Source: an uncultured bacterium (GTDB lineage Bacteria > Cyanobacteriota > Vampirovibrionia > Gastranaerophilales > Gastranaerophilaceae). Taken from it: a stretch of 64,000 nucleotides of DNA. This document shows positions 1 to 64,000 of the stretch, in pieces. Every line of letters starts with the position of its first letter. Position 1 is the stretch's first letter. The notes under the pieces were generated by a model. That model was not told the origin of the DNA. It saw only the letters and a list, made by a program, of their open reading frames with translations, and did no database searches. Location: assembly GCA_902777855.1 (NCBI GenBank), contig CACYVN010000008.1:62001-126000 (forward strand). The letters are read 5' to 3'. The position numbers and the translations under genes were made by a program.

Positions 1-354
1 GTAGGAAATAAAAACTTTCGGGAGATATACGGACTTTATATGAAAACAGGTTTTGATGCTCTGAGTGCATACAATATTTATCTTGAAACTGCGGTTGAAA
101 GCGGAATTTTTGCGCTGATAGCCTTTCTTTTATTTTTGATAAAACTTATTTATGATGCAATTAAATATATATTTACATCAAAAAATACCGCAAATATTAT
201 ATTTATCGCAGCATGTATAATTTCAATATGCTCTGCCCTCTTTCACGGTTTGGTTGACACAATATTTTTCAGACCGCAATTGCAGTTTATTTTCTGGACT
301 TTTGTTGCTGTAATTAATTCAGTGCTTTCTGCAAAAATTGACCAAAAGGCTTAG
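1..354 (+). CDS. O-antigen ligase/polymerase-like membrane protein, C-terminal part
   Basis: The reading frame is open from base 1, so the gene begins upstream and only the last 117 residues are seen. The segment has a polar stretch with YNIYLETAVESGIFAL, like the 'HNxYLxxxxExG' loop of the O-antigen ligase/Wzy family, then about three hydrophobic membrane helices. Such proteins join O-antigen or other polysaccharide chains at the periplasmic face of the inner membrane. The stop overlaps by 4 bases the stop of the convergent gene downstream. The family call rests on one short motif and topology; another polysaccharide polymerase of the same fold is possible. Confidence 0.6.
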   Translation, partial: VGNKNFREIYGLYMKTGFDALSAYNIYLETAVESGIFALIAFLLFLIKLIYDAIKYIFTSKNTANIIFIAACIISICSALFHGLVDTIFFRPQLQFIFWTFVAVINSVLSAKIDQKA

Positions 355-746
355 CAGCAGAAACCGCCCATACCCCATCCCATACCGTAGTATGGCATCA
401 TTCCCATACCATAACCCATTCCCATTCCGTATCCGCCGTAACAACATGGCGAATTGAAAAACATCCAAGGACTGCAGGCGCTCATTAATCCTAAGGTTCC
501 TATAGTGTTTGAAACAGGATTCCCATACCCTGCATATAAATTTATTGTATTGCCTATAGGGTTCCCAAATCTTTGCATTTCGTAAGCAACTTCATTTCTT
601 GCAAGACCGTTAAAAATATTTCCTGCAAACTGTGCTGTTGCAACTTGAGGAGACTGACCGTTATTCCGGGCATCTATGTAACTGACAAGCGATTGCAATC
701 CACAATTTATACCGCTCAATGTTCTCATATTCTCTGCGTAACCCAA
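351..746 (-). CDS. Small Gly/Met/Tyr-rich hypothetical protein
   Basis: A 131-residue protein of unknown function. The first 90 residues are ordinary and polar, with an 'FGNPIGNTINLYAGYGNPVSNTIG' type internal repeat (NPxxNTI twice). The last 35 residues are almost only Gly, Met, Tyr and Trp and end in FCC. No signal peptide is visible. The start is a TTG at 746, chosen because AGGAGAG stands 5 bases before it and no ATG fits. Upstream at 780-809 is the GGCAATTTT-N15-TTTATA motif shared with several other genes of this window. The low-complexity tail suggests a surface or structural role, but that is inference. Confidence 0.7.
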   Translation of the reverse strand: MGYAENMRTLSGINCGLQSLVSYIDARNNGQSPQVATAQFAGNIFNGLARNEVAYEMQRFGNPIGNTINLYAGYGNPVSNTIGTLGLMSACSPWMFFNSPCCYGGYGMGMGYGMGMMPYYGMGWGMGGFCC

Positions 747-779
747 TTGTCTCTCCTTAATATTACTGTTACTTACCTA

Positions 780-809
780 TATAAAGTCATTTTTTATTAA
801 AAAATTGCC
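780..809 (-). promoter_or_regulatory. GGCAATTTT-N15-TTTATA promoter-like motif (site a)
   Basis: On the minus strand GGCAATTTT (809-801) and TTTATA (785-780) are separated by exactly 15 bases, followed by TAGGTA. The site lies 34 bases before the TTG start of the Gly/Met-rich gene. The same arrangement occurs at five other places in the window. It is not a canonical sigma-70 -35/-10 pair. Confidence 0.55.
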
Positions 810-943
810 AAATTTAATATAATTATTAAGATATATTACATATATACTTTTTATATAACTATTTTGGGTATAAAAAATATAATCTTTACGGCAATTATTT
901 TAATTCATTCTCCATTTATAATTCCCTTATAGAGATTTTGTGT

Positions 944-1264
944 ATGGAGATAATGATTATGTTTATAGGGAACAGTATAAATGAATGTGTATTTAATCGT
1001 CTGGAGATGAAGAATATTAATAAAAATCTTCTGGATTGGTTTGAAAACATAATAGATGAAAATAACTGTAAAATTGAGCGTAAAGAGTGGAAAAGTAAAT
1101 ATAACAGTTATGTAGTCTATGATTACGAGCCGTTTTGTACTGACGGGTTTGAAATTAATCTTATTATAAGTGCGAAGGATTGTGCTCACCTGAATTTTGT
1201 AAAATATCTATATGATGAAAAAGTCAGTACGATTGAATATTTAAACAGCTGTATTATGATTTAG
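944..1264 (+). CDS. Hypothetical protein
   Basis: About 106 residues, acidic and unrecognised. A possible core reads 'MKNINKNLLDWFENIIDE' followed by a beta-rich half, which is the shape of a small cytoplasmic protein, but no family is recognised. Several starts are possible (TTG 938, ATG 944, 953, 959). GGAG at 946-949 best fits the ATG at 959; the ATG at 944 is given as the longest ATG. A perfect hairpin terminator follows immediately. Confidence 0.55.
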   Translation: MEIMIMFIGNSINECVFNRLEMKNINKNLLDWFENIIDENNCKIERKEWKSKYNSYVVYDYEPFCTDGFEINLIISAKDCAHLNFVKYLYDEKVSTIEYLNSCIMI

Positions 1265-1266
1265 GC

Positions 1267-1302
1267 AACAAAAAATCCCTCATATTGAGGGATTTTTTGT
1301 TA
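1267..1302. terminator. Bidirectional intrinsic terminator
   Basis: The arms AAAAATCCCTCA and TGAGGGATTTTT are complementary around a 3-base loop, with A and T runs on both sides. It lies between two convergent genes and can serve both. Confidence 0.9.
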
Positions 1303-1313
1303 TATTTTTGTAG

Positions 1314-1613
1314 TTATTCTGCGGATTCTGCTGCCGGATTTGTTTCTCCGATTTCTTTAAAACAGTCTTTACAGAAAACATCTCTTCCTGGAACCGGTTT
1401 AAACGGAACTTGTGTCTGAGCCCCGCATTTAGAGCAAACTGCATCATACATTTTTCTTGATTTGCGGTGTTGTTTTCTTCTTGCTTTACGACATTCAGGG
1501 CATCTTTTAGGTTTGTTTACAAGCCCTTTTTCTGCGTAAAACTCTTGTTCTCCCGCACTAAATACAAACTCCTGACCACAGTCTTCGCAGACTAACTTTT
1601 CATCTTCGTACAT
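1314..1613 (-). CDS. Double zinc-ribbon protein (zf-trcl plus CxxC-x17-CxxC)
   Basis: A 99-residue soluble protein with two zinc-binding units. Residues 9-41 hold CEDCG...CPECR with the aromatic pattern 'FVFSAGEQEFYAEKGL' of the probable zinc-ribbon (zf-trcl) family. Residues about 60-84 hold CSKC, exactly 17 residues, then CKDC, which is the CxxC-x17-CxxC domain known from uncultured lineages. A basic linker rich in Arg and Lys joins them, so nucleic-acid binding is plausible. The tail is acidic. The gene is monocistronic and ends at the shared terminator. Function unknown. Confidence 0.8.
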   Translation of the reverse strand: MYEDEKLVCEDCGQEFVFSAGEQEFYAEKGLVNKPKRCPECRKARRKQHRKSRKMYDAVCSKCGAQTQVPFKPVPGRDVFCKDCFKEIGETNPAAESAE

Positions 1614-1801
1614 TGTTTTTCTCCTGATTTGTGTACTTTAAGGTCTTTTCAGACCGCCTATTCAATTTTCATTGTACACTTTTTTGCGAATAATGCAAGT
1701 TAAGTATTTTTTTATTTATAAAATTGTAACATGGCATTATTTATTTTTATTGTTTTATCTATAATATATGTAAAGTAATTTATAAATGGAGAGTTATTAG
1801 A

Positions 1802-2698
1802 ATGAAAGGTATTATATTAGCAGCAGGAGCCGGAACAAGATTATTCCCTGCATCTCAGCCTATATCCAAGATTTTATTGCCGGTTTATGATAAACCAATG
1901 ATTTATTATCCGTTGTCAACTTTAATGCTTGCCGGGATAAGAGATGTTCTTATTATTACAAATGAGGCTGATTTTGATAATTTTTTAAAACTGTTAGGTG
2001 ATGGTTCTCAATTCGGATTGAATATTCAGTATAAAATACAATATGTTCAAAGAGGAATTGCGGATGCATTTTTAATTGCTGAAGATTTTATTGATGGTGA
2101 GGATGTTGCTCTGATTTTAGGGGATAACATTTACCATGGTTTTGGTTTTTCGACCTTCCTAAAACAAGTATTAGAAAACAAAGATGGTGCAACTGTATTC
2201 GGCTATAGAGTAAAAGACCCTGAAAGGTTTGGAGTTGTTGAATTTGACAGAAACGGTAAGGCATTATCTTTGGAAGAAAAGCCGTCTAAGCCAAAATCGA
2301 ATTATGCTGTTACCGGTTTGTATTTTTATGATAAAAATGTTTGTGAATATGCAAAAACTCTTTCTCCATCTGCCAGAGGGGAACTTGAAATCACTGATTT
2401 AAACCGAGTTTATCTTGAGAAGGGAAAACTCAATGTTGAAATTTTAGGCAGAGGGTTCACCTGGCTTGATACAGGGACTCAGGATTCAATGCTTGAAGCT
2501 GCAAACTTTGTTCGTGCAATGGAAGCAAATAAAGGACAGTTGATATCCTGTCTTGAAGAAATTGCACTTTATAAAGGATTTATTACTCCTGATGAACTTG
2601 AGAAAAAATTGGAAAAATTTAAAGGCAAAAGTGCGTATTACGATTATGTATTTGATTTAATAAATGCCGAAAAATCAATGCAAAAGGTCAATTTCTAA
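1802..2698 (+). CDS. rfbA: Glucose-1-phosphate thymidylyltransferase (RmlA)
   Basis: Makes dTDP-glucose from glucose-1-phosphate and dTTP, the first step towards dTDP-L-rhamnose for surface polysaccharide. The 298-residue length is normal. The N-terminal nucleotide motif LAAGAGTRLFP, the sugar-phosphate loop SKILLPVYDKPMIYYPLSTL, LILGDNIYHG, VEEKP-like 'LSLEEKPSKPKSNYAVTGLYFYD' and GRGFTWLDTGT are all present. The usual GGSGTR is GAGTR here. GGAG precedes the ATG. The gene stands alone; rfbB, rfbC and rfbD are not in the window. Its stop overlaps the convergent gene by 4 bases. Confidence 0.93.
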   Translation: MKGIILAAGAGTRLFPASQPISKILLPVYDKPMIYYPLSTLMLAGIRDVLIITNEADFDNFLKLLGDGSQFGLNIQYKIQYVQRGIADAFLIAEDFIDGEDVALILGDNIYHGFGFSTFLKQVLENKDGATVFGYRVKDPERFGVVEFDRNGKALSLEEKPSKPKSNYAVTGLYFYDKNVCEYAKTLSPSARGELEITDLNRVYLEKGKLNVEILGRGFTWLDTGTQDSMLEAANFVRAMEANKGQLISCLEEIALYKGFITPDELEKKLEKFKGKSAYYDYVFDLINAEKSMQKVNF

Positions 2699-3357
2699 CC
2701 TGCAAAAAATGTTTTGTATAAAATATAGAACGCAATTATAAGCAGTACAAGGGTAAACCATAATGCTCCCCCTGATGATTTTTTATCAAGCGTGTTGAAA
2801 TCTCTTGTTTGTTCTTTCTCCGGCGTTTTGGTAATATTGTCATCTGTTGTGTTTGTGCCGTTTTTTTCTTTTGGACTTTCGTCAATATATGCTCTTTCGG
2901 GCTTTTCTATATGCATCCCGAACAGGCTTTTCAAAATTATTCTTAACGGGTTTGTAAAAAATTCTGTTACAATATCAGGGTTATATTGATATTGCGGGTC
3001 ATCAAGGTAGTTATAAATGTTATCAACCACTTCATAATCGTTATCAATAATTTTTCCCTGCCCAAAATCTGTTAAATCATTTCCGCAAAACGGGCAAAAA
3101 GGGACATCTCCGATTTCCTGACCGCATTTCGGGCATATTTTTGTATCAAAATTTACATTGTACCCGAACACTCTTGAAAATGCCTTATCAAATTCTCTTT
3201 CGTTTTCTTTATTCGGGACTACATATAGTTTAGTTCCGCAGTGTGCGCAATATTCGACGATTTTGTTGCATTGAGGACATCTTACAAATTCATCTTCCTG
3301 GCTGTATGCACATGAGGTACAGATATTAATTTTTTCTTTGCAATGCGGACAGGGCAT
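2695..3357 (-). CDS. Zinc-ribbon membrane-anchored protein
   Basis: A 220-residue protein with four or more CxxC knuckles in the first 100 residues (CPHCK, CTSC, CPQC, CAHCG, CPKCG, CPFCG), that is three zinc ribbons of the double-zinc-ribbon type. A polar, low-complexity linker follows, then one C-terminal membrane helix (about residues 199-217). This tail-anchored layout puts the ribbons in the cytoplasm. It has an AAGGAG site and starts 9 bases after the TPR gene, so it is the third gene of the malQ operon. Function unknown. Confidence 0.75.
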   Translation of the reverse strand: MPCPHCKEKINICTSCAYSQEDEFVRCPQCNKIVEYCAHCGTKLYVVPNKENEREFDKAFSRVFGYNVNFDTKICPKCGQEIGDVPFCPFCGNDLTDFGQGKIIDNDYEVVDNIYNYLDDPQYQYNPDIVTEFFTNPLRIILKSLFGMHIEKPERAYIDESPKEKNGTNTTDDNITKTPEKEQTRDFNTLDKKSSGGALWFTLVLLIIAFYILYKTFFAG

Positions 3358-3366
3358 TTTTACTCC

Positions 3367-4230
3367 TTAATTGTTTAATTTGTACCTTATAACCTGATTG
3401 CTGCCTTGCGCAGAAACAAAAAGCAAGTCGCCTGTTATATGCATACAGTATGGACTTTGGATGTTTGTGATAATTTCAGAAACTTCTCCGCCACTGTCGA
3501 CTTTTAAAACATTATTCTTGTTGTAATTTGCTATATACAAATTCCCTTGGCTGTCACGTTCCAAACCTATCGGACCGTCGATTTTCGGACTTTTTATATA
3601 TACTATCTTCTGCTGGTCGGGGGTAATTTTATAAATTGTGTTATCAGAAAATCCTGCGACATAAAGATTCCCAACAGGATCTGTTGTGATTCCTGTAGGG
3701 CTTGAAATATCATTATAAACTCCGTTTGAATTGTTCATCTGATTTGCATCGGAAAAAGATTCCGGTTTATTTTGCTCTGCCTGTGCTGTCGGAATATCCA
3801 TTTCAAGACTATCTGCAAGTTCTTTTGCTCTTGAACCAATTAAAGAATCCGTGGGAATAAGTGTCAGATACATTTTTGCTTTATCAATATTCCCGAGTTT
3901 TTTGCTTAATTCGGCTGCTTTATAAACCGCTTCATAATCATCCGGTTTTCTCAAAATTATTTGTTTAAAAGCATTTAAGGCTTCATCATCTTGCTTTAAA
4001 TATTCCATTAATGAGCCGAGGTTAAAATACGCATCAATATAATTAGGATCAAGTTCTGTTGCTTTTTTAAAACATTCAGCAGCCTGATCGTATGAACCAA
4101 CCTGATAATACTCTATTCCTTTGTTATACTGAAGTTTTGCATCTGTTGCCAAATCCGCGCGAACAGGAAGGAAACTTCCTGCTAATACTGCGCAAACTAA
4201 TGTTGCTTTTAAAAAGTTATTTAATTTCAT
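3367..4230 (-). CDS. Exported TPR/NHL-repeat protein
   Basis: A 287-residue protein that begins with a signal peptide (MKLNNFLKATLVCAVLAGSFLPVRA). Three TPR units follow, with the typical 'YNKGIEYYQVGSYDQAAECF' and 'DAYFNLGSLMEYLKQDDEAL' patterns, then a C-terminal beta-propeller-like part with NHL/SMP-30 blades ('GITTDPVGNLYVAGFSDNTIYKI', 'GLERDSQGNLYIANYNKNNVLKV'). The start at 4230 is chosen because GAGGAG stands 5 bases before it and the signal peptide begins there. It overlaps malQ by 14 bases, so it is translationally coupled. Likely a periplasmic binding or scaffold protein; its partner is unknown. Confidence 0.8.
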   Translation of the reverse strand: MKLNNFLKATLVCAVLAGSFLPVRADLATDAKLQYNKGIEYYQVGSYDQAAECFKKATELDPNYIDAYFNLGSLMEYLKQDDEALNAFKQIILRKPDDYEAVYKAAELSKKLGNIDKAKMYLTLIPTDSLIGSRAKELADSLEMDIPTAQAEQNKPESFSDANQMNNSNGVYNDISSPTGITTDPVGNLYVAGFSDNTIYKITPDQQKIVYIKSPKIDGPIGLERDSQGNLYIANYNKNNVLKVDSGGEVSEIITNIQSPYCMHITGDLLFVSAQGSNQVIRYKLNN

Positions 4231-6079
4231 CAAGCTCCTCGATAATTTTTTTGTTTTTGTCCGCAAAATCTTTACCTCTTGAAATTATAGCTTTTTTCAG
4301 GATTTGTGGCAAGTTTATTACGTCCATTTGTTCAAAATTATCAGGCAACCTTAAACTCCAGTTTTTATCCCCTGATGTCCCCGGAGTATTGTATGTTTCA
4401 GACATATCAAAAAAGTCAGTAAAGAAAATTTGTATATTTTCTGCTTTGCAGGCAAAAAGTTCTACAAGTTTTGTTTCTTTTAAGAAATCCTTATCCTTGG
4501 TCATTCTTACAATGATTTCGTCAGGATTTTGTTCTTCTTTGTATAAGTCTTCAACCAAATTCTTAACATGTAAATAACCTTCATGAGTGTTAATCAACGA
4601 TTTAGCCCATTCGCTTACAGGTTTGTTGTCGTGGGTCCCGACCATTGCCCAGCAATGCGGAGTGATATTTTTGTATCTGTAAGGGTCTTCGGGCTCTGTA
4701 GGAACCGTAAATTGAGTTAATCTCATTCCCAAAAGGTCATATTTTTTCATTACTGCCGCAACAGGATTTGTTAAAGTTCCCAAATCTTCGCATACGATTG
4801 AATCTTTTGTTAAACCTTCTTCTTTTGCCGCAGCAATAACGATTTTTTCTATTAGTCTGCCGTATTTTTTTATTTGTTCATCAGTTAGATTTTTGACTCT
4901 CTTTTCATTATCGGCAGTATATTCCATGTCTAAATCTTCAACTGACGGAATAGCAAATTTTTTCAAAAATTCGTGTTCGGGAGACGAAAATAATCTTCCT
5001 GCACCCATTTCAGGCATTGGTTTTGAACCTTTTTTATAAACCCACGGGTCAATTAAGCCGACAATATGGTCGATTCTTACTCCCCCGGGGTTTTCTCTGA
5101 ACATCTTTTTATAAAGATTTTTCATTAAAATTCCCGCTTCACCCAGCGAACCGTCACCGTTATAAAGTTTTTCCGGGCTTACAACAGGGAAACCCCAAGC
5201 CTGGCCGTCTTTTGAAAAATAATCAGGAGGACAACCCAAGCACCAGCCGTCTAAAAATAATGACTGATATGCCCATTCATCCCTGTCAGAAAATGCAACC
5301 TGACGGTCTGCAATCATTTTAATGCCTCTGTCTTTTGCAAATTCTCTTGTTTCTTCGTTCTGTTTATTCAAAACAAACTGAATAAATTTATAACGGTCAA
5401 TTTCTTTTGAATATTTTTTTGTAACTTCTTCAATTCTTTTCGCAAATTCAATTTTTTCCTCATTAGATTTTGGGTTTAGTAAATTTTTATCCGTTTCCGA
5501 TTTCCAGTTATGCCAGTAATCACAGCCATGCTCAATAGCAAGAGCCTCATACAAACTGTCGTTATCAAGCCATGATTTGTTCTGGATTTTGTAAGAATCA
5601 AACTCTTTTTTGAGTTTTTTGTCGTTGAGTTTTACAAAATTTTCATAGGCTTCAGTCAAAGCCTCCTCCTGTTGATTTGTTATGTACGAATAACTTGTCT
5701 TATTCTTATCCTTATTCGGGTTATTTGCGACAATTTCCTTAAAAGTTTTGTCTGATAAAATGTTGCCCCATTTTTTTGTGGGGAGTTCTTTCAGGTCAAT
5801 AAATAACGGGTTATTGGAAAAAATTGTTCCCGTGTATGGCGAAGCATCAGAAGATTTTGTTTTTCCTGCAGGTCCCATCTGGATAGCATCAAATAAACCT
5901 TGTGCGTACTCAATAAATTTCTTTCCTCCGTTAGAATTTATCGTACCAAAGCCTGTATTTTCACCATCAGCCGAAGGAAAACTTCCGCCGTGCATAATAA
6001 ATACAAAATTCTTTTTACCTAGTGCTTTTAAGGCTTTTCTTATAGTTTTTTTAGCCTTTTTGTCATTCATAAAACCCAT
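4217..6079 (-). CDS. malQ: 4-alpha-glucanotransferase (GH77, amylomaltase)
   Basis: Transfers alpha-1,4-glucan segments between maltodextrins, feeding glycogen or starch breakdown in the cytoplasm. The 620-residue length is slightly long for the family. Visible GH77 marks are the substrate loop 'MGPAGKTKSSDASPYTG' with SNNPLFIDL, the nucleophile region VRIDHIVGLIDPW (Asp about 337), the acid/base ED(L)G (Glu about 431) and the THDNKP stabiliser (Asp about 484). The usual THDNDT is THDNKP here. GGGG precedes the ATG. It leads an operon with the TPR and zinc-ribbon genes. Confidence 0.9.
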   Translation of the reverse strand: MGFMNDKKAKKTIRKALKALGKKNFVFIMHGGSFPSADGENTGFGTINSNGGKKFIEYAQGLFDAIQMGPAGKTKSSDASPYTGTIFSNNPLFIDLKELPTKKWGNILSDKTFKEIVANNPNKDKNKTSYSYITNQQEEALTEAYENFVKLNDKKLKKEFDSYKIQNKSWLDNDSLYEALAIEHGCDYWHNWKSETDKNLLNPKSNEEKIEFAKRIEEVTKKYSKEIDRYKFIQFVLNKQNEETREFAKDRGIKMIADRQVAFSDRDEWAYQSLFLDGWCLGCPPDYFSKDGQAWGFPVVSPEKLYNGDGSLGEAGILMKNLYKKMFRENPGGVRIDHIVGLIDPWVYKKGSKPMPEMGAGRLFSSPEHEFLKKFAIPSVEDLDMEYTADNEKRVKNLTDEQIKKYGRLIEKIVIAAAKEEGLTKDSIVCEDLGTLTNPVAAVMKKYDLLGMRLTQFTVPTEPEDPYRYKNITPHCWAMVGTHDNKPVSEWAKSLINTHEGYLHVKNLVEDLYKEEQNPDEIIVRMTKDKDFLKETKLVELFACKAENIQIFFTDFFDMSETYNTPGTSGDKNWSLRLPDNFEQMDVINLPQILKKAIISRGKDFADKNKKIIEELDEIK

Positions 6080-6122
6080 AAATTACCCCTTATATAAACT
6101 AAAACATAACTCTAAATTTGCT

Positions 6123-6145
6123 ATTCTGAACTTGATTCAGAATCT
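6123..6145. repeat. Short palindrome ATTCTGAA-CTTGA-TTCAGAAT
   Basis: A near-perfect 21-base inverted repeat upstream of malQ. A one-base variant occurs at 43848-43870 between rplJ and rplL, and a degenerate relative near 42260. It looks like a small dispersed REP-type palindrome. Confidence 0.6.
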
Positions 6146-6160
6146 ATAAATTATTTATAA

Positions 6161-6397
6161 ATATACAAAAAATGGACCCGGAGGGACAGTCTTGCTGCGC
6201 TCGCCATCGACATGACTCCGCTTTTTGCTTTTAGTGGCTTATTGCCACAAGCAAAAACTTACCTCTCACAAAACAATACTTAATTGTTTTGTTCGGCAGA
6301 GTGCACTTGGCTCGCTTGCGTTCGAACCACAGACAATGCTTTTGCATTGTTGGGTTCTCGTCCCACTAATCTATTTTATTGTCAATATACAAAAAAA
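6161..6397 (-). repeat. tRNA-Lys-associated structured repeat ending in a copied tRNA 3' end
   Basis: Read on the minus strand after tRNA-Lys, about 225 bases contain a hairpin GAACCC...GGTTC with an inner stem ACAATGC/GCATTGT, then two more hairpins (ACAAAACAAT/ATTGTTTTGT and TTTTTGCTT/AAGCAAAAA). The stretch ends in GCGAGCGCAGCAAGAC followed by a 15-base near copy of the tRNA 3' end (6187-6173) and the same A/T flank. No coding gene is supported here. An equivalent element follows tRNA-His. Confidence 0.65.
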
Positions 6398-6470
<73 letters not shown>

Positions 6471-6520
6471 ATTTGATTTGTTAATTCTATGCTACCACCT
6501 AAATATTATTTTGCAAGATT

Positions 6521-7198
6521 TCATGTTGCAAGTAAATTCCTGTCGAATTCGTCAAAATCACGTATGATTTCATTGACTTCATTCATTGAGGTATAAAATT
6601 CGTATGGTTCCTCTGAACAAATCGCAATAATTTTGCCTATCCCTGCACTGTGTGCTGATTTTATCCCGGAAATCGCATCCTCAACAACTATGCAGTCTTT
6701 TGGTTCCAGCCCCAAATTTTTAGAAGCAATTTGGTAAATGTCAGGCGCAGGTTTACTCGGAACAATTCCGTCTGCGTAAACCACCTTATCAATGTCAAAC
6801 CACTTTCCCAAATCAAAATGCTCAAAATAAAAATCAACATTGGTTTTATCTGACATTGTCGCAATCGTTCTTGGGATATTATTTTCTTTTAAAAAGTCCA
6901 AAAACTCGACCGCACCTTTGGCAAGATGAAAATTTTCTTTATCATTTTCTGCCCTTTTGCGGTAGAGCGCCTCTTTTTCATTCCCGTATTTTTCAACCAT
7001 TTCAGGCTCAGGCTTTCTGCCGATAGCGTACTCAATGATTTCTTTATTGGTTCTGCCAAACATATGTAAAACCATCTCATCATCACTAAATTCCGTTCCT
7101 CTGATAATCTTTGAAAACTCACGCCATGCCTGTTTGTGCATCGCGCTGTCCCAATAGAGTGTTCCGTTAAAATCAAATATAATGCCCTTATAAGTCAT
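6521..7198 (-). CDS. HAD-superfamily hydrolase, beta-phosphoglucomutase/phosphatase type
   Basis: A 225-residue HAD protein with an alpha-helical cap (residues about 16-85). Motif I is FDFNGTL near residue 8, motif II the Thr of 'IATMSD', motif III the Lys of VPSKPAPDIY, and motif IV VVEDAISGIKSAHSAG. The family usually has DxDGT; here the second Asp, which acts as general acid/base in phosphatases and mutases, is Asn. The substrate therefore cannot be named; a sugar phosphate is likely. Its start overlaps the TPR gene by 11 bases, so the two are co-translated. Confidence 0.8.
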   Translation of the reverse strand: MTYKGIIFDFNGTLYWDSAMHKQAWREFSKIIRGTEFSDDEMVLHMFGRTNKEIIEYAIGRKPEPEMVEKYGNEKEALYRKRAENDKENFHLAKGAVEFLDFLKENNIPRTIATMSDKTNVDFYFEHFDLGKWFDIDKVVYADGIVPSKPAPDIYQIASKNLGLEPKDCIVVEDAISGIKSAHSAGIGKIIAICSEEPYEFYTSMNEVNEIIRDFDEFDRNLLAT

Positions 7199-7814
7199 GG
7201 TTTTCCATTATTTTGTTGTATAAATCAAGGTATTGCTGCGCCTGTTTGTCTTTATTCTGCATTTTATAAGTATAAGCGATGTTATAATAAACATCAGGCT
7301 CGTTTGCTCTTAAATTCAGTGCGCGGAAAAAATTATATCTTGCCTGCGAATATTTTTTGAGTTTCAGATACGCACAGCCGATATTATAGTATCCGTAAGA
7401 AAAATCGTTTTTGTATTTTACTGCAAGTTTAAATTCATCAAGTGCCATATTCGGCTGATTTTTATTAAGGTAAATATATCCCATATTGTAGTGCGGTTTA
7501 TAGAATTTAGGGGCTTTTTGCGCTGATTTGTTGAACATATATAGTGCCTGTTCAATATTTTCTTTATCCTGCATAATATTTCCTATTAACAGCCAGTCTT
7601 GTGCACTGCGTTCTTCTTCAGGGATTTGCTCTAAAAGTTCCAGTGCTTTATCAATATCGTTTTGCGCATATAGAACTCTTGCCTGTTCACTTTTCTGGTT
7701 AGATTGTGTCTGTTCCTGAGCGGGTTTATCTTTTTTCAGTGAAAGCGAAATTGCATAACAGTTTGATGAGAATGTCATGCTAACGATTAATAAAGCTAAT
7801 AAAATCTTCTTCAT
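7188..7814 (-). CDS. Exported TPR protein
   Basis: A 208-residue protein with a signal peptide (MKKILLALLIVSMTFSSNCYA), then a Gln/Lys-rich linker and four TPR units ('YKPHYNMGYIYLNKNQPNMA', 'SYGYYNIGCAYLKLKKYSQA', 'PDVYYNIAYTYKMQNKDKQA'). The frame stays open far upstream to 8174, but that part is translated repeat DNA; the ATG at 7814 is chosen because the signal peptide starts there, though no good ribosome site is seen. It precedes and overlaps the HAD gene. Periplasmic or lipid-facing assembly role is guesswork. Confidence 0.75.
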   Translation of the reverse strand: MKKILLALLIVSMTFSSNCYAISLSLKKDKPAQEQTQSNQKSEQARVLYAQNDIDKALELLEQIPEEERSAQDWLLIGNIMQDKENIEQALYMFNKSAQKAPKFYKPHYNMGYIYLNKNQPNMALDEFKLAVKYKNDFSYGYYNIGCAYLKLKKYSQARYNFFRALNLRANEPDVYYNIAYTYKMQNKDKQAQQYLDLYNKIMENHDL

Positions 7815-7969
7815 AAAAAAATTATATGACAAATGAAAAATTTCTTCCATAAAAATTTGACTCTTTAAAAAATCAAGTAATAATGTTTGGCAGATGTCTC
7901 TTTTATAAATGCGGACTACACAAAACGCATAAATAAAACCTAATCCTGTCATTACTCCTTTTGACAGGA

Positions 7970-8393
7970 TTCTTTTTACATAATATTTGTTATAGGAATA
8001 TGTTGAGAGATTAAAAATTTCTGCTTGTTCATTCTTTCTCTTTTCTTGCGATGAAAAGAGAAAGAATGAACCAAGAAAGAGAAAATACGCTATTTTACTG
8101 CAATGCCTGACGGCATCGCTCCGCGCATAAGATATAAGTATAAAATGTTCATTCGTTTTTGTCCTTACGGACAAAAATCAATCAGGCGCCTGCGCTAAGA
8201 GATTTTTGCCGATAGGCAAAAACACATATTACTGCGTTAGCAGTCTTATGCCGCCGTTAGGCGGTATTGTACCTTAGCGTGTTTTTCTTTTCGGTTCACT
8301 TTTCTTTTTGCGTCGCAATCAAAAAGAAAAGTGAACAAAGAGAAATACTATGTCTCAATTACATACCTATAACAAATATTATGTAAGGAATAT
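7970..8393. repeat. Modular hairpin-rich repeat, copy 1, inside a 21-bp perfect inverted repeat
   Basis: Perfect inverted repeats at 7976-7996 and 8366-8386 (TTACATAATATTTGTTATAG plus G) bound a stretch built of hairpins: TTCTTTCTCTTTTC/GAAAAGAGAAAGAA, TTTTGTCC/GGACAAAA, TTTTTGCC/GGCAAAAA, CCGCC/GGCGG and GTTCACTTTTCTTTTTG with its complement. Bases 8113-8190 are identical, in reverse orientation, to 23575-23652, and 8192-8270 match 23440-23518 with two differences. No transposase is present. It fills the gap between the TPR gene and accD. Confidence 0.8.
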
Positions 8394-8484
8394 ATTAAGA
8401 TTTTGCTTATTAATGTTGTTTGTTATAGAATATGTTGGTAAGTATAAAATTTACCTTAAGGGATATAAAAAGGGATTATTTAAT

Positions 8485-9348
8485 ATGACAGTTCAAGATT
8501 GGTTTGAAAAGCGTAAGGAAGCACAGATTCAGCGCCGTGCCTTAGAAGCCCGTGTTGAAATTGAAGCGAACCCCGATTTGTGGACAAAATGCGTTCATTG
8601 CGGTGCGCAATTGCTTAAAAAAGATATAGAAGATAATATGATGGTTTGCCCTGCGTGTGATTATCATTTCAGAGTCAGTGCAAGAGCAAGAATTGAACAA
8701 CTCTTTGATGAGGGTACGTTTGAAGAAATGTTCGGGAATATCAAACCGACCGACCCATTGGATTTTGTTGATACCGAAAGTTATAAAGACCGTATAGCAA
8801 AAGCACAGGAGAAGACAGGTTTAAATGATGCTGTTATAACGGGTGTTGGGAATATCGACGGACACAGAGTCGCATGTGCGGTCATGGATTTTGATTTTAT
8901 GGGCGGTTCAATGGGTAGTGTTGTAGGTGAAAAAGTTACACGCATAATTGAAAAAGCAATTGAATTAAAACTTCCTGTTATTGCGGTAACATCTTCAGGT
9001 GGTGCGCGAATGCAGGAAAGTGCGTTGAGCCTTATGCAGATGGCAAAAACTTCCTGCGCATGTGCAAGACTTGATGATGCCGGTTTGTTATATATCAATG
9101 TAATAACTGACCCCACATTTGGCGGTGTAACGGCAAGTTTCGGAACGTTAGGTGATATCATTATCGCTGAGCAGGGCGCAAGAGTAGGATTTGCAGGGCG
9201 CAGAGTTATTGAACAAACCATAAGACAAAAACTTCCCGCAGATTTCCAAACTGCAGAATATCTTATGAAATACGGACAGGTGGATGTCGTATCTTCAAGA
9301 AAGAATTTGAAAAGTGTGTTAGCAAATATTTTGTCTATGCACGAATAA
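8485..9348 (+). CDS. accD: Acetyl-CoA carboxylase carboxyltransferase subunit beta
   Basis: With AccA it transfers carboxyl from carboxybiotin to acetyl-CoA, giving malonyl-CoA for fatty acids. The 287-residue protein has the N-terminal zinc ribbon (Cys 36, 39, 55, 58) and the crotonase-fold core with 'TSSGGARMQESALSLMQMAKTS' and 'DPTFGGVTASFGTLGDIIIAE'. The ATG at 8485 is preferred: AGGG lies upstream, and the protein starts with the family's MTVQDWF. The 45 extra codons open further upstream read through the inverted repeat. First gene of accD-accA-prmA-kdsB. Confidence 0.95.
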   Translation: MTVQDWFEKRKEAQIQRRALEARVEIEANPDLWTKCVHCGAQLLKKDIEDNMMVCPACDYHFRVSARARIEQLFDEGTFEEMFGNIKPTDPLDFVDTESYKDRIAKAQEKTGLNDAVITGVGNIDGHRVACAVMDFDFMGGSMGSVVGEKVTRIIEKAIELKLPVIAVTSSGGARMQESALSLMQMAKTSCACARLDDAGLLYINVITDPTFGGVTASFGTLGDIIIAEQGARVGFAGRRVIEQTIRQKLPADFQTAEYLMKYGQVDVVSSRKNLKSVLANILSMHE

Positions 9349-9364
9349 AGGAGCCAATTTATAA

Positions 9365-10318
9365 ATGAGCACATCGTTAGATTTTGAAAAACCTATAATA
9401 GAAATTCAAAAGAAAATAGAAGAACTTAAAGAAATGAGTGCAGACTCAGGTAAGGATTTAAATAAAGTGATTGAAACATTAGAAAGAGAAGCGGAAGATT
9501 TCAAAAAGGAATTATATGAAAATCTTAATCCAGCTCAAAAAATGCAGATAGCACGCCATCAGGAAAGACCAAAGTTTCTTGATTATGTAAAACTTATGAC
9601 AACGGATTTTGTCGAATTTCATGGTGACAGAGTCGGAACGGATGACAGAGCAATTGTCGGCGGACTTGCCAAAATTGACGGTCGCCCGGTTATGATTATC
9701 GGGACAATGAAAGGCAAATCGACAAAAGAAAACCTTGAATATAATTTCGGTATGCCTCAGCCTGAGGGGTATCGCAAGGCTTTAAGACTTTTCTATCATG
9801 CAAATAAATTTAATATTCCGATAGTAACTATTATTGATACTCCCGGAGCATACCCCGGAATTAGTGCAGAAAAGCATGCACAGGGGGCTGCTATTGCATA
9901 TAACTTAAAAGAAATGCAGAAATTAAAGGTCCCTGTTATTGCAATCATTTCAGGTGAGGGTTGTTCAGGCGGGGCTTTAGGTCTTGCTGTTGCAAACAAA
10001 GTTTATTTACTTGAGCACGCATATTATACGGTTATTTCACCTGAAGGATGTGCTTCAATTTTGTGGCGTGATGCAAACAAAAACCTTGAAGCTGCAACAG
10101 CACTAAAAATTACTGCTCCTGATTTAATGAAATTCGGTATCATTGACGGAATGGTAAAAGAGCCGACAGGCGGAGCGCATACTGATTACGAAGAAACAGC
10201 AAATAATTTGAAAGAAACAATTTTAAATGCACTAAGTGAACTTGACGGAATGTCAGGTGAAGAACTTCGCAACCAGCGATATGACAAATACCGTGCTATG
10301 GGTGCATTTATTGAATAG
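9365..10318 (+). CDS. accA: Acetyl-CoA carboxylase carboxyltransferase subunit alpha
   Basis: Partner of AccD. The 317 residues match the usual length, with the N-terminal helical region 'LDFEKPIIEIQKKIEEL' and the core motifs 'FGMPQPEGYRKALRLF', 'TIIDTPGAYPGISAEKHAQG' and 'GEGCSGGALGLAVANKVYLLE', plus 'SPEGCASILW'. AAGGAG stands 10 bases before the ATG and the gap to accD is 16 bases, so both subunits are made together. Confidence 0.96.
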   Translation: MSTSLDFEKPIIEIQKKIEELKEMSADSGKDLNKVIETLEREAEDFKKELYENLNPAQKMQIARHQERPKFLDYVKLMTTDFVEFHGDRVGTDDRAIVGGLAKIDGRPVMIIGTMKGKSTKENLEYNFGMPQPEGYRKALRLFYHANKFNIPIVTIIDTPGAYPGISAEKHAQGAAIAYNLKEMQKLKVPVIAIISGEGCSGGALGLAVANKVYLLEHAYYTVISPEGCASILWRDANKNLEAATALKITAPDLMKFGIIDGMVKEPTGGAHTDYEETANNLKETILNALSELDGMSGEELRNQRYDKYRAMGAFIE

Positions 10319-10325
10319 TTGTGAA

Positions 10326-11237
10326 ATGGATAACAGTTATTACGAATTGCAATTAAAAATTAATCCTGCAATGGAAGATTTGATTAGCGAAATCTTCTTT
10401 GAAAACTTTGTATGTGAAGGTGTAATTTTAGCGGAAGAAACTTATAAAGACCTTGAAATGATATATACAACCGAAGGTACTTTGAGAGTGTTTTTGAAAA
10501 ATAATCAGGATTATGAGGATATGCTCTATGACGTTGAAAACGTCTTAGATTTATACAGGCAAGAGTTTAAGAGTCGCGGGTTAACTGATTTTGAACTTGG
10601 CTCGTGGGAGTTTACGCTTGAAGAAAAGCAAACGCAGGATTGGTCACAAAAGTGGAAAGAAAAATGGGATGTGACACATGTGACTGACAAGATTGCCGTT
10701 GTACCCGATTGGATTGAATATCAGCCAAAGGAAAACGAAATCGTTATAAAACTTGAACCGGGGTGTGCATTTGGAACGGGAACTCATCAAACGACGCAAC
10801 TTTGTATGAAAGCATTAGAAAAATATATGAAAAATGGTGACAGAGTTGCCGATATAGGAATGGGTTCGGGCATTTTATCAATACTTGCAAAAAAACTCGG
10901 GGCATCTTATGTTTATGGTTGCGATACAGACGAAACAGTTATTGAGGTTGCAAAAGAAAATGCGATAAAAAATGGTGAAAAATGTGAATTTGAACTTGGC
11001 AGTGCGGATAAAATAAATGATAAATTTGATTTTGTATGTGCAAATATTTTGCACTTTGTACTTGCAGAGATAATGAGTGATTTAAAAAATATCATGAAAG
11101 ACGGGGCATATCTTTCATTGAGCGGAATTTTAGATGAGAAAAAACAGATGGTTCTTGATGCCATAGAACGTGAGGATCTCAAAATTGTTGAGGAAATCCA
11201 TCAGGACCAGTGGACATCGTTTGTAGTAACAAAGTGA
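10326..11237 (+). CDS. prmA: Ribosomal protein L11 methyltransferase
   Basis: Trimethylates ribosomal protein L11 with S-adenosylmethionine. The 303-residue protein has the PrmA N-terminal substrate-binding half and the Rossmann half with GCAFGTGTHQTT, the SAM loop VADIGMGSGIL (Asp about 176) and the catalytic-region ANIL in place of NPPY. Usual DVGTGSG is DIGMGSG. The start is uncertain: ATG 10326 lacks a good ribosome site and may depend on coupling to accA, whose stop is 8 bases before; a TTG at 10311 is the alternative. Confidence 0.88.
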   Translation: MDNSYYELQLKINPAMEDLISEIFFENFVCEGVILAEETYKDLEMIYTTEGTLRVFLKNNQDYEDMLYDVENVLDLYRQEFKSRGLTDFELGSWEFTLEEKQTQDWSQKWKEKWDVTHVTDKIAVVPDWIEYQPKENEIVIKLEPGCAFGTGTHQTTQLCMKALEKYMKNGDRVADIGMGSGILSILAKKLGASYVYGCDTDETVIEVAKENAIKNGEKCEFELGSADKINDKFDFVCANILHFVLAEIMSDLKNIMKDGAYLSLSGILDEKKQMVLDAIEREDLKIVEEIHQDQWTSFVVTK

Positions 11238-11244
11238 GGTAAAC

Positions 11245-11991
11245 ATGGGAAAAAGTTCAATAATTATACCGGCAAGATATGGTTCAAGCCGTCTTGAGGG
11301 GAAACCGTTATTAAAAGTTTTGGATAAGCCGGTTATACAATGGGTTTATGAAAAAGCGCAGCAGTCAAAATTGGCTGATATAGTTATTGTTGCAACAGAC
11401 GATGAAAGAATTTATGACTGCGTAAAAGATTTTGGGGGGAATGTTGAAATGACTTCCACAGAGCATAAATCAGGCTCCGACAGAATTATGGAGGTTGTTT
11501 CAAGACACCCCGAAATAGATTATATTTGTAATTTGCAGGGGGATGAACCGCTCATTAAGCCGGAAAGTATTGATGCGGTAATCAGAAACGTTATAGAAGA
11601 TGACAGGGCTGATATTTCTACTTTGATAAGAGAAATTGGTGCAGATGAAGTCGATAACCCGAATCTTGTCAAGTGTGTAACTGATAAAAACGGTTTTGCT
11701 CTGTATTTTTCACGCTCAAAAATTCCTTATGAACGCAATAGCGGAATTGCAAAATTCTACGGGCATCTCGGTATATATGGTTACAAAAGACATGCTCTTG
11801 AAATGATGACTTTTCAATCCCAAACTATGCTTGAAAAAACTGAAAGTCTTGAGCAGTTAAGAGCGCTTGAAAACGGTATGAAAATTAAAACTTCCGTAGT
11901 GGATTTTGTTCCTGTTGGTATAGACACAAAAGAAGATTTGGAAAAATTTAGACAAATAGTAAGCGAAAAGCTTAGTAAAATCAACGATTAA
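11245..11991 (+). CDS. kdsB: 3-deoxy-manno-octulosonate cytidylyltransferase
   Basis: Activates Kdo with CTP to CMP-Kdo for the lipid A inner core, so the cell very likely makes LPS. The 248-residue protein has the nucleotide motif IIPARYGSSRLEGKPL, VATDDERI, NLQGDEPLI and 'YGHLGIYGYKRHALE'. GAGGT precedes the ATG, and it begins 7 bases after prmA, closing the operon. Confidence 0.95.
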   Translation: MGKSSIIIPARYGSSRLEGKPLLKVLDKPVIQWVYEKAQQSKLADIVIVATDDERIYDCVKDFGGNVEMTSTEHKSGSDRIMEVVSRHPEIDYICNLQGDEPLIKPESIDAVIRNVIEDDRADISTLIREIGADEVDNPNLVKCVTDKNGFALYFSRSKIPYERNSGIAKFYGHLGIYGYKRHALEMMTFQSQTMLEKTESLEQLRALENGMKIKTSVVDFVPVGIDTKEDLEKFRQIVSEKLSKIND

Positions 11992-12051
11992 ACCTATGTT
12001 ATCCGCAGGTATTATTCCTAAAAAAAATACATTTACCCTCTTGCAATTTTT

Positions 12052-12068
12052 TGTTACTTAGTGTAACA
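12052..12068. promoter_or_regulatory. Inverted repeat TGTTAC-N5-GTAACA upstream of rpaB
   Basis: A 6-base perfect dyad about 95 bases before the response-regulator start. The TTAC/GTAA half-sites resemble TTACA half-sites of RpaB boxes, but they are inverted rather than direct, so autoregulation is only a possibility. The rest of the 170-base gap is A/T-rich with a TATAAT at about 12125-12130. Confidence 0.3.
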
Positions 12069-12160
12069 TACTGTTATAAAAGTATAGAAAAAGAAACAAA
12101 TTGTAATATTAATTTATATTTTTATATAATAGGTAGCATTTTAAAAATAAGGAAGTCACT

Positions 12161-12913
12161 ATGTCAGAAAATGTTGAAATGCCTAATAATGAGGGCGATA
12201 ATCGTCAGAGAATTTTGTTGGCTGATGATGAGTCAAGTATCAGAAGAATCTTGGAAACCAGATTAAAGATGGCGGGATATGATGTTTACACCGCACAGGA
12301 TGGCGAAGAAGCAGTAGCTTCATTTAATAAAAACAATCCGGATTTGGTAGTTTTGGATGTTATGATGCCAAAGATGGACGGATACGGAGTTACAAGAGAA
12401 ATCAGAAGAACTTCTGATGTTCCTATCATTATCTTAACGGCTTTGGGTGATGTATCGGAAAGAATTACCGGTTTGGAACTTGGTGCAGATGATTATGTAA
12501 TTAAACCGTTCAGCCCGAAAGAACTTGAAGCAAGAGTAAAGGCAGTTCTCCGCAGGACAAATAACAGAGAAATGACCACTTCATCAGGCAAAGTGACAAA
12601 GAATGTAATAACAACAGGTAATATCAAAATTGATACGGCTCGTCGTCAGGTTTATCGCAAAAATGACAGAATCAGATTGACAGGCATGGAATTTAGCTTA
12701 CTTGAATTATTGGTTAATAATTCAGGTCAGGCATTTTCAAGAAATGAAATCTTGCAACATGTTTGGGCTTATCCGCCGGATCACAGAATTGATACAAGAG
12801 TTGTTGATGTTCATATTTCAAGACTTCGTTCAAAACTCGAAACAGATCCTGCTAATCCTGAGTTAATTTTGACTGCTCGTGGCATTGGGTATATGTTTCA
12901 GAGGATAAATTAG
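12161..12913 (+). CDS. rpaB: OmpR-family response regulator, RpaB/Ycf27 type
   Basis: A DNA-binding two-component regulator of 250 residues. Residues 17-135 form the receiver with acidic pair Asp22/Asp23, phosphoacceptor Asp66 in VVLDVMMPKMDG, Thr in ILTALG and Lys in VIKPFSPKEL. Residues about 150-250 form the winged helix ('RRQVYRKNDRIRLTGMEFSL', 'DTRVVDVHISRLRSKLE', 'ILTARGIGYMFQ'). The 'LGADDYVIKPFSPKELEARV' region and overall sequence are those of cyanobacterial RpaB. AAGGAAG precedes the ATG. A cognate kinase is not adjacent. Confidence 0.9.
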   Translation: MSENVEMPNNEGDNRQRILLADDESSIRRILETRLKMAGYDVYTAQDGEEAVASFNKNNPDLVVLDVMMPKMDGYGVTREIRRTSDVPIIILTALGDVSERITGLELGADDYVIKPFSPKELEARVKAVLRRTNNREMTTSSGKVTKNVITTGNIKIDTARRQVYRKNDRIRLTGMEFSLLELLVNNSGQAFSRNEILQHVWAYPPDHRIDTRVVDVHISRLRSKLETDPANPELILTARGIGYMFQRIN

Positions 12914-12942
12914 ATTAAAAGGGATAAATTATATATGATTGA

Positions 12943-12972
12943 AAAGAACCGTCAAAAGCGGTTCTTTTTTTA
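12943..12972 (+). terminator. Intrinsic terminator of rpaB
   Basis: Stem AGAACCG/CGGTTCT with loop TCAAAAG, followed by seven T residues. Confidence 0.85.
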
Positions 12973-13055
12973 TACTTTTTCCTTTTGTAAGATGGTGCCC
13001 GCAGTGAGTGTGAGTGAACACTTGATTTTGAATATTTATTTGATATTATTGAATT

Positions 13056-13169
13056 ACAAATATGGCGGGTGTCGTCAAGCGATAGTTTTTCATAATGAGC
13101 TTGCGAGTTATAGAAAAACATCGTCCCGAGTGAAACGAGGGATCTAAAAACTTAATATAAAACAAATAT
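13056..13169 (+). repeat. Copy of the tRNA-His 5' end followed by a palindromic insert
   Basis: Bases 13056-13079 are identical to 13162-13185, that is, the flank plus the first 16 bases of tRNA-His. The copy then breaks off into a palindrome GTTTTTC...GAAAAAC and a TCCC/GGGA hairpin before the intact tRNA gene. It is a truncated tRNA copy, not a functional gene. Confidence 0.75.
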
Positions 13170-13246
13170 GGCGGGTGTCGTCAAGTGGTTAAGACCACGG
13201 ATTGTGGTTCCGTTATGCGTGGGTTCGAATCCCACCACCCGCCCCA
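13170..13246 (+). tRNA. tRNA-His (GTG), CCA encoded
   Basis: A complete cloverleaf with the extra G-1 typical of tRNA-His: 5' G + GCGGGTG pairs with CACCCGC + C73, and CCA follows. The anticodon loop TTGTGGT gives GTG, and the T-arm is GTGGG-TTCGAAT-CCCAC. Confidence 0.96.
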
Positions 13247-13462
13247 CTAAAGAGCAGATAACTTTTGTTATCTGCTTTTTAGTTTTGAGATGTCGTGGAG
13301 TATTGAAGAACCCTACCAAGCGTAGATTGGTCTGGGTTCGAGCGCAAGCCGAGCAAAGGCTGAAGCCGTCGGCGAAATCGTCAAGCGGTCGGCTAGACAA
13401 ATGAGCCGACGCGGAAGCCGTCTAATGCGAGGCGCAGCAAGACAATCCCACCATCCGCCCCA
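13247..13462 (+). repeat. tRNA-His-associated structured repeat ending in a copied tRNA 3' end
   Basis: After tRNA-His and its terminator, the segment has GAACCC...GGGTTC with inner stem CCAA/TTGG, then GTCGGC/GCCGAC-type hairpins. It ends in GCGAGGCGCAGCAAGAC followed by a 19-base copy of the tRNA-His 3' end with one mismatch (13444-13462 against 13228-13246). An internal CGTCAAGCGG also resembles the tRNA D-arm. The architecture parallels the element after tRNA-Lys. No protein gene is supported. Confidence 0.7.
13252..13283 (+). terminator. Terminator of tRNA-His
   Basis: Stem AGCAGATAAC/GTTATCTGCT with a short T loop, followed by five T residues. Confidence 0.85.
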
Positions 13463-13463
13463 T

Positions 13464-13497
13464 AAAAAAGACCTTGATTTTAACAAGGTCTTTTTTA
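13464..13497 (+). terminator. Hairpin terminator after the tRNA-like repeat
   Basis: Stem AAAAGACCTTG/CAAGGTCTTTT with loop ATTTTAA and a T run. It implies that the repeat following tRNA-His was or is transcribed. Confidence 0.8.
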
Positions 13498-13626
13498 TTA
13501 TTACCTTTTTTCAGGACATTTGCTCGGAAGGAGTAAATATTTTAGGTTTGTAAAATCGCTAAGTCCAGTTTCGGTAGCAAAAATGTCCGCTATATCGCAT
13601 TTTTTGTCCCAATAATTGCACTTAAA

Positions 13627-13682
13627 AGTAGGGTTGACTTTAGTCCAACCAGAATATATCGGTAGACTGAAGTCTACCCTAC
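13627..13682. repeat. Double-palindrome repeat, unit 1
   Basis: AGTAGGGTTGACTTTAGTCC-AACC is a palindrome (GGTTGACT/AGTCCAACC); it is followed by GGTAGACTGAAGTCTACC and CTAC. A second unit with the same order lies at 13744-13798. The stretch 13498-13810 contains no supported gene. Confidence 0.75.
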
Positions 13683-13743
13683 GATCTTTTTTACTCATTT
13701 TTTGCACTATTCTTGCACACTTTTGCACAAATTTGCACTCATA

Positions 13744-13798
13744 AGTAGGGTTGACTTTAGTCAACCCAAATGTAGCGGTAGACTGAAGTCTACCCTAC
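13744..13798. repeat. Double-palindrome repeat, unit 2
   Basis: It has the same two palindromes as unit 1 (GGTTGACTTTAGTCAACC and GGTAGACTGAAGTCTACC) with few changes, and TTGCACT-type sequence precedes both units, showing tandem duplication of about 117 bases. Confidence 0.75.
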
Positions 13799-13810
13799 TG
13801 GCTCGCTTAT

Positions 13811-13834
13811 AAGACTTCTTCGGAAGTCTTTTTT
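13811..13834 (+). terminator. Terminator-like hairpin with TTCG tetraloop
   Basis: AAGACTTC-TTCG-GAAGTCTT followed by T residues. No plus-strand gene precedes it except the repeats. Confidence 0.65.
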
Positions 13835-13877
13835 GTGGGAATACAAACCGTAATTTTGCAAAATAAATTCGGCAGTA

Positions 13878-14459
13878 TTATTTTATTTTTTTTATCAATT
13901 TTGCGGGATTTCCTGCTACTACTATATTAGCAGGTACATCTTTTGTAACAACACTTCCTGCTCCAATTATAGAATTTTCTCCTATGATTACACCCGGAAG
14001 AATAGTACAACCTGCTCCAATCCATACATTTTTTCCTATTTTAACGGGTTTGGGAATGGCATTAATTCTCGTTTCAGGATTTATTTCGTGGTTTACTGTA
14101 ACAATGGTAACATTTGGACCTATCATTGTTTTGTCACCTATTTCTATCCCACCGTTATCCTGAAAACGACAACAAGAATTTATAAATACATTTTTACCGA
14201 TTTTTGTGTTTTTCCCGAATTCTGTATGAAAAGGTGGTATTATAAAACAACTTTCATCAATTTTACTTGCTGTTAATTTGGAAAAAAGTTCCCTGACTTT
14301 TTCCGTTGGATTATATTTTGTATTCAACTCCATTGTGATTTTTAATGCTTCTTGCGCATATTCCCCGAAAGAGAACAACAGGTCAGAACCATACTCTATC
14401 AGTGTCCCGGCTTTCATTAACTCTCTGATTTTTTCTACACTCAATATTTTATTTGACAT
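13878..14459 (-). CDS. Maltose/galactoside-type sugar O-acetyltransferase
   Basis: A 193-residue left-handed beta-helix acetyltransferase using acetyl-CoA. An N-terminal helical segment (residues 1-60) is followed by hexapeptide repeats with '[20 protein letters not shown]' (His about 126 as catalytic base), '[20 protein letters not shown]' and '[20 protein letters not shown]'. The usual N-terminal MAT domain is recognisable, but the acceptor sugar is not certain. GGGAG precedes the ATG. Monocistronic. Confidence 0.85.
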
Positions 14460-14643
14460 AAATATACTCCCCTATATTGCTTGATTATATTATAAATAAA
14501 ATTTAATATACTAAAACCGTATTATCAAAAATATATTTATACACTTAATAGCATAATATGGTTATTTATAATTCTATTTATAATTTCCATTTTAGTATCT
14601 TATTTGTATAAAAAGATTCAGGAAAAATTATTTAGTTCTTGGT

Positions 14644-15489
14644 TTAGAGATTAATGTATTTTTTTATTTCCTCAAGTTTTTTAATACAATCAGAAGCTCC
14701 CAAATTATAGATAGCTTGCAGTTTATTTGTATCTTTTTCTACCCTTTTCATTTTAATTAGTTTAGACGGACGCAGGACAAGAATTTTATTTTCTGCTTCA
14801 TATTTTTCTATCAGATCCATTGTTTCGTTATATTCTTTGTAATAATTCTTTGTTGTTTTAATTAAATTGGGGAACTTTCCATAAAAAAGCTTATAAGGAA
14901 GATGTGATTTTTTCTTTCGGTATCCGAGTGGTCTTGTTAATATAACAATAATTTTTTCACAATTTGTTTCAAGCACCTTTTTAAAAGGCACCGCATCACT
15001 CATTGCCCCGTCCAAATATAAATTCCCGCTTATTTCAACCGGTTTTGATACAAATGGCATCGAACCTGAAGCTCTGAAGTATTCCATATCTTTTTGGGCA
15101 TCATCAATTTTTATATATTCAGGTTTACCTGTTTGCATGTTAGTTACAACGGCATAAAAATCAACAGCATTTTTTTTGTATGTTTCAAAATCAAGTTTAT
15201 CCAGTTCATAGACAAGTTTATTAAAACAAAAATCTCTGTTCATTACATTTCCGGTGGTAATGAGTGAATATAACCCCATATAATTTTTTTCGTGAGCATA
15301 TTTTAAGTTGTATCTGAGAGCTCGCCCAATTTGGCGGGATTTGTAATTCAGACCGAACAAGGCTCCTGCTGATACTCCATATACGACATCAGCATTTATA
15401 TTATTTTGCATAAAAACATCAAGTACGCCTGCACTATACAAGCCTCTCATGGCTCCGCCTTCTAATATTAATGCTGTTTTATACGTCAT
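14644..15489 (-). CDS. Patatin-like phospholipase/esterase
   Basis: A 281-residue lipid acyl hydrolase. The oxyanion loop is EGGAMRGLYSAG, the nucleophile elbow GVSAG (Ser about 41) and the Asp of the dyad is in LDGAMSDAVP (about residue 155). The family is bacterial YjjU/patatin type, so a cytoplasmic or membrane-facing phospholipase is likely. GAGG stands before the ATG. No signal peptide. The 184-base gap towards 14460 holds only A/T-rich sequence. Confidence 0.87.
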   Translation of the reverse strand: MTYKTALILEGGAMRGLYSAGVLDVFMQNNINADVVYGVSAGALFGLNYKSRQIGRALRYNLKYAHEKNYMGLYSLITTGNVMNRDFCFNKLVYELDKLDFETYKKNAVDFYAVVTNMQTGKPEYIKIDDAQKDMEYFRASGSMPFVSKPVEISGNLYLDGAMSDAVPFKKVLETNCEKIIVILTRPLGYRKKKSHLPYKLFYGKFPNLIKTTKNYYKEYNETMDLIEKYEAENKILVLRPSKLIKMKRVEKDTNKLQAIYNLGASDCIKKLEEIKKYINL

Positions 15490-15554
15490 AATAATTTTAT
15501 CCTCTATTACTTATTTTATAATAAAAAATGCCGATTTTAAATTATAATTCCATC

Positions 15555-15582
15555 TTGACATTGAATTTTGCAATAGTATCAT
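15555..15582 (+). promoter_or_regulatory. Sigma-70 type promoter TTGACA-N16-TATCAT
   Basis: TTGACA at 15555-15560 and TATCAT at 15577-15582, 55 bases before the TRL-like gene. Confidence 0.6.
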
Positions 15583-15636
15583 GAAGTCGTAATTTAGTTG
15601 TTTATATTTATATATGGAATTAAGAAAGGGGTTATT

Positions 15637-15939
15637 ATGAAAAAATTACTGGTTACTTTGGCTGTATTAATTTTTGGTGCAACTTGTGCAAATGCTGAAT
15701 TTTTAGGCGGATTTATTTATAACGGAATGACCACTCCCGGCGGGGGTTATACAACTGCGGCTGCTACAAAACAAGGTACAGCAACTTGTAAAAATGTTCT
15801 TTTTATTGTTTCAGTTGGCGATTGTAGTGTAAGAACGGCAATGAAAAATGGCGGAATCCGCACATTGGCAGGTTATGATGTGAAAAGAGAAAATATTATA
15901 GGCTTCCAGACGATTACAGTAAAGGCTTGGGGCAACTAA
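15637..15939 (+). CDS. TRL-like family exported protein
   Basis: A 100-residue protein with a signal peptide (MKKLLVTLAVLIFGATCANA) and a core 'GFIYNGMTTPGGGYTTAAATKQGTATCKNVLFIVSVGDCSVRTAMKNGGIRTLAGYDV' type pattern, typical of the TRL (tRNA-associated locus) family: GxxY...P, then KxGxAxCKN, GDxSVxxAxxxGGI. The function of TRL proteins is unknown; they are small envelope proteins. AAAGGGG precedes the ATG, and the extra upstream codons are ignored for that reason. A sigma-70 promoter and a terminator make it a single-gene unit. Confidence 0.75.
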   Translation: MKKLLVTLAVLIFGATCANAEFLGGFIYNGMTTPGGGYTTAAATKQGTATCKNVLFIVSVGDCSVRTAMKNGGIRTLAGYDVKRENIIGFQTITVKAWGN

Positions 15940-15958
15940 GGTTTAATATCTATTAACG

Positions 15959-15989
15959 AAAAAGGTGCATAAATTATGCACCTTTTTTG
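15959..15989. terminator. Bidirectional intrinsic terminator
   Basis: Stem AAAAGGTGCAT/ATGCACCTTTT around AAATT with T run, between convergent TRL and SDR genes. Confidence 0.88.
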
Positions 15990-15998
15990 TGTGTATTA

Positions 15999-16772
15999 TT
16001 ATATTCTCTGTTGCCATAACCAAAGTTTCATTATAATTTTTTCAGGCAGAATTTTTGATAAAATATGGCAGATATTTACATATAGCCCGAAAATAGAAAT
16101 ATCTTTCCCTTTATATGCATCATGCAGTGCCTTTTTGGCGATTACATCAGGAGCTGTGGTAAACCAAAAATGCCGCAGAGATTTTTTTGAATTTATTTGT
16201 GCTCTGTCAAAGAATGGGGTTTGAATCCATCCGGGGCAAACCGCAGTAACAGTTATTCCTTTTTCTTTTAATTCTATATTGAGAGCCTGAGAATAGTTTT
16301 TGACAAATGCTTTTGTTGCGGCATAAATGTTCATATAAGGCACCGGCTGAAATCCTGCCTGAGATGCAATATTTATAATATGCGAACCTTTAGACATCAA
16401 TGGTATACAAATAAGTCCTATGGCAACAACGGCATTGACATTAACATCTGTCATATCAAGCGATTCATCCAAATCTATCTCATCATAAGAACAGAATTTT
16501 GCATATCCTGCGTTGTTTATAAGAATTTTAATGTTTGCATTTTGGTTTTTTAGATAATCCCCAAATTCTTTTATGCTTTCTCTGTTTGAAAGGTTAATAG
16601 CGTAAGGTTTAATCTTATTTCCAAAATCAACCGCAAGTGAGTTTAATTTTTCTTCATTTCTTCCGAGTGCGTAAATTTCGTCAAGTTCGGAGTTATTAAA
16701 CAGAAGTTTTACAAATTCTTTGCCTAATCCTCCGCCTGCACCGGTTATTATTGCTATATTCTTTTTATTCAT
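15999..16772 (-). CDS. Short-chain dehydrogenase/reductase
   Basis: A 257-residue Rossmann-fold NAD(P)H oxidoreductase. It has the cofactor loop TGAGGGLG (residues 10-17), LINNAG, the catalytic Ser in NIASQAG, and YAATK as the Tyr-x3-Lys pair, then VCPGWIQTPF. The C-terminal 35 residues are hydrophobic and amphipathic, as in membrane-associated SDRs of the DltE/YqjQ type. Substrate unknown. Confidence 0.88.
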   Translation of the reverse strand: MNKKNIAIITGAGGGLGKEFVKLLFNNSELDEIYALGRNEEKLNSLAVDFGNKIKPYAINLSNRESIKEFGDYLKNQNANIKILINNAGYAKFCSYDEIDLDESLDMTDVNVNAVVAIGLICIPLMSKGSHIINIASQAGFQPVPYMNIYAATKAFVKNYSQALNIELKEKGITVTAVCPGWIQTPFFDRAQINSKKSLRHFWFTTAPDVIAKKALHDAYKGKDISIFGLYVNICHILSKILPEKIIMKLWLWQQRI

Positions 16773-16866
16773 ACAATTATTATATTACAAATATTTTAAC
16801 AGTTTTAATATTAACCTAACTTGTGATAGCATTATAGAGTATATTTTATTTAGGGATTAAGAGAGC

Positions 16867-18354
16867 ATGAATATTGTTGAAAAATTAAAAAATACGGATT
16901 ATGAACATAAAGCATTTATAATCTTTTTATGTGTTCATTTAATTGTTTGGAGTGCGATAGGACTGATTCGTACGATATTACCGACAGATGCATTAGAGGG
17001 TATTTACTGGGGAAGTTTGGGCGATTTTGGGACCCCAAAGCATCCGCCGTTCGCGGGTTGGGTAACATACTGTGTTTATGTTCTTTTTAAAAGCGATTTT
17101 TCAATATATTTTGTAAGTCAGGCTTTTGTTATTGGTGGTTTTTATTATATTTATAAACTTGGTAGGATATTTCTTGACGAAAACAGGGCGATGCTTTCTG
17201 TTATTTTGCTTGAAGGATGCTGGGTTTACAGTTACATAACAGGCTACTACGGTTTTAATCCCGATGTTATTTTATTATTTTTATTGCCTTTGCTTACTTA
17301 TGTTTTTTATCGTTGCATGACAGAAAGCAGAAATATTGACTGGATTAATTTAGGGTTAATTGTCGGAATATGTTTCCTTAATAAATATCAGACGATTTTA
17401 ATTTTAATTCCGATGTTTATTTGGGCGTTGATGTTTAAAAGAGAAGTATTTAAAAACAAAATGTTCTATGTTTCTGTCATAATCGCATATTTGCTGTTTG
17501 CCCCGCACTTGCACTGGATGATAAAATATGATTTCTTCCCTCTGATGTATTTTGAGGGCGAACTCGGGAGTTCCTCATGGCTAAATCACATAAAAGCACC
17601 GTTAATGCTTATATTTATGCAGATTTGTGCAGTAGCCGGCACGTTATTGATTTTTGGATTATTGAAATTTAAACAAAAATCACCTTTTAAATTGGGAGAA
17701 AATCTTGATAAAGAAAAAACCTGGATGTTAGTGCTATTCTATTTCTTCCCTGTTGTTGTAACAACGGTGATGGTTGCATTTGGCGGAGCCACTCGTTTTC
17801 GCTGGGGGTTTGAGTTTTTGTATTTAACTGCCATTATGCTTTTTTATTTATTCCCGACAAAAGAAATTTCAAAAGATGATTTTAGATTTTCGCTAAGATT
17901 TGCTTATGTGATTATGCTGATTGTATTTTTGTCTCTCGGCACTTTGCTTGCAGTTGAAAAAAATTATAGAAGCCGATATCCTGTCACTCAGATTTATTCT
18001 GATATGAATAAAATATGGGCAAAAGAATATAACACTCCTTTAAAATATTTTGGCGGATACATTGAATGGACTTTGCCTTTAACAATATATGGTAAAGACC
18101 ATCAGCAAATAATTCTTGATACCAACGGATATAAAAATCCTTGGATAGATGAACAGGATTTGAAAAAATCCGGTATAATCATTATTGGAAGGGATGAAGA
18201 ACATATTTATGATGATACCCAAAAGGCTTGTCCTTATCTGGATGAATCTTACGAAATAATTCCTATTCCATATAGTTTTAAGGTGAAAAACGCTTTTGGG
18301 CAGGAAAGACAGTATGATATTTTTTATCATATTGTTCCTCCGATGAATAAATAA
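16867..18354 (+). CDS. Glycosyltransferase family 39 (ArnT/PMT-like) membrane protein
   Basis: A 495-residue polytopic membrane protein with about ten helices. After the first helix comes 'LPTDALEGIYWGSLGDFGTP' and KHPPFAGW, the Asp/Glu-rich periplasmic loop and HPP motif of GT39 enzymes, which move a sugar from a lipid phosphate carrier. The C-terminal 90 residues are a soluble periplasmic part. Acceptor (lipid A, protein or glycan) cannot be told. AGAGAG precedes the ATG. Confidence 0.8.
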   Translation: MNIVEKLKNTDYEHKAFIIFLCVHLIVWSAIGLIRTILPTDALEGIYWGSLGDFGTPKHPPFAGWVTYCVYVLFKSDFSIYFVSQAFVIGGFYYIYKLGRIFLDENRAMLSVILLEGCWVYSYITGYYGFNPDVILLFLLPLLTYVFYRCMTESRNIDWINLGLIVGICFLNKYQTILILIPMFIWALMFKREVFKNKMFYVSVIIAYLLFAPHLHWMIKYDFFPLMYFEGELGSSSWLNHIKAPLMLIFMQICAVAGTLLIFGLLKFKQKSPFKLGENLDKEKTWMLVLFYFFPVVVTTVMVAFGGATRFRWGFEFLYLTAIMLFYLFPTKEISKDDFRFSLRFAYVIMLIVFLSLGTLLAVEKNYRSRYPVTQIYSDMNKIWAKEYNTPLKYFGGYIEWTLPLTIYGKDHQQIILDTNGYKNPWIDEQDLKKSGIIIIGRDEEHIYDDTQKACPYLDESYEIIPIPYSFKVKNAFGQERQYDIFYHIVPPMNK

Positions 18355-18423
18355 TATAATTAAATTATGCGAATATTTTTTTATAATGTGTTTTGAGCTT
18401 TTTATTTTGAAAGGAGATTTACT

Positions 18424-19158
18424 ATGTCAGAACAAACAATAACTGAAAACAATTCAGGTATGGGTAAAGGGATTTCTGTCTCAGGTGAAGTTGCAAACAG
18501 ATTCAATTGGGGTGCGTTTTTCCTTAGCTGGATTTGGGGTTTAGGAAACAACTCATTTATAACATTTCTTATTTGGACTTCTTGTCTGATTATTTTCATC
18601 CCGCTAATAGGTATTTTTGCGCCTTTAGGTTTTGCTATATGGTTTGGTATTAAAGGCAATGAATGGGCTTGGCAAAACAAACATTTTGAAAGTATTGAAA
18701 AATTCCACGATTATCAGAGAAAATGGGCTACAGCGGGTGTAATTGTTTCTGTTATCTTTCCTGTGCTAATTGGAGCTTTGACGTTGCCTGTATTATTATC
18801 GTCAACCTCAACGGTAAAAAATCATACGTTAAGATTGAAAGAAGCAAGTGTTATTCAGCAGGCTACCATGATGCTTGAAGCCTTAGAGCAAAAGTGCGAA
18901 TTGTCTTCTGCCGGTCTTGCTCAGTGTTTTGAAAAACGAATGAATATTGTTAATAGAGATAATAATGTCATAAAAGCGGCGGATGGTACGATATGGACAT
19001 TTGAAGGGAACGGTGTTTGCAAAAATGCCGGGGAGTGCAAAGTCATTATAAATTCCGGTGATAGTGAAAATGATGAGGGGGAAATTCCTTTATATGTTAG
19101 CCCTAAAGGTTTTGTGTATGTCGAACAGTCTGATTTGGACAAATATAAAGGAGAGTAA
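18424..19158 (+). CDS. Membrane protein with WGAFF module and pilin-like C-terminus
   Basis: A 244-residue protein. Residues 26-95 carry the module FNWGAFFLSWIWGLGN ... GIKGNEWAWQNKHF with two membrane helices (a DUF2628-like arrangement). A third hydrophobic helix (about 100-125) is followed by an exported domain with four Cys and a pseudopilin-like helix 'LRLKEASVIQQATMMLEALE'. AAAGGAG precedes the ATG. The next gene repeats the same module, so they form a pair. Function unknown. Confidence 0.75.
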   Translation: MSEQTITENNSGMGKGISVSGEVANRFNWGAFFLSWIWGLGNNSFITFLIWTSCLIIFIPLIGIFAPLGFAIWFGIKGNEWAWQNKHFESIEKFHDYQRKWATAGVIVSVIFPVLIGALTLPVLLSSTSTVKNHTLRLKEASVIQQATMMLEALEQKCELSSAGLAQCFEKRMNIVNRDNNVIKAADGTIWTFEGNGVCKNAGECKVIINSGDSENDEGEIPLYVSPKGFVYVEQSDLDKYKGE

Positions 19159-19173
19159 TAAGGAGATTTGGAA

Positions 19174-20373
19174 ATGGTAGAGAACAAACTTCAGGTAAAC
19201 GAACGACTTTTTTCATTTGATGGTATAATCGGGCGGCACGCTTATCTTGTTAATATGGTAATTATTTGTGCTTTAAGTACGCTTGTAATATTGCCGTATA
19301 CCACTTATTTATATACGCATATCGGGAATATTGGTGATATTTTTCAGCCTGCAAATATGTTTGCAAAGATGCCGTTGATTTTAAAGGTTTGGACTATTGC
19401 TGCTACTGCAGGAGTTTGTACTCTGTCTGTTTCAAATATTTACAGAAGATTAAACGATATATTCGGGGAAGTTAGAAACGGTACGAATGCAGTTTTAAGT
19501 GCGCTTAGTGTCCTGGCTTCTTTTTCATTTGTGATGCCTATATTGACAGGGGCGTTGTTTATGTTTCTGTCTTTTATCTTAAGTTTGGTCTTGTTATTTA
19601 CAAGAGGCAAAATTACAAATACATTCCCTTATGATTATAAAAAAGAGTTCAACTGGGGTGCATTTTTCGGAACTTGGATATGGGGATTATTTAATAAGAC
19701 TTATATAACCTTGTGGTATCTGTTACTATGGTGGACTCCTCTGAGTTTTTACTTCCAGATGTATTGCGGACTTAAAGGTAACGAATGGGCGTTTAAAAAC
19801 AAAAATTGTACCGATGTAAAAGAGTTTAACAAGTCTCAGGAAAAACAAACCTTAATTTTTACAATTTTGAGTTTAATTATTATTCCGGTATTGTATTTCA
19901 TTCTTATATTTGCAATAATCGCTGTTATGGCTGTTTTTGCTATTGCTGACACAAATAAATCTGCAGGTGCACCAAAGACGTTAAATAGTATAGAATCAAA
20001 TATAGATAAGATGCTTAATGGTATATTATCACTATATTTTGAGAGATACGATATTACTGATTACGAAAATAAATTCTATGTATCAAATGACGTTTGGGAA
20101 AATGCTGATTTTAAATCCAAAAAGGACATGCTTGAACTTGCGGCATCAAAATCAGCAGAAATAAGACGCGAAAGATTTATTAAAGAACAAAACTCCGGTA
20201 AAACAGCATATTTTTCAAAGACCAAAGAACTCCCGAGGACAAAAATATATTCTTCAACATCCAATCAATTACTCGGAGAATTTGTATCGGATGAACAGGC
20301 AATGAACGGGGCATTTAAAGATGCCATTCAGGCGGCTTTAAATGCGTACAGATTTTATAATATTGAAGAATAA
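19174..20373 (+). CDS. Membrane protein with DUF805-like and WGAFF modules
   Basis: A 399-residue protein. Residues about 10-140 resemble DUF805 ('LFSFDGIIGRHAYLVNMVII', 'NIYRRLNDI') with four helices. Residues about 155-215 repeat the neighbour's module (FNWGAFFGTWIWGLFNK ... GLKGNEWAFKNKNC). A further helix follows, then a soluble 130-residue tail with a helical repeat. The ATG at 19174 is chosen because AAGGAG lies 8 bases upstream, too close to the earlier TTG. Separated from the previous gene by 15 bases; operon. Confidence 0.75.
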   Translation: MVENKLQVNERLFSFDGIIGRHAYLVNMVIICALSTLVILPYTTYLYTHIGNIGDIFQPANMFAKMPLILKVWTIAATAGVCTLSVSNIYRRLNDIFGEVRNGTNAVLSALSVLASFSFVMPILTGALFMFLSFILSLVLLFTRGKITNTFPYDYKKEFNWGAFFGTWIWGLFNKTYITLWYLLLWWTPLSFYFQMYCGLKGNEWAFKNKNCTDVKEFNKSQEKQTLIFTILSLIIIPVLYFILIFAIIAVMAVFAIADTNKSAGAPKTLNSIESNIDKMLNGILSLYFERYDITDYENKFYVSNDVWENADFKSKKDMLELAASKSAEIRRERFIKEQNSGKTAYFSKTKELPRTKIYSSTSNQLLGEFVSDEQAMNGAFKDAIQAALNAYRFYNIEE

Positions 20374-20439
20374 TAGTTTTGTATATAAATACCAGTTGTA
20401 TTGTTTATGTAAATTTTAATTGTGTGAAATTGTTTAAAA

Positions 20440-20793
20440 TTATTCAGGATTAATCATATAATCAAAAACTGAATATTTATTCTTTGTAACACTGTTTGAT
20501 TTTACCCATTTTTGGTGCGATGCTTTTATTGCATCAAACCATGTTGCATCAGGACTTAATTTATTGCTTTTTATAATTTCTCTGATTTCGGTTAAACCGT
20601 CATTGCTCAGAGTACCGTTTTTCTCAAAAACATCAAAACCTAAGTCGTAAATTAAGGCTTTATTTGATATATGCCCTCTTAATCCGTTGTTGTATACAAG
20701 CCTTTCTGCAAAACTTTTGTCAATTTGAGCATATTTTGTAAAATCTTTTGCTGCATTTTTAATTGTTGATTCAATCATACTTACTTTTGGCAT
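20440..20793 (-). CDS. Hypothetical protein downstream of coaX
   Basis: A 117-residue soluble, mixed-charge, probably helical protein with no recognised motif. GGAG stands before the ATG, and it overlaps the end of coaX by 13 bases, so it is made with it. No cofactor-related motif is visible. Confidence 0.65.
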   Translation of the reverse strand: MPKVSMIESTIKNAAKDFTKYAQIDKSFAERLVYNNGLRGHISNKALIYDLGFDVFEKNGTLSNDGLTEIREIIKSNKLSPDATWFDAIKASHQKWVKSNSVTKNKYSVFDYMINPE

Positions 20794-21572
20794 ATTTTAA
20801 CTCCTGTAGATACATATGATTTTTTATTCAATTCGTATATATGTTTGAGACCTTCGAGTGTTAGTATCGGATTAATAATATCAAATTTACGTTTCATGTA
20901 ATTTGCCATCAGTCCGCTATATCCGCCTGTCGCTACGAGTTTTACACTCTCTCCGAGTTCATTTTCACATTGCTCAACAAGTCCGTCAACCCCACAGGCA
21001 CATCCCCTTATTACTCCTGCAAGAATGGCATCTTTCGTATTTTGTGCAACTGCAACAGGGGAAAAATCCATCTCAATTTGCGGGAGTTTTGAAGTGGAAC
21101 TATAAAGGCTTTTTAATTGAGTTCTAAGCCCCGGTATAATTATTCCTCCGCAAAATTCTTTTTTTGAGTTTACAATATCAAATGTCGTTGCTGTCCCAAA
21201 ATCAATTACAATAGCAGCTCCAATATTCATTTTTGCAACGGCCGATGCGTTTGCGATTCTGTCTGCTCCGACCTCTTCAGGATTATCTGCAATAATTTTT
21301 ACTCCGCATTCAATTCTGTTTGAAACGACCACGGGTTCAAGGTTAAAAACATTTTTTACCGCATTTTCAAATTTTTCGTCTAATTCTTCCACTACGGAGC
21401 CGATTACGCAAGCATCTATTGGGTAATCTCTGAAAATGGTTTTTAGCAGATTTTCATATTCAATTTGTCCTAAATCTCTGTCTGAAGCCAAACGGAACTC
21501 ATTTTTATATTCGTCTTTATCAAAAAGACCGAGAGTTATATTAGTATTTCCTATATCGGCGGTTAACAGCAT
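20781..21572 (-). CDS. coaX: Type III pantothenate kinase
   Basis: First step of coenzyme A synthesis, phosphorylating pantothenate with ATP. The 263-residue ASKHA-fold protein has phosphate-1 motif ADIGNTNITLG, the GADR motif in 'EEVGADRIANASAVAK', VIDFGTATTFDIV and the adenosine-site GGYSG. Length and motifs match type III enzymes, which need a monovalent cation. The 4 bases between terminator T run and ATG are tight. Confidence 0.93.
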   Translation of the reverse strand: MLLTADIGNTNITLGLFDKDEYKNEFRLASDRDLGQIEYENLLKTIFRDYPIDACVIGSVVEELDEKFENAVKNVFNLEPVVVSNRIECGVKIIADNPEEVGADRIANASAVAKMNIGAAIVIDFGTATTFDIVNSKKEFCGGIIIPGLRTQLKSLYSSTSKLPQIEMDFSPVAVAQNTKDAILAGVIRGCACGVDGLVEQCENELGESVKLVATGGYSGLMANYMKRKFDIINPILTLEGLKHIYELNKKSYVSTGVKICQK

Positions 21573-21574
21573 AA

Positions 21575-21606
21575 AAATAATCCTTGAGTAAACTTCAAGG
21601 ATTATT
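21575..21606 (-). terminator. Terminator of the small gene 21636-21833
   Basis: Minus-strand stem AATAATCCTTGAAG/CTCAAGGATTATT followed by TTTT. Its T run overlaps the ribosome-binding region of coaX, so the two genes are insulated or the hairpin also affects coaX translation. Confidence 0.75.
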
Positions 21607-21635
21607 CTATAATAAACTTTTTATATTCGCAATAT

Positions 21636-21833
21636 TTAGTTTACACCTGAAGCGGTTGAATTACTGTTGCTTGCAGGTTTGAATGAAATAGGACCGGTAG
21701 TATTATATTGCGGATTGTTCAGCCATTCTGCAAATAATAATTTTGGTTTCTTTGTATCCTGTTTTTGAGTATATGGTTTAAATTGTGATTCATGTTCTCT
21801 TGTTACTTTCCCAACTCCGTTTATTTTGCTCAT
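21636..21833 (-). CDS. Small hypothetical protein
   Basis: A 65-residue polar, basic protein rich in Asn, Ser, Thr and Lys. The start is the ATG at 21833, since GGAGG is 7 bases upstream of it and abuts the other ATG at 21839. A TGAAATTCT-N15-TTTATA motif lies upstream and an HLR1 box beyond it. No known family. Confidence 0.6.
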   Translation of the reverse strand: MSKINGVGKVTREHESQFKPYTQKQDTKKPKLLFAEWLNNPQYNTTGPISFKPASNSNSTASGVN

Positions 21834-21873
21834 AATCATTCCTCCGAATAAACATACTTCTTTCTTATATTTA

Positions 21874-21903
21874 TATAAAGTATTTTTTAATGACAGAATT
21901 TCA
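21874..21903 (-). promoter_or_regulatory. TGAAATTCT-N15-TTTATA promoter-like motif (site g)
   Basis: A variant of the shared motif, read on the minus strand before the 65-residue protein gene. The spacer is 15 bases as in the other sites, and the -10-like half is again TTTATATA preceded by AATAC. Confidence 0.45.
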
Positions 21904-21919
21904 CAAAATCAAAAATATT

Positions 21920-21937
21920 GTTACATTTCTTTACAAA
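21920..21937. promoter_or_regulatory. Perfect HLR1-type (RpaB) box
   Basis: GTTACATTTCTTTACAAA fits the cyanobacterial HLR1 consensus (G/T)TTACA(T/A)2NN(G/T)TTACA(T/A)2 at every position. It lies 42 bases before the tuf -35 and 16 bases beyond the TGAAATTCT motif of the divergent small gene, so it could act on either. Confidence 0.55.
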
Positions 21938-21979
21938 TTATTTCCGAGCTTAATTTATGCGATTTATTGACTCATGTAC

Positions 21980-22007
21980 TTGACAAAGTTTTATGAGCAC
22001 ATATACT
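21980..22007 (+). promoter_or_regulatory. tuf promoter, TTGACA-N16-TATACT
   Basis: TTGACA at 21980-21985 and TATACT at 22002-22007, giving a leader of about 65 bases before tuf. Confidence 0.8.
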
Positions 22008-22078
22008 AAAAATGTGTTATAGAATACTAAACATTAGTAGGATAATAAGTTAGACAAAAAGAAAAGGAGATTAATCTC

Positions 22079-23287
22079 ATGGCACGTGAAAAGTATGAAC
22101 GTACGAAACCGCACGTTAACGTAGGTACAATCGGCCACGTTGACCACGGTAAAACAACATTAACCGCAGCTATTACAGGTGTTATGGCTGCTGCAGGTAA
22201 AGCAGATGCTAAGAAATTCGATGAAATCGATGCTGCTCCTGAAGAAAGAGCTCGTGGTATTACCATCGCAACAGCTCACGTTGAATATGAAACAGATGCA
22301 AGACACTATGCACACGTAGACTGCCCGGGACACGCTGACTATGTTAAAAACATGATTACTGGTGCAGCTCAAATGGACGGCGCTATCCTCGTTGTTGCAG
22401 CAACTGATGGTGCTATGCCTCAGACTCGTGAACACATCTTGCTTGCAAGACAGGTTGGTGTACCTAACTTGGTTGTATTCTTGAACAAATGTGATATGGT
22501 TGACGATCCTGAATTGTTAGAATTGGTTGAAATGGAAGTTAGAGAACTTCTTTCATCTTATGAATTCGACGGCGACAACATTCCGTTTATTCACGGTTCT
22601 GCATTGAAGGCATTGGAAGCAGTTCAAGCTAATCCAAATATTCAAAGAGGACAAGATAAATGGGTTGATAAAATTTGGGAATTGATGGATGCTATCGATT
22701 CTTACTTCCCAACTCCTGAACGTGACTTAGACAAACCGTTCTTGATGCCTGTTGAAGACGTATTCTCTATCACAGGTCGTGGTACTGTTGCTACAGGTCG
22801 TGTAGAACGTGGTGTTGTCAAAGTTGGTGACGAAGTTGAATTAGTTGGTTTAGGTGAAACTAAGAAAACTACTGTTACCGGTGTTGAAATGTTCAGAAAA
22901 TCTCTTGATCAAGGTCAAGCAGGTGATAATATTGGTGCATTGCTTCGTGGTATTGATAAAACTGAAATCCAACGTGGTCAGGTTTTATGTAAACCGGGTT
23001 CAATTCACCCACATACTCACTTCACAGCTAACGTTTACGTTTTGACTAAAGAAGAAGGCGGGCGTCACACTCCATTCTTCCCTGGTTACAGACCTCAGTT
23101 CTACATCAGAACAACTGACGTTACAGGTGAAATCAAATTCGACGGTCAAATGGTAATGCCTGGTGATAACGTTGTAATGGAAGTTACACTTATTAATCCG
23201 GTAGCAATCGAAGAAGGTATGAGATTTGCTATTCGTGAAGGCGGCAGAACTGTTGGTGCCGGTGTTGTTGACAAAATTATTGAATAA
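22079..23287 (+). CDS. tuf: Translation elongation factor Tu
   Basis: GTPase that brings aminoacyl-tRNA to the ribosome. The 402-residue protein has G1 GHVDHGKT (19-26), G2 RGITI, G3 [12 protein letters not shown] and G4 NKCD, and then the two beta-barrel domains with '[20 protein letters not shown]'. It is about eight residues longer than E. coli EF-Tu, mostly through an insertion after the G-domain ('[13 protein letters not shown]'). AAAAGGAG precedes the ATG. It stands alone with its own promoter and terminator, not in a str operon. Confidence 0.98.
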
Positions 23288-23301
23288 TTTTATAAACAAA
23301 C

Positions 23302-23338
23302 AAAAAAGACCTTGGTATTTATACCGAGGTCTTTTTTT
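23302..23338 (+). terminator. Terminator of tuf
   Basis: Stem AAAAGACCTTGGTAT/ATACCGAGGTCTTTT around TT, followed by T residues. Confidence 0.9.
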
Positions 23339-23340
23339 GT

Positions 23341-23697
23341 CCATAATGTATATTATGGACTTCTTTTATATTGTTCATTTTTTCTTTTTGTCTTGAAGCA
23401 AAAAGAAAAAACGAACCAAAAAAGAAAAACTCGCTGATTACAATACCGCCTAACGGCGGCATAAGACTGCTGACGCAGTAATATGTGTTTTTGCCTGTCG
23501 GCAAAAATCTCTTAGCGCGCCTAAGGACAACGGCGCGCGCTTGATGAGTTTTTATCAAAGGCGCCGTAGTTTTAGGCGCCTGATTGATTTTTGTCCGTAA
23601 GGACAAAAACGAATGAACATTTTATACTTATATCTTATGCGCGGAGCGATGCAGGAAAGTGAACAAAATTAAAGAGAATACACAATATACATTATGG
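23341..23697. repeat. Modular hairpin-rich repeat, copy 2 (inverted)
   Basis: Bounded by the 14-bp inverted repeat CCATAATGTATATT at 23341-23354 and 23684-23697. Inside are the same modules as in 7970-8393 in reverse order: 23440-23518 and 23575-23652 match copy 1. Between them copy 2 carries 56 extra bases with its own hairpin (GGCGC...GCGCC). No gene is supported across this stretch. Confidence 0.78.
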
Positions 23698-23720
23698 TGT
23701 GAAAATAGTGATTTCATATA

Positions 23721-23752
23721 AAAAAGACCTGAACTTTTGTTCAAGTCTTTTT
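23721..23752. terminator. Terminator of the CopG-like pair (minus strand)
   Basis: Stem AAAAGACcTGAAC/GTTCA-AGTCTTTT around TTTT with A and T runs on both sides. It follows the 53-residue gene on the minus strand. Confidence 0.7.
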
Positions 23753-23812
23753 AATACTTTCTAATAACCTGTTTACTCTAAGAATAATAATTTTCCCCTA
23801 AAGAAGTCCTTT

Positions 23813-23974
23813 TTATGCTAACAAATATTCTAATAATTCAGCGTTAGCTCTTGCTTTCTTTCTTCTGTACAAGTATTTTTCTACTGCGGATTTTATAGTC
23901 TTTTCTTTTTGAGTGAGACTGTTATCAAGCAGTTCAATATACTTGTAAACTGTTGTCATTTGATAATCTTTCAT
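23813..23974 (-). CDS. Small CopG-related protein (53 residues)
   Basis: A short gene, MKDYQMTTVYKYIELLDNSL at its start and NAELLEYLLA at its end. The C-terminal half ('AVEKYLYRRKKARANAELL') resembles the C-terminal half of the upstream CopG-like protein ('EALRTYMYRNQVRNSSKSV' and NAELLDALLG), but the N-terminal DNA-binding beta strand is missing. AGGGGA lies just before the ATG and the CopG stop is 25 bases upstream, so they form a pair. It may be a dimerisation partner or a toxin-like element; not recognised. Confidence 0.6.
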   Translation of the reverse strand: MKDYQMTTVYKYIELLDNSLTQKEKTIKSAVEKYLYRRKKARANAELLEYLLA

Positions 23975-23999
23975 TTCCCCTGTCCTTGTTTTTTATCAT

Positions 24000-24188
24000 T
24001 TATCCAAGTAGAGCATCTAAAAGCTCTGCGTTAGAAACTGATTTGCTTGAATTTCTTACCTGATTTCTGTACATGTAAGTTCTTAATGCTTCCCTGATTA
24101 ATTCAGATCTCGTTCTGTTTTCGTTGTTTGCTACAGAATCGATTTCGTCTAAAAATTTTTCCGGCATTGAAATTAATACTCTTGCCAT
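24000..24188 (-). CDS. Ribbon-helix-helix (CopG-type) DNA-binding protein
   Basis: A 62-residue protein: beta strand ARVLISMPEKFLDEID, helix 1, then 'NENRTRSELIREALRTYM' with the RSELIREAL helix typical of RHH repressors/antitoxins. AAAGGAG 7 bases before the ATG at 24188 decides the start; the 13 upstream codons are non-coding. The GCAATTTT-N15-TTTATA motif and an HLR1-like box lie upstream, so autoregulation or RpaB control is possible. It leads a two-gene unit. Confidence 0.8.
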   Translation of the reverse strand: MARVLISMPEKFLDEIDSVANNENRTRSELIREALRTYMYRNQVRNSSKSVSNAELLDALLG

Positions 24189-24230
24189 TTTTTTCTCCTT
24201 TATTTTCCCTATATATTTCCCCGACATTAA

Positions 24231-24260
24231 TATAAAGTATTAATTCAATAAAAAATTGCT
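24231..24260 (-). promoter_or_regulatory. AGCAATTTT-N15-TTTATA promoter-like motif (site b)
   Basis: AGCAATTTT (24260-24252) and TTTATA (24236-24231) on the minus strand with a 15-base spacer, 42 bases before the CopG-like start. Confidence 0.5.
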
Positions 24261-24285
24261 AAATTTTACCTATTTTGTATATATT

Positions 24286-24303
24286 TTTGTAATATTTCGT
24301 AAT
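24286..24303 (-). promoter_or_regulatory. HLR1-like box, one mismatch
   Basis: On the minus strand ATTACGAAATATTACAAA has TTACG and TTACA in 10-base phase, as in HLR1 but with G for the last A of the first half. It lies upstream of site b. Confidence 0.3.
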
Positions 24304-24335
24304 ATAATCGTATAATGTTTGATATTTTTACTTTT

Positions 24336-25376
24336 TTATTCAGTTTTTGAATAAATGTTCAGAATATCAGGAGAATAAACTTCAGTTTTTTCATAGTGTA
24401 TATTAAAACTTTCGGATATATGTTCTCTGTTGAAGCCGTTAAAGCATGACTTCCCGTTGTTATCGCAAAGTATTTTCGGGGCAATGAAATGGTACAGTTT
24501 ATCTGCATAAGGCAAAAAACTTCCGGATAATATCCCTCCTGCCTCAACAAATATACTCATGATTCCAAATCCAAATGCTTTCTTTAGTACAAATTGGATA
24601 TCAAGTCTGTCTTTTATAACCGGTGTTTTTATGTATGTAATATTTTTCATTGTATTATGAACAGGTTTTTCACAAAATACATAAATATTCCCGTCTGTGT
24701 ATATTTTTGAATTGATATCTGTTTTAAGTTCTCTGTCAAGAATAATTTTTGTTTTGTGTTTCATTTCAGGATTGTCTGCTAAAATTGTTGCAGAAGATGT
24801 TAAAATTGAATCATAGTATGTTCTGATTTCTTTTGCCCGTTGTCTTGCATTGACGGATGTTATCCATTTTGAATCTCCGTTTGAAGTCGCAATTTTACCA
24901 TCTATTGTTGTTGCTGTTTTTAAAGCAATAAAGGGCAAGTTTTCGGTTTTGTTTTTTATAAATATTTCATTGAGTTTATTACATTCTTTTTCCATTATTG
25001 GCCCGATGATTTCAATACCGTTTTTTTGCAGAATTTCAAGACCTTTGCCTGAAACAAGAGGATTTGGATCTTTCATTCCGTAAACAACTCTTTTAATACC
25101 TTTTTCTATAATTATATCGGTGCATGGCGGTGTTTTACCTTTATGACAGCATGGCTCAAGATTAACTATGAGGGTACAATCTTTTGCATCTGTAATTTTA
25201 TTTAAGGCATCACGTTCTGCGTGTGCGCCCCCGCATTTTTTGTGATAACCTGTTGCAATTTCATTGCCGTTTTTATCTAAAATAACGCATCCTACCATCG
25301 GGTTTGGGGATGTTTGTCCGAGTGCAGTCCTTGCTAAATCTATGCATTTTGTCATTTCATTAAAATAATTATTCAT
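24336..25376 (-). CDS. ribD: Bifunctional riboflavin deaminase/reductase
   Basis: Second and third steps of riboflavin synthesis. The 346-residue protein has the N-terminal deaminase with zinc motif HAERDALNK and PCCHKGKTPPC (residues about 49-86), then the RibD C-terminal reductase with 'FIALKTATTIDGKIATSNGD' and 'FVEAGGILSGSFL' NADPH-binding region. The enzyme is complete. No ribE, ribA or FMN riboswitch is adjacent. The start has no strong ribosome site. Confidence 0.94.
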   Translation of the reverse strand: MNNYFNEMTKCIDLARTALGQTSPNPMVGCVILDKNGNEIATGYHKKCGGAHAERDALNKITDAKDCTLIVNLEPCCHKGKTPPCTDIIIEKGIKRVVYGMKDPNPLVSGKGLEILQKNGIEIIGPIMEKECNKLNEIFIKNKTENLPFIALKTATTIDGKIATSNGDSKWITSVNARQRAKEIRTYYDSILTSSATILADNPEMKHKTKIILDRELKTDINSKIYTDGNIYVFCEKPVHNTMKNITYIKTPVIKDRLDIQFVLKKAFGFGIMSIFVEAGGILSGSFLPYADKLYHFIAPKILCDNNGKSCFNGFNREHISESFNIHYEKTEVYSPDILNIYSKTE

Positions 25377-25440
25377 ATTTGTATTTTAGCAAAAATTATG
25401 TTAAATTTGTAGCGTAGGAGTTATTTTAAAGGAGTGAAAA

Positions 25441-26112
25441 ATGGTTGATTTAAAATACATCGGACATAGTGCTTTTATTGTCAAAAATGAGGATAAAGCA
25501 GTTTTAATTGATCCCTGGGTTGATAAAAATGAAAAATTTAATTGGCATGAAGAACCGATAACCGATATTTTGCTGACTCATGCCCATAGTGACCATTTAG
25601 GTAATGCTATTGAAATTGCAAAAGAAAAAGATATTGAAATTACTGCAATAGCTGAAACAGCGGCATATTTAGAGAAAAAAGGCGGGGTCAGAGCAAAATC
25701 AGTCGGGCTTGGAGCCTGGATAAATTATTCTTGGGGCAGAGCCGTATTTGTTCCTGCATTTCATTCAAATTCCCTACCTAACGGTAATTATGGCGGAGTT
25801 GCTGCAAGTATAATTCTTGATATTGATGGTGTCAGAATTTTTCATGCAGGCGATACTTGTCTGACCGGTGAAATGAAAACTATAAAAGAATTGTATGCTC
25901 CGCAAATTGCACTTTTGCCTATTGGAGGAACTTATACGATGGATGTTGATCATGCGGCAATGGCTGCAAAATGGTTAGGAGTAAGAACTGTTATCCCTAT
26001 GCATTATGGTACATTTCCTGAAATTGAAGCTGATTTGCAAAGATTTGCTCAGCTCATTGCAGTCGGAAATACTGCATGCCAAATTCTTGATCCCAATACA
26101 ATTCAGGAATAA
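25441..26112 (+). CDS. Metallo-beta-lactamase-fold hydrolase (UPF0173 type)
   Basis: A 223-residue metal-dependent hydrolase. The zinc motif is THAHSDHLG (residues about 42-50), with further ligand His in 'FVPAFHSNS', Asp in IFHAGDTC and His in IPMHYGTF. These match the UPF0173/UlaG-like subgroup, whose substrate is unknown. AAAGGAG precedes the ATG and a terminator follows, so it is a single gene. Confidence 0.88.
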   Translation: MVDLKYIGHSAFIVKNEDKAVLIDPWVDKNEKFNWHEEPITDILLTHAHSDHLGNAIEIAKEKDIEITAIAETAAYLEKKGGVRAKSVGLGAWINYSWGRAVFVPAFHSNSLPNGNYGGVAASIILDIDGVRIFHAGDTCLTGEMKTIKELYAPQIALLPIGGTYTMDVDHAAMAAKWLGVRTVIPMHYGTFPEIEADLQRFAQLIAVGNTACQILDPNTIQE

Positions 26113-26126
26113 ATAGTTTATATTTT

Positions 26127-26165
26127 GAAATAGCCTTGAAGTTTCGACTTTAAGGCTATTTTTTC
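26127..26165 (+). terminator. Intrinsic terminator
   Basis: Stem AATAGCCTTGAAG/CTTTAAGGCTATT around TTTCGA, then TTTTTT. Confidence 0.85.
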
Positions 26166-26208
26166 TGTTTATTATGTGCTAATATTTTTTAGTGAAATGA
26201 GGTACTTT

Positions 26209-27180
26209 ATGAAAGTTTTATTTGTTATTGACCGTATTGAACTTAAATATTTTGAATTTAATAAGCTTGTTACTAATTTCTGGCTTATAAAAGGGTTATT
26301 AGAACGTGGTTGTGAGGTTTTTATCTCTACTATCGATATGCTGAAGCTTAAATCTTCAAAAGCATACTCAGATTGCTACAAGGCCTATGAAGAAAATGAT
26401 AATATTTCTTACAACAAAAATTCTTTTAAAGAATATTGTGTAAATGATTTTGATTTGGTGATGTTTCGCCCGGATCCGCCGGTTGATTTGGATTATATTA
26501 ATGCTACTTATATTCTTGACTTTGTTGATAAAAATAAAACATTTATAATGAATGATACTACCTCAATTCGTAATTTTAATGAAAAGCTCCATTCTGTTTT
26601 GTTTAATGATTTGATGCCTGAGAATGTTGTAACTTCTTCATTTGACGATATTTACGACTTTTTAAACAAACATCAGGAAATTATTATCAAACCGCTCAAT
26701 CAATGTTTCGGCAGTGGAGTAATGTATTTGAAGCAGGGAGATAAAAATACTGCTGTGATAATTAACCAAATGACTCAAAAAGGTTCTAAGGCGGTAATGG
26801 TTCAAAAATATATTGATAAAGCTGTTTATGGGGATAAAAGAGTTTTGTTTTTGGGCGAAAATATATTACCTTATTGTGTTCAAAAAGTTCCGAGCAATAA
26901 TGATTTTAAATTTTGCGAACATAGTGATGCAAATATTAAAAAAGCAGTTTTATCGGATGATGAAATTGATAAATTTAAACCCGTGGCTCAAAAACTTAAT
27001 TCAATGGGAATTTACATGGCGGGTTTAGATGTTATTGACGGCAAAATCATAGAAATAAATGTTACGAGTCCCTGCTACTTTATAAAAGAGATTAATAATC
27101 ATTTTGGGTGTAGCGTTGAAAATGATATTCTGGATTACATTTTGTCTGTTGTTATGACTGAATTATATGCCGTAAAATAA
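26209..27180 (+). CDS. gshB: Glutathione synthetase-like ATP-grasp enzyme
   Basis: Joins glycine to gamma-glutamylcysteine with ATP. The 323 residues align with bacterial GshB along the whole length: 'MFRPDPPVDLDYINATYILD', 'NDTTSIRNFNEKLHSVLFND', the ATP-grasp core IIKPLNQCFGSGVMYL, 'AVYGDKRVLFLGENILPYC' and 'LDVIDGKIIEINVTSPCYF'. The flexible Gly loop is short. No gshA is near, so another gamma-glutamyl substrate is conceivable. TGAGGT decides the ATG at 26209. Confidence 0.82.
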   Translation: MKVLFVIDRIELKYFEFNKLVTNFWLIKGLLERGCEVFISTIDMLKLKSSKAYSDCYKAYEENDNISYNKNSFKEYCVNDFDLVMFRPDPPVDLDYINATYILDFVDKNKTFIMNDTTSIRNFNEKLHSVLFNDLMPENVVTSSFDDIYDFLNKHQEIIIKPLNQCFGSGVMYLKQGDKNTAVIINQMTQKGSKAVMVQKYIDKAVYGDKRVLFLGENILPYCVQKVPSNNDFKFCEHSDANIKKAVLSDDEIDKFKPVAQKLNSMGIYMAGLDVIDGKIIEINVTSPCYFIKEINNHFGCSVENDILDYILSVVMTELYAVK

Positions 27181-27209
27181 AGAAAAACCGCATAGGTTAT
27201 ATGCGGCAA
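27179..27209 (-). terminator. Terminator of the 27254-28939 gene
   Basis: On the minus strand, GCCGCATA/TATGCGG around TAACC is followed by TTTTTCTTT. Confidence 0.75.
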
Positions 27210-27253
27210 GGGGAAAATTTACGAAAATTATATATTAGGGAATGAAAAATATT

Positions 27254-28939
27254 TTATGCATTAAATATGTTAAATGATTTTTCAACGTTTTTGGATATTA
27301 TTTTGGCAACTGAGTCATATTCTGTTGTTAGTGCAGTATGTTCAGATTCAAGTTTAGATAATTGCATGTCAAAACGCTTATCTTCACTTTCTATTCTGTC
27401 CATGTGATTTTGATACACTTGTTCTGCAATTGCCATTTTTGTTTTATTTTCTTTTTCAACAATTGATTCGTCATCGTCAAGAGTAGTTTTGATAAAGTCT
27501 TGAGCAGTTGAATCGTAGTAAGCTATACTCAATTTGCCGCTTTTTAGTAATGATATTAACCATCTGTCGTTTTTGTATGCCTGATTTTCATCATTAATCC
27601 CTGCGGTTGTTCCGTTTCCGAGGTCGTATGAAATTGTATTAATATATTTTTCGTCAAGCATTTTATCAAAAGTCGTAAAACCTTTGGTAATCATTTGAGT
27701 ATAAATATTTTTGTAATATTGAACTTTGTCGGCATCATATTCTATTTGTGAACCTTTGGCATATTTTTCGGTTACAGCCATTGCATAATCATACAAATCT
27801 CTTTGTTCAGCTGTCGACCCTTCAAAGAATATTGTATTATTTGAATTTGTTACTTCATTAGTTCTTGTTATTCTTGAGCCTGTTAAATTCAAATTGGAAA
27901 GAGAACCAAAGTTCTGATCTATGTACAGTGAACTTACGGTTTTTGAACTCTGTGTATTTCCGTTTTCGTCAGTATATGTAAAATCTGTTCCATCTTCTTT
28001 TTCAAATATATACTGATCATTACCGGCACTGGTTATTTTAAGGCCTGTCAAATATACATAGCCATTATCGTCCATCATGTTAGTTGTGCCTAAGTAATCT
28101 TTAGCCATAAATTTAGCTTGATATCCGATAGTCCCGTCATATTGTATGTATGATTCTACTTCGACAGGGATGTTATCATAATAGAAATACGGATTGCCGT
28201 TGGATTCGACACCTTCCTGAACAAATATTTGTTTATTGTCAGAACCTTTAACATATGCACTGTTATATGTTGCATATATTACACTATCTGCTCCTGCGAT
28301 TGGTTTTCCGTTCGTGCCTGTTGGCTTTGATTCATGGAATGCAAAGCCTAAAACGTGTTTGCCTTTAAGATTCAAATTTTCGTCGTAGAAAATTCCGTCT
28401 TTATCTCCTTTATTTATTGAGGCAAAATATTTATCCCAAGCATCGTGAACATCAGCTTCTGTTACGTTTTGTTTATTGACCTGAGTATATTCTTTAGGGG
28501 CTTCAACTCTTTTCAAAAATGTATTGAAATCCGTATGAGCATCTCCAAATGCATCAGCAATAGCCTGAGTTACAAGGATTTGTCCTCTGTTATCTGATAC
28601 AACATACTGCTTTCTTGTGGCAACTGCGTTCATTGCGGTAAGCTGATTGTATGTTACCGGCTCATAGTTAGGACTTTCTCCGTTATAACCTGTCAAAATC
28701 TGATATTGGGTAGCCTGAAGCGCCTCTAAGTATTGATCGTTTGCTTCCTGTGAATCATCAGCAAGTCTTTGCTTAGAGTATGCAACACATTGCTGCTCAA
28801 ATTCGTTGTTCGAAATCCGAGCTGTCATAAATAGTAATCTGCCTTGTGATGCCGCCATTCCCATAGTGAACGGTTTGTCCTTTCTTGCGAATTTTCGTAC
28901 AATGTCTTTGTCGGCATATATATTCAAAATCTTTAGCAT
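27254..28939 (-). CDS. Large hypothetical protein with MAASQxRLLFMTAR N-terminal motif
   Basis: A 561-residue protein. Near residue 23 it has MGMAASQGRLLFMTARISNN, then a Gln/Ser-rich middle with Asp/Asn and beta-rich repeats ('YVYLTGLKI', 'SNLNLTGSRIT'), and a C-terminal helix 'LSKLESEHTALTTEYDSVAK' plus 'ISKNVEKSFNIF'. It has no signal peptide. The N- and C-terminal helices look like coiled-coil or filament-forming ends, as in flagellin or hook-associated proteins, but there is no proven relation. AGAGGT fixes the ATG at 28939. Function unknown. Confidence 0.75.
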   Translation of the reverse strand: MLKILNIYADKDIVRKFARKDKPFTMGMAASQGRLLFMTARISNNEFEQQCVAYSKQRLADDSQEANDQYLEALQATQYQILTGYNGESPNYEPVTYNQLTAMNAVATRKQYVVSDNRGQILVTQAIADAFGDAHTDFNTFLKRVEAPKEYTQVNKQNVTEADVHDAWDKYFASINKGDKDGIFYDENLNLKGKHVLGFAFHESKPTGTNGKPIAGADSVIYATYNSAYVKGSDNKQIFVQEGVESNGNPYFYYDNIPVEVESYIQYDGTIGYQAKFMAKDYLGTTNMMDDNGYVYLTGLKITSAGNDQYIFEKEDGTDFTYTDENGNTQSSKTVSSLYIDQNFGSLSNLNLTGSRITRTNEVTNSNNTIFFEGSTAEQRDLYDYAMAVTEKYAKGSQIEYDADKVQYYKNIYTQMITKGFTTFDKMLDEKYINTISYDLGNGTTAGINDENQAYKNDRWLISLLKSGKLSIAYYDSTAQDFIKTTLDDDESIVEKENKTKMAIAEQVYQNHMDRIESEDKRFDMQLSKLESEHTALTTEYDSVAKIISKNVEKSFNIFNA

Positions 28940-28972
28940 ATTTACCTCTTTGTTAACTTTTTGTAACAAAAA

Positions 28973-29002
28973 GGCAATTTTGCAATATAAATTTTTTTTA
29001 TA
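28973..29002 (+). promoter_or_regulatory. GGCAATTTT-N15-TTTATA promoter-like motif (site d)
   Basis: GGCAATTTT at 28973-28981 and TTTATA at 28997-29002 with a 15-base spacer; 78 bases before the plus-strand gene at 29081. Confidence 0.55.
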
Positions 29003-29080
29003 AATATGTAGGTTAGATTTTATTTGTTTATGAATTTTAAATTATAAATTCATAGCAGTAAAAAAAGGTAAGGAAATTTT

Positions 29081-29899
29081 ATGGTTAGTGTTTCAGCAAT
29101 TTCAACAGGTATAAAAACAATGTGGCGTTATGGTAAGCGTGCATTGGAAGTTGCGCCTGAATTGGCGTTTGGAACTGCAAGTGAAGCCGCAGGCTCTGCA
29201 ATGAAGGCAACAAAAGGTTCCGTTTTTAATAAAGCTCAAGCAGGATGGAAAGCACTTGAAAAAGCAGGTTCAGGCAGTTTCTTTAAAAATTTCTTAAATA
29301 ATTGTAAAAACTTTATTCCTGATGCAGTTAAAGCATTTAAATCAGGCTCTGCATCTGCAGGATTGAAGGGCGGATTTAAGAGTTTATTCAAAAATTTCGG
29401 GTCAAAAATGCCGTTTATAATGGCTGCATCCTGGATGCTTATGGAAGCACCTAATGTCTATACTGCGGTAAAAGAAAAAGGTATATTTCAAGGTGTTAAA
29501 GAAGTATTAAAATTCGGTGCAAGAATGACTACTGCAGGTTTAGGCAGTGCAATTGGTGCGGCTCTCCCTATTCCCGGCGGCAGTTTCATCGGATGGATTG
29601 CAGGTGAATGGATTGCATCCAGAATTGTCGGTAAAAGATATACGGATCAGAAAGAAGAAAAAGAAGCATTGATTAAAGAATTAACAGGTCAGAATCCTAA
29701 TGCTCAACAACAGGTTGAACAGCCTCAGCAGCCGTATTCTAATCCATACTGGCTGAATAATCAAACTGCTCAGTCTCAGCAGCCAAGTTTTAACGGCAAT
29801 ATGTCAAATCCTTTTGACTATAATCAATACAAACTTCAGAGTATGCCTTATGCAAATGATATAATGATGCAGCAAATGCCGTTTAATGCCGTTGCTTAA
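29081..29899 (+). CDS. Hypothetical Gly/Ala/Lys-rich protein with glycine-zipper segment
   Basis: A 272-residue protein. Residues 1-110 are basic, amphipathic and rich in Ala, Gly, Phe and Lys. A hydrophobic stretch 'MTTAGLGSAIGAALPIPGGS' with 'FIGWIAGEWIASRIVG' (about 148-185) is a glycine zipper, which could insert in a membrane. The tail is Gln/Asn/Pro-rich. No signal peptide. AAGGTAAGG precedes the ATG. A terminator follows. Possibly a surface or membrane-active protein; not recognised. Confidence 0.7.
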   Translation: MVSVSAISTGIKTMWRYGKRALEVAPELAFGTASEAAGSAMKATKGSVFNKAQAGWKALEKAGSGSFFKNFLNNCKNFIPDAVKAFKSGSASAGLKGGFKSLFKNFGSKMPFIMAASWMLMEAPNVYTAVKEKGIFQGVKEVLKFGARMTTAGLGSAIGAALPIPGGSFIGWIAGEWIASRIVGKRYTDQKEEKEALIKELTGQNPNAQQQVEQPQQPYSNPYWLNNQTAQSQQPSFNGNMSNPFDYNQYKLQSMPYANDIMMQQMPFNAVA

Positions 29900-29954
29900 T
29901 AAGTTTTCCAATCAAATAACCCTAATATTAAATACCTAACCCTAATTAACCTAA

Positions 29955-29993
29955 CGGTACGGATTGAATGACTGTTCTTTCCGTACCTTTTTT
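29955..29993 (+). terminator. Intrinsic terminator
   Basis: Stem GGTACGGA/TCCGTACC with a 16-base loop, followed by TTTTTTT. Confidence 0.8.
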
Positions 29994-30040
29994 ATGGCAA
30001 AAATTATTTTTACGGTTTTTATTATTTGAGAGGTATAAAA

Positions 30041-31771
30041 ATGAAAATTGTTTCAGATTATAGTGTTATGATTAATAAGAATAATTATTCTCCTCTTGTT
30101 TCTTTTGGTTGTATTCAGCCAAAGACTATTACGAAAACTGTTTATCCAGAAGTCATGGCTAACGCTATGCATAACGCTTGTGCTAAAATAATTGCAGAGT
30201 TAAATATGGAGAGCAAAAAAGCTATGAATGAAACGGAAAAGTTCATAAAAATCAGAGAAGAATTTTCGCCTGCACTAAAGCAGGCACAATATAATGAAGG
30301 CAAAAAAGCCTGGGATTTTTTTATAAATTCAAGTCCTGAAAATCTAAAAGCATATGAAAATGCTCAGGATGCGCTTTCGGATATTTTTAGCGATAAAAAA
30401 ACTTATGAAAAATTTTTATCGATTGATGCTTTAAAACTTTCAAAGCACGAACAAAAACAGCTAAGGGATTTGTTAAAAGTTTTTGATAAGAGAATTAATA
30501 CAGGTGAAATGTACAAAGCCTTAGAGAAAAAAGAAAACGAAATTGCACAAAAATATAACTCTTATGTCCCGACTATTGATGGTAAGGAAGTTTCAAAACC
30601 CGAAATTTCAAAGATTTTGCAAAATGAACAAAATTTTGATATAAGACAAAAGGCTTATGATGCCACAATTAAAGGAGGAGATTTAATTGCCGATGATATG
30701 ATTGAATTTGTCAAAATGCGTAATGATTTTGCCAAAACAAAAGGTTATGATAATTTTTTTGATTATCAGTTAAAAGAAGAATTTGATGTCGATACTCCGT
30801 TTTTAAATAAACTTATTGAAGAAGTTTATTCTGGGGCAAAAGATAAAATTAAAGCGATACAGGAGGAATCATATTCAGAGTTGAGGCAGATTTTTGGAAC
30901 GGATAAATTGCAGGGGTTTCATTACGGACTCTTGACAGATTCTAATCCTGAAAAAGCCGTAAACAAGATTCTTGCGAGCCATTCGATTGAGGATGTTACT
31001 AAAAAAGCATACTATGGCATGGGTTTTGATGTGGATAAATTTATTGAAGATGGTAAATTGACCCTTGATTTGTACCCAAGAAAAGGCAAAAATACTCACG
31101 GATTTTGTTTTGGAATTGATCCCGGGCTTGATTCAAGAATTTTGGCTAATTTAAGAAATGATGTTACAAGTCTTGATACTTTGAATCATGAAATGGGGCA
31201 TTGCGTTTATGATTTAGGAATTTCAAGAAATTTGACTGTGATGGACAGAGCTCCTGCATCTTCTGCTTTTACGGAAGCAATTGCAATGATGATGGGCGAT
31301 TTGGCAAAAAAAGAAGATATTTTAAAAGATTATGTGTCTGAAAAACTTCTTATTCCGTTTAAAAAATCTCTTGCAAAAGACGAAGCAAATTTCATATCAA
31401 AAAGCTTGTTGATTATTGATTTTGAACGTGAATTGTACAAAAATCCGAATCAAGATCCTGCAAAACTATGGGCGGATTTACGATTAAAATACCGAAATCA
31501 AAATCATGCGCCAAATAACGAATGGGCGACAATCCCACATTATTTATCACATCCCGGCTATTATCAAAATTATTTCAGAGCATCTTTAATGAAAGCGCAG
31601 ATCTATAACCACTTACACAAGATCTTGGGGAATATAACAGCAAATACTCAAACTGCAAAATATTTAAATGATAATATTTTCTCCAAGGGAGCCACAATTG
31701 AAGAATATGACCTTATTAAGCAGTTAACAGGTAAAGATTTTAGTGCAAAAGATTATATCCAAACGCTTTAG
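30041..31771 (+). CDS. M2-type (angiotensin-converting-enzyme-like) metallopeptidase
   Basis: A 576-residue zinc peptidase of the M2/M3 fold. The zinc site is HEMGH (His383, Glu384, His387) with the third ligand Glu412 in 'APASSAFTEAIAMMM', equivalent to GANPGFHEAIGD of ACE. Helical N-terminal lid, then 'TKGYDNFFDYQL' and HFCFGID-like region. It starts MKIVSDYS...SFG, an unusual N-terminus like the M16 protein at 50331. GAGAGGT decides the ATG. No signal peptide, so a cytoplasmic dipeptidase is possible. Confidence 0.85.
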   Translation: MKIVSDYSVMINKNNYSPLVSFGCIQPKTITKTVYPEVMANAMHNACAKIIAELNMESKKAMNETEKFIKIREEFSPALKQAQYNEGKKAWDFFINSSPENLKAYENAQDALSDIFSDKKTYEKFLSIDALKLSKHEQKQLRDLLKVFDKRINTGEMYKALEKKENEIAQKYNSYVPTIDGKEVSKPEISKILQNEQNFDIRQKAYDATIKGGDLIADDMIEFVKMRNDFAKTKGYDNFFDYQLKEEFDVDTPFLNKLIEEVYSGAKDKIKAIQEESYSELRQIFGTDKLQGFHYGLLTDSNPEKAVNKILASHSIEDVTKKAYYGMGFDVDKFIEDGKLTLDLYPRKGKNTHGFCFGIDPGLDSRILANLRNDVTSLDTLNHEMGHCVYDLGISRNLTVMDRAPASSAFTEAIAMMMGDLAKKEDILKDYVSEKLLIPFKKSLAKDEANFISKSLLIIDFERELYKNPNQDPAKLWADLRLKYRNQNHAPNNEWATIPHYLSHPGYYQNYFRASLMKAQIYNHLHKILGNITANTQTAKYLNDNIFSKGATIEEYDLIKQLTGKDFSAKDYIQTL

Positions 31772-32382
31772 CCCATAGGCGGTGGCTGAATATACAAAGG
31801 CTTTAATTCCTGCCATTTACATTCGTTTGATTTAAGTTTTTTATAAGCAAGTTTTGCCAGGATATCTCCCAGCGGGTACTTATTTTGCTGATATGATTTT
31901 CCGCCAAGTGTTTGATGAAGTTTGTCATCCGTAATCAAATTATAATTCCCGCTACTTAGGATTTTCTCAACTTCTTCAAGTTTAACTGCGCCTTTAATCT
32001 CTCCATGAATTAAAAAATACGCACAATTTTTTCTTGCATCAAGTGCTACGGCGGTATTTTTATCTTTCTCAATTTGCTCTAAAATTTCTAATGATGAAAC
32101 TCCGACAGCGGGCAAATTCAATTGTTGAGCCATAGTTCTTGCAACTGTTGTGCAGGCTCTAATGCCGGTAAAACTTCCCGGACCGATGTTTGTTCCGATG
32201 GCATCTAAGTTTTGCGGTGTTAAACTGTTTTCTTTTAAAATTTCTTTTATTGTTGAAATTAGAAATGCCGAATGATACTTGTTGTTCTGATTTGTGACAA
32301 TTTTTGAAGTTAAGATTTTTTCATCCTCAGCCAAAGTCACATACATTTTGTCTAAACACGTATCAAAAACTAATATTTTCAC
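31768..32382 (-). CDS. tsaB: tRNA threonylcarbamoyladenosine biosynthesis protein TsaB
   Basis: Scaffold for TsaD in making t6A37 of tRNA. The 204-residue protein has the ASKHA-fold start ILVFDTCLDKMYVTLAE, then 'IGTNIGPGSFTGIRACTTVA', the family signature. Length is normal. It overlaps tsaE by 4 bases (ATGA type), so the two are coupled; tsaD is not in the window. The stop overlaps the convergent M2 gene by 4 bases. Confidence 0.93.
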   Translation of the reverse strand: MKILVFDTCLDKMYVTLAEDEKILTSKIVTNQNNKYHSAFLISTIKEILKENSLTPQNLDAIGTNIGPGSFTGIRACTTVARTMAQQLNLPAVGVSSLEILEQIEKDKNTAVALDARKNCAYFLIHGEIKGAVKLEEVEKILSSGNYNLITDDKLHQTLGGKSYQQNKYPLGDILAKLAYKKLKSNECKWQELKPLYIQPPPMG

Positions 32383-32852
32383 TTGCTTAATTCCTCAACT
32401 ATTTTTGTACATTTTTCTCCGAAACCTTCAAATGAGTATTTTCGGGAATCATCATCCTCGTAGGTTACGTTGATTTTTATATGCTCAAACGGTACCTGAT
32501 TTTGACCAAATTCAGCCCATTCAACAAAAGTGATTTGTTTCCCTTCCGAATATTCCTGCAGCTCGTCAAAAATTGTCTTTATTCCCTCATTTTCTAACCT
32601 GTAAAGGTCAAAATGATAAACAGGAATTTTTGCACTGTGATATTCATTAAGTATAACAAAACTGGGACTGGTAACCTTTTCTGTTATACCGATTGCTTCT
32701 GCGACTTTTTTTACAAATGCGGTTTTGCCGGCACCAATTTCACCGTATAAATTTATAAAACAACCGTCATTTTCGATTTGTTTTGCAAATCTGAAAGCAA
32801 GTTCTTTTGTATCTTCAAGCGTATGGCATATTTTTTCGTATGTTTTAGTCAT
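32379..32852 (-). CDS. tsaE: tRNA threonylcarbamoyladenosine biosynthesis ATPase TsaE
   Basis: ATPase partner of TsaB/TsaD. The 157-residue protein has the P-loop GEIGAGKT (residues 37-44), 'TSPSFVILNEYH', FHLYRL-like FDLYRLENEG and FVEWAEFG. It overlaps the diguanylate cyclase gene by 8 bases upstream and tsaB by 4 downstream. Confidence 0.94.
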   Translation of the reverse strand: MTKTYEKICHTLEDTKELAFRFAKQIENDGCFINLYGEIGAGKTAFVKKVAEAIGITEKVTSPSFVILNEYHSAKIPVYHFDLYRLENEGIKTIFDELQEYSEGKQITFVEWAEFGQNQVPFEHIKINVTYEDDDSRKYSFEGFGEKCTKIVEELSK

Positions 32853-34080
32853 TATTTATTACAACCTTATTTCTTCCTGTATTTTTAGCCTGATAAAGTG
32901 CCTTGTCTGCTTTTTTCATTAAATCTTCTTCACTGTCATTTTCTTTAATTTCGTATATCCCGAGGCTTAATGTTATTTTAATATTTTTTGTTTCGCTTTC
33001 CGGGGCAACTTTTGAAATATCGATAATTTTATTTTCGACAGTTTGTCTCAAACGTTCTGCGACCATCTGTGCCTCATTGATTTTTGTAAACGGTAAAAGT
33101 ATTGAAAACTCTTCTCCGCCATATCGCCCAGCAATATCGTATTCACGAAGCTGACCCCTTATTACTTTTGCAATTGTTTTTAAAACTAAATCTCCTGCCG
33201 CATGACCGTATGTATCATTGACGTTTTTAAAGTAATCTATGTCTGTCATAATTCCGCAAAGTGGTGCATGTTGACGTTTTGCATTTGACACCTCTTGTTT
33301 GATACGTTCCTCAAGCTGCCGTCTGTTGTAAAAGCCTGTCAAAGCATCAAGTGTTGCATGTTTTAAGATTTCAGCATATACATTTGCCCTGTTAATTGTT
33401 ATTGCCATCTGATTTGATAACTGTTCAAGGTATTCTTTATCTTTTGGGCTTATTTCTCCTGACATACTTTTTGCAACCAGAGAGCCAACATTTTTATTTT
33501 CGCAAATCAGAGGGAGCGCATAAATTTTCCCGTCATGTATAAGTTCATTTTTTTCATGAATTTTTATTGTCGAAAGAATTTTATCGTCTTTGCAGTCATT
33601 AGGGTAAGAAAGAATGTTTTTCCCGGTGTTTTCATCCCGAAGGAATATGTAAATAAGGTAATCTTCAAAGAATTTGTCAAGCATTTCTCCGATAATGGGA
33701 ATAATATATTTTAATTCGTATTGAGTTTCAATGATTTTTGCAATATTTTTCATTGTATCGTGATAATTCACGTCTTTTTGCATTTTTTCATTTAACAAAA
33801 TATTTTGAATTTTCAGTGATATAAACTGAGAGCAAATGTCAAGGAATTTTGCCAAATCAGCGTTTTGCTCTGAAAATTCAAGGCTGCCAATACATTTTTT
33901 ATGTCTGTACAACGGAAAACTATAATTCAAAGTGGTAATTTCTTTACTGTGTTCAAGGTTGATTATAAAATCATTCGTACCGAAATTATCTTTAAAAAAA
34001 GTTCCCAAAGCAGAGCTAAGTGTCTTTTGACTATAGCTCTCATTTAATATATCCGAAAGTTTTTCAATTCTTTCTAACAA
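32845..34080 (-). CDS. GAF-GGDEF diguanylate cyclase
   Basis: Makes cyclic di-GMP. The 411-residue protein has a GAF-like sensory half (about 60-235) and a GGDEF domain (about 245-405) with 'ATLDALTGFYNRRQLEERI', the active site RYGGEEF and the inhibitory RxxD (REYD) exactly 5 residues before it, so both catalysis and product inhibition are likely. The start is a TTG at 34080 with GAGG 8 bases upstream. It is followed by tsaE with overlap. Confidence 0.9.
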   Translation of the reverse strand: MLERIEKLSDILNESYSQKTLSSALGTFFKDNFGTNDFIINLEHSKEITTLNYSFPLYRHKKCIGSLEFSEQNADLAKFLDICSQFISLKIQNILLNEKMQKDVNYHDTMKNIAKIIETQYELKYIIPIIGEMLDKFFEDYLIYIFLRDENTGKNILSYPNDCKDDKILSTIKIHEKNELIHDGKIYALPLICENKNVGSLVAKSMSGEISPKDKEYLEQLSNQMAITINRANVYAEILKHATLDALTGFYNRRQLEERIKQEVSNAKRQHAPLCGIMTDIDYFKNVNDTYGHAAGDLVLKTIAKVIRGQLREYDIAGRYGGEEFSILLPFTKINEAQMVAERLRQTVENKIIDISKVAPESETKNIKITLSLGIYEIKENDSEEDLMKKADKALYQAKNTGRNKVVINND

Positions 34081-34129
34081 CGCAAATCCTCTGTGTATGC
34101 CGGTATTGCTATACCAACAAAAATATTAT

Positions 34130-34882
34130 TTATACCTCTGCCTGCTGGGCAATTTCGTCAGAAATGTCACAGTTTGCATAAACATTTTGAACATCGTCAA
34201 GTTCCTCGAGGCGTTCAATCAAGCGCATAACAGAAGTTGCAGTTTTAACATCAGTTATTTCAATAGTATTTTTAGGTATTCTTGTTAATTCCGCATTAGA
34301 GCTTTTAAAACCTTCTTTTTCAAGTCCTTCAACGACACTCTGGAACGATTCAACTGAAGTTATTACTCTGTATGAATCCTCATCTTCCTCAACATCTTCC
34401 GCATCAAAGTTTATTGCAGTTTCAAAGAGTTTTTCAAAATCTGTTTCGTCGGCATTAAATGTTATAGAACCTTTTTTATCAAACATATAACTTACACAAT
34501 TTGTTTCTCCAAGGTTCCCGCCGAATTTTGAAAATAAACTGCGTACATCTCCTGCCGTGCGGTTGCGGTTATCTGTCATGGTTTCAACAACAACTGCAAC
34601 TCCGCCTGCACCGTACCCTTCATAAGTAATTTCTTCATAGTTTTCACTTGCTCCGGCTCCGGCTCCTTTGTCAATTGCACGTTTAATATTATCATTAGGC
34701 AAACCGGAAGCTTTTGCTTTTTCAATGGCTGTTCTTAAGCGAAAATTCCCTGCAGGGTCAGGACCGCCGAGCCTTGCAGCTACTATAATTTCTCTTGAAT
34801 ATTTCTGAAATACAACAGCTTTTTGTCCGTCCGTTTTTGCTTTCTTATTTTTTATATTTGCCCATTTTGAATGTCCTGACAT
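34130..34882 (-). CDS. YebC/PmpR-family DNA-binding regulator
   Basis: A 250-residue protein that starts MSGHSKWANIKNKKAKTDGQ, the invariant YebC N-terminus, with 'NDNIKRAIDKGAGAG' and 'YEGYGAGGVAVVVETMTDN'. Some members are regulators, others help translation through proline-rich stretches. AAGGGA precedes the ATG. It heads the run towards the diguanylate cyclase gene, 49 bases away. Confidence 0.95.
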   Translation of the reverse strand: MSGHSKWANIKNKKAKTDGQKAVVFQKYSREIIVAARLGGPDPAGNFRLRTAIEKAKASGLPNDNIKRAIDKGAGAGASENYEEITYEGYGAGGVAVVVETMTDNRNRTAGDVRSLFSKFGGNLGETNCVSYMFDKKGSITFNADETDFEKLFETAINFDAEDVEEDEDSYRVITSVESFQSVVEGLEKEGFKSSNAELTRIPKNTIEITDVKTATSVMRLIERLEELDDVQNVYANCDISDEIAQQAEV

Positions 34883-34977
34883 AATATTATATCCCTTCTT
34901 TTACTAATATCCCTTATTTACAAGCTAATTCTACCAAAAATAATCCCAATTTTCAATATAATTTTGCGCATAAAAAT

Positions 34978-35007
34978 AGCCGTGACACAGGGGACGGCTT
35001 TTTAGGT
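34978..35007. terminator. Weak hairpin in the 316-base gap
   Basis: AGCCGT/ACGGCT around a 10-base loop with T or A runs. The remaining gap between yebC and 35198 shows no gene on either strand. Confidence 0.35.
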
Positions 35008-35121
35008 AAAAGGTTAAGTGTAGGAGAAAATAAAGAAAAAGAAAAATAGTTTATCATGTCTTATATTCCCGTTTATCTGTGAAAAATAACTGTTTTAACC
35101 AAAGACTTTACATAAATTAAC

Positions 35122-35152
35122 AAAAAGAAAACCCGCTATTATTGCGGGTTAT
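35122..35152 (-). terminator. Terminator of the annexin-like gene
   Basis: On the minus strand, AACCCGC/GCGGGTT around AATAATA is followed by TTCTTTTTG. Confidence 0.78.
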
Positions 35153-35197
35153 AAAATCTACACTAACTACCTAACCTTAATTTATGAATCAAACTTT

Positions 35198-36250
35198 TTA
35201 TTTAGATGTCATTGAATATGGTTCATATTCGTATTTGTAGCCCATTTTTGCTGCAATTTTCTGAATTAATGCATTGTAGTTATCTGCTACACCGTTATCA
35301 ATATAGAACCAGCTGTGCATTTCTTTTTGGCACTTTTTATAATCTTCGTCTTTAGTCAAATCTATACCGAGCTCAAGAGCTTTATTTCTTAGTGCTCTGA
35401 GAATATGTTTCCCGTATTTTGCCTTCTGACTGCAGTTTGCATCTGCCATAAATGCTTCCATAAATGATTCTTCAGGATTTGACATATTCCACTGAATCAT
35501 TCTTTCAATTACATCGTCTTTTGTAATTTCTTCGCATCCTGCTTCAAATACTTCATTGTCAGTTCCAGGACCCCACATTGCATCATGCATTGCATCTACC
35601 CAAGGTATGAAAGTCTTAGGCTCTGTTTTTGAAGATGAATCTGATGATGACTCAGAACTTGATGAACTTGAAGAAGTTGATGAATTATCGTTGCCTTGAT
35701 TTGTTGTTTCTTCAACTTTCCCTGCGATTAAATTATTTACCGCAACTTTCAATTCATTAGCTTTTAAATATGCGCTTTGCGGATCCATACCGCTTGTTTT
35801 TAAATCATTGATTTGTTTTTCATATTCTTCCAATTTTTTAAGTTGAGCTTCTAATTTCGCTTTGTCTTCTGCTTTTAAATCTTTAGCCTGTAATTGTGCC
35901 TGAATCTTTGCTTTTTGTCCTGCAATTGTTTGTAATGCTGTATTGATTTCTTGTGAAGCCAATTGATTTAAAGATTGTGCAGCCATTGATGATGCCTGAC
36001 TGATTACTGCAGGAACATTAATTTGCGGAGTCATTTGATAACCGCCACCTATACCTGCCGGCCAACCTGATGCCTGTGCAACCTGATTGAATACCAATCC
36101 GATTTGTGATTGACTGTAATTATCCACAGGGAAAATTTGAATATCACCGCCGAAATTGGTTACTCCGAACGGATTGTATCCCCAATATGGAAGATAAGCC
36201 ATTGATGCGTTTGTTAAATTTCCGTTACAACTCATTCCTAATCCAAACAT
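35198..36250 (-). CDS. Large Gly/Ser-rich protein with annexin-like C-terminal motif
   Basis: A 350-residue protein with no signal peptide. Residues 1-75 are Gly/Asn/Tyr-rich, 85-180 are a helical, Ala/Gln/Lys-rich coiled-coil region, and 189-207 a Ser tract. The last 140 residues contain AMWGPGTDNEVFEAG (residues 224-238), resembling the GxGTD(E/N) calcium loop and helix of an annexin repeat, followed by 'DVIERMIQWNMSNPEESFME' and a helical end. Motif similarity only; a search is needed. GGCAATTTT-N15-TTTATA lies upstream. Confidence 0.65.
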   Translation of the reverse strand: MFGLGMSCNGNLTNASMAYLPYWGYNPFGVTNFGGDIQIFPVDNYSQSQIGLVFNQVAQASGWPAGIGGGYQMTPQINVPAVISQASSMAAQSLNQLASQEINTALQTIAGQKAKIQAQLQAKDLKAEDKAKLEAQLKKLEEYEKQINDLKTSGMDPQSAYLKANELKVAVNNLIAGKVEETTNQGNDNSSTSSSSSSSESSSDSSSKTEPKTFIPWVDAMHDAMWGPGTDNEVFEAGCEEITKDDVIERMIQWNMSNPEESFMEAFMADANCSQKAKYGKHILRALRNKALELGIDLTKDEDYKKCQKEMHSWFYIDNGVADNYNALIQKIAAKMGYKYEYEPYSMTSK

Positions 36251-36289
36251 GATTTTTTCCCCGTTTCTTGTTTTTATCCCCTGTACCTA

Positions 36290-36319
36290 TATAAACAATT
36301 TTATTGTTTCAAAATTGCC
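36290..36319 (-). promoter_or_regulatory. GGCAATTTT-N15-TTTATA promoter-like motif (site c)
   Basis: GGCAATTTT (36319-36311) and TTTATA (36295-36290) on the minus strand, followed by TAGGTA exactly as at site a; 39 bases before the annexin-like gene. Confidence 0.6.
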
Positions 36320-36390
36320 TTTTTCATTTTTTTATTTTTTTGATAAATTCTCAAAAGGCTTTTATTATTTGAATTTTAGGGATTTATATT

Positions 36391-36408
36391 ATTGTAATAT
36401 TTCTTAAC
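36391..36408. promoter_or_regulatory. HLR1-like box, two mismatches
   Basis: On the minus strand GTTAAGAAATATTACAAT is near the 24286 box (TTACGAAATATTACA). It lies upstream of site c and also upstream of the divergent HTH gene at 36447. Confidence 0.22.
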
Positions 36409-36446
36409 ATAATAATATTTATATTGATTTATGATATTATTTTCCT

Positions 36447-36851
36447 ATGAAAACTCTTGCAAAATTTATTCAGGAAAAACGTGAAGAATTGGGATTTACA
36501 GTAAAAGGACTTGCAATAGCCTCAAATATTCCGGAGTCAGAAATAGAGGAAATAGAAGAAGGTAAAACTCTTTTTCTCTCGGTGACAAGACGCCAGGCTC
36601 TTGCAAAAGTTTTGAAATGTGAACCTGAGGAAATTAAGGCTTTAGAAAAGGATGTAACTGAGAATATTATTTCCGATGAAATCATTGAAAGTTTGAAGGA
36701 ATTGATTTTAAATGGTGCGGGGGGATTAAAATGTCCCAAATGCGGTTCCCCGCTTGAGACAAGAATCGCTAAAATGTATGATTTGGAGGATAATTTAATT
36801 TTGCATCCAAAGGCACATTGTACAAAATGCCCGTTCCAAATACATTCTTGA
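36447..36851 (+). CDS. XRE-like HTH protein with zinc-ribbon C-terminus
   Basis: A 134-residue protein: an XRE-type helix-turn-helix (residues 1-60, 'KREELGFTVKGLAIASNIPE'), an acidic linker, then a zinc ribbon with CPKCG and CTKC (residues about 93-131). It is a probable DNA-binding regulator; target unknown. The AT-rich upstream region carries an HLR1-like box shared with the divergent gene. The gene's own terminator starts inside the last codons. Confidence 0.7.
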   Translation: MKTLAKFIQEKREELGFTVKGLAIASNIPESEIEEIEEGKTLFLSVTRRQALAKVLKCEPEEIKALEKDVTENIISDEIIESLKELILNGAGGLKCPKCGSPLETRIAKMYDLEDNLILHPKAHCTKCPFQIHS

Positions 36852-36875
36852 AACGGGCATTTATGTTTTATTTTT
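36824..36875 (+). terminator. Terminator overlapping the stop codon
   Basis: AAAATGCCCGTT (inside the coding end) pairs with AACGGGCATTT after the stop codon; a T-rich run follows. The stop lies in the loop. Confidence 0.7.
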
Positions 36876-36891
36876 TTGTTATTTTTAACTG

Positions 36892-38241
36892 TTATACCAA
36901 GCCTTGTGCTATCATTGCTTCAGAGAGCTTTTTGAATGCTGCAATATTCGCCCCTGCGACATAGTTGCCGCTTATACCTGCTTCATCTGCTGCTTCTTTG
37001 CAAGCTTTGAATATGTTTGTCATAATTGTATCAAGTTTTTTCTCGACTTCTTCGAATGTATAATAATATCTTATACTGTTTTGAGTCATTTCAATAGCGG
37101 AAGTTGCAACTCCTCCGGCATTTGCTGCTTTTGCAGGAGCAAACAGAACTTTGTGTTCAAGGAAGTAATCAATTGCTTCGGTAGTTGATGGCATATTTGC
37201 ACCTTCTCCAACTGCAATAACTCCGTTTGATACAAGTATTTTTGCATCTTCAAGTGTTAATTCGTTCTGAGTTGCACATGGAAGCGCAATATCCGTTTTA
37301 ATTTGCCAAATCGGAGAATTGACTCCTGTTTTTTCCATATATTTTGCGCTCGGATGTGCATTTAAATATTCTTTAATTCTTCCTCTTTGAACTTCTTTAA
37401 TTTGTTTAATTGTGTCTAAATCAATTCCGTTTTCATCATAAATACAACCGTTCGAATCGCTCATTGCAACAACTTTAGCTCCCATAGCGGTTGCCTTTTG
37501 AGCAGCATAAATAGCAACATTGCCTGAACCTGAAATTGTTACGATTTTTCCGCTCATTGAATTTCCGTGCTGTTTTAACATCTCTCTCATGTAGAATAGC
37601 AAACCGTAACCTGTTGCTTCTGTTCTTGCAAGAGACCCGCCGTAGCAAATTGATTTTCCTGTTAAAACTCCGCCTTCATAAGCGTTTTTGATTCTTTTGT
37701 ACTGCCCGAAAAGATATCCGATTTCACGTCCGCCTACACCGATGTCTCCCGCAGGTACATCCACATCCTGACCGATGTGTCTGTATAATTCTGTCATAAA
37801 ACTTTGACAAAATCTCATAACTTCATTATCTGATTTCCCTTTTGGATCAAAATCACTTCCTCCTTTTGCTCCGCCTATCGGCAAACCAGTGAGTGCATTT
37901 TTAAATATCTGTTCAAATCCCAGAAATTTCATTACGCTTAAATTTACACTCGGATGAAATCTTAAACCGCCTTTGTACGGACCTATAAGTGAACTAAATT
38001 GGATTCTGTAGCCTCTGTTTACCTGAATTTTTCCGTTATCATCTACCCATGGGACTCTGAACATAACAATTCTTTCGGGTTCTGTCATTCTTTCAAGTAT
38101 GGCATTTTTTTCATATTTATCACTTAAATTGATAATCGGTTCTAATGTTGTTAAAACTTCTTTCAGTGCCTGAATAAATTCCGGTTGATTATTGTTTCTT
38201 TCTTCTACTTCCTTAATAACTCTTTCAATATAAGTGTTCAT
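36892..38241 (-). CDS. gdhA: NADP-type glutamate dehydrogenase
   Basis: Reductive amination of 2-oxoglutarate, the main ammonium entry in anaerobes. The 449-residue protein has 'FSSLIGPYKGGLRFHPSVNL', the catalytic region LPIGGAKGG with 'SDFDPKGKSDNEVMRFCQSF', 'DVPAGDIGVGGREIGYLFG' and the dinucleotide fold VTISGSGNVAIYAAQKA. The start at 38241 has AGGGAGA before it; longer frames are unused. Single gene. Confidence 0.96.
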   Translation of the reverse strand: MNTYIERVIKEVEERNNNQPEFIQALKEVLTTLEPIINLSDKYEKNAILERMTEPERIVMFRVPWVDDNGKIQVNRGYRIQFSSLIGPYKGGLRFHPSVNLSVMKFLGFEQIFKNALTGLPIGGAKGGSDFDPKGKSDNEVMRFCQSFMTELYRHIGQDVDVPAGDIGVGGREIGYLFGQYKRIKNAYEGGVLTGKSICYGGSLARTEATGYGLLFYMREMLKQHGNSMSGKIVTISGSGNVAIYAAQKATAMGAKVVAMSDSNGCIYDENGIDLDTIKQIKEVQRGRIKEYLNAHPSAKYMEKTGVNSPIWQIKTDIALPCATQNELTLEDAKILVSNGVIAVGEGANMPSTTEAIDYFLEHKVLFAPAKAANAGGVATSAIEMTQNSIRYYYTFEEVEKKLDTIMTNIFKACKEAADEAGISGNYVAGANIAAFKKLSEAMIAQGLV

Positions 38242-38382
38242 GCTATCTCCCTTTAACTTAACTTCCTTCTTAGTTTTACTATTATCGTAATATAATTGCA
38301 AATTAATTTTTTATAAAGTTTGGGGCAAATTATACCCCAGTCTAATGGTAAATAAATTCTTCGGTTATAAGATAGAATTGTT

Positions 38383-39162
38383 ATGATAATCATATCTTTG
38401 TTATTAATTCTTATGATGGGTTATCAGGTGTATTTAATTAAAAAATATAAGAATCTTAATAGAGATGAGATGTCTTATGTTGCTTCATTAACACATGATT
38501 TAAAGACCCCGGCAAGAGCACAGATAAACATGCTTAACTTACTTCTTAAAGGGCAATTTGGTGAACTTAATAAAAAACAATATGAAATGCTTAAACTGAT
38601 GTGTTCTTCAGCCAAATATATGTCCAATCTTGTCGGTAATATGTTATCAGGCTACCGATACGGCTTAAATACAATTGCATTAAATAAAACTCGGTTTGAT
38701 TTGGTGGAATTAATAAATGCCGTAATAAAACAAAGTGAGCTATTAATTTGCGAAAAAAATATGAATGTTATATTTGAACATATTTCTTCATGCATTGTCT
38801 TTGCCGACAGGATTCAAGTTGAACGGGTAATTGTGAATTTATTGTCAAATGCAATAACTTATGGTTTTGAGAATACGGATATTATAATAAATTTAGTCTG
38901 TGAAAAGCAAAATCTGAATTTTTCAATTTCTAATAAGAGTTATTTTATACCGCCAAAAGAGTTAAAACGTATTTTTAATAAATTTTCAAAGAGTGTAAAT
39001 TCAAGACTAAACAATGCATCAACCGGACTTGGGCTTTATGCTTCAAAACGAATTATAACAATGCATGGAGGTCGAATTTATGCTCAAAGCACCCCACATG
39101 GAATATGCACATTTGGTTTTCGCCTTGAAAAAGCATATGCAGCTGAATTGATTGAAAAATAA
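38383..39162 (+). CDS. Membrane histidine kinase (short)
   Basis: A 259-residue kinase: one N-terminal membrane helix (residues 1-20), HisKA with phosphoacceptor THDLKTP, and HATPase_c with N-box VNLLSNAITYG, G1/G2 'ASTGLGLYASKRII'. It has no periplasmic sensor domain, so the signal probably comes through the membrane or a partner. No response regulator is adjacent; RpaB at 12161 is a candidate partner only by default. Confidence 0.85.
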   Translation: MIIISLLLILMMGYQVYLIKKYKNLNRDEMSYVASLTHDLKTPARAQINMLNLLLKGQFGELNKKQYEMLKLMCSSAKYMSNLVGNMLSGYRYGLNTIALNKTRFDLVELINAVIKQSELLICEKNMNVIFEHISSCIVFADRIQVERVIVNLLSNAITYGFENTDIIINLVCEKQNLNFSISNKSYFIPPKELKRIFNKFSKSVNSRLNNASTGLGLYASKRIITMHGGRIYAQSTPHGICTFGFRLEKAYAAELIEK

Positions 39163-39163
39163 T

Positions 39164-40000
39164 TTATTTTTCAAGTAAGTGAGTGTTTATTTTCCCAAAT
39201 TTTGCCGAAAGATTATCAATTAAATGAATAAGATAAAGTTCAGGTTCAAGAGCATCTTTTGAATCCAAATCAATTATTGCACCCCAGTCTGCTCTGCCGT
39301 GGTGAGCGGCTATCATTCTTGCGACTTTAATAAATCCTGCGTTCATGCAGGTGCTAAATCCCCACTGAGAGTGAGTAATCCAAGTTTCTCTAAAGCCGGG
39401 GGCATAATCAATTAAGCCTGTTTCTGTATCAATTGTATATTCAAAAATCTTGCCAAAATCGTGTAATAGACATGCGGCAAGCACGTTATCCTTATTTACA
39501 TGAGATGCAAACTGAGGAATATTTAATTCCGCAAATTGCGCACATTCAACCGTGTGAACAAGCAATCCGCCTATAAAATTGTGATGCATTAGTTTCGCTG
39601 CCGGCATAATTTTAAATTTTTCGGCATTATCTTCAAAAAGTTTTGCTACAAACTGACGCAATTCTTCTTTTTCTATCTTATTGACATATGATTGTAATTT
39701 TGCCCAATACTGTTCGATTTCAGCTGGCTCAAGCCCGAGTTTTGCTTCTTTTAAAAGCTCAAGCGCAGAAACAAGACAATTATTATATTTTTCGTTAAAA
39801 GTTGCGGAAACAATTCGCACAAGGTTCCCTGTTCTGAAAATTTTGGCGTCGAAACGGTTAAGGGTTTCTTCCCATAATATGCAGTTTAAAACACTGTCAT
39901 CAGCTGTATTCCGCAACTGCAATTTCCCCATTTTTGTACCGGCTTTTGTGTCTCCGATTGAAAATATAACAACTTCATAAGTGTCTTCCGTATTAAACAT
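39164..40000 (-). CDS. YhaM-like 3'-5' exoribonuclease (OB-HD)
   Basis: A 278-residue protein with an N-terminal OB-fold (residues about 10-85) and a C-terminal HD phosphohydrolase domain: HHNFIGGLLVHT, CLLHDFGKIFEY, and IAAHHGRADWG. The order OB-HD matches YhaM nucleases, which degrade RNA with Mn or Co. Third gene of the ilvC-DUF3137-yhaM-like run (11 and 15 base gaps). Its stop is 2 bases from the convergent kinase stop. Confidence 0.85.
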   Translation of the reverse strand: MFNTEDTYEVVIFSIGDTKAGTKMGKLQLRNTADDSVLNCILWEETLNRFDAKIFRTGNLVRIVSATFNEKYNNCLVSALELLKEAKLGLEPAEIEQYWAKLQSYVNKIEKEELRQFVAKLFEDNAEKFKIMPAAKLMHHNFIGGLLVHTVECAQFAELNIPQFASHVNKDNVLAACLLHDFGKIFEYTIDTETGLIDYAPGFRETWITHSQWGFSTCMNAGFIKVARMIAAHHGRADWGAIIDLDSKDALEPELYLIHLIDNLSAKFGKINTHLLEK

Positions 40001-40010
40001 TTTCTCTCCT

Positions 40011-41168
40011 TTATAATCCTGTTTTTTCTGTCAATTTAAAGTAATCAATCATATTATATATAGAACTTAATTCTTCATAAAATTTTTCAACCTGTTTTTT
40101 ATCCGTAAGCGGAATGAAAAGGTTTCCGATTTCAAATAAATCTTTGTTTGTCGGAATTGCAAATATTACTTTATCATTAAAGAATGAGCATTTTATATTT
40201 TTTGTACCAAAGACTGTTTTAAAATTTTGTAATCTGTCCATAAATGCGGTTGTAATAAGATATCTTGCTTCTACTTGATTTTCAGAATTAACATTAAATT
40301 TTTTATCAAACTCCAAATCTTCAAGTTTAACTTTTTGCAGTCGGTGTTCGTTTTTGATTTGAATAATTGCCAGACTAAAAACAAAGAGAGCAGTAATAAT
40401 TGCTATAATTGAATAAAAAAATGCTTTCAAAACATTATGCGTAAGTTCTCCGCTTAATACTATTTTTAATCCCAGTATTCCGATAAATAAAAATACTAAG
40501 CAAAGTAAAAACATCAAAGGTATGGGCATTATTCTGTTGCGGATAGCGGTATCCCTTTTTGAAGTAATGATTGTTTGCGCATTTACTGTTTTGTTTGACG
40601 GAATGCAAACTACTATACCTTTAAATACTGTACTGCTTTCTTTACTTCCTTCCATTATCATTTTAATTTCCTGCACATCAAATTCAGTATCAAGGTATTT
40701 ACCATTCATGGTGTCATCATATTCGATTTTATTGTATGCAGGGAATATATCGCTGATTTCAAACGGCAAATTCTTTCTTGTGTTTTTACAGCTCCATTTT
40801 ATGGATAATTCCTTTTCTAAATCTTTTGCACAGGCTGTTTTTACTATCTTTTTAAACTCTTCAATTGTATTTCTGAAAATATGATGCATGCCCATTGCAC
40901 TTGCGATTACAATCCCAGGGAATATAAAAAATGTAAATATGGCATATAAAGTCCCGCTTACCGGTGAAATATAAGAATTTCCCGCAAATATATTATTAAA
41001 TGCGAATTTGTAAGCTATAAAAGCGAATAAAATGATATTCAAAAGTAACAAAACTTCTTTAAATACAAGAGTTTTTATCATTTTCATTCTTTGCGGTTCC
41101 AAGGCCCCTAATTTTGGTAGAATTTTTTGATTATATATATCATAAAATATGTTTTCAAAATTATCCAT
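40011..41168 (-). CDS. DUF3137-family membrane protein
   Basis: A 385-residue protein with two N-terminal and two central helix pairs (about 33-55, 63-90, 212-235, 245-268). A conserved soluble segment 'EYDDTMNGKYLDTEFDVQEI' followed by 'KGIVVCIPSN' matches DUF3137. Function unknown. Located between ilvC and the YhaM-like gene in a tight run. Confidence 0.75.
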   Translation of the reverse strand: MDNFENIFYDIYNQKILPKLGALEPQRMKMIKTLVFKEVLLLLNIILFAFIAYKFAFNNIFAGNSYISPVSGTLYAIFTFFIFPGIVIASAMGMHHIFRNTIEEFKKIVKTACAKDLEKELSIKWSCKNTRKNLPFEISDIFPAYNKIEYDDTMNGKYLDTEFDVQEIKMIMEGSKESSTVFKGIVVCIPSNKTVNAQTIITSKRDTAIRNRIMPIPLMFLLCLVFLFIGILGLKIVLSGELTHNVLKAFFYSIIAIITALFVFSLAIIQIKNEHRLQKVKLEDLEFDKKFNVNSENQVEARYLITTAFMDRLQNFKTVFGTKNIKCSFFNDKVIFAIPTNKDLFEIGNLFIPLTDKKQVEKFYEELSSIYNMIDYFKLTEKTGL

Positions 41169-41183
41169 TAAGATGCTCCTCTA

Positions 41184-42209
41184 CTAATTCTTTTCTCTAT
41201 TAATAATGTTCTCTTTTCTACCCCAGACAAAAGATGAACGAATTTCTTCGCCGACTTTTTCAATAAGATGGTTTCTGTTTTCTTCTCTGAGTTTATCAAA
41301 GTTTTTTTGTCCATTTCTCATTTCGTTTGTAAATTCATCTGCAAATTTGCCTGACTGAATGTCTTTTAATATTTCTCTCATTGCATTTTTAGATGCTTCG
41401 CCAATAACCTTTGGACCTCTTGTCATATCGCCGTATTCGGCGGTATTAGAAATTGAATAGCGCATATCGGCAAGACCGCCCTGATTAACCAAATCAACGA
41501 TAAGTTTCATCTCGTGTAATACTTCAAAATAAGCCATATATGGAGAATACCCTGCCTCAGTTAAAACTTCAAAACCTGCTTTCATCAGTGCAGATACTCC
41601 GCCACAGATAACACACTGTTCTCCAAACAAATCAGTTTCCGTTTCTTCTCTGAATGTTGTTTCAATAATCCCTGCTCTGCCGGCGCCAATTGCACCGGCA
41701 TAAGAAAGTGCTATTTCTTTTCCGTCACCTGAGGGGTTTTGGTAAACCGCTACAAGACTCGGCACTCCTTTCCCCTCAACATACTGACTTCTTACCGTAT
41801 GCCCGGGGCCTTTTGGGGCAACCATAATGACATTTATATCTTCTGGCGGCACAATTTTTTTGAAATGAATGTTAAACCCGTGAGCAAACATCAAATACTG
41901 ACCTGCTTTCATATTCGGTTTAATTTGCTTTTCATAAACATCTGCCTGAACTTCATCAGGGATAAGTATTTGAATGACATCTGCCCATTTTACGGCATCT
42001 TCTATACTCATTGTTTGAAAGCCGTAGGCTTTTGCTTTTTGGTCTGATGCTCCGCCAAGTCTTAAACCTAATACAACATTACAACCGGAATCTTTTAAAT
42101 TCATAGATTGACCGTAGCCTTGAGAACCAAAGCCGATAACTGCAATTTTTTTTGTTTTAATTAAATCTTTATTAATGTCTTTATCAAGATATATTTTTAA
42201 TTCGCTCAT
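41184..42209 (-). CDS. ilvC: Ketol-acid reductoisomerase
   Basis: Second step of branched-chain amino acid synthesis (acetolactate to dihydroxyisovalerate, NADPH). The 341-residue class I protein has VIGFGSQGYGQSMNL, the phosphate-binding 'GLRLGGASDQKAKAYGF', APKGPGHTVR and the metal Glu/Asp in 'EETETDLFGEQCVICGGV' plus 'TAEYGDMTRG'. AGAAGGGAAG decides the ATG at 42209. Other ilv genes are elsewhere. Confidence 0.95.
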   Translation of the reverse strand: MSELKIYLDKDINKDLIKTKKIAVIGFGSQGYGQSMNLKDSGCNVVLGLRLGGASDQKAKAYGFQTMSIEDAVKWADVIQILIPDEVQADVYEKQIKPNMKAGQYLMFAHGFNIHFKKIVPPEDINVIMVAPKGPGHTVRSQYVEGKGVPSLVAVYQNPSGDGKEIALSYAGAIGAGRAGIIETTFREETETDLFGEQCVICGGVSALMKAGFEVLTEAGYSPYMAYFEVLHEMKLIVDLVNQGGLADMRYSISNTAEYGDMTRGPKVIGEASKNAMREILKDIQSGKFADEFTNEMRNGQKNFDKLREENRNHLIEKVGEEIRSSFVWGRKENIINREKN

Positions 42210-42244
42210 AAATACACTTCCCTTCTGTAAGCAATTATAACACA

Positions 42245-42304
42245 AAAAACCGCAAAGCTTGTCATCCCGAACTTATTTCGTAGTTTTAAAATTTGCGGAT
42301 TTTT
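42245..42304 (-). terminator. Terminator of the aquaporin gene with a palindrome in its loop
   Basis: On the minus strand ATCCGCAAA pairs with TTTGCGGTTTTTTG across a long loop that contains TTCGGGATGACAAG. The loop sequence resembles the ATTCTGAA-type dispersed palindrome. Confidence 0.6.
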
Positions 42305-42327
42305 TGTATAAAATGATAATTTATATA

Positions 42328-42966
42328 TTAATCGTTATTTGTTAATTTGAACACAAGCCCGGCACAAGCACCTCCAAGCAGGTTCGCTGCAATTGTAATT
42401 ACTGCTATACAAGGACAACATACCGCACCCATTACTGATACAGAAATTGCAACGGCAGGATTAAATGCGCCCATACATACATTCCCGACTGCAAAAGCAC
42501 CTGCTGTTACCGTTGATCCTATGGCAAGGCCGTAGTATGAATTTCCTTCGGTTCTCTTTGATGTTGCAGTGTTCAATACAACATAGCAAAGTGCAAAAGT
42601 AAATAAAAATTCTGCAAGAAGTATTGTTGCAAGGCTGAATGATGATTTTGCCGGAGCATCAAGTCCGCCTGATAACAAGTTAATTGTTAAAGCTGCACAT
42701 ATACCGCCTAAGATTTGAAAAATAGCATAAGGAATCCATTGTTTCCATTCTAAGGCTCCTCTTATTGCAGCTGCAAATGATACTGCAGGGTTATAGTGCC
42801 CGCCTGAGATATGTCCTCCGGCGTAAACCATTACCATCAAAATAAAGCCGATTGCAATCGGTGCTATACAGGTCTCTCCGCCCCATGCAGCAGTTGCTCC
42901 GATAGTAAATACGAGAAAAAATGTTCCGATAAATTCAACAAAATATTTCTTCAAATTTTCAATCAT
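42328..42966 (-). CDS. Aquaporin (MIP family)
   Basis: A 212-residue six-helix water or small-solute channel. Both NPA boxes are present (HYNPAVSF and AFNPAVAI) with 'GGHISGGHYNPA' before the first. The residue after the second box suggests an AqpZ-like rather than GlpF-like filter, but this is not firm. Excellent AAGGAGG site before the ATG at 42966. Single gene. Confidence 0.92.
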   Translation of the reverse strand: MIENLKKYFVEFIGTFFLVFTIGATAAWGGETCIAPIAIGFILMVMVYAGGHISGGHYNPAVSFAAAIRGALEWKQWIPYAIFQILGGICAALTINLLSGGLDAPAKSSFSLATILLAEFLFTFALCYVVLNTATSKRTEGNSYYGLAIGSTVTAGAFAVGNVCMGAFNPAVAISVSVMGAVCCPCIAVITIAANLLGGACAGLVFKLTNND

Positions 42967-43070
42967 AAAATCCTCCTTATCTAAATACAAAAACATAAAC
43001 GACTGCTTTATTATACAATAATTTTATAAAGTTTGCAAAATAAAATTGTAAAGATATATAAAATTTATGC

Positions 43071-43098
43071 TTGATTTTTTATTTTAATATGATATTAT
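43071..43098 (+). promoter_or_regulatory. Promoter of the rplJ-rplL transcript, TTGATT-N16-TATTAT
   Basis: TTGATT at 43071-43076 and TATTAT at 43093-43098, placing the transcript start just before the L10 leader. Confidence 0.55.
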
Positions 43099-43105
43099 TG
43101 CACTA

Positions 43106-43254
43106 CAACCGCAGACCGTTAGTGCCGTAGGCTCAATTGTTTAAAACTGCTAACCGAGGTTATACCGAAAGTAAATAGTATGTTCTTGTGAACAATAGAC
43201 TTTAGTATAAGATTTTGCGGTTAACACTAAAAAGCAAAATCTTTTTTAGTGTTA
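43106..43254 (+). ncRNA. Ribosomal protein L10 leader
   Basis: The 5' leader binds L10(L12)4 to repress rplJ translation. The outer stem AACCGCA (43107-43113) pairs with TGCGGTT (43216-43222), and inside are the characteristic GACCGTTAGTGCCGTAGG and CTAACCGAGGT elements. A second hairpin AACACTAAAAA/TTTTTAGTGTT at 43223-43254 follows, before the ribosome site. Match made by eye. Confidence 0.7.
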
Positions 43255-43310
43255 GAATTAGGTCGATACAAACAAGCCGAAATATAGTTCGGCAAACAAA
43301 AGGAGCAAAA

Positions 43311-43832
43311 ATGTCAACAAAAGCATTTAAATCAGAAAAAATTGACGAAATCAAATCAAAAATTGAAAAAGCTCAGGTTGCCATTATCACAGATTATAAA
43401 GGATTATCTGTAGAAGAAATTACAAATTTAAGACGTGATATTCAAAAAGACGGCGGCGATTATATGGTTACCAAAAACACATTGGCTAAAATTGCTGTTA
43501 AGGGTACCGAATATGAAGCATTGACCGAAAAATTGACTGGCCCTGTTGCTTTGGCATTTGGTTTTGAGGATCCTGTTGCACCTGCAAAAGCTGTTAAAGC
43601 TTTTATAGATAAAGCTAAAAAAGGCGAAATTCTCGGTGCAGTTTTGGATGGTAAATTATTATCCGTTGAAGAAACAAAAGCTCTTGCAAGTCTTCCGTCA
43701 AAAGAAGAACTCTTTGCAAAAATGCTTGGCTCAGTCAATTCACCTGCTTCAGGTATTGTTGGTTGCGTCAACGGAGTTATGGCATCTCTTACGCGTGCTA
43801 TTGCAGCAGTTAGAGATCAAAAAGCGGCTTAA
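43311..43832 (+). CDS. rplJ: 50S ribosomal protein L10
   Basis: Forms the stalk base with L7/L12. The 173-residue protein begins MSTKAFKSEKIDEIK and has 'AIITDYKGLSVEEITNLRRD', 'YMVTKNTLAKIAV' and the C-terminal L7/L12-binding helix 'VNGVMASLTRAIAAVRDQ'. AAGGAG 6 bases before the ATG fixes the start; the open codons upstream belong to the leader. Confidence 0.97.
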   Translation: MSTKAFKSEKIDEIKSKIEKAQVAIITDYKGLSVEEITNLRRDIQKDGGDYMVTKNTLAKIAVKGTEYEALTEKLTGPVALAFGFEDPVAPAKAVKAFIDKAKKGEILGAVLDGKLLSVEETKALASLPSKEELFAKMLGSVNSPASGIVGCVNGVMASLTRAIAAVRDQKAA

Positions 43833-43847
43833 TTTTATTATGCCGTA

Positions 43848-43870
43848 ATTCTGAACTTGTTTCAGAATCT
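43848..43870. repeat. Short palindrome ATTCTGAA-CTTGT-TTCAGAAT
   Basis: One-base variant of the palindrome at 6123-6145, between rplJ and rplL. It could act as an RNA-processing or attenuating hairpin here. Confidence 0.6.
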
Positions 43871-43929
43871 CATATTAAAAATGAGAAAATATTTGTAACA
43901 CTCAATAAAAATTAAAAAGGAGAAATAAA

Positions 43930-44310
43930 ATGAGTAACGTAGAAACTATTTTAGAATCAATTGAAAAATTAACTTTATTAGAAGCTGCTGAATTAGTAAA
44001 AGCTATGGAAGAAAAATTCGGCGTATCTGCAGCAGCACCTGTAGCAGTCGCAGCAGCTCCTGCAGCAGGCGCAGCAGCTCCTGCTGATGATCCTGATGCT
44101 GAAGTATCTGTTATCTTGGCTTCAGTTCCTGCTGATAAGAAAATCGCTGTTTTGAAAGAAGTCAGAAACATTACAGGTTTAGGCTTGAAGGAAGCAAAAG
44201 ACTTGGTTGAAGCTGCTCCTAAGGCAGTTAAAGAAAACATTAAAAAAGCTGAAGCTGAAGAAATCAAGAAAACTCTTGAAGCAGCAGGCGCAGGTGTTGA
44301 AATCAAGTAG
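43930..44310 (+). CDS. rplL: 50S ribosomal protein L7/L12
   Basis: Stalk protein recruiting translation GTPases. The 126-residue protein has the N-terminal dimerisation helices ('[20 protein letters not shown]'), an Ala/Pro hinge and the C-terminal domain '[20 protein letters not shown]' with 'AAGAGVEIK'. AAAAAGGAG precedes the ATG. A terminator follows. Confidence 0.98.
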
Positions 44311-44335
44311 TTTGATTTTGATTAAAAAATATGAT

Positions 44336-44378
44336 AAAATAAACGGGCAATCTTACAAAGGTTGTCCGTTTATTTTGT
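44336..44378 (+). terminator. Terminator of rplJ-rplL
   Basis: AAATAAACGGGCAATCTT pairs with AGGTTGTCCGTTTATTT around ACAA, followed by TG. It lies 10 bases before the next gene, so some readthrough is possible. Confidence 0.75.
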
Positions 44379-44387
44379 GAGGTTTAT

Positions 44388-44798
44388 ATGATAGACGAGA
44401 GATTTTTATATGGTGCAATAGCTTTAATGCTTATTATTATTGTCAATGAATATGTTTTCAAAAAATATTTGCATTTTGATATGGACAAATTTGATGTTTT
44501 GAAATTTCTAAAAAATTATAAAAGAATGTTTTTTCTTTATAATAAAAAGCTTGCCGGAAAGCATGATTTTATAATTAAAAAAAATACCGGAAATAATAGT
44601 CTTGTTTTAACTGAAGTTGGTGAGAACAAAGCTACTGTCATGGCAACATTACGACAGATAACAGGTATCAGTTATGACCATGCTAAGTGGATAACTGATG
44701 CTGTTCCAACGGTTTTTATCACCGATATTTCAATTGAGGAAGCTGATTTAACAAAGAAAGCTCTTGAATTTGTAGGTGCAAAAGTTGAGATTGAATAA
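44388..44798 (+). CDS. Membrane-anchored protein with L7/L12 C-terminal-like domain
   Basis: A 136-residue protein: one membrane helix near the N-terminus ('LYGAIALMLIIIVNEYVF'), a basic linker, then a C-terminal domain that parallels L7/L12 (VMATLRQITGISYDHAKWITDA ... ALEFVGAKVEIE against [22 protein letters not shown] ... [12 protein letters not shown]). It lies directly after rplL with GTGAGGT before its ATG. Likely arisen by duplication of the rplL end. Function unknown; membrane recruitment of translation factors is one idea. Confidence 0.8.
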   Translation: MIDERFLYGAIALMLIIIVNEYVFKKYLHFDMDKFDVLKFLKNYKRMFFLYNKKLAGKHDFIIKKNTGNNSLVLTEVGENKATVMATLRQITGISYDHAKWITDAVPTVFITDISIEEADLTKKALEFVGAKVEIE

Positions 44799-44800
44799 AT

Positions 44801-44833
44801 AAAAAGCCGAACAATTTTTGCCCGGCTTTTTTA
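44801..44833. terminator. Bidirectional terminator
   Basis: AAAAGCCG/CGGCTTTTTT around a 12-base loop, between convergent genes. Confidence 0.75.
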
Positions 44834-44850
44834 TCATTAAAATACACATA

Positions 44851-45516
44851 TTATTCTACGGTTAAAATAAAACCGCCTTTGTCTGCATTTTGTAATGCTT
44901 CACCTTCGATTTTTGCTCTCAAGTTTTTAATATACTTGTAAACATAATCTCTTGGTAATTCAAGCAAGTCAGCCAAATCTTTTGCATAAACAATTTCGTT
45001 TGCATGAGCAGTGAAATAATCAAACACTCTTTGTTCACGGTCTGTCAATGCTTTTTTGAATACAATTCTGACTTCGTCCCTAACAACATCACCTGTTTTT
45101 ACCTCATTAATAATATCTTCTTTTGCTTTTTCTACAACTTTTTGAGATTTTTTAGGTTCAGTTTTTTTAGATACCGTTTCTACTTTTTGCTCAGCCTTTT
45201 TGTTATCTTTTTTAGAAGGTTTAGTTTCTGCTTTTTTATCTCCCTGTAAATTCTTTACCGAAAATGGAGAAACATAAAGTTCTTTTTCTTTTTCGTAAGC
45301 TCTGTTTGCTATTGAGCTGAGTCTTTCCGTACTTGTTGTCCACTCTGCTTCTTTTGATACAACAGGTTGCCCGTGTAAAACAATATCAACCAAATCATTT
45401 GTGGCTTTCTTTTCTTCTATCTTTTTCCCCAATCTTGCAGCAAATTCCTCTAATGTAATTTTTTCTAATGAACTTCTCCACTGTTTAATCTCTTCCTTAC
45501 TCAGATATTCAGCCAT
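44851..45516 (-). CDS. Winged-helix hypothetical protein
   Basis: A 221-residue protein: an N-terminal helical domain (1-80), a Lys/Glu-rich linker with repeats of 'KKTEPKKSQKVVEKAK' type, and a C-terminal winged helix (about 155-221, 'TDREQRVFDYFTAHANEIVY', 'DYVYKYIKNLRAKIEGEAL'), like the C-terminal effector part of OmpR regulators. It could bind DNA, but the N-terminal half is not a known receiver. AAGGAG precedes the ATG. Confidence 0.65.
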   Translation of the reverse strand: MAEYLSKEEIKQWRSSLEKITLEEFAARLGKKIEEKKATNDLVDIVLHGQPVVSKEAEWTTSTERLSSIANRAYEKEKELYVSPFSVKNLQGDKKAETKPSKKDNKKAEQKVETVSKKTEPKKSQKVVEKAKEDIINEVKTGDVVRDEVRIVFKKALTDREQRVFDYFTAHANEIVYAKDLADLLELPRDYVYKYIKNLRAKIEGEALQNADKGGFILTVE

Positions 45517-45709
45517 TCATTATCTCCTTACTAAACTATTCCTTACTTTTTTAATCTATCATAAAGCATGCCCGCTGACACAAAATGTTTCTAAACGTAA
45601 ATTTTTATTTATTTTGTTAAGATTTTGTCAAATTACACTTGATTTTTCTGCATTTAAGGGGAAATGTATATCCTGACCGATTTGTGGTAAAATCAGGCTG
45701 GAGAATACA

Positions 45710-46702
45710 GTGTTTACAAAAAATGAAATTATTGAAATATTAAAAGATGATTCAAAAAGTGAATGGCTCTTTTCTCTTGCGGATAAAACAAGGGAAGAAA
45801 ATGTCGGTGATGAAGTGCATTTAAGAGGACTTGTCGAATTTTCAAACATTTGCAAATGTAATTGCAAATATTGCGGGTTACGCAAAGATAACGAAAATGC
45901 AGACAGATACCGTATTTTAAAAGATGAAATAATTGAAACAGTTAAACACGCATCAGAAATGGGTTATAAAACAATTGTCTTGCAATCTGGTGAAGATGCT
46001 TATTATTCTGAAGATAAAATGATTGATATTATTAAAGCAATAAAAGAATATGATGTTGCTTTAACTTTGAGTATAGGCGAAAGATCTTATGAGGAATATA
46101 AAGCCTTTAAGAATGCAGGTGCTGACAGATATTTAATAAGAATAGAAACAACAGACCGCAATTTGTACGGACAAATGCATCCTAATATGGATTTTGATAA
46201 TCGCTTAAGATGTTTAAAGGATTTAAAAGACCTGGGCTATGAAGTCGGAACGGGTTGTCTTGTCGGGCTGCCGAATCAAACAGTCGAATCACTTGCGGAT
46301 GACATAATGTTTTTCAAAGAAATTGAAGCGGATATGGTAGGAATCGGACCTTTTATTCCACATCTGCAAACTCCTTTAAAGGATGCTCAGAAAGGTAATT
46401 TTACTCTTGCACTGAAAGTTATGGCTCTGACAAGAATTATACTTCCGGATATAAATATTCCTGCAACGACTGCGATGGAGACTATAAACCCTAATGGAAG
46501 AATAATTGCTCTTCAAAGTGGTGCAAATGTTGTTATGCCAAATATTACGTCTCTAAAATATCGAGCGAAATATGAAATATATCCCGATAAAATATGTATA
46601 AATGATAATCCTGATAAATGTCGCAGTTGTATTGGGGCAAAAATTAAATCAATCGGCAGAACCGTTGCAACAAATTACGGATTTAGTCACAACCAAGGTT
46701 GA
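45710..46702 (+). CDS. hydE: [FeFe] hydrogenase H-cluster maturase HydE
   Basis: Radical-SAM enzyme for hydrogenase cofactor assembly. The 330-residue protein has the SAM cluster motif CxxxCxxC (Cys48, 52, 55) in 'NICKCNCKYCGLRKDN', 'EVGTGCLVGLPNQT' and the C-terminal C-x7-C-x2-C of HydE (CINDNPDKCRSC). BioB is less likely because of this second site. The start is a GTG at 45710, supported by CTGGAG. HydF, HydG and a hydrogenase are not in the window. Confidence 0.85.
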   Translation: MFTKNEIIEILKDDSKSEWLFSLADKTREENVGDEVHLRGLVEFSNICKCNCKYCGLRKDNENADRYRILKDEIIETVKHASEMGYKTIVLQSGEDAYYSEDKMIDIIKAIKEYDVALTLSIGERSYEEYKAFKNAGADRYLIRIETTDRNLYGQMHPNMDFDNRLRCLKDLKDLGYEVGTGCLVGLPNQTVESLADDIMFFKEIEADMVGIGPFIPHLQTPLKDAQKGNFTLALKVMALTRIILPDINIPATTAMETINPNGRIIALQSGANVVMPNITSLKYRAKYEIYPDKICINDNPDKCRSCIGAKIKSIGRTVATNYGFSHNQG

Positions 46703-46725
46703 TTGTGTATTTATATTAAAAATAT

Positions 46726-46755
46726 AGCAATTTTTTTATTTAAAATGTTTTTATG
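46726..46755 (+). promoter_or_regulatory. AGCAATTTT-N15-TTTATG promoter-like motif (site e)
   Basis: AGCAATTTT at 46726-46734 and TTTATG at 46750-46755, spacer 15. The candidate start codon at 46761 lies where transcription would begin, so the message may be leaderless. Confidence 0.45.
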
Positions 46756-46760
46756 TAAAT

Positions 46761-47075
46761 ATGGTAGATAGTAATTTTTATGTTGAAAATCCTTCAAATT
46801 CTCCGATGCATTATGGTAATAAGCCGTTAGTCGGAGTAATTGATTTTCCTGAAAAATTACCACTCAAAAGACCTTATAACTATTTTGAAGCGCAGTCTAT
46901 GTATAATGAATTAACTCAGGATATGTTGGTAAAAGAACAACACGCAAATCCTGAAAGAGTTAAGAAAGGTGTCCCCAAAATTATTAAAATAGCACTTAGC
47001 ACTCTTATTGCAACTCCGTTTATTTTGATGGGTGTAAAAGGAGTAAAAAAGATTATTACAAGGTTCAGACACTAA
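46761..47075 (+). CDS. Small hypothetical protein with C-terminal membrane helix
   Basis: A 104-residue protein: soluble N-terminal 70 residues ('GVIDFPEKLPLKRPYNYFEA'), then a helix 'IIKIALSTLIATPFILMGV' and a basic end KKIITRFRH, suggesting a tail anchor. No ribosome site precedes the ATG at 46761; 46806 is an alternative. Stop overlaps the next gene by 4 bases. Confidence 0.6.
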   Translation: MVDSNFYVENPSNSPMHYGNKPLVGVIDFPEKLPLKRPYNYFEAQSMYNELTQDMLVKEQHANPERVKKGVPKIIKIALSTLIATPFILMGVKGVKKIITRFRH

Positions 47076-47905
47076 TTTTCAGGTTTTACATCCACTTCTC
47101 TTAATTGAGTATAAATAATCGGTGAAAAATCTTTCATTGTTACTATATCAATTATTTTGTATGAATGAGGCATTGCGAGTAGTGATGGTGTAGATATATG
47201 GTAAACTCCATTTTTCATGTTTTCGCCGTTCGTATGCAAATGTCCTGAAACTATTGCCAGGACATTGTGATGTCTGTCTATAATTTCTTTGTAATCTTCA
47301 ACTTTGTATGTTTTGTGTGTTTTTAGCCTGCCTTCTGCTCCGTCCGGATATTCAATCGGGAAGTGCTGAAAAATAACAACAGTTCTTCTCTTATTTTTTG
47401 TTAAAGTTTTATCAAGCCATTTCAAGGTATCTTTTTTGAAGTACCCTGCCGGCCCAGGTATAACTTCTTTTGCTCCGTCAACGATTAAAAACTCAAAGCC
47501 TTTTTGATGCCATTTATAGTTAGGTTTTTTCTGCCGGATTTTGAAATTGCTTTCTCTCAAAATTTCAAGATATTGAACTTTTGACATTCCGCCTGTTTTA
47601 TAGACATCGTGATTGCCGATTACCACATAATAAGGAACATTCAATTTTTTAACTATTGAAGTGAAAATCCTCAAATCTTCTTCCTGGGCGTAATTTATAT
47701 TGTCACCTGTAAAAACTACAAATGAAACATTTTGTTGTTTATTAATATCATCAATTGTTGCTTTTAATACTTTTTGAGAGTACTGTGAATTTTTCGCCAT
47801 GTGAGCATCAGTTACCTGAATAAATTTGATATTTTCTGCAAAGACCTGAGGCGCAAATAATAAAACAATTATTATAAATATAAATAAAGTCAAAAACTTT
47901 TTCAT
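47072..47905 (-). CDS. Exported calcineurin-like metallophosphoesterase
   Basis: A 277-residue protein with a signal peptide (MKKFLTLFIFIIIVLLFAPQVFA). Metal motifs: VTDAHM, FTGDNIN, IGNHD, and SGHLHTNG. These place it in the 3',5'-cyclic nucleotide or purple-phosphatase-like group, acting in the periplasm; the substrate is unknown. AAGGGAG precedes the ATG. Confidence 0.88.
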   Translation of the reverse strand: MKKFLTLFIFIIIVLLFAPQVFAENIKFIQVTDAHMAKNSQYSQKVLKATIDDINKQQNVSFVVFTGDNINYAQEEDLRIFTSIVKKLNVPYYVVIGNHDVYKTGGMSKVQYLEILRESNFKIRQKKPNYKWHQKGFEFLIVDGAKEVIPGPAGYFKKDTLKWLDKTLTKNKRRTVVIFQHFPIEYPDGAEGRLKTHKTYKVEDYKEIIDRHHNVLAIVSGHLHTNGENMKNGVYHISTPSLLAMPHSYKIIDIVTMKDFSPIIYTQLREVDVKPEN

Positions 47906-47955
47906 TACACTATTCTCCCTTATTCGAAATTATACCATAAAATCACATTATGTGT

Positions 47956-47970
47956 TAAAATAGTCACATG
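47956..47970 (+). promoter_or_regulatory. Candidate leaderless promoter of rqcP
   Basis: TAAAAT at 47956-47961 stands only 6 bases before the ATG at 47968, with no Shine-Dalgarno sequence, so the transcript may start at the start codon. No clear -35 is seen. Confidence 0.3.
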
Positions 47971-48213
47971 AGATTAGATAAATTTTTAAAAGTCTCCAGA
48001 CTTATAAAACGAAGAACTGTTGCAAATGAAGTTTCTGATATGGGTAGAGTTTTTGTTAACGGCAATCCGTCAAAGCCTGCCAAACAAATTAAAAAAAATG
48101 ACATTATCGAAATTGAATACGCGACTAAAACACTTAAAGTTAAAGTTTTAAAAGTTCCGCAAGGTGCAGTCAGTGTACAGGAAGCCCCGACTTTGTACAC
48201 CGAACAGTTATAA
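47968..48213 (+). CDS. rqcP: S4-domain ribosome quality control protein RqcP
   Basis: Binds stalled 50S subunits with RqcH. The 81-residue protein matches RqcP/YabO-type S4 proteins: MRLDKFLKVSRLIKRRTVAN at the start, then 'VFVNGNPSKPAKQIKKNDII'. E. coli HslR is the longer relative. No Shine-Dalgarno site; possibly leaderless. rqcH is not in the window. Confidence 0.85.
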   Translation: MRLDKFLKVSRLIKRRTVANEVSDMGRVFVNGNPSKPAKQIKKNDIIEIEYATKTLKVKVLKVPQGAVSVQEAPTLYTEQL

Positions 48214-48276
48214 GTATTATGTCATTGCAATCAAATGATGTGATTACGATATTAACTTTGTTTGCAGTAACTGCAG

Positions 48277-48867
48277 TTAGTTCATCTGGTCATAAACACG
48301 CCGAACTTCTTTGATATCCTGCCACATAAGCCACTTTGGGGAACCTTTTTCTCTTGAATCGTTGCGTAAAAGATATGACGGATGAAAAATGGGCATCATT
48401 TTAGAAAAATTAGGGCCTTCAAACCATTTCCCCCGCAGTTTAGTTATCCCGAGTTTTGTATCAATAAAGGAATATGCGGCAACCTTACCGCAAAGCAAAA
48501 TAATTCTCGGCTTTAAAATATCAATTTGTGCATTTAGATACTCGCTGCAGGCAAGTTTTTCATCAGGCAATGGGTCACGGTTATCAGGCGGGCGGCATTT
48601 TAGAGTATTGCAGATGTAAATATTTTCCTTGCGTGAAAACCCGACACAGCCTAAAATTTTATCTAAAAGTTGTCCTGCTTTCCCGACAAACGGTTCTCCC
48701 TGCATATCTTCATAATACCCCGGAGCTTCGCCTATAAGCATAATTTTTGAATTAGGCACACCCGCACTAAAAACAGTATTGGTCTTTGTTTTGCACAGAG
48801 AACATTTGTCGCAGAGCATACATTTGTTTTTTATTTCGTTTAACTTTTCGTCAAACTCTGTAACCAT
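48277..48867 (-). CDS. Type 4 uracil-DNA glycosylase
   Basis: Removes uracil from DNA. The 196-residue protein has the iron-sulfur Cys pairs (CMLCDKCSLC early, CNTLKCRPP later), catalytic motif GEAPGYYEDMQGEPFVG and FHPSYLLRN. GAGGG precedes the ATG. It starts 2 bases after the M16 gene, which suggests co-transcription. Confidence 0.92.
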   Translation of the reverse strand: MVTEFDEKLNEIKNKCMLCDKCSLCKTKTNTVFSAGVPNSKIMLIGEAPGYYEDMQGEPFVGKAGQLLDKILGCVGFSRKENIYICNTLKCRPPDNRDPLPDEKLACSEYLNAQIDILKPRIILLCGKVAAYSFIDTKLGITKLRGKWFEGPNFSKMMPIFHPSYLLRNDSREKGSPKWLMWQDIKEVRRVYDQMN

Positions 48868-48869
48868 TA

Positions 48870-50198
48870 TTAACCCTCTGGCATTAAAACGGAAATTACG
48901 GCATTTTCAAGCGATAAATACTTTTTAATTGAATATTCCAAATCTTCAACAGATATATTTTCAAGATCCTGCAAATATTCTTCAATGAGTTTCAGGCTGC
49001 CGCATACTGTTTCATAATAACCGATATTTTCTCCGATTTCTGATACTGTTTCCGCTTCGTTTGCAAATCTTGATTTGATACGTTTTTTTGATTTCAAAAG
49101 CTCATCCTGAGTAATTTTATTATCCAGTAGACCGAGCAGTTCTTTTTTTATAAGTTCAAGTGCTTGTTCTTTTGCATCAGGTTTAAAATTTGCCTGAATA
49201 AAGAAGTTATTTCCGTCTTTGAACTGATAATGTTCTGTCCCTACCATATTAAAAATCTGTTCCGGCATTTTTTCAATGAGATTTTGTTGGAGTCTTGAAC
49301 TTGCACCATCACCAAAAATTATGCTTATTAAATCAAGACAAATGGAATCTTTCAATTCACAAGCTTTAGGTCCGAGCCAACCAAACATCATATAGCCTGT
49401 TTGCACATTAGATTTTGTTTCTATATATTTTGTTTCTTGTGCAGGATTATCAATTACATTTACTCTTTGTTCAGTTTCTATTCTGTCGGGGAAAGTGAAT
49501 TTTTCTTTAATTTTTTGTAAAACTTCCTCATGGTCAAAATCTCCGACAACAATGGTTGTAACATTCTTGGGAGTATAGAATTTACGATAGTATTTATCTA
49601 TATCTTCTCTTGTAACCTGAGAAATAATTTCGGGAGTTCCTATTACATCCCTTTTATAAGGATGATTTGAATACATATTTCTGTTGCATTGATTATAAAC
49701 CTTTGTCCAAGGCTGATCTTTTCGCATTCTGATTTCTTCAATTACAACATGGCGTTCTCGTTTATCGGTTACGGTTGAATCATTGATATCAAAAGGTGCA
49801 CCCAGTTCTTCTGAAGGGAAAACAGGATCCATCATCATATCGGCATGCAAATCAAGTGCCATATCAAAATACTTGTTATTTTCCCCTTTAGGCAATGTTA
49901 CATAATAGAAGGTATAATCTTTCCAGGTTGCAGCATTTACTATTGCTCCTTTGGATTCAAGAATTTTATCAAATTCGCCAACCTTATGACTATGTGTACC
50001 TTTAAACATCAAATGCTCAAGAAAATGAGAAATCCCGTTATTGTTATCATCTTCATTTATTGAGCCTGTTTTAACCCATGAAGAAACGCTCACCATATTC
50101 CCTTCCTTATGAGCCAAAACAATTTTATGCCCGTTGTCATTTGTATATATTTCAACATCCTTGTTCAAATAAGGATATTTAATCAAAGTCTTATCCAT
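48870..50198 (-). CDS. M16-family zinc peptidase (processing-protease type)
   Basis: A 442-residue peptidase of the M16B type. The inverted zinc site HFLEH is at residues 58-62, with the third ligand among Glu154/155 (VIEEIR), a spacing lengthened by a 16-residue insert. 'DKYYRKFYTPKNVTTIVVGD' and the C-terminal half 'YMMFGWLGPKA' follow. Soluble, no signal peptide. GAGAGG precedes the ATG. Upstream of the UDG gene. Confidence 0.9.
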   Translation of the reverse strand: MDKTLIKYPYLNKDVEIYTNDNGHKIVLAHKEGNMVSVSSWVKTGSINEDDNNNGISHFLEHLMFKGTHSHKVGEFDKILESKGAIVNAATWKDYTFYYVTLPKGENNKYFDMALDLHADMMMDPVFPSEELGAPFDINDSTVTDKRERHVVIEEIRMRKDQPWTKVYNQCNRNMYSNHPYKRDVIGTPEIISQVTREDIDKYYRKFYTPKNVTTIVVGDFDHEEVLQKIKEKFTFPDRIETEQRVNVIDNPAQETKYIETKSNVQTGYMMFGWLGPKACELKDSICLDLISIIFGDGASSRLQQNLIEKMPEQIFNMVGTEHYQFKDGNNFFIQANFKPDAKEQALELIKKELLGLLDNKITQDELLKSKKRIKSRFANEAETVSEIGENIGYYETVCGSLKLIEEYLQDLENISVEDLEYSIKKYLSLENAVISVLMPEG

Positions 50199-50259
50199 AA
50201 TTTCCTCTCTATAAAATTATTATAGCATAATTATATTTCTTGCAAAAATATAAAGGATT

Positions 50260-50277
50260 TTTACATATTTTTACAAT
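50260..50277. promoter_or_regulatory. Perfect HLR1-type (RpaB) box
   Basis: TTTACATATTTTTACAAT matches the HLR1 consensus at every position. It lies 6 bases before the GGCAATAAA-N15-TTTATA motif of the 50331 gene, the usual activator position. Confidence 0.55.
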
Positions 50278-50283
50278 AAAACA

Positions 50284-50313
50284 GGCAATAAATTTTGTTA
50301 AAATGTTTTTATA
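50284..50313 (+). promoter_or_regulatory. GGCAATAAA-N15-TTTATA promoter-like motif (site f)
   Basis: GGCAATAAA at 50284-50292 and TTTATA at 50308-50313 with a 15-base spacer, 18 bases before the M16 gene, followed by ATAGGTAG. Confidence 0.6.
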
Positions 50314-50330
50314 AATACATAGGTAGAAAT

Positions 50331-53144
50331 ATGAAAATTGTTCCGAATTTTATAATTTCCAATAATCAAAGCGTTAAACGTTCACTTTCATTTGCTCAAA
50401 ATCCGCAATCTGACAGGAAAAATGTAAATGAAGTTGGCAATGTTACGCCGGATTATAATGTTTCAAAGCCAATATCTTATACTAAAATTGAAGACATTAA
50501 ACTACCTGACAATCTTACTGCACACTATTATAAACTCGGGAACGGGCAGAAAGTTGTAGTTATTCCAAAAGATGGCTCAACTGTTGTAAAAAGCTATGTA
50601 AATACAGGTGCTTTAAATGAACCCGACAGGGTACGCGGTATCAGCCACTACATTGAACACAATCTGTTTAACGGCTCGGAAGCTCTCGGAGATAAAGACT
50701 ATTTCGAAGAGGTACATAAAATGGGCGCTTATACAAACGCTTCAACAAACCTTTCAATTACGGATTATGAAATAGATTCACAGCTGCTTGAAGATACCGA
50801 TTTGGAAAACCAGATTAAGCTCCATGCCGGAATGCTTCAGACTCCAAAATTTTTGCAGGAAAAACTTGATAAAGAGAAAAAGATAGTTAATTCGGAAATC
50901 AATATGTATATGTCCGATGACAGTTCAAGTGCGGAAACGCTGACTTATAAAAACCTGTTCAATATAAAATCAACATCCCCGAATCTTGTCGCAGGGAAAA
51001 CCGATAATATTGATGCCTTAACAAGAGATGATGTTGTTGAATATTTCAATAACAATTATTATCCTGCAAATATCGTAACTGTCATAATAGGCGAAGTTGA
51101 TGAAGCAAAAACAATGGAGCTTATTTCCAAATATTTTAACTCTACAAAAATGCCGGCAGGACAACGCACTTTTGAAAAAATGACTCCGATTGAAAATCCC
51201 GTAAGACAAGATGTCATTTCCAACAAAAAAACGGGTAGTGCCGAAATATATTTAGGTTTTGCAGGTGCAGAAAATAACAATGAAAAAGATCAGGTATATT
51301 TAAGAGCCGTAAATCAGCTCATTTTCGGACTCGCTAATTCAAGAATGAAAAAGACTGAAGAAAAATATTCAACAGATATTTTCCCCTCAATAGACAGAAT
51401 GGGCACAAGACCATCAGACAAAACTGCAATTATGCTAAGAACTTCCGTTCCGGAAGAATATGTTGAACCGATATTAAAAGATATTTATAATGTGTTAACG
51501 GATGTGCTAACAAATCCCCCGACACCCGATGAATTTGAAGCAATAAAAACAAATATCAAAAAAATTAATTCAGTCGGTATGCAATCTTCTGCTGAGCTTT
51601 GCTCTCACATTGGCAGGGATTTTCTAAACGGAACACCGTATAAAACGGCAAATTACGATAAAATTCTGGATGCTATGACTTATGATGATTTCATAAAAAC
51701 AGCAAGAAAATATTATGATTTGAACAAAACTGCTTTGACTGTTGTTCACCCTAAAAATACCACAAAAGAGCAAATTAACAGTAATTACAACAAGACAAAA
51801 GCATCGGTTTCATTCACTGGTGCAAACAAAAAAACTCCAATAAATCTGAATAAAATCGAACAATACAGAATGCCAAATAATTTTGAAGTGGTTCTGATTG
51901 ATTCAGACAGTGATGTCGTCAATTATTCGCTTGCATACTTTAACAAAGACAAAACTCCTAAAAAAGCGGCAATATCGGATATTTTAAATGACATGTTTAA
52001 ATATTGCGGAACGCATCAGCACACATGGCAGCAGCTTGCTGATTTAAGCGATAAAAATGCCATAAACAGCGGTTTAAGAGCCGGTACAAGCAACATGGCA
52101 ATAAGCGGAAGTTTCCCTGTTGATAAAACTGAAATGAGCCTTGATATGTTCAGAGAAAATATACTGCAGGCAGATTTGAATTATAATTTATTCCAGAATG
52201 CGGTTAAACATTGCAAAGACAGATATTCAACCGCAGAACCAAGTGCTTTTGATGCATATGACAAAGCAATGTTTGAGGGGACCCAAAATCAATACACGTA
52301 CAGGGAAAAATTAGAAAGTCTTAAAGATATAACATACTATGATGCTCTTGCACTTTATAACGAAATTTTAACAAAAAGCCAGGGGCAGATTGTCGTTACG
52401 GCGCCATTTTCAAAACATCCTGAATTAAAACAAATAATATTTAATAATGCAGGTTCACTAAACATTGTTCAGCCGAAAAATACAAATCTTGCGCAATGTC
52501 ATATCCAAAATAATGATGTTCAGCTTCATACTGTTGAAACAAACAGAAATCAGGCGGAAATTGTTGAGGGATTTAAATTTAAACAAAACGGAAACATTAA
52601 AGACGATGTCAGCATAATGCTTTTAAATACAATTTTGGGTATGGGGCAGGGCTCAAGGCTGTTTAATGATCTGCGAGAACAAAGACATCTTGCTTATATG
52701 GTGGATTCTATGTATGAAACAAACGGTGATAGCGGAATTTTAAGTCTGGTTATTAAAACTACAACCAACAATACTGAAACGGGAGAAAAATCTCTTGATA
52801 ATATCAAAAAATCAATTGACGGATTTAATGAAAATATTGAAAAGCTCAAAACTCAATATGTTACGGAAGCAGAGCTTGAAAAAGCTAAACGAACAATGAA
52901 ATCCGGTATCCTTTCCTCGCTTGAAATGAATTCGTATAGAAATTCAATTATAGGCGATAATGCTGCAACTGCTTACGGAATTGAATATACAAACAAGCAG
53001 ATTGAAATGATTGATAAAATAACCCCGCAGGATATTTTGAATACTGCAAGAAACATTTTCTGTAACAAACCCATATATTCTATTGCCGCAACAAAGGAAG
53101 CTCTGGATTTTAACAAAGAATATTTTGACAACCTGAAAATTTAG
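50331..53144 (+). CDS. Large M16 peptidase with duplicated halves
   Basis: A 937-residue double-length M16 peptidase. The first half keeps HYIEH (His106, Glu109, His110) with Glu189 as third ligand (78 residues on); the second half (from about 520) lacks it and is the inactive partner domain, as in pitrilysin. It begins MKIVPNF...SLSF, and the halves are joined by 'KASVSFTGANKKTP', a motif like the N-terminus. No signal peptide. AGGTAG stands before the ATG. Confidence 0.88.
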   Translation: MKIVPNFIISNNQSVKRSLSFAQNPQSDRKNVNEVGNVTPDYNVSKPISYTKIEDIKLPDNLTAHYYKLGNGQKVVVIPKDGSTVVKSYVNTGALNEPDRVRGISHYIEHNLFNGSEALGDKDYFEEVHKMGAYTNASTNLSITDYEIDSQLLEDTDLENQIKLHAGMLQTPKFLQEKLDKEKKIVNSEINMYMSDDSSSAETLTYKNLFNIKSTSPNLVAGKTDNIDALTRDDVVEYFNNNYYPANIVTVIIGEVDEAKTMELISKYFNSTKMPAGQRTFEKMTPIENPVRQDVISNKKTGSAEIYLGFAGAENNNEKDQVYLRAVNQLIFGLANSRMKKTEEKYSTDIFPSIDRMGTRPSDKTAIMLRTSVPEEYVEPILKDIYNVLTDVLTNPPTPDEFEAIKTNIKKINSVGMQSSAELCSHIGRDFLNGTPYKTANYDKILDAMTYDDFIKTARKYYDLNKTALTVVHPKNTTKEQINSNYNKTKASVSFTGANKKTPINLNKIEQYRMPNNFEVVLIDSDSDVVNYSLAYFNKDKTPKKAAISDILNDMFKYCGTHQHTWQQLADLSDKNAINSGLRAGTSNMAISGSFPVDKTEMSLDMFRENILQADLNYNLFQNAVKHCKDRYSTAEPSAFDAYDKAMFEGTQNQYTYREKLESLKDITYYDALALYNEILTKSQGQIVVTAPFSKHPELKQIIFNNAGSLNIVQPKNTNLAQCHIQNNDVQLHTVETNRNQAEIVEGFKFKQNGNIKDDVSIMLLNTILGMGQGSRLFNDLREQRHLAYMVDSMYETNGDSGILSLVIKTTTNNTETGEKSLDNIKKSIDGFNENIEKLKTQYVTEAELEKAKRTMKSGILSSLEMNSYRNSIIGDNAATAYGIEYTNKQIEMIDKITPQDILNTARNIFCNKPIYSIAATKEALDFNKEYFDNLKI

Positions 53145-54244
53145 CAATCTTTAATTTGTTTTATAATTCCCTCAACACCGTCAAATTTCGCAAGTTTCAG
53201 AGCATTTTGCTGAACGGTATTTAAAAATTCGTCGTCATTAACAAGCATTTCAATTTTTTTGAGTAGTGCTTCGCTGTCTGTTGCACTATCTTCAAGATAC
53301 AACCCTGCCCCCTGATTGAGCATGTATTTGGCATTTTTTCTCTGATGGTCAGCTGCTGCGTAAGCATAAGGTACAAAAATCGATGCAACCCCGCTTGCGC
53401 AAAGTTCCGAAATACTTAAAGATCCCGCTCTTGATACCGCAATATCACTTGCTTTTAAAACATCTGTCATATTATCAAAATAAGGTTTTATAATAACATT
53501 TTTATCGTTTTTGTATTCGGGGTAAATATTTTCTAAACTCCTAACAACATCATCATAATTCTTTTTCCCCGTCTGGAATATTACCTGCAAATTACGGGAT
53601 GATAATTCTCTAAGTATTCCTACAGTTGCATCATTTATTTTTTTTGCACCCTGAGAACCGCCCATAATACATATCGTCAGCTTATTTTTAATCCCCAAAT
53701 TACTTCTCGCCTGCTCCTTTGTCAAAGTCGCAAACTCTTTTCGTATCGGATTCCCGTTCACAAAACAGTTGTTATTATGTAATTTTTTGCACTCAACCTC
53801 AAACGCAACGGAAATACTTTTGGCAAACGGGGCAAATCTCCTTGTTACAAGTCCCGGATTTGCATCACAATCATGCATAACAAAAGGAACTTTCATTGTC
53901 ATACCTGCAAATAACACCGGAGCAGAAACATATCCGCCGGTACCAAAAATAGCGTTGGGCTTATATTTAAAAATATATATACAGCATTTCAGCCATGCAA
54001 AAAGCATTTGAAAAGACCATTTTAAAAAAGTTAATGTAGCTTTTCTCGGCATTCCGGAACTGTTAACAGGGAGAAAAGTATAATTTTTTGAAGAAGTAAT
54101 ATTTGCCTCAAGATTATTAGGATTTCCTACATAATAAATTTTTTCGGTATCTTCCTGCTCAAGTAACCCATCGGCAACTGCAATAGCAGGATAAATATGC
54201 CCCCCGGTTCCTCCGCCCGTTATAAAATATGTCTTTTTATGCAT
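53141..54244 (-). CDS. murG: Lipid II synthase MurG
   Basis: Adds GlcNAc to lipid I at the inner face of the membrane. The 367-residue GT28 protein begins 'YFITGGGTGGHIYPAIAVAD' and has IFGTGGYVSAPV, 'CIMGGSQGAKKIND' and 'SRAGSLSISELCASGVASIF'. It overlaps ftsW by 8 bases and ends the mur block. Confidence 0.96.
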   Translation of the reverse strand: MHKKTYFITGGGTGGHIYPAIAVADGLLEQEDTEKIYYVGNPNNLEANITSSKNYTFLPVNSSGMPRKATLTFLKWSFQMLFAWLKCCIYIFKYKPNAIFGTGGYVSAPVLFAGMTMKVPFVMHDCDANPGLVTRRFAPFAKSISVAFEVECKKLHNNNCFVNGNPIRKEFATLTKEQARSNLGIKNKLTICIMGGSQGAKKINDATVGILRELSSRNLQVIFQTGKKNYDDVVRSLENIYPEYKNDKNVIIKPYFDNMTDVLKASDIAVSRAGSLSISELCASGVASIFVPYAYAAADHQRKNAKYMLNQGAGLYLEDSATDSEALLKKIEMLVNDDEFLNTVQQNALKLAKFDGVEGIIKQIKDC

Positions 54245-55421
54245 TTGCTTCTGCCTTTACTTTCTTAATTCTTTGTCTTGAAATATTTAACAAAATTCCA
54301 ATCATTGATAAAAATACAATTATTGAAGTCCCGCCGTAGCTGATGAACGGCAGGGTAACACCTGTTACAGGGAAAAGAGAACTTGCAACCGCCATATTTA
54401 AAAATGCCTGAAATCCTAAGATAAATGTTATACCTATCGCAAGAAGTTTTCCATACATATCCGGGCACCTTTTTGCTATTCTTAATCCGCTGTAAACAAG
54501 AGCGGTAAATAATCCTATTATAAAAAAGCAACCTAAAAAGCCAAATTCTTCCGCAATAATCGAAAAAATAAAATCAGTATGGCATTCAGGCAGATAAGCA
54601 AGTTTCTGAATGGAACCTCCGTATCCTGTTCCGCTGAAACCGCCGGATGCAAAAGCAATCAGCGATTGAATGATATTATAACCCTTACCCTGTGCATCAC
54701 TGCCCGGATTAAGCCAAATTGTAATTCTGTCCATTTGATATCCATGTAAAAGTTTGGGTATCATTGAAACAACTCCAAGACCGATAATCCCTCCTCCGAT
54801 ACCAATGACAAGCCAAGGCCCGCTTGCTGCTATGTACAATGCAAGACTTGTACACAAAAGTATAATAACCATACTCAAATTAGGTTGTTTAAATACAAGA
54901 AATAACACAATTAACAAGGGGATGAAAACACTTACAATAAACTTGGGTTCAAATATATTAACCTTATCTTTAAATGCACTTGCAAGCATCATACAAAAAA
55001 GCGGTTTTGCGAACTCAGATGGCTGAAGCTGCATAAAGCCCAAATTCATCCAGCGTCTTGCCCCGTTTATTTCCATACCTAAAGGGGTGAACATTACAAT
55101 ACAAAGTAAAATTACTACTATCCATAAAAATTTTGTATTAAATTTTTCAAGCTTGTGATAATCAAATTTTGTAAAAAATACAAGAGCAAAAAATCCAACT
55201 CCTGCAAATATACCCTGTTTCAATAGGAAACTTATTAAAGGTGCACCCTCTCTCATACATTTTGGGGCTGTAGCTGAAAATATTGCAAGAAATCCGGTAA
55301 TAACAAGAAATATTACCATAATAAGCAAACGCTTGTCAGGAGCCCCCAACATTACATTGGACTTCCTTTTTTCAGTATTCGTATTTTGCCTTAACGGATT
55401 ATTATATTCTTGATAAGACAT
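54237..55421 (-). CDS. ftsW: Cell-division SEDS protein FtsW
   Basis: A 394-residue SEDS glycosyltransferase with about ten helices. It has 'MFTPLGMEINGARRWMNLGF', 'MQLQPSEFAKPLF', 'GGFSGTGYGGSIQKLAYLPE' with HTDFIFSIIAEEFG and GVTLPFISYGGTS. The ATG at 55421 is preferred; it overlaps murD by 20 bases. Location in a mur cluster supports FtsW over RodA. Confidence 0.93.
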   Translation of the reverse strand: MSYQEYNNPLRQNTNTEKRKSNVMLGAPDKRLLIMVIFLVITGFLAIFSATAPKCMREGAPLISFLLKQGIFAGVGFFALVFFTKFDYHKLEKFNTKFLWIVVILLCIVMFTPLGMEINGARRWMNLGFMQLQPSEFAKPLFCMMLASAFKDKVNIFEPKFIVSVFIPLLIVLFLVFKQPNLSMVIILLCTSLALYIAASGPWLVIGIGGGIIGLGVVSMIPKLLHGYQMDRITIWLNPGSDAQGKGYNIIQSLIAFASGGFSGTGYGGSIQKLAYLPECHTDFIFSIIAEEFGFLGCFFIIGLFTALVYSGLRIAKRCPDMYGKLLAIGITFILGFQAFLNMAVASSLFPVTGVTLPFISYGGTSIIVFLSMIGILLNISRQRIKKVKAEANA

Positions 55422-56748
55422 GTGCCCTGAATACCTCTCCCCTGTGTTCGTAACTGTTAAACATGTCAAAACTTGCACACGCAGGTGACAACAGAACTAC
55501 ATTCGGATTTAGACTTGTTCCTTTATCGATTGCACTTTCCAGTGTTTTTTCTTTAATGATATTATTAAAACCGTTTTTGATTAAATTTTGTTCAAATCTG
55601 TCTGCAGCTTCTCCGATTAAAATAACTGTTTTTATATGTTTATTAACGGATTGACAAAATTCGGTCAAATCGGTATTTTTGTCTCTGCCGCCTGCAATGA
55701 GGACAACATTTTGATTATTAAAAGAATTTATTGCAACAATAGATGCTTCAGGATTTGTTGCTTTTGAATCATTATAGTATGTTGTGCCGTCTTTTGTTGC
55801 AATTTTTTCTAACCTGTGTGCAGGTGCTTTAAATTCCGCGACGGCATTTCTTATTGTTTCATTATCTATTCCTGTTAATTTTGCGCAAATAACTGCACAT
55901 TCAATATTCTGATAATTATGTTCTCCTATTAAATGACAATCAGAAAGATTTACTATTTCTTCCTCTTTACCATCCTGCCTAAAGATAATCCTTCCACATG
56001 ATTCATAACAGCAATTATCTCCGATACTACCCCCAAACAAGAATAATTTTCCCTTTACTTCTTTTGAAAATTCTAAAAGTTTTTCATCTCTAACATTTAG
56101 AACGCAATATTTTGCGGTTTGCGGCTCACGAAATACGCGCGCTTTTGCATTAAAGTAATTCTCAAGTCCGTTATGCCAGTCAATATGATCAGGAGTGAAA
56201 TTAGTCCAAACTGCAATATAAGGTTTTAGGGACGTACTCATATCAAGCTGGAATGAACTTGCTTCGCATACAAAGTAATCAAGATTCTCGTCTGCAACAA
56301 GACAAGGCGGTGTTCCGATGTTTCCGCAGGCTTCAGTTTTAAGTTTTTTGCTCAAAATATGCTGAGTAAGTGATGTGGTTGTTGTTTTTCCGTTAGTCCC
56401 CGTGATAATTATAAACGGGATATCACATTCTCTGTAAGCAAGTTCAAGCTCTGATATAACTGGTATCTGCTCTGCACGAACACGTTTTATAATCTGACTG
56501 TAAGGCGATATTCCCGGGCTTGTAACCGCAATATCCGATTTTTTAATAAATTCGTCGCTATGACCGCCATATTCAACATGAACCCCAATATCTTCAAGCA
56601 TCTTTGCATTATCAGACTGTTCTTTTGTCGTAATATCATTATATTCTGTCAGATAAACATCTGCACCGTGCTTTTTTGCAAATTTTGCAGCGGCAATTCC
56701 GCTTTTTGATAATCCTAAAACAAGAACCTTTTTACCTCTTACGCTCAT
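55402..56748 (-). CDS. murD: UDP-N-acetylmuramoylalanine-D-glutamate ligase
   Basis: Adds D-Glu to UDP-MurNAc-L-Ala. The 448-residue protein has the P-loop 'IITGTNGKTTTTSLTQHIL', 'TNFTPDHIDWHNGLENYF', PAHRLE and YYNDSKATNPEAS. It meets mraY by a 1-base overlap. Confidence 0.96.
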   Translation of the reverse strand: MSVRGKKVLVLGLSKSGIAAAKFAKKHGADVYLTEYNDITTKEQSDNAKMLEDIGVHVEYGGHSDEFIKKSDIAVTSPGISPYSQIIKRVRAEQIPVISELELAYRECDIPFIIITGTNGKTTTTSLTQHILSKKLKTEACGNIGTPPCLVADENLDYFVCEASSFQLDMSTSLKPYIAVWTNFTPDHIDWHNGLENYFNAKARVFREPQTAKYCVLNVRDEKLLEFSKEVKGKLFLFGGSIGDNCCYESCGRIIFRQDGKEEEIVNLSDCHLIGEHNYQNIECAVICAKLTGIDNETIRNAVAEFKAPAHRLEKIATKDGTTYYNDSKATNPEASIVAINSFNNQNVVLIAGGRDKNTDLTEFCQSVNKHIKTVILIGEAADRFEQNLIKNGFNNIIKEKTLESAIDKGTSLNPNVVLLSPACASFDMFNSYEHRGEVFRAHVLSRI

Positions 56749-57728
56749 TATAAAATCCCCTTAGTAAATAATCCGTATAAAACAACTGCAAAAGCCGAAA
56801 ACAGAAAAGAAACAATTGAAAATACTATAACAACTTTTTTTTCATTCCATCCTAAAAGCTCAAAATGATGGTGAATAGGCGCCATCTTGAAAACTCTTTT
56901 GCCGGTTGTTTTAAAACTCGTAACCTGAATAATAACCGATAGAGTTTCCATTACAAAAACGGCACCGAAAAATATCAGCAAAAATTCGAATTTCCCGAGC
57001 ACTGCAAGAGTCCCTAACAAACCACCGATTGCAAGAGACCCGGTATCTCCCATAAACACTTGTGCTTTTGGTTTGTTATATTGCAAAAAACCGACTAACG
57101 CACCGGCAACGGTTGCAGATATAATCGCTAAATCTGTTTTTCCTGACAACAATGCAATTATTGCACAAGCTACAAAAGCAGAAACTCCGCAACCTGCAGC
57201 CAAACCGTCAAGTCCGTCGGTTAAATTGTAAGCATTTGATGAACCTGTTATGATAAATACCGCAAAGACCGGATACAACCAGCCCATATTTATTGTCCAA
57301 TGTCCTATTGAAAAATTACACGCTTCGGGATGTGATATTACAAGTGCAATTGTAGGTAATAGCGCTATTGCAATCTGTCTGAATAATTTTCCTCTTGGAG
57401 TTAAACCGTCGTTACCTTTACCTTTTATCTTAATATAATCATCCTGAAATCCGGCAAGAGTATAGAAAAATAAAGTTATTACAGTAATAAGTGCTTTTGT
57501 TGACATTTCCTGAGCCAGAGACAAAACAATAACAGAAGCCATAATTATTGCCCCCACTATAAAGACTCCGCCGGTTGTCGGAGTTCCCTGTTTCTGAGCG
57601 TGGTTTTCAGGGGCAAGGTCTTTTACATATTGCCCAATCATTTTTTTTCTCAACAAATCTATATACGGCACTCCGAAAAGTGAACAGAAAATGAACCCTA
57701 ACAGAAATGCAACTGCGGTCATTATCAT
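56748..57728 (-). CDS. mraY: Phospho-MurNAc-pentapeptide transferase
   Basis: Makes lipid I in the membrane. The 326-residue polytopic protein has 'AQKQGTPTTGGVFIVGAIIM', the Asp pair in 'FQDDYIKI', NAYNLTDGLDGLAAG and 'FMGDTGSLAIGG', and MAPIHHHFELLGW at the end. Confidence 0.96.
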   Translation of the reverse strand: MIMTAVAFLLGFIFCSLFGVPYIDLLRKKMIGQYVKDLAPENHAQKQGTPTTGGVFIVGAIIMASVIVLSLAQEMSTKALITVITLFFYTLAGFQDDYIKIKGKGNDGLTPRGKLFRQIAIALLPTIALVISHPEACNFSIGHWTINMGWLYPVFAVFIITGSSNAYNLTDGLDGLAAGCGVSAFVACAIIALLSGKTDLAIISATVAGALVGFLQYNKPKAQVFMGDTGSLAIGGLLGTLAVLGKFEFLLIFFGAVFVMETLSVIIQVTSFKTTGKRVFKMAPIHHHFELLGWNEKKVVIVFSIVSFLFSAFAVVLYGLFTKGIL

Positions 57729-57742
57729 TTTTTATATATCCC

Positions 57743-59068
57743 TCATTCTTTTTTTATTTTTTCAAGTATTTCTTCAAACTTCATTGCTCTTGAAGCCTTT
57801 AAAAATATTGTATTACTCTTGTCTAAATTTTCAACAATGTAAAGAGCAACCTGCTCATTATTGTCAAAATATTCGACTTCAAATCCCTCAATTTCAAGTG
57901 GTTTGCCAATCTCACAGGCAAGTTTACCTACTAAAATGTACTTAACATATTTGTTAATTGAGGATAGATATTCCCCGACTTCCCGGTGATATCTGATTTC
58001 ATCATTGCCAAGTTCTGCCATATCTCCCAGAATTACAACAGGGTTGGGATAAAGTTCTGCGAAAGCTTTAACAGATGCTTTCATCGACTCGGGATTGGCA
58101 TTATAACTGTCATTGATAAATTTATATCCTTTAATTCCCTCGACTTCCCAGCGTTTTTCAATCGGATGATAAGTCTTTAGTCCTTTGGCAATTTCTTCCG
58201 GTGTCATTCCTGTTTTTAAACCGAGATTTACAGCCGAAAGCGAATTTTCGATATTATAATCTCCCTCAACATTTAATTCATAAATATTACCTTTATACTC
58301 AAATTTTGAATATGAAGGTTTTCTTTCTAAAACAACAACATCATCTAATGAATAAAAAATCTTTTCACCTTTGAATTTGAGATGTTTTTTGATTATATCC
58401 TGATTAAGAGAAATAAATATTCCCTCATTACTTAATCCATTTGCTATTTCACATTTAGCAATTGCTATATTATCCAAAGAACCTAATCTCCCGACATGTG
58501 CACTGCCACTGTTTGTAACTATTGCATAATCGGGATTGAGATATCTGGTAATGTAATCAATTTCACCTAAGCCACGCATACCCATTTCAACAATAAGCAT
58601 TTGTGTATCTTCAGGCATTGAAAGTATTGTTTGGCAAAACCCTATTTCATTATTATGATTAGAAAAAGTTTTATGAGTTCTAAATTTATAGTTCAAAACC
58701 GAATAAACCATTTCTTTGGTGGTAGTTTTGCCGGCACTACCCGTAATACCGACAACAACAGGATTAATTTTGTTTCGGTAAAACTGTGCAATTTTCATAT
58801 AAGCATCTTTTGTATCAGATACTTTCAGAACAAAATCAGCATTATCAAAGACAAAATCACTTGTCGTAAAATACGCTTTTGAACCATTTTCAAGAGCCTT
58901 ATCAATAAATTTTTCACCGTCAAATGTTTCCCCTTTTAACGGTAAATAAATATCATTCGGAGTTATAGTTCTTGTATCGGTTGATATATTAAACTTAGAA
59001 ACACAACTGTTATCTTTTAAAACTTTTGCTCCCGTTGCCTCAATTAAATCATTTTTATCAAACATCAT
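57743..59068 (-). CDS. murF: UDP-MurNAc-tripeptide D-alanyl-D-alanine ligase
   Basis: Completes the pentapeptide. The 441-residue protein has GITGSAGKTTTKEMVYSVL, 'EMGMRGLGEIDYITRYLNPD', FINDSYNANPESMKASV and 'VVILGDMAELG'. First gene of murF-mraY-murD-ftsW-murG; murC and murB lie elsewhere. Confidence 0.95.
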   Translation of the reverse strand: MMFDKNDLIEATGAKVLKDNSCVSKFNISTDTRTITPNDIYLPLKGETFDGEKFIDKALENGSKAYFTTSDFVFDNADFVLKVSDTKDAYMKIAQFYRNKINPVVVGITGSAGKTTTKEMVYSVLNYKFRTHKTFSNHNNEIGFCQTILSMPEDTQMLIVEMGMRGLGEIDYITRYLNPDYAIVTNSGSAHVGRLGSLDNIAIAKCEIANGLSNEGIFISLNQDIIKKHLKFKGEKIFYSLDDVVVLERKPSYSKFEYKGNIYELNVEGDYNIENSLSAVNLGLKTGMTPEEIAKGLKTYHPIEKRWEVEGIKGYKFINDSYNANPESMKASVKAFAELYPNPVVILGDMAELGNDEIRYHREVGEYLSSINKYVKYILVGKLACEIGKPLEIEGFEVEYFDNNEQVALYIVENLDKSNTIFLKASRAMKFEEILEKIKKE

Positions 59069-59128
59069 AAAAATATTTTACTCCAAATAATAAATATTAA
59101 TTTAAAAATTAACAAATATTAAAAATGC

Positions 59129-59157
59129 TTGACAACAGGTTATCAGCGGGAGATAAT
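59129..59157 (+). promoter_or_regulatory. rplU promoter, TTGACA-N17-GATAAT
   Basis: TTGACA at 59129-59134 and GATAAT at 59152-59157. The leader of about 85 bases contains a hairpin AACCTTT/AAAGGTT at 59191-59220. Confidence 0.7.
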
Positions 59158-59249
59158 TATCATAGTGATTACTCGGGCAATCGTTTATAAAACCTTTAAC
59201 ACTAGCTTTTTATAAAGGTTACGAACCCACAATTTGAAAGGACAAAATA

Positions 59250-59606
59250 ATGTACGCAATTGTAGAAACAGGCGGGAAACAGTATCAGGTAGAAGAAGGA
59301 CGCTACGTTGATATTGAAAAATTAGAAGGTGATGTAGACTCTAAAGTTACTTTTGACAATATCGTTATGATAGTAAACGGTAAAAAATCAAAAGTCGGAC
59401 AACCTTATGTATCTGGTGCTTCTGTTGAAGGAAAAATTCTTAAACAGGACAAAGCAAAGAAAATTATTGTTTTCAAACAGAGACCTAAAAAAGGATACAG
59501 AAAAAAACAAGGTCACAGACAAGAATATACAAGAGTAATGATTTCAAAAATCAGAACTTCGGCAAAAAAAGCTGCTAAAGAAGAAACAACAGAAACAGCT
59601 GAATAA
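59250..59606 (+). CDS. rplU: 50S ribosomal protein L21
   Basis: A 118-residue L21 with 'MYAIVETGGKQYQVEEGRYV', VVFKQRPKKGYRKKQGHRQ and a Lys/Ala/Glu tail. GAAAGGAC precedes the ATG. Followed by rpmA 31 bases later, the usual order. Confidence 0.97.
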   Translation: MYAIVETGGKQYQVEEGRYVDIEKLEGDVDSKVTFDNIVMIVNGKKSKVGQPYVSGASVEGKILKQDKAKKIIVFKQRPKKGYRKKQGHRQEYTRVMISKIRTSAKKAAKEETTETAE

Positions 59607-59637
59607 TCAGGAAAAATAATTAAAAGGAGAATATAAA

Positions 59638-59892
59638 ATGGCACATAAGAAAGGTATGGGATCCACCCGTAACGGTCGTGACTCCGAAGCGAAGCGCTTA
59701 GGTGTTAAAAAGTTCGGTGGTGAAACAGTAAAAGCAGGTAACATCCTTGTTCGTCAAAGAGGAACAAAAATCCATCCGGGGAACAATGTAGGCATTGGTT
59801 CGGATGATACTTTGTATGCATTGATTGACGGTCAGGTTAAATTTGAACCTCACAGACGTGACAGAAAACAGGTTTCTGTATACTCTGCTTAA
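59638..59892 (+). CDS. rpmA: 50S ribosomal protein L27
   Basis: An 84-residue L27 beginning [20 protein letters not shown], without the cleaved N-terminal extension seen in some Firmicutes, with '[20 protein letters not shown]'. AAAAGGAG precedes the ATG. Confidence 0.98.
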
Positions 59893-59906
59893 TCAAATGA
59901 TTAATA

Positions 59907-59943
59907 ATAAAAGAGCCGAGGTTAATACCTCGGCTCTTTTATT
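59907..59943. terminator. Bidirectional terminator
   Basis: AAAAGAGCCGAGGT/ACCTCGGCTCTTTT around TAAT, then T residues. Confidence 0.9.
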
Positions 59944-59948
59944 TCTTT

Positions 59949-60242
59949 TTAAACCTCGACATCAGCATATTCTTTATCGGGGATATAATCTGCATCGGCA
60001 ATAACCAACTGAGTCGGTTTGCCTTTCGGCGGAACTACATCTGCATATTTATCAGCAATTTCCTGCGGTACAACAAATGAAGATTTAGGTTTTATTGTAA
60101 GTTCTCCTCCGCTTGCATAAACTCCGGTCATTTGAATTGTACCAATTTTACCTGCTTTTGAGGTTTTATCTGTTTTACCGATATTAAATAATTTTGAAAT
60201 TCCTGATGCAGCACCAAGTCCTTTAGTTGTTAAATCTTTCAT
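59949..60242 (-). CDS. Small hypothetical protein
   Basis: A 97-residue protein with Gly/Lys-rich start and a polar Pro/Asp-rich end; no known domain. GGAG stands 8 bases before the ATG. The upstream motif (site h) is a variant of the shared promoter, but the 180-base upstream gap shows no other feature. Confidence 0.6.
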   Translation of the reverse strand: MKDLTTKGLGAASGISKLFNIGKTDKTSKAGKIGTIQMTGVYASGGELTIKPKSSFVVPQEIADKYADVVPPKGKPTQLVIADADYIPDKEYADVEV

Positions 60243-60275
60243 CTTACTATCTCCATGTTCTCTTCTCTATACCTT

Positions 60276-60305
60276 AATAAAGTATTTTGAAAAGTCACAA
60301 TTTCA
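60276..60305 (-). promoter_or_regulatory. TGAAATTGT-N15-TTTATT promoter-like motif (site h)
   Basis: Same spacing and same AATAC before the second half as at 21874-21903; 34 bases before the 97-residue protein gene. Confidence 0.4.
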
Positions 60306-60424
60306 GAGTCGGTTTATTTTGTTACATTGCTTAATATTTAATTTACATATTATTGTTACGTGCAAACAAAGATTGTGTAGTAATCGCTCTATTCAATTCC
60401 TGACATAGTTAACTACATAAGCCC

Positions 60425-61231
60425 CTATTTTATATTCTGTAAAATCATCATAATCAAAGCAATAAATTTATCTTTAACTTCGTTAGCGGTTTCAATAACT
60501 TCTTTGTGATTCAGTTTTTTATCGGAAACCCCGCTTGCGTAGTTTGTAAGACAGCTCAATCCAATTACTTTTATTCCGCAGTAATTCGCAACGATAGCTT
60601 CCGGAACGGTTGACATGCCGCAGGCATCAGCGCCCAACGTTCTTGCCATATTAATTTCTGCAGGGGTTTCGTAACTCGGACCTGTAGAAGCCATATAAAT
60701 ACCGTGTCTTATATTCATATTAAGTAATCTTCCGGCAGCATCGACTATTTTTATTAAACCCTTGTCATAAACTTCAGACATATCCGGGAACCGAACGCCG
60801 TATCTTTCGTCATTTCTTCCGATAAGTGGATTCGTACCCATAAAATTGATATGGTCTGTTATCACCATCAAATCTCCAGGACGGAAGCTTTTATTAACAA
60901 TCCCTGCAGCATTAGTGAGAATGATTGTTTTTACTCCGAGTTCTTTCATAACCTTAATCGGATAGGTTATTTGTTCCATTGAGTAGCCTTCGTAATAGTG
61001 CATCCTGCCCTGCATCATTACAACTCTGCGCCCGACAATATTTGCGAAAACTAACTGCCCTTTATGCCCTTCAACTGAGGACAAGCGTGGAAATCTCGGG
61101 ATTTGTTTATATGGGATGGCAAATTCCTGATACTTATCAGCAAGTTCACCTAAACCTGAACCTAAAATAATTCCTATTTCAGGTTCAAAATTATCGGTAT
61201 AAGTATTGATATAATCAAGTGTATGCCTCAT
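60425..61231 (-). CDS. Purine-nucleoside phosphorylase
   Basis: Cleaves purine nucleosides with phosphate for salvage. The 268-residue trimeric-type protein has 'IGIILGSGLGELADKY', 'VMMQGRMHYYEG', 'ILTNAAGIVNKSFRPGDLMV' and 'ACGMSTVPEAIVANYCG', like PunA/DeoD2 enzymes. GGGAG precedes the ATG. Single gene. Confidence 0.94.
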   Translation of the reverse strand: MRHTLDYINTYTDNFEPEIGIILGSGLGELADKYQEFAIPYKQIPRFPRLSSVEGHKGQLVFANIVGRRVVMMQGRMHYYEGYSMEQITYPIKVMKELGVKTIILTNAAGIVNKSFRPGDLMVITDHINFMGTNPLIGRNDERYGVRFPDMSEVYDKGLIKIVDAAGRLLNMNIRHGIYMASTGPSYETPAEINMARTLGADACGMSTVPEAIVANYCGIKVIGLSCLTNYASGVSDKKLNHKEVIETANEVKDKFIALIMMILQNIK

Positions 61232-61256
61232 GAAGAACTCCCAAAATATTTATAAA

Positions 61257-61293
61257 AATACACGGGTTTTGTAATTAAAACCCGTGTATTATA
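61257..61293 (-). terminator. Terminator of the omega-like gene
   Basis: On the minus strand AATACACGGGTTTT/AAAACCCGTGTATT around AATTAC, followed by TTTAT. Confidence 0.85.
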
Positions 61294-61295
61294 AA

Positions 61296-61535
61296 CTAAC
61301 CTACTAATCTGTTGTCGTCAGCTTCAGATGCTTTAACCATCAGTGCGTGTTCAACAGGATTTTCTCTTGTATATGCGCTTTCGTGTGCATCTTCATAACC
61401 AAAACCTTCTCTTGCTTTTCTCGCCTGACTTTCGTCAACCAGTTTTTTGGCAAGTTCAGCAATTTCATACACAAGTTTATATCTGTTTTCCGAATTTTCG
61501 TTTAATTCCCATGCTACTTTAATTATTTGATTCAT
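61296..61535 (-). CDS. Putative RNA polymerase omega-like subunit
   Basis: A 79-residue protein. 'SENRYKLVYEIAELAKKLV' resembles the NRYKxVxxAAxRA segment of RpoZ, and 'NPVEHALMVKASEAD' the KPVxxAL segment. Omega is poorly conserved, so this is moderate. GAGG precedes the ATG. If right, it would be rpoZ. Confidence 0.55.
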   Translation of the reverse strand: MNQIIKVAWELNENSENRYKLVYEIAELAKKLVDESQARKAREGFGYEDAHESAYTRENPVEHALMVKASEADDNRLVG

Positions 61536-61603
61536 TTGTAAACCTCGCTTATTATTTGATATGTTCTATCATATAACAGATTTCTTTAAAACACAAGTAT
61601 AAA

Positions 61604-63397
61604 TTATTTGCGGTTTTTGCATCCGTCATCTCCTAAATCAATTTTCCCGTCAAAATTATTATCAACTCCGTCATTACAAGAGCCGATTGAGTCAAAACTC
61701 TCTGCTTTTGGGGAATATTTTAAATATTTATCCGGTATAATATTCCACAAATATAAGAAAAATTGCTTATAATTCTTCGCAAAATTTGGATTTTTTATTA
61801 CAAGCAAATTTTCATCGTTTTTATTTTCTCCGCTATTAGAAAAATTCATTGAACCGATAATCAGATATTCATCGTCAATTATCATTGTTTTTGAATGTAG
61901 TTTTCCTGCGTAATTTTCCGCCTTTAATAAAACTCCGTTCTCCCGTAATAATTTATGTTTTGTATTTCTCGTATTTACACTGTTTGCATCAATTATAATT
62001 TTTACATCAATATTTCTTTTCTTTGCTTTTATTAGTGCTTCCGTAATGTCTTTATGAGTTATCAAAAATGTCGGTACATATATATAACTCTCTGCATTGT
62101 TAATAAGTTCAACAATTCTTTTTGAAGATTTGTACTGCGGAGAAAAATATACTTCTATTTCAGAAATTCCCAAAATAAATTTGTTTGGCAAGTTGTGTCT
62201 GATTTTTGCACTGTGGAATTTACCATTTAGCATCTGTTCAAATTCAGCCTCATAAAGCTCTGCAATTTCACGAGAATTTAAAACAACAACATCATTAACA
62301 TCGTAGCCGCTCAGACCGGACTTTGAAAAATTCATTGAACCTGTTATAACTTTTGATTTATCAAAAATCCAGAATTTGTTATGCATAAGTTTAGCGCTAT
62401 CAGGGCTAAATCTGTCACTTTGGCTTTGTATTGACAGATTTTTGATTATATCGTTGCTCTTATAAAAGTTTTTGGTAATATCAGGGGTTTCGTCATAAAC
62501 AAATCTGATATTTACTCCTTTTGAATGTGCATTTTTTAGTGCGGAAGTTATTGCAGGGATATCCTCATAACCGTATATTGCAATGTCAATACTTTCTTTT
62601 GCATTATTTATGTTATTAACAACAAGTTTGCATACGTCTGTTGAGCAATATGAATTTGGCTTTAATTGTTTTGTGTAATCAAATTTGTATATTGCAATAT
62701 CTCCGCCAAAAAGTTTCAGTGCCGGAGATGTTCCGGTAAGTATAGTCGTATTTTTATTCGCAGGATGTTTTTTATCCTTGACAGCATGACAAAAATGGCA
62801 GGGTTTCATACCTTTTGGCAGTTGTTTAAATGGGATAATGATTTTATCGTGAGCCATATTTCCGTATTCGCATTCAAGGGTGTGATATTTATTTGAATGA
62901 TGATTTAGAACAACAAGATTTAATTTTTTTGAAATTTCAAGATTTTGTTTAAATTTATCTGGGTTTAATGCCTTCCCGTTCCTTAAACCAAAACCGCTGT
63001 TAGAAAGCAAATTTGCATAATCAGTGCCGTCAATTTGAATTGATACTTGTGTACATTTTGAAGAAGTCGAAGGATAAAATTTATAAGACACATTCTTGTT
63101 AAGCAGAATCTTTTGCCCGTATTCTCTGCCAAGATACCATAAATTTATCATATCATTTTTAGATAATTTTAATTTAGATGAATAATCTTTGTCAGGCTCG
63201 GGCTCAAAACTGTCAACACCATATATACAAACGGTTTCATTATTATCAGCAACCCCGTTTCTGTTAAAATCAAGAACAAGCATATCTGCCGACATTACAT
63301 CAATGACTTCATATTTGCTCTTATATGAATATACAAAAGATGCGAATATACAAAAAAGCAAAACTAATATTATTATCGTTAAAATTTTATTTTTCAT
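61604..63397 (-). CDS. Multidomain phospholipase-D-type nuclease
   Basis: A 597-residue exported or membrane-anchored protein. In order: N-terminal helix (5-23); an EF-hand-like loop DFNRNGVADNNE (43-54); an SNase-like stretch (55-140); an Ada-type zinc motif with Cys176, C200xxC203; two PLD domains with HKD sites at His339 and His501, each followed by GSMNFS; and a C-terminal calcium-type motif CNDGVDNNFDGKIDLGDDGC. The two HKD sites make an active Nuc/PLD enzyme likely. Extracellular DNA is a plausible substrate. Confidence 0.8.
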   Translation of the reverse strand: MKNKILTIIILVLLFCIFASFVYSYKSKYEVIDVMSADMLVLDFNRNGVADNNETVCIYGVDSFEPEPDKDYSSKLKLSKNDMINLWYLGREYGQKILLNKNVSYKFYPSTSSKCTQVSIQIDGTDYANLLSNSGFGLRNGKALNPDKFKQNLEISKKLNLVVLNHHSNKYHTLECEYGNMAHDKIIIPFKQLPKGMKPCHFCHAVKDKKHPANKNTTILTGTSPALKLFGGDIAIYKFDYTKQLKPNSYCSTDVCKLVVNNINNAKESIDIAIYGYEDIPAITSALKNAHSKGVNIRFVYDETPDITKNFYKSNDIIKNLSIQSQSDRFSPDSAKLMHNKFWIFDKSKVITGSMNFSKSGLSGYDVNDVVVLNSREIAELYEAEFEQMLNGKFHSAKIRHNLPNKFILGISEIEVYFSPQYKSSKRIVELINNAESYIYVPTFLITHKDITEALIKAKKRNIDVKIIIDANSVNTRNTKHKLLRENGVLLKAENYAGKLHSKTMIIDDEYLIIGSMNFSNSGENKNDENLLVIKNPNFAKNYKQFFLYLWNIIPDKYLKYSPKAESFDSIGSCNDGVDNNFDGKIDLGDDGCKNRK

Positions 63398-63565
63398 AAT
63401 TCATATCAGAATAATAATTGAAATTTTAACACATTTCAATCAAAATAACTTAACACAACTTAATAAAAATTTCAGCAATATTTCAGTTTGTAAATTGAAA
63501 TATTATATTATTTTTCTGCAAAAATTTAAGCTTATGTAATATATAATTTTTCTATTTTTAAAAAT

Positions 63566-63590
63566 GAAAAGTGTTGATATGACACGTTTT
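63566..63590. promoter_or_regulatory. Inverted repeat in the 63398-63762 gap
   Basis: AAAAGTGT-N7-ACACGTTTT, an imperfect dyad that may be an operator. The rest of this 365-base gap is A/T-rich, with TATAAT at 63673-63678 and 63735-63740 as possible -10 elements for the following gene. Confidence 0.3.
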
Positions 63591-63762
63591 AAGGCTATTT
63601 TAAAATGTAAAGTTTTGTTAAAATTGCAATTATTCTTTTTAAGAAATTATAAAAATTAGTCGTTTCATGTGGTATAATATATATAGGAGATATACCATAA
63701 ATTTTTCTGCTTAAAGACCCCTTCAAAAAAATTGGTATAATCTTATTAGAAAGGTGGCGAAT

Positions 63763-64000
63763 ATGAGCAACCTGCAACTACAAAATGATATTGAGAAGTT
63801 ATTAGAGATTTTACCGGAGAAAATTCACAAGTGTCTGAATCCGCAAATGCTTGATGATGCTATTGAAATTGTTTTGGATTTAGGCAGAGTGCCGGAAATT
63901 CGCCGTTCAGATAAAACAATTACTTATCTTGATACTGATATTGTTAATGATAAAGACATTGAATATATAACCTCAAGAGTTCAGGAGTTTACATCTGATA
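63763..64000 (+). CDS. Ycf45/SpoIIIAA-like R3H ATPase, N-terminal part
   Basis: The gene runs off the window; 79 codons are seen. The start is a conserved N-terminal region: 'LLEILPEKIHKCLNPQMLDD', 'IVLDLGRVPEIRRSDKTI' and 'YITSRVQEFTSD'. It resembles the cyanobacterial/plastid Ycf45 family (AAA ATPase with R3H domain), although the ATPase and R3H parts lie outside. AAAGGTGG stands 4 bases before the ATG. Confidence 0.65.
   Translation, partial: MSNLQLQNDIEKLLEILPEKIHKCLNPQMLDDAIEIVLDLGRVPEIRRSDKTITYLDTDIVNDKDIEYITSRVQEFTSD

Follow-up and report, generated by a model that had tools for sequence, protein, structure and literature searches.

An order-wide, strictly spaced promoter-type element marks a putative alternative-sigma regulon in Gastranaerophilales

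Several described promoter classes come close to the element reported here. Promoters of the sigma-70 (RpoD) type, TTGACA-N17-TATAAT, share with it a two-part layout, a 17-bp spacer (with GCAATT taken as the -35) and an A+T-rich -10, whereas its hexamers, GCAATT and TTTATA, differ, its spacer is single and strict, and it stands before one gene set. RGCAATTWT/TTTATA does not conform to the housekeeping TTGACA/TATAAT, and TTGACA-N17-TATAAT showed no detectable enrichment in a 423-kb sample. Group-2 sigma factors (RpoS-like; cyanobacterial SigB-SigE) usually read RpoD-like promoters; the candidate reader considered below, L032, scores on the RpoD, RpoS and cyanobacterial RpoD models, but its region 2.4 and 4.2 residues are altered and the element departs from the RpoD consensus.

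ECF promoters are of the GGAACTT-N16-TCTGA type (RpoE/SigW). The element resembles them in its GG..A.TT -35 and comparably rigid spacing, but has neither the GGAAC/AAC core nor a CGT-, GTC- or TCTGA-like -10; it was not found near ECF genes, and GGAAC-N-GTC was not enriched in the 423 kb. A possible 8-N11-8 layout recalls sigma-28 (FliA/WhiG) promoters, TAAAGTTT-N11-GCCGATAA, but both halves differ, TAAA-N15-GCCGATAA is not matched, the sigma-28 pattern gave no spacing peak in the same sample, and a FliA/WhiG-family sigma, which in this genome scores above the model cut-off, also occurs in an outgroup order that lacks the element. The sigma-54 consensus, TGGCAC-N5-TTGCW, differs as well and was not enriched there. 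The element fits none of the promoter consensuses tested, and its geometry fits sigma-70, ECF and, less well, sigma-28; it appears to work like an alternative-sigma promoter, with assignment to any named sigma class being unsupported.

The window analysed here is a 64-kb stretch on contig 8 of a 1.94-Mb genome in 31 contigs. RGCAATWWW-N15-TTTATR occurs in it six times, at the positions given in a preliminary description of this DNA and nowhere else. The mean over 100 dinucleotide shuffles of the window was 0.05 matches (largest 1), and a scan of spacers from 8 to 23 returned six matches at N15 and at most one at every other length. Two sites of the form TGAAATTNT-N15-TTTATW had also been listed, and they exist (shuffle mean 0.03). 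The sites are as follows.

780 to 809, minus strand: GGCAATTTT-N15-TTTATA, before a 131-aa Gly/Met-rich protein (ORF 351-746; TTG start about 33 nt downstream)
21874 to 21903, minus strand: TGAAATT variant, weaker, before a 65-aa protein (21639-21833; ATG 40 nt downstream)
24231 to 24260, minus strand: AGCAATTTT-N15-TTTATA, before a 62-aa CopG/RHH protein (24003-24188; start 42 nt downstream; RHH_1, E=3e-8)
28973 to 29002, plus strand: GGCAATTTT-N15-TTTATA, before a 272-aa protein without Pfam match (start 29081, 78 nt downstream)
36290 to 36319, minus strand: GGCAATTTT-N15-TTTATA, before a 350-aa protein without Pfam match (start 36250, 39 nt downstream)
46726 to 46755, plus strand: AGCAATTTT-N15-TTTATG, before a 104-aa protein (ATG 46761, 5 nt downstream)
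50284 to 50313, plus strand: GGCAATAAA-N15-TTTATA, before an M16 peptidase-family protein (ATG 50331, 17 nt downstream)
60276 to 60305, minus strand: TGAAATT variant, weaker, with TTTATT, before a 97-aa protein (59949-60242; ATG 33 nt downstream)

The GAAATT variant is weakly enriched genome-wide, with 10 matches at the correct spacer against 4 at spacer +1, and TGAAATT gave no clear spacing peak in the 423-kb sample; the two TGAAATT sites are plausibly weak members of the class. Pfam gave no support for the label "annexin-like" earlier attached to the 350-aa protein. Because ATG 46761 lies 5 nt past the -10, the transcript of the 104-aa gene would be leaderless, or its true start lies further in. 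The ORF lister placed the start of the M16 gene at TTG 50295, within the motif; judging by its orthologues and leader, ATG 50331 is the likely start.

Beyond the window, the same genome was covered by pattern searches, by the motif loci and by one contig (359 kb) together with the window. Across the whole genome, RGCAATWWW-N15-TTTATR matches 28 times and the reversed pattern 3 times; the tighter GCAATT-N16-YTTTATA matches exactly at 34 sites, and at 1 when the spacer is lengthened by one base. The spacing scan over 423 kb showed a single peak at one spacing, and the excess at a spacer of 15 over 14 or 16, on which the preliminary description had staked its proposal, is clear. One-mismatch sites number 69 at the correct spacer and 50 at spacer +1, so that perhaps 20 or so of the near-matches are further real sites; with the 34 exact sites, these counts would put the regulon at about 35-55 genes per genome. 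When all 5-mers were searched de novo for dyads, repetitive coding sequence dominated the result, and a search with a fixed -10 on raw DNA of two genomes of other genera (G112 and G092) gave excess noise, whereas the motif was recovered de novo in these two genomes once the search was limited to non-coding DNA.

Placement agrees with the two-hexamer promoters of the sigma-70 family, which have two blocks at near-constant spacing (here 34 sites against 1) upstream of, and aimed at, gene starts. Of the 30 loci examined with the correct spacer, 25 fall between genes, and in 18 an ATG on the same strand follows after 21-88 nt (median 35.5); for 29 mis-spaced controls the corresponding counts are 2 and 0.

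Alignment of 28 sites gave a consensus with an A/T-rich upstream part, RGCAATTWT(T), a variable middle, mostly A-C or T-T before TTTATA, and then (T/A)A-N-A-T-R-T-A-R-R; the "TAGGTA or similar" reported after the second half is this last part of the consensus. Two spacer-end forms are common, ...ATACTTTATA and ...TGTTTTTATA, the latter being retained upstream of the M16 orthologues and frequent in family f6. One promoter form can be written GGCAATTATC...ATACTTTATA, and the sub-forms ATAC-TTTATA and TGTT-TTTATA are used unequally between lineages (own genome and family f6).

RGCAATTWT-N14-CTTTATA may be read as the -35/-10 promoter of an alternative-sigma regulon conserved in the Gastranaerophilales. 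If TTTATA is taken as the -10 hexamer (-12 to -7), GCAATT would fall at -35 to -30 with a 17-bp spacer, the usual arrangement of sigma-70 promoters. The transcription start would lie about 6-8 nt past TTTATA, within the conserved RTARR stretch, which in the 28 sites lies at the distance expected for a transcription start, and the start codon would mostly follow 20-90 nt later.

The motif was present in all 286 sampled Gastranaerophilales genomes (49 genera, 6 families), with 5-77 matches per genome, mostly 20-40, against mostly 0-2 for the control. Outside the order, counts were about background, with 0-3 in three genomes from a different order of the same class and 0-4 in the rest of the phylum; many of these genomes are probably less A+T-rich, which lowers the chance level too but by itself does not account for 30 versus 1. 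Genera that have fewer strict matches show a first -35 base relaxed to A/T and a last -10 base shifted to T. TTTATT is preferred in genera g17, g18, g24 and g27, in the greater part of g22 and, as a separate case, in family f5. Replacement of the -35 in the low-count genera was considered and rejected, since the motif is kept there with TTTATT and a relaxed first base.

Comparison of orthologous upstream regions, which the preliminary description had proposed, showed the motif kept in several orthologues while the spacer changes. The M16 protein is 71-76% identical to rumen MAG records and 43% identical to Candidatus Gastranaerophilales records, which places its genome within this order or very close to it. 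Seven orthologues at 71-76% identity carry RGCAAT-N18-TTTAT with both halves kept and the spacer sequence diverged, one of them with an insertion after an intact motif, and a further orthologue at 50% identity keeps GCAAT with a near-match at the -10. In two other genera, five matches from four regulon families, at 23-44% identity, have the motif 37-75 nt upstream, some as TCAATT/ACAATT...CTTTATT; no upstream motif was found for the other matches in these genera, including a 23%-identical M16 protein. For the motif-bearing orthologues, regulation appears to be conserved well beyond recognisable DNA similarity. Taken together, the specific spacing, the placement and orientation of the motif ahead of start codons, its recurrence throughout the order and its conservation upstream of orthologues strongly support reading it as a promoter-type element that marks a regulon of its own, made up of lineage-type genes.

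The 47 proteins encoded downstream of the motif share no common sequence. Pfam matches among regulon proteins are few: CHAP (2), HEAT (2) and single M16, PAP2, HD, RHH, LysM or SLT domains. To judge from these sequences, the regulon comprises mostly uncharacterised proteins without signal peptides, plus some that carry cell-wall-hydrolase (CHAP, SLT/LysM), HD, HEAT-repeat, PAP2, CopG and M16 domains. A hydrophobic N-terminal stretch was found in 0 of 39 regulon proteins of the own genome (start within 110 nt) versus 65 of 348 others. Cell-wall-hydrolase domains without a signal peptide suggest that such proteins may leave the cell by a non-Sec export route or through lysis. Glycine at position 2 (12/39 regulon proteins versus 17/348 background in the own genome) was rejected as a regulon feature because the excess was not seen again in G112 or G092. 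A protein of about 180 aa (L130:2551-3078) and its homologues in these two genomes form a probably coiled-coil family that lies under the motif at about 23% identity.

The preliminary description went further and suggested a separate sigma-factor regulon, setting it against TTGACA-like promoters of tuf, rplU and rplJ, a type whose consensus, as noted above, was not detectably enriched in the 423 kb. Its distinct, promoter-marked regulon stands on the spacing, placement, recurrence and orthologue conservation described above; a sigma factor as reader is the most economical explanation, with a good candidate, and we give a probability of roughly two in three to an alternative sigma factor reading the motif. 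The genome encodes eight sigma-70-family proteins, namely RpoD, three group-2 factors (L030, L031 and L032), a WhiG/FliA-like (L034), a SigB/F/G-like (L035) and two ECFs. From 14 genomes, 78 sigma genes were taken and assigned by best match.

As the specific reader we would name L032, a choice we hold at somewhat less than even odds. L032 is a divergent group-2 sigma of about 300 aa (G000:C2:136.4 kb), whose regions 2-4 are nearest to RpoD/RpoS and yet stand apart from RpoD in NCBIfam matches and in the tree, and its holoenzyme would use a GGCAATTTTT-N13-ACTTTATA-type promoter. The L030, L031 and L032 sets form three separate supported clades (L032 clade support 0.999). Among the genomes compared, L032 is restricted to Gastranaerophilales, being clearly present in 29 of 30 genomes of its own family and 16 of 20 of the order's other families; by best-match assignment neither L031 nor L032 has an orthologue in the outgroup order, L031 being equally order-restricted. 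Across 40 L032 sequences the -35-recognition helix reads (V/I)TKEC(I/V)RQ.E in every case where RpoD reads VTRERIRQIE, and the T of RpoD region 2.4 is replaced by F, N, L or Y.

Relaxation of the -35 accompanies a lysine at the L032 helix residue after RQ.E (L/I to K); in a comparison of six paralogues, no other change inside a recognition helix was noticed to be cleanly diagnostic. The mean A/T fraction at the first -35 base is 0.41 with [IM]EK, 0.53 with TEK and 0.23 with other helices. G005 of family f5, with TEI, has the -10 shift to T without -35 relaxation. Exceptions are G196 and G238, relaxed with T at this residue, and G117, fairly strict with K; no sigma residue could be tied convincingly to the A-to-T change in the final -10 base. 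This covariation is suggestive, and as it involves few, related lineages it may reflect shared descent. In G004, a MAG with a completeness rating of 99% in which the motif is retained, and in G028 no full L032 orthologue was found, nor was one found in G104 at the threshold used; G016 and G026 have fragments. No motif was found in the roughly 1 kb around the sigma genes retrieved, so there is no sign of autoregulation. L032 is flanked by genes for small proteins (L132:1139-1411 and L132:3242-3586) with N-terminal NLSFGG and SQSFKG, like some regulon proteins.

Another alternative sigma (ECF L033, group-2 L030 or L031, WhiG/FliA-type L034 or SigB/F/G-like L035) might read the motif instead, a case included in the probability given above for any alternative sigma and, taken separately, rather unlikely. 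Genes for all these candidates are present, and they are widely retained across the order; GGCAATT-N16-YTTTA resembles ECF promoters in geometry, and this ECF-like -35 and spacing also count against L032, while CAATTWTT-N11-TACTTTAT reproduces the 8-11-8 layout of sigma-28 promoters. However, relatives of L033, L034 and L035 also occur in the outgroup order, where the motif is absent, and canonical sigma-28, SigB, ECF and sigma-54 patterns showed no spacing peak in the 423 kb. L031 is order-specific but keeps RpoD-like specificity residues (RERIRQIE).

It is less probable still that an activator bound to GGCAATTTTT over the -35 brings RNA polymerase, carrying its housekeeping sigma, to an AT-rich -10, in class-II manner. 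Class-II activators would also be expected to give a fixed spacing, the -35 half is under tight constraint and TTTATA would be tolerable as a sigma-70 -10, but the upstream half is short (about 10 bp, at -36 to -27) and neither palindromic nor repeated, and conservation extends to both halves, the -10 half differing from TATAAT as well. An artefact of chance or composition, or a spread repeat, could be imagined for a short motif in an A+T-rich genome but has a negligible probability, given that shuffle, reversed-pattern and shifted-spacer controls were all near zero, that spacer and flanks differ from site to site, and that the motif is found in 286/286 genomes.

A search of the open-access literature found no paper joining "Gastranaerophilales" and "sigma factor", and nothing that looked relevant by title and abstract. 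As far as that literature shows, the motif represents a real and previously undescribed order-wide promoter class with a well-defined regulon. As a tentative scenario, to which we assign rather low odds, a duplicated group-2 sigma changed specificity early in Gastranaerophilales and became a dedicated regulator of lineage-specific proteins without signal peptides, some with peptidoglycan-hydrolase domains and possibly non-Sec substrates, with sigma and promoter co-evolving (-35 G to A/T, helix L/I to K). Because the motif drifts between genera yet stays on orthologous genes, the evolution of sigma specificity becomes testable in this group. The motif can be scanned for in any Gastranaerophilales genome, which groups dozens of unannotated genes into one regulon and offers a handle on gene regulation in a large gut order known mostly from metagenomes.
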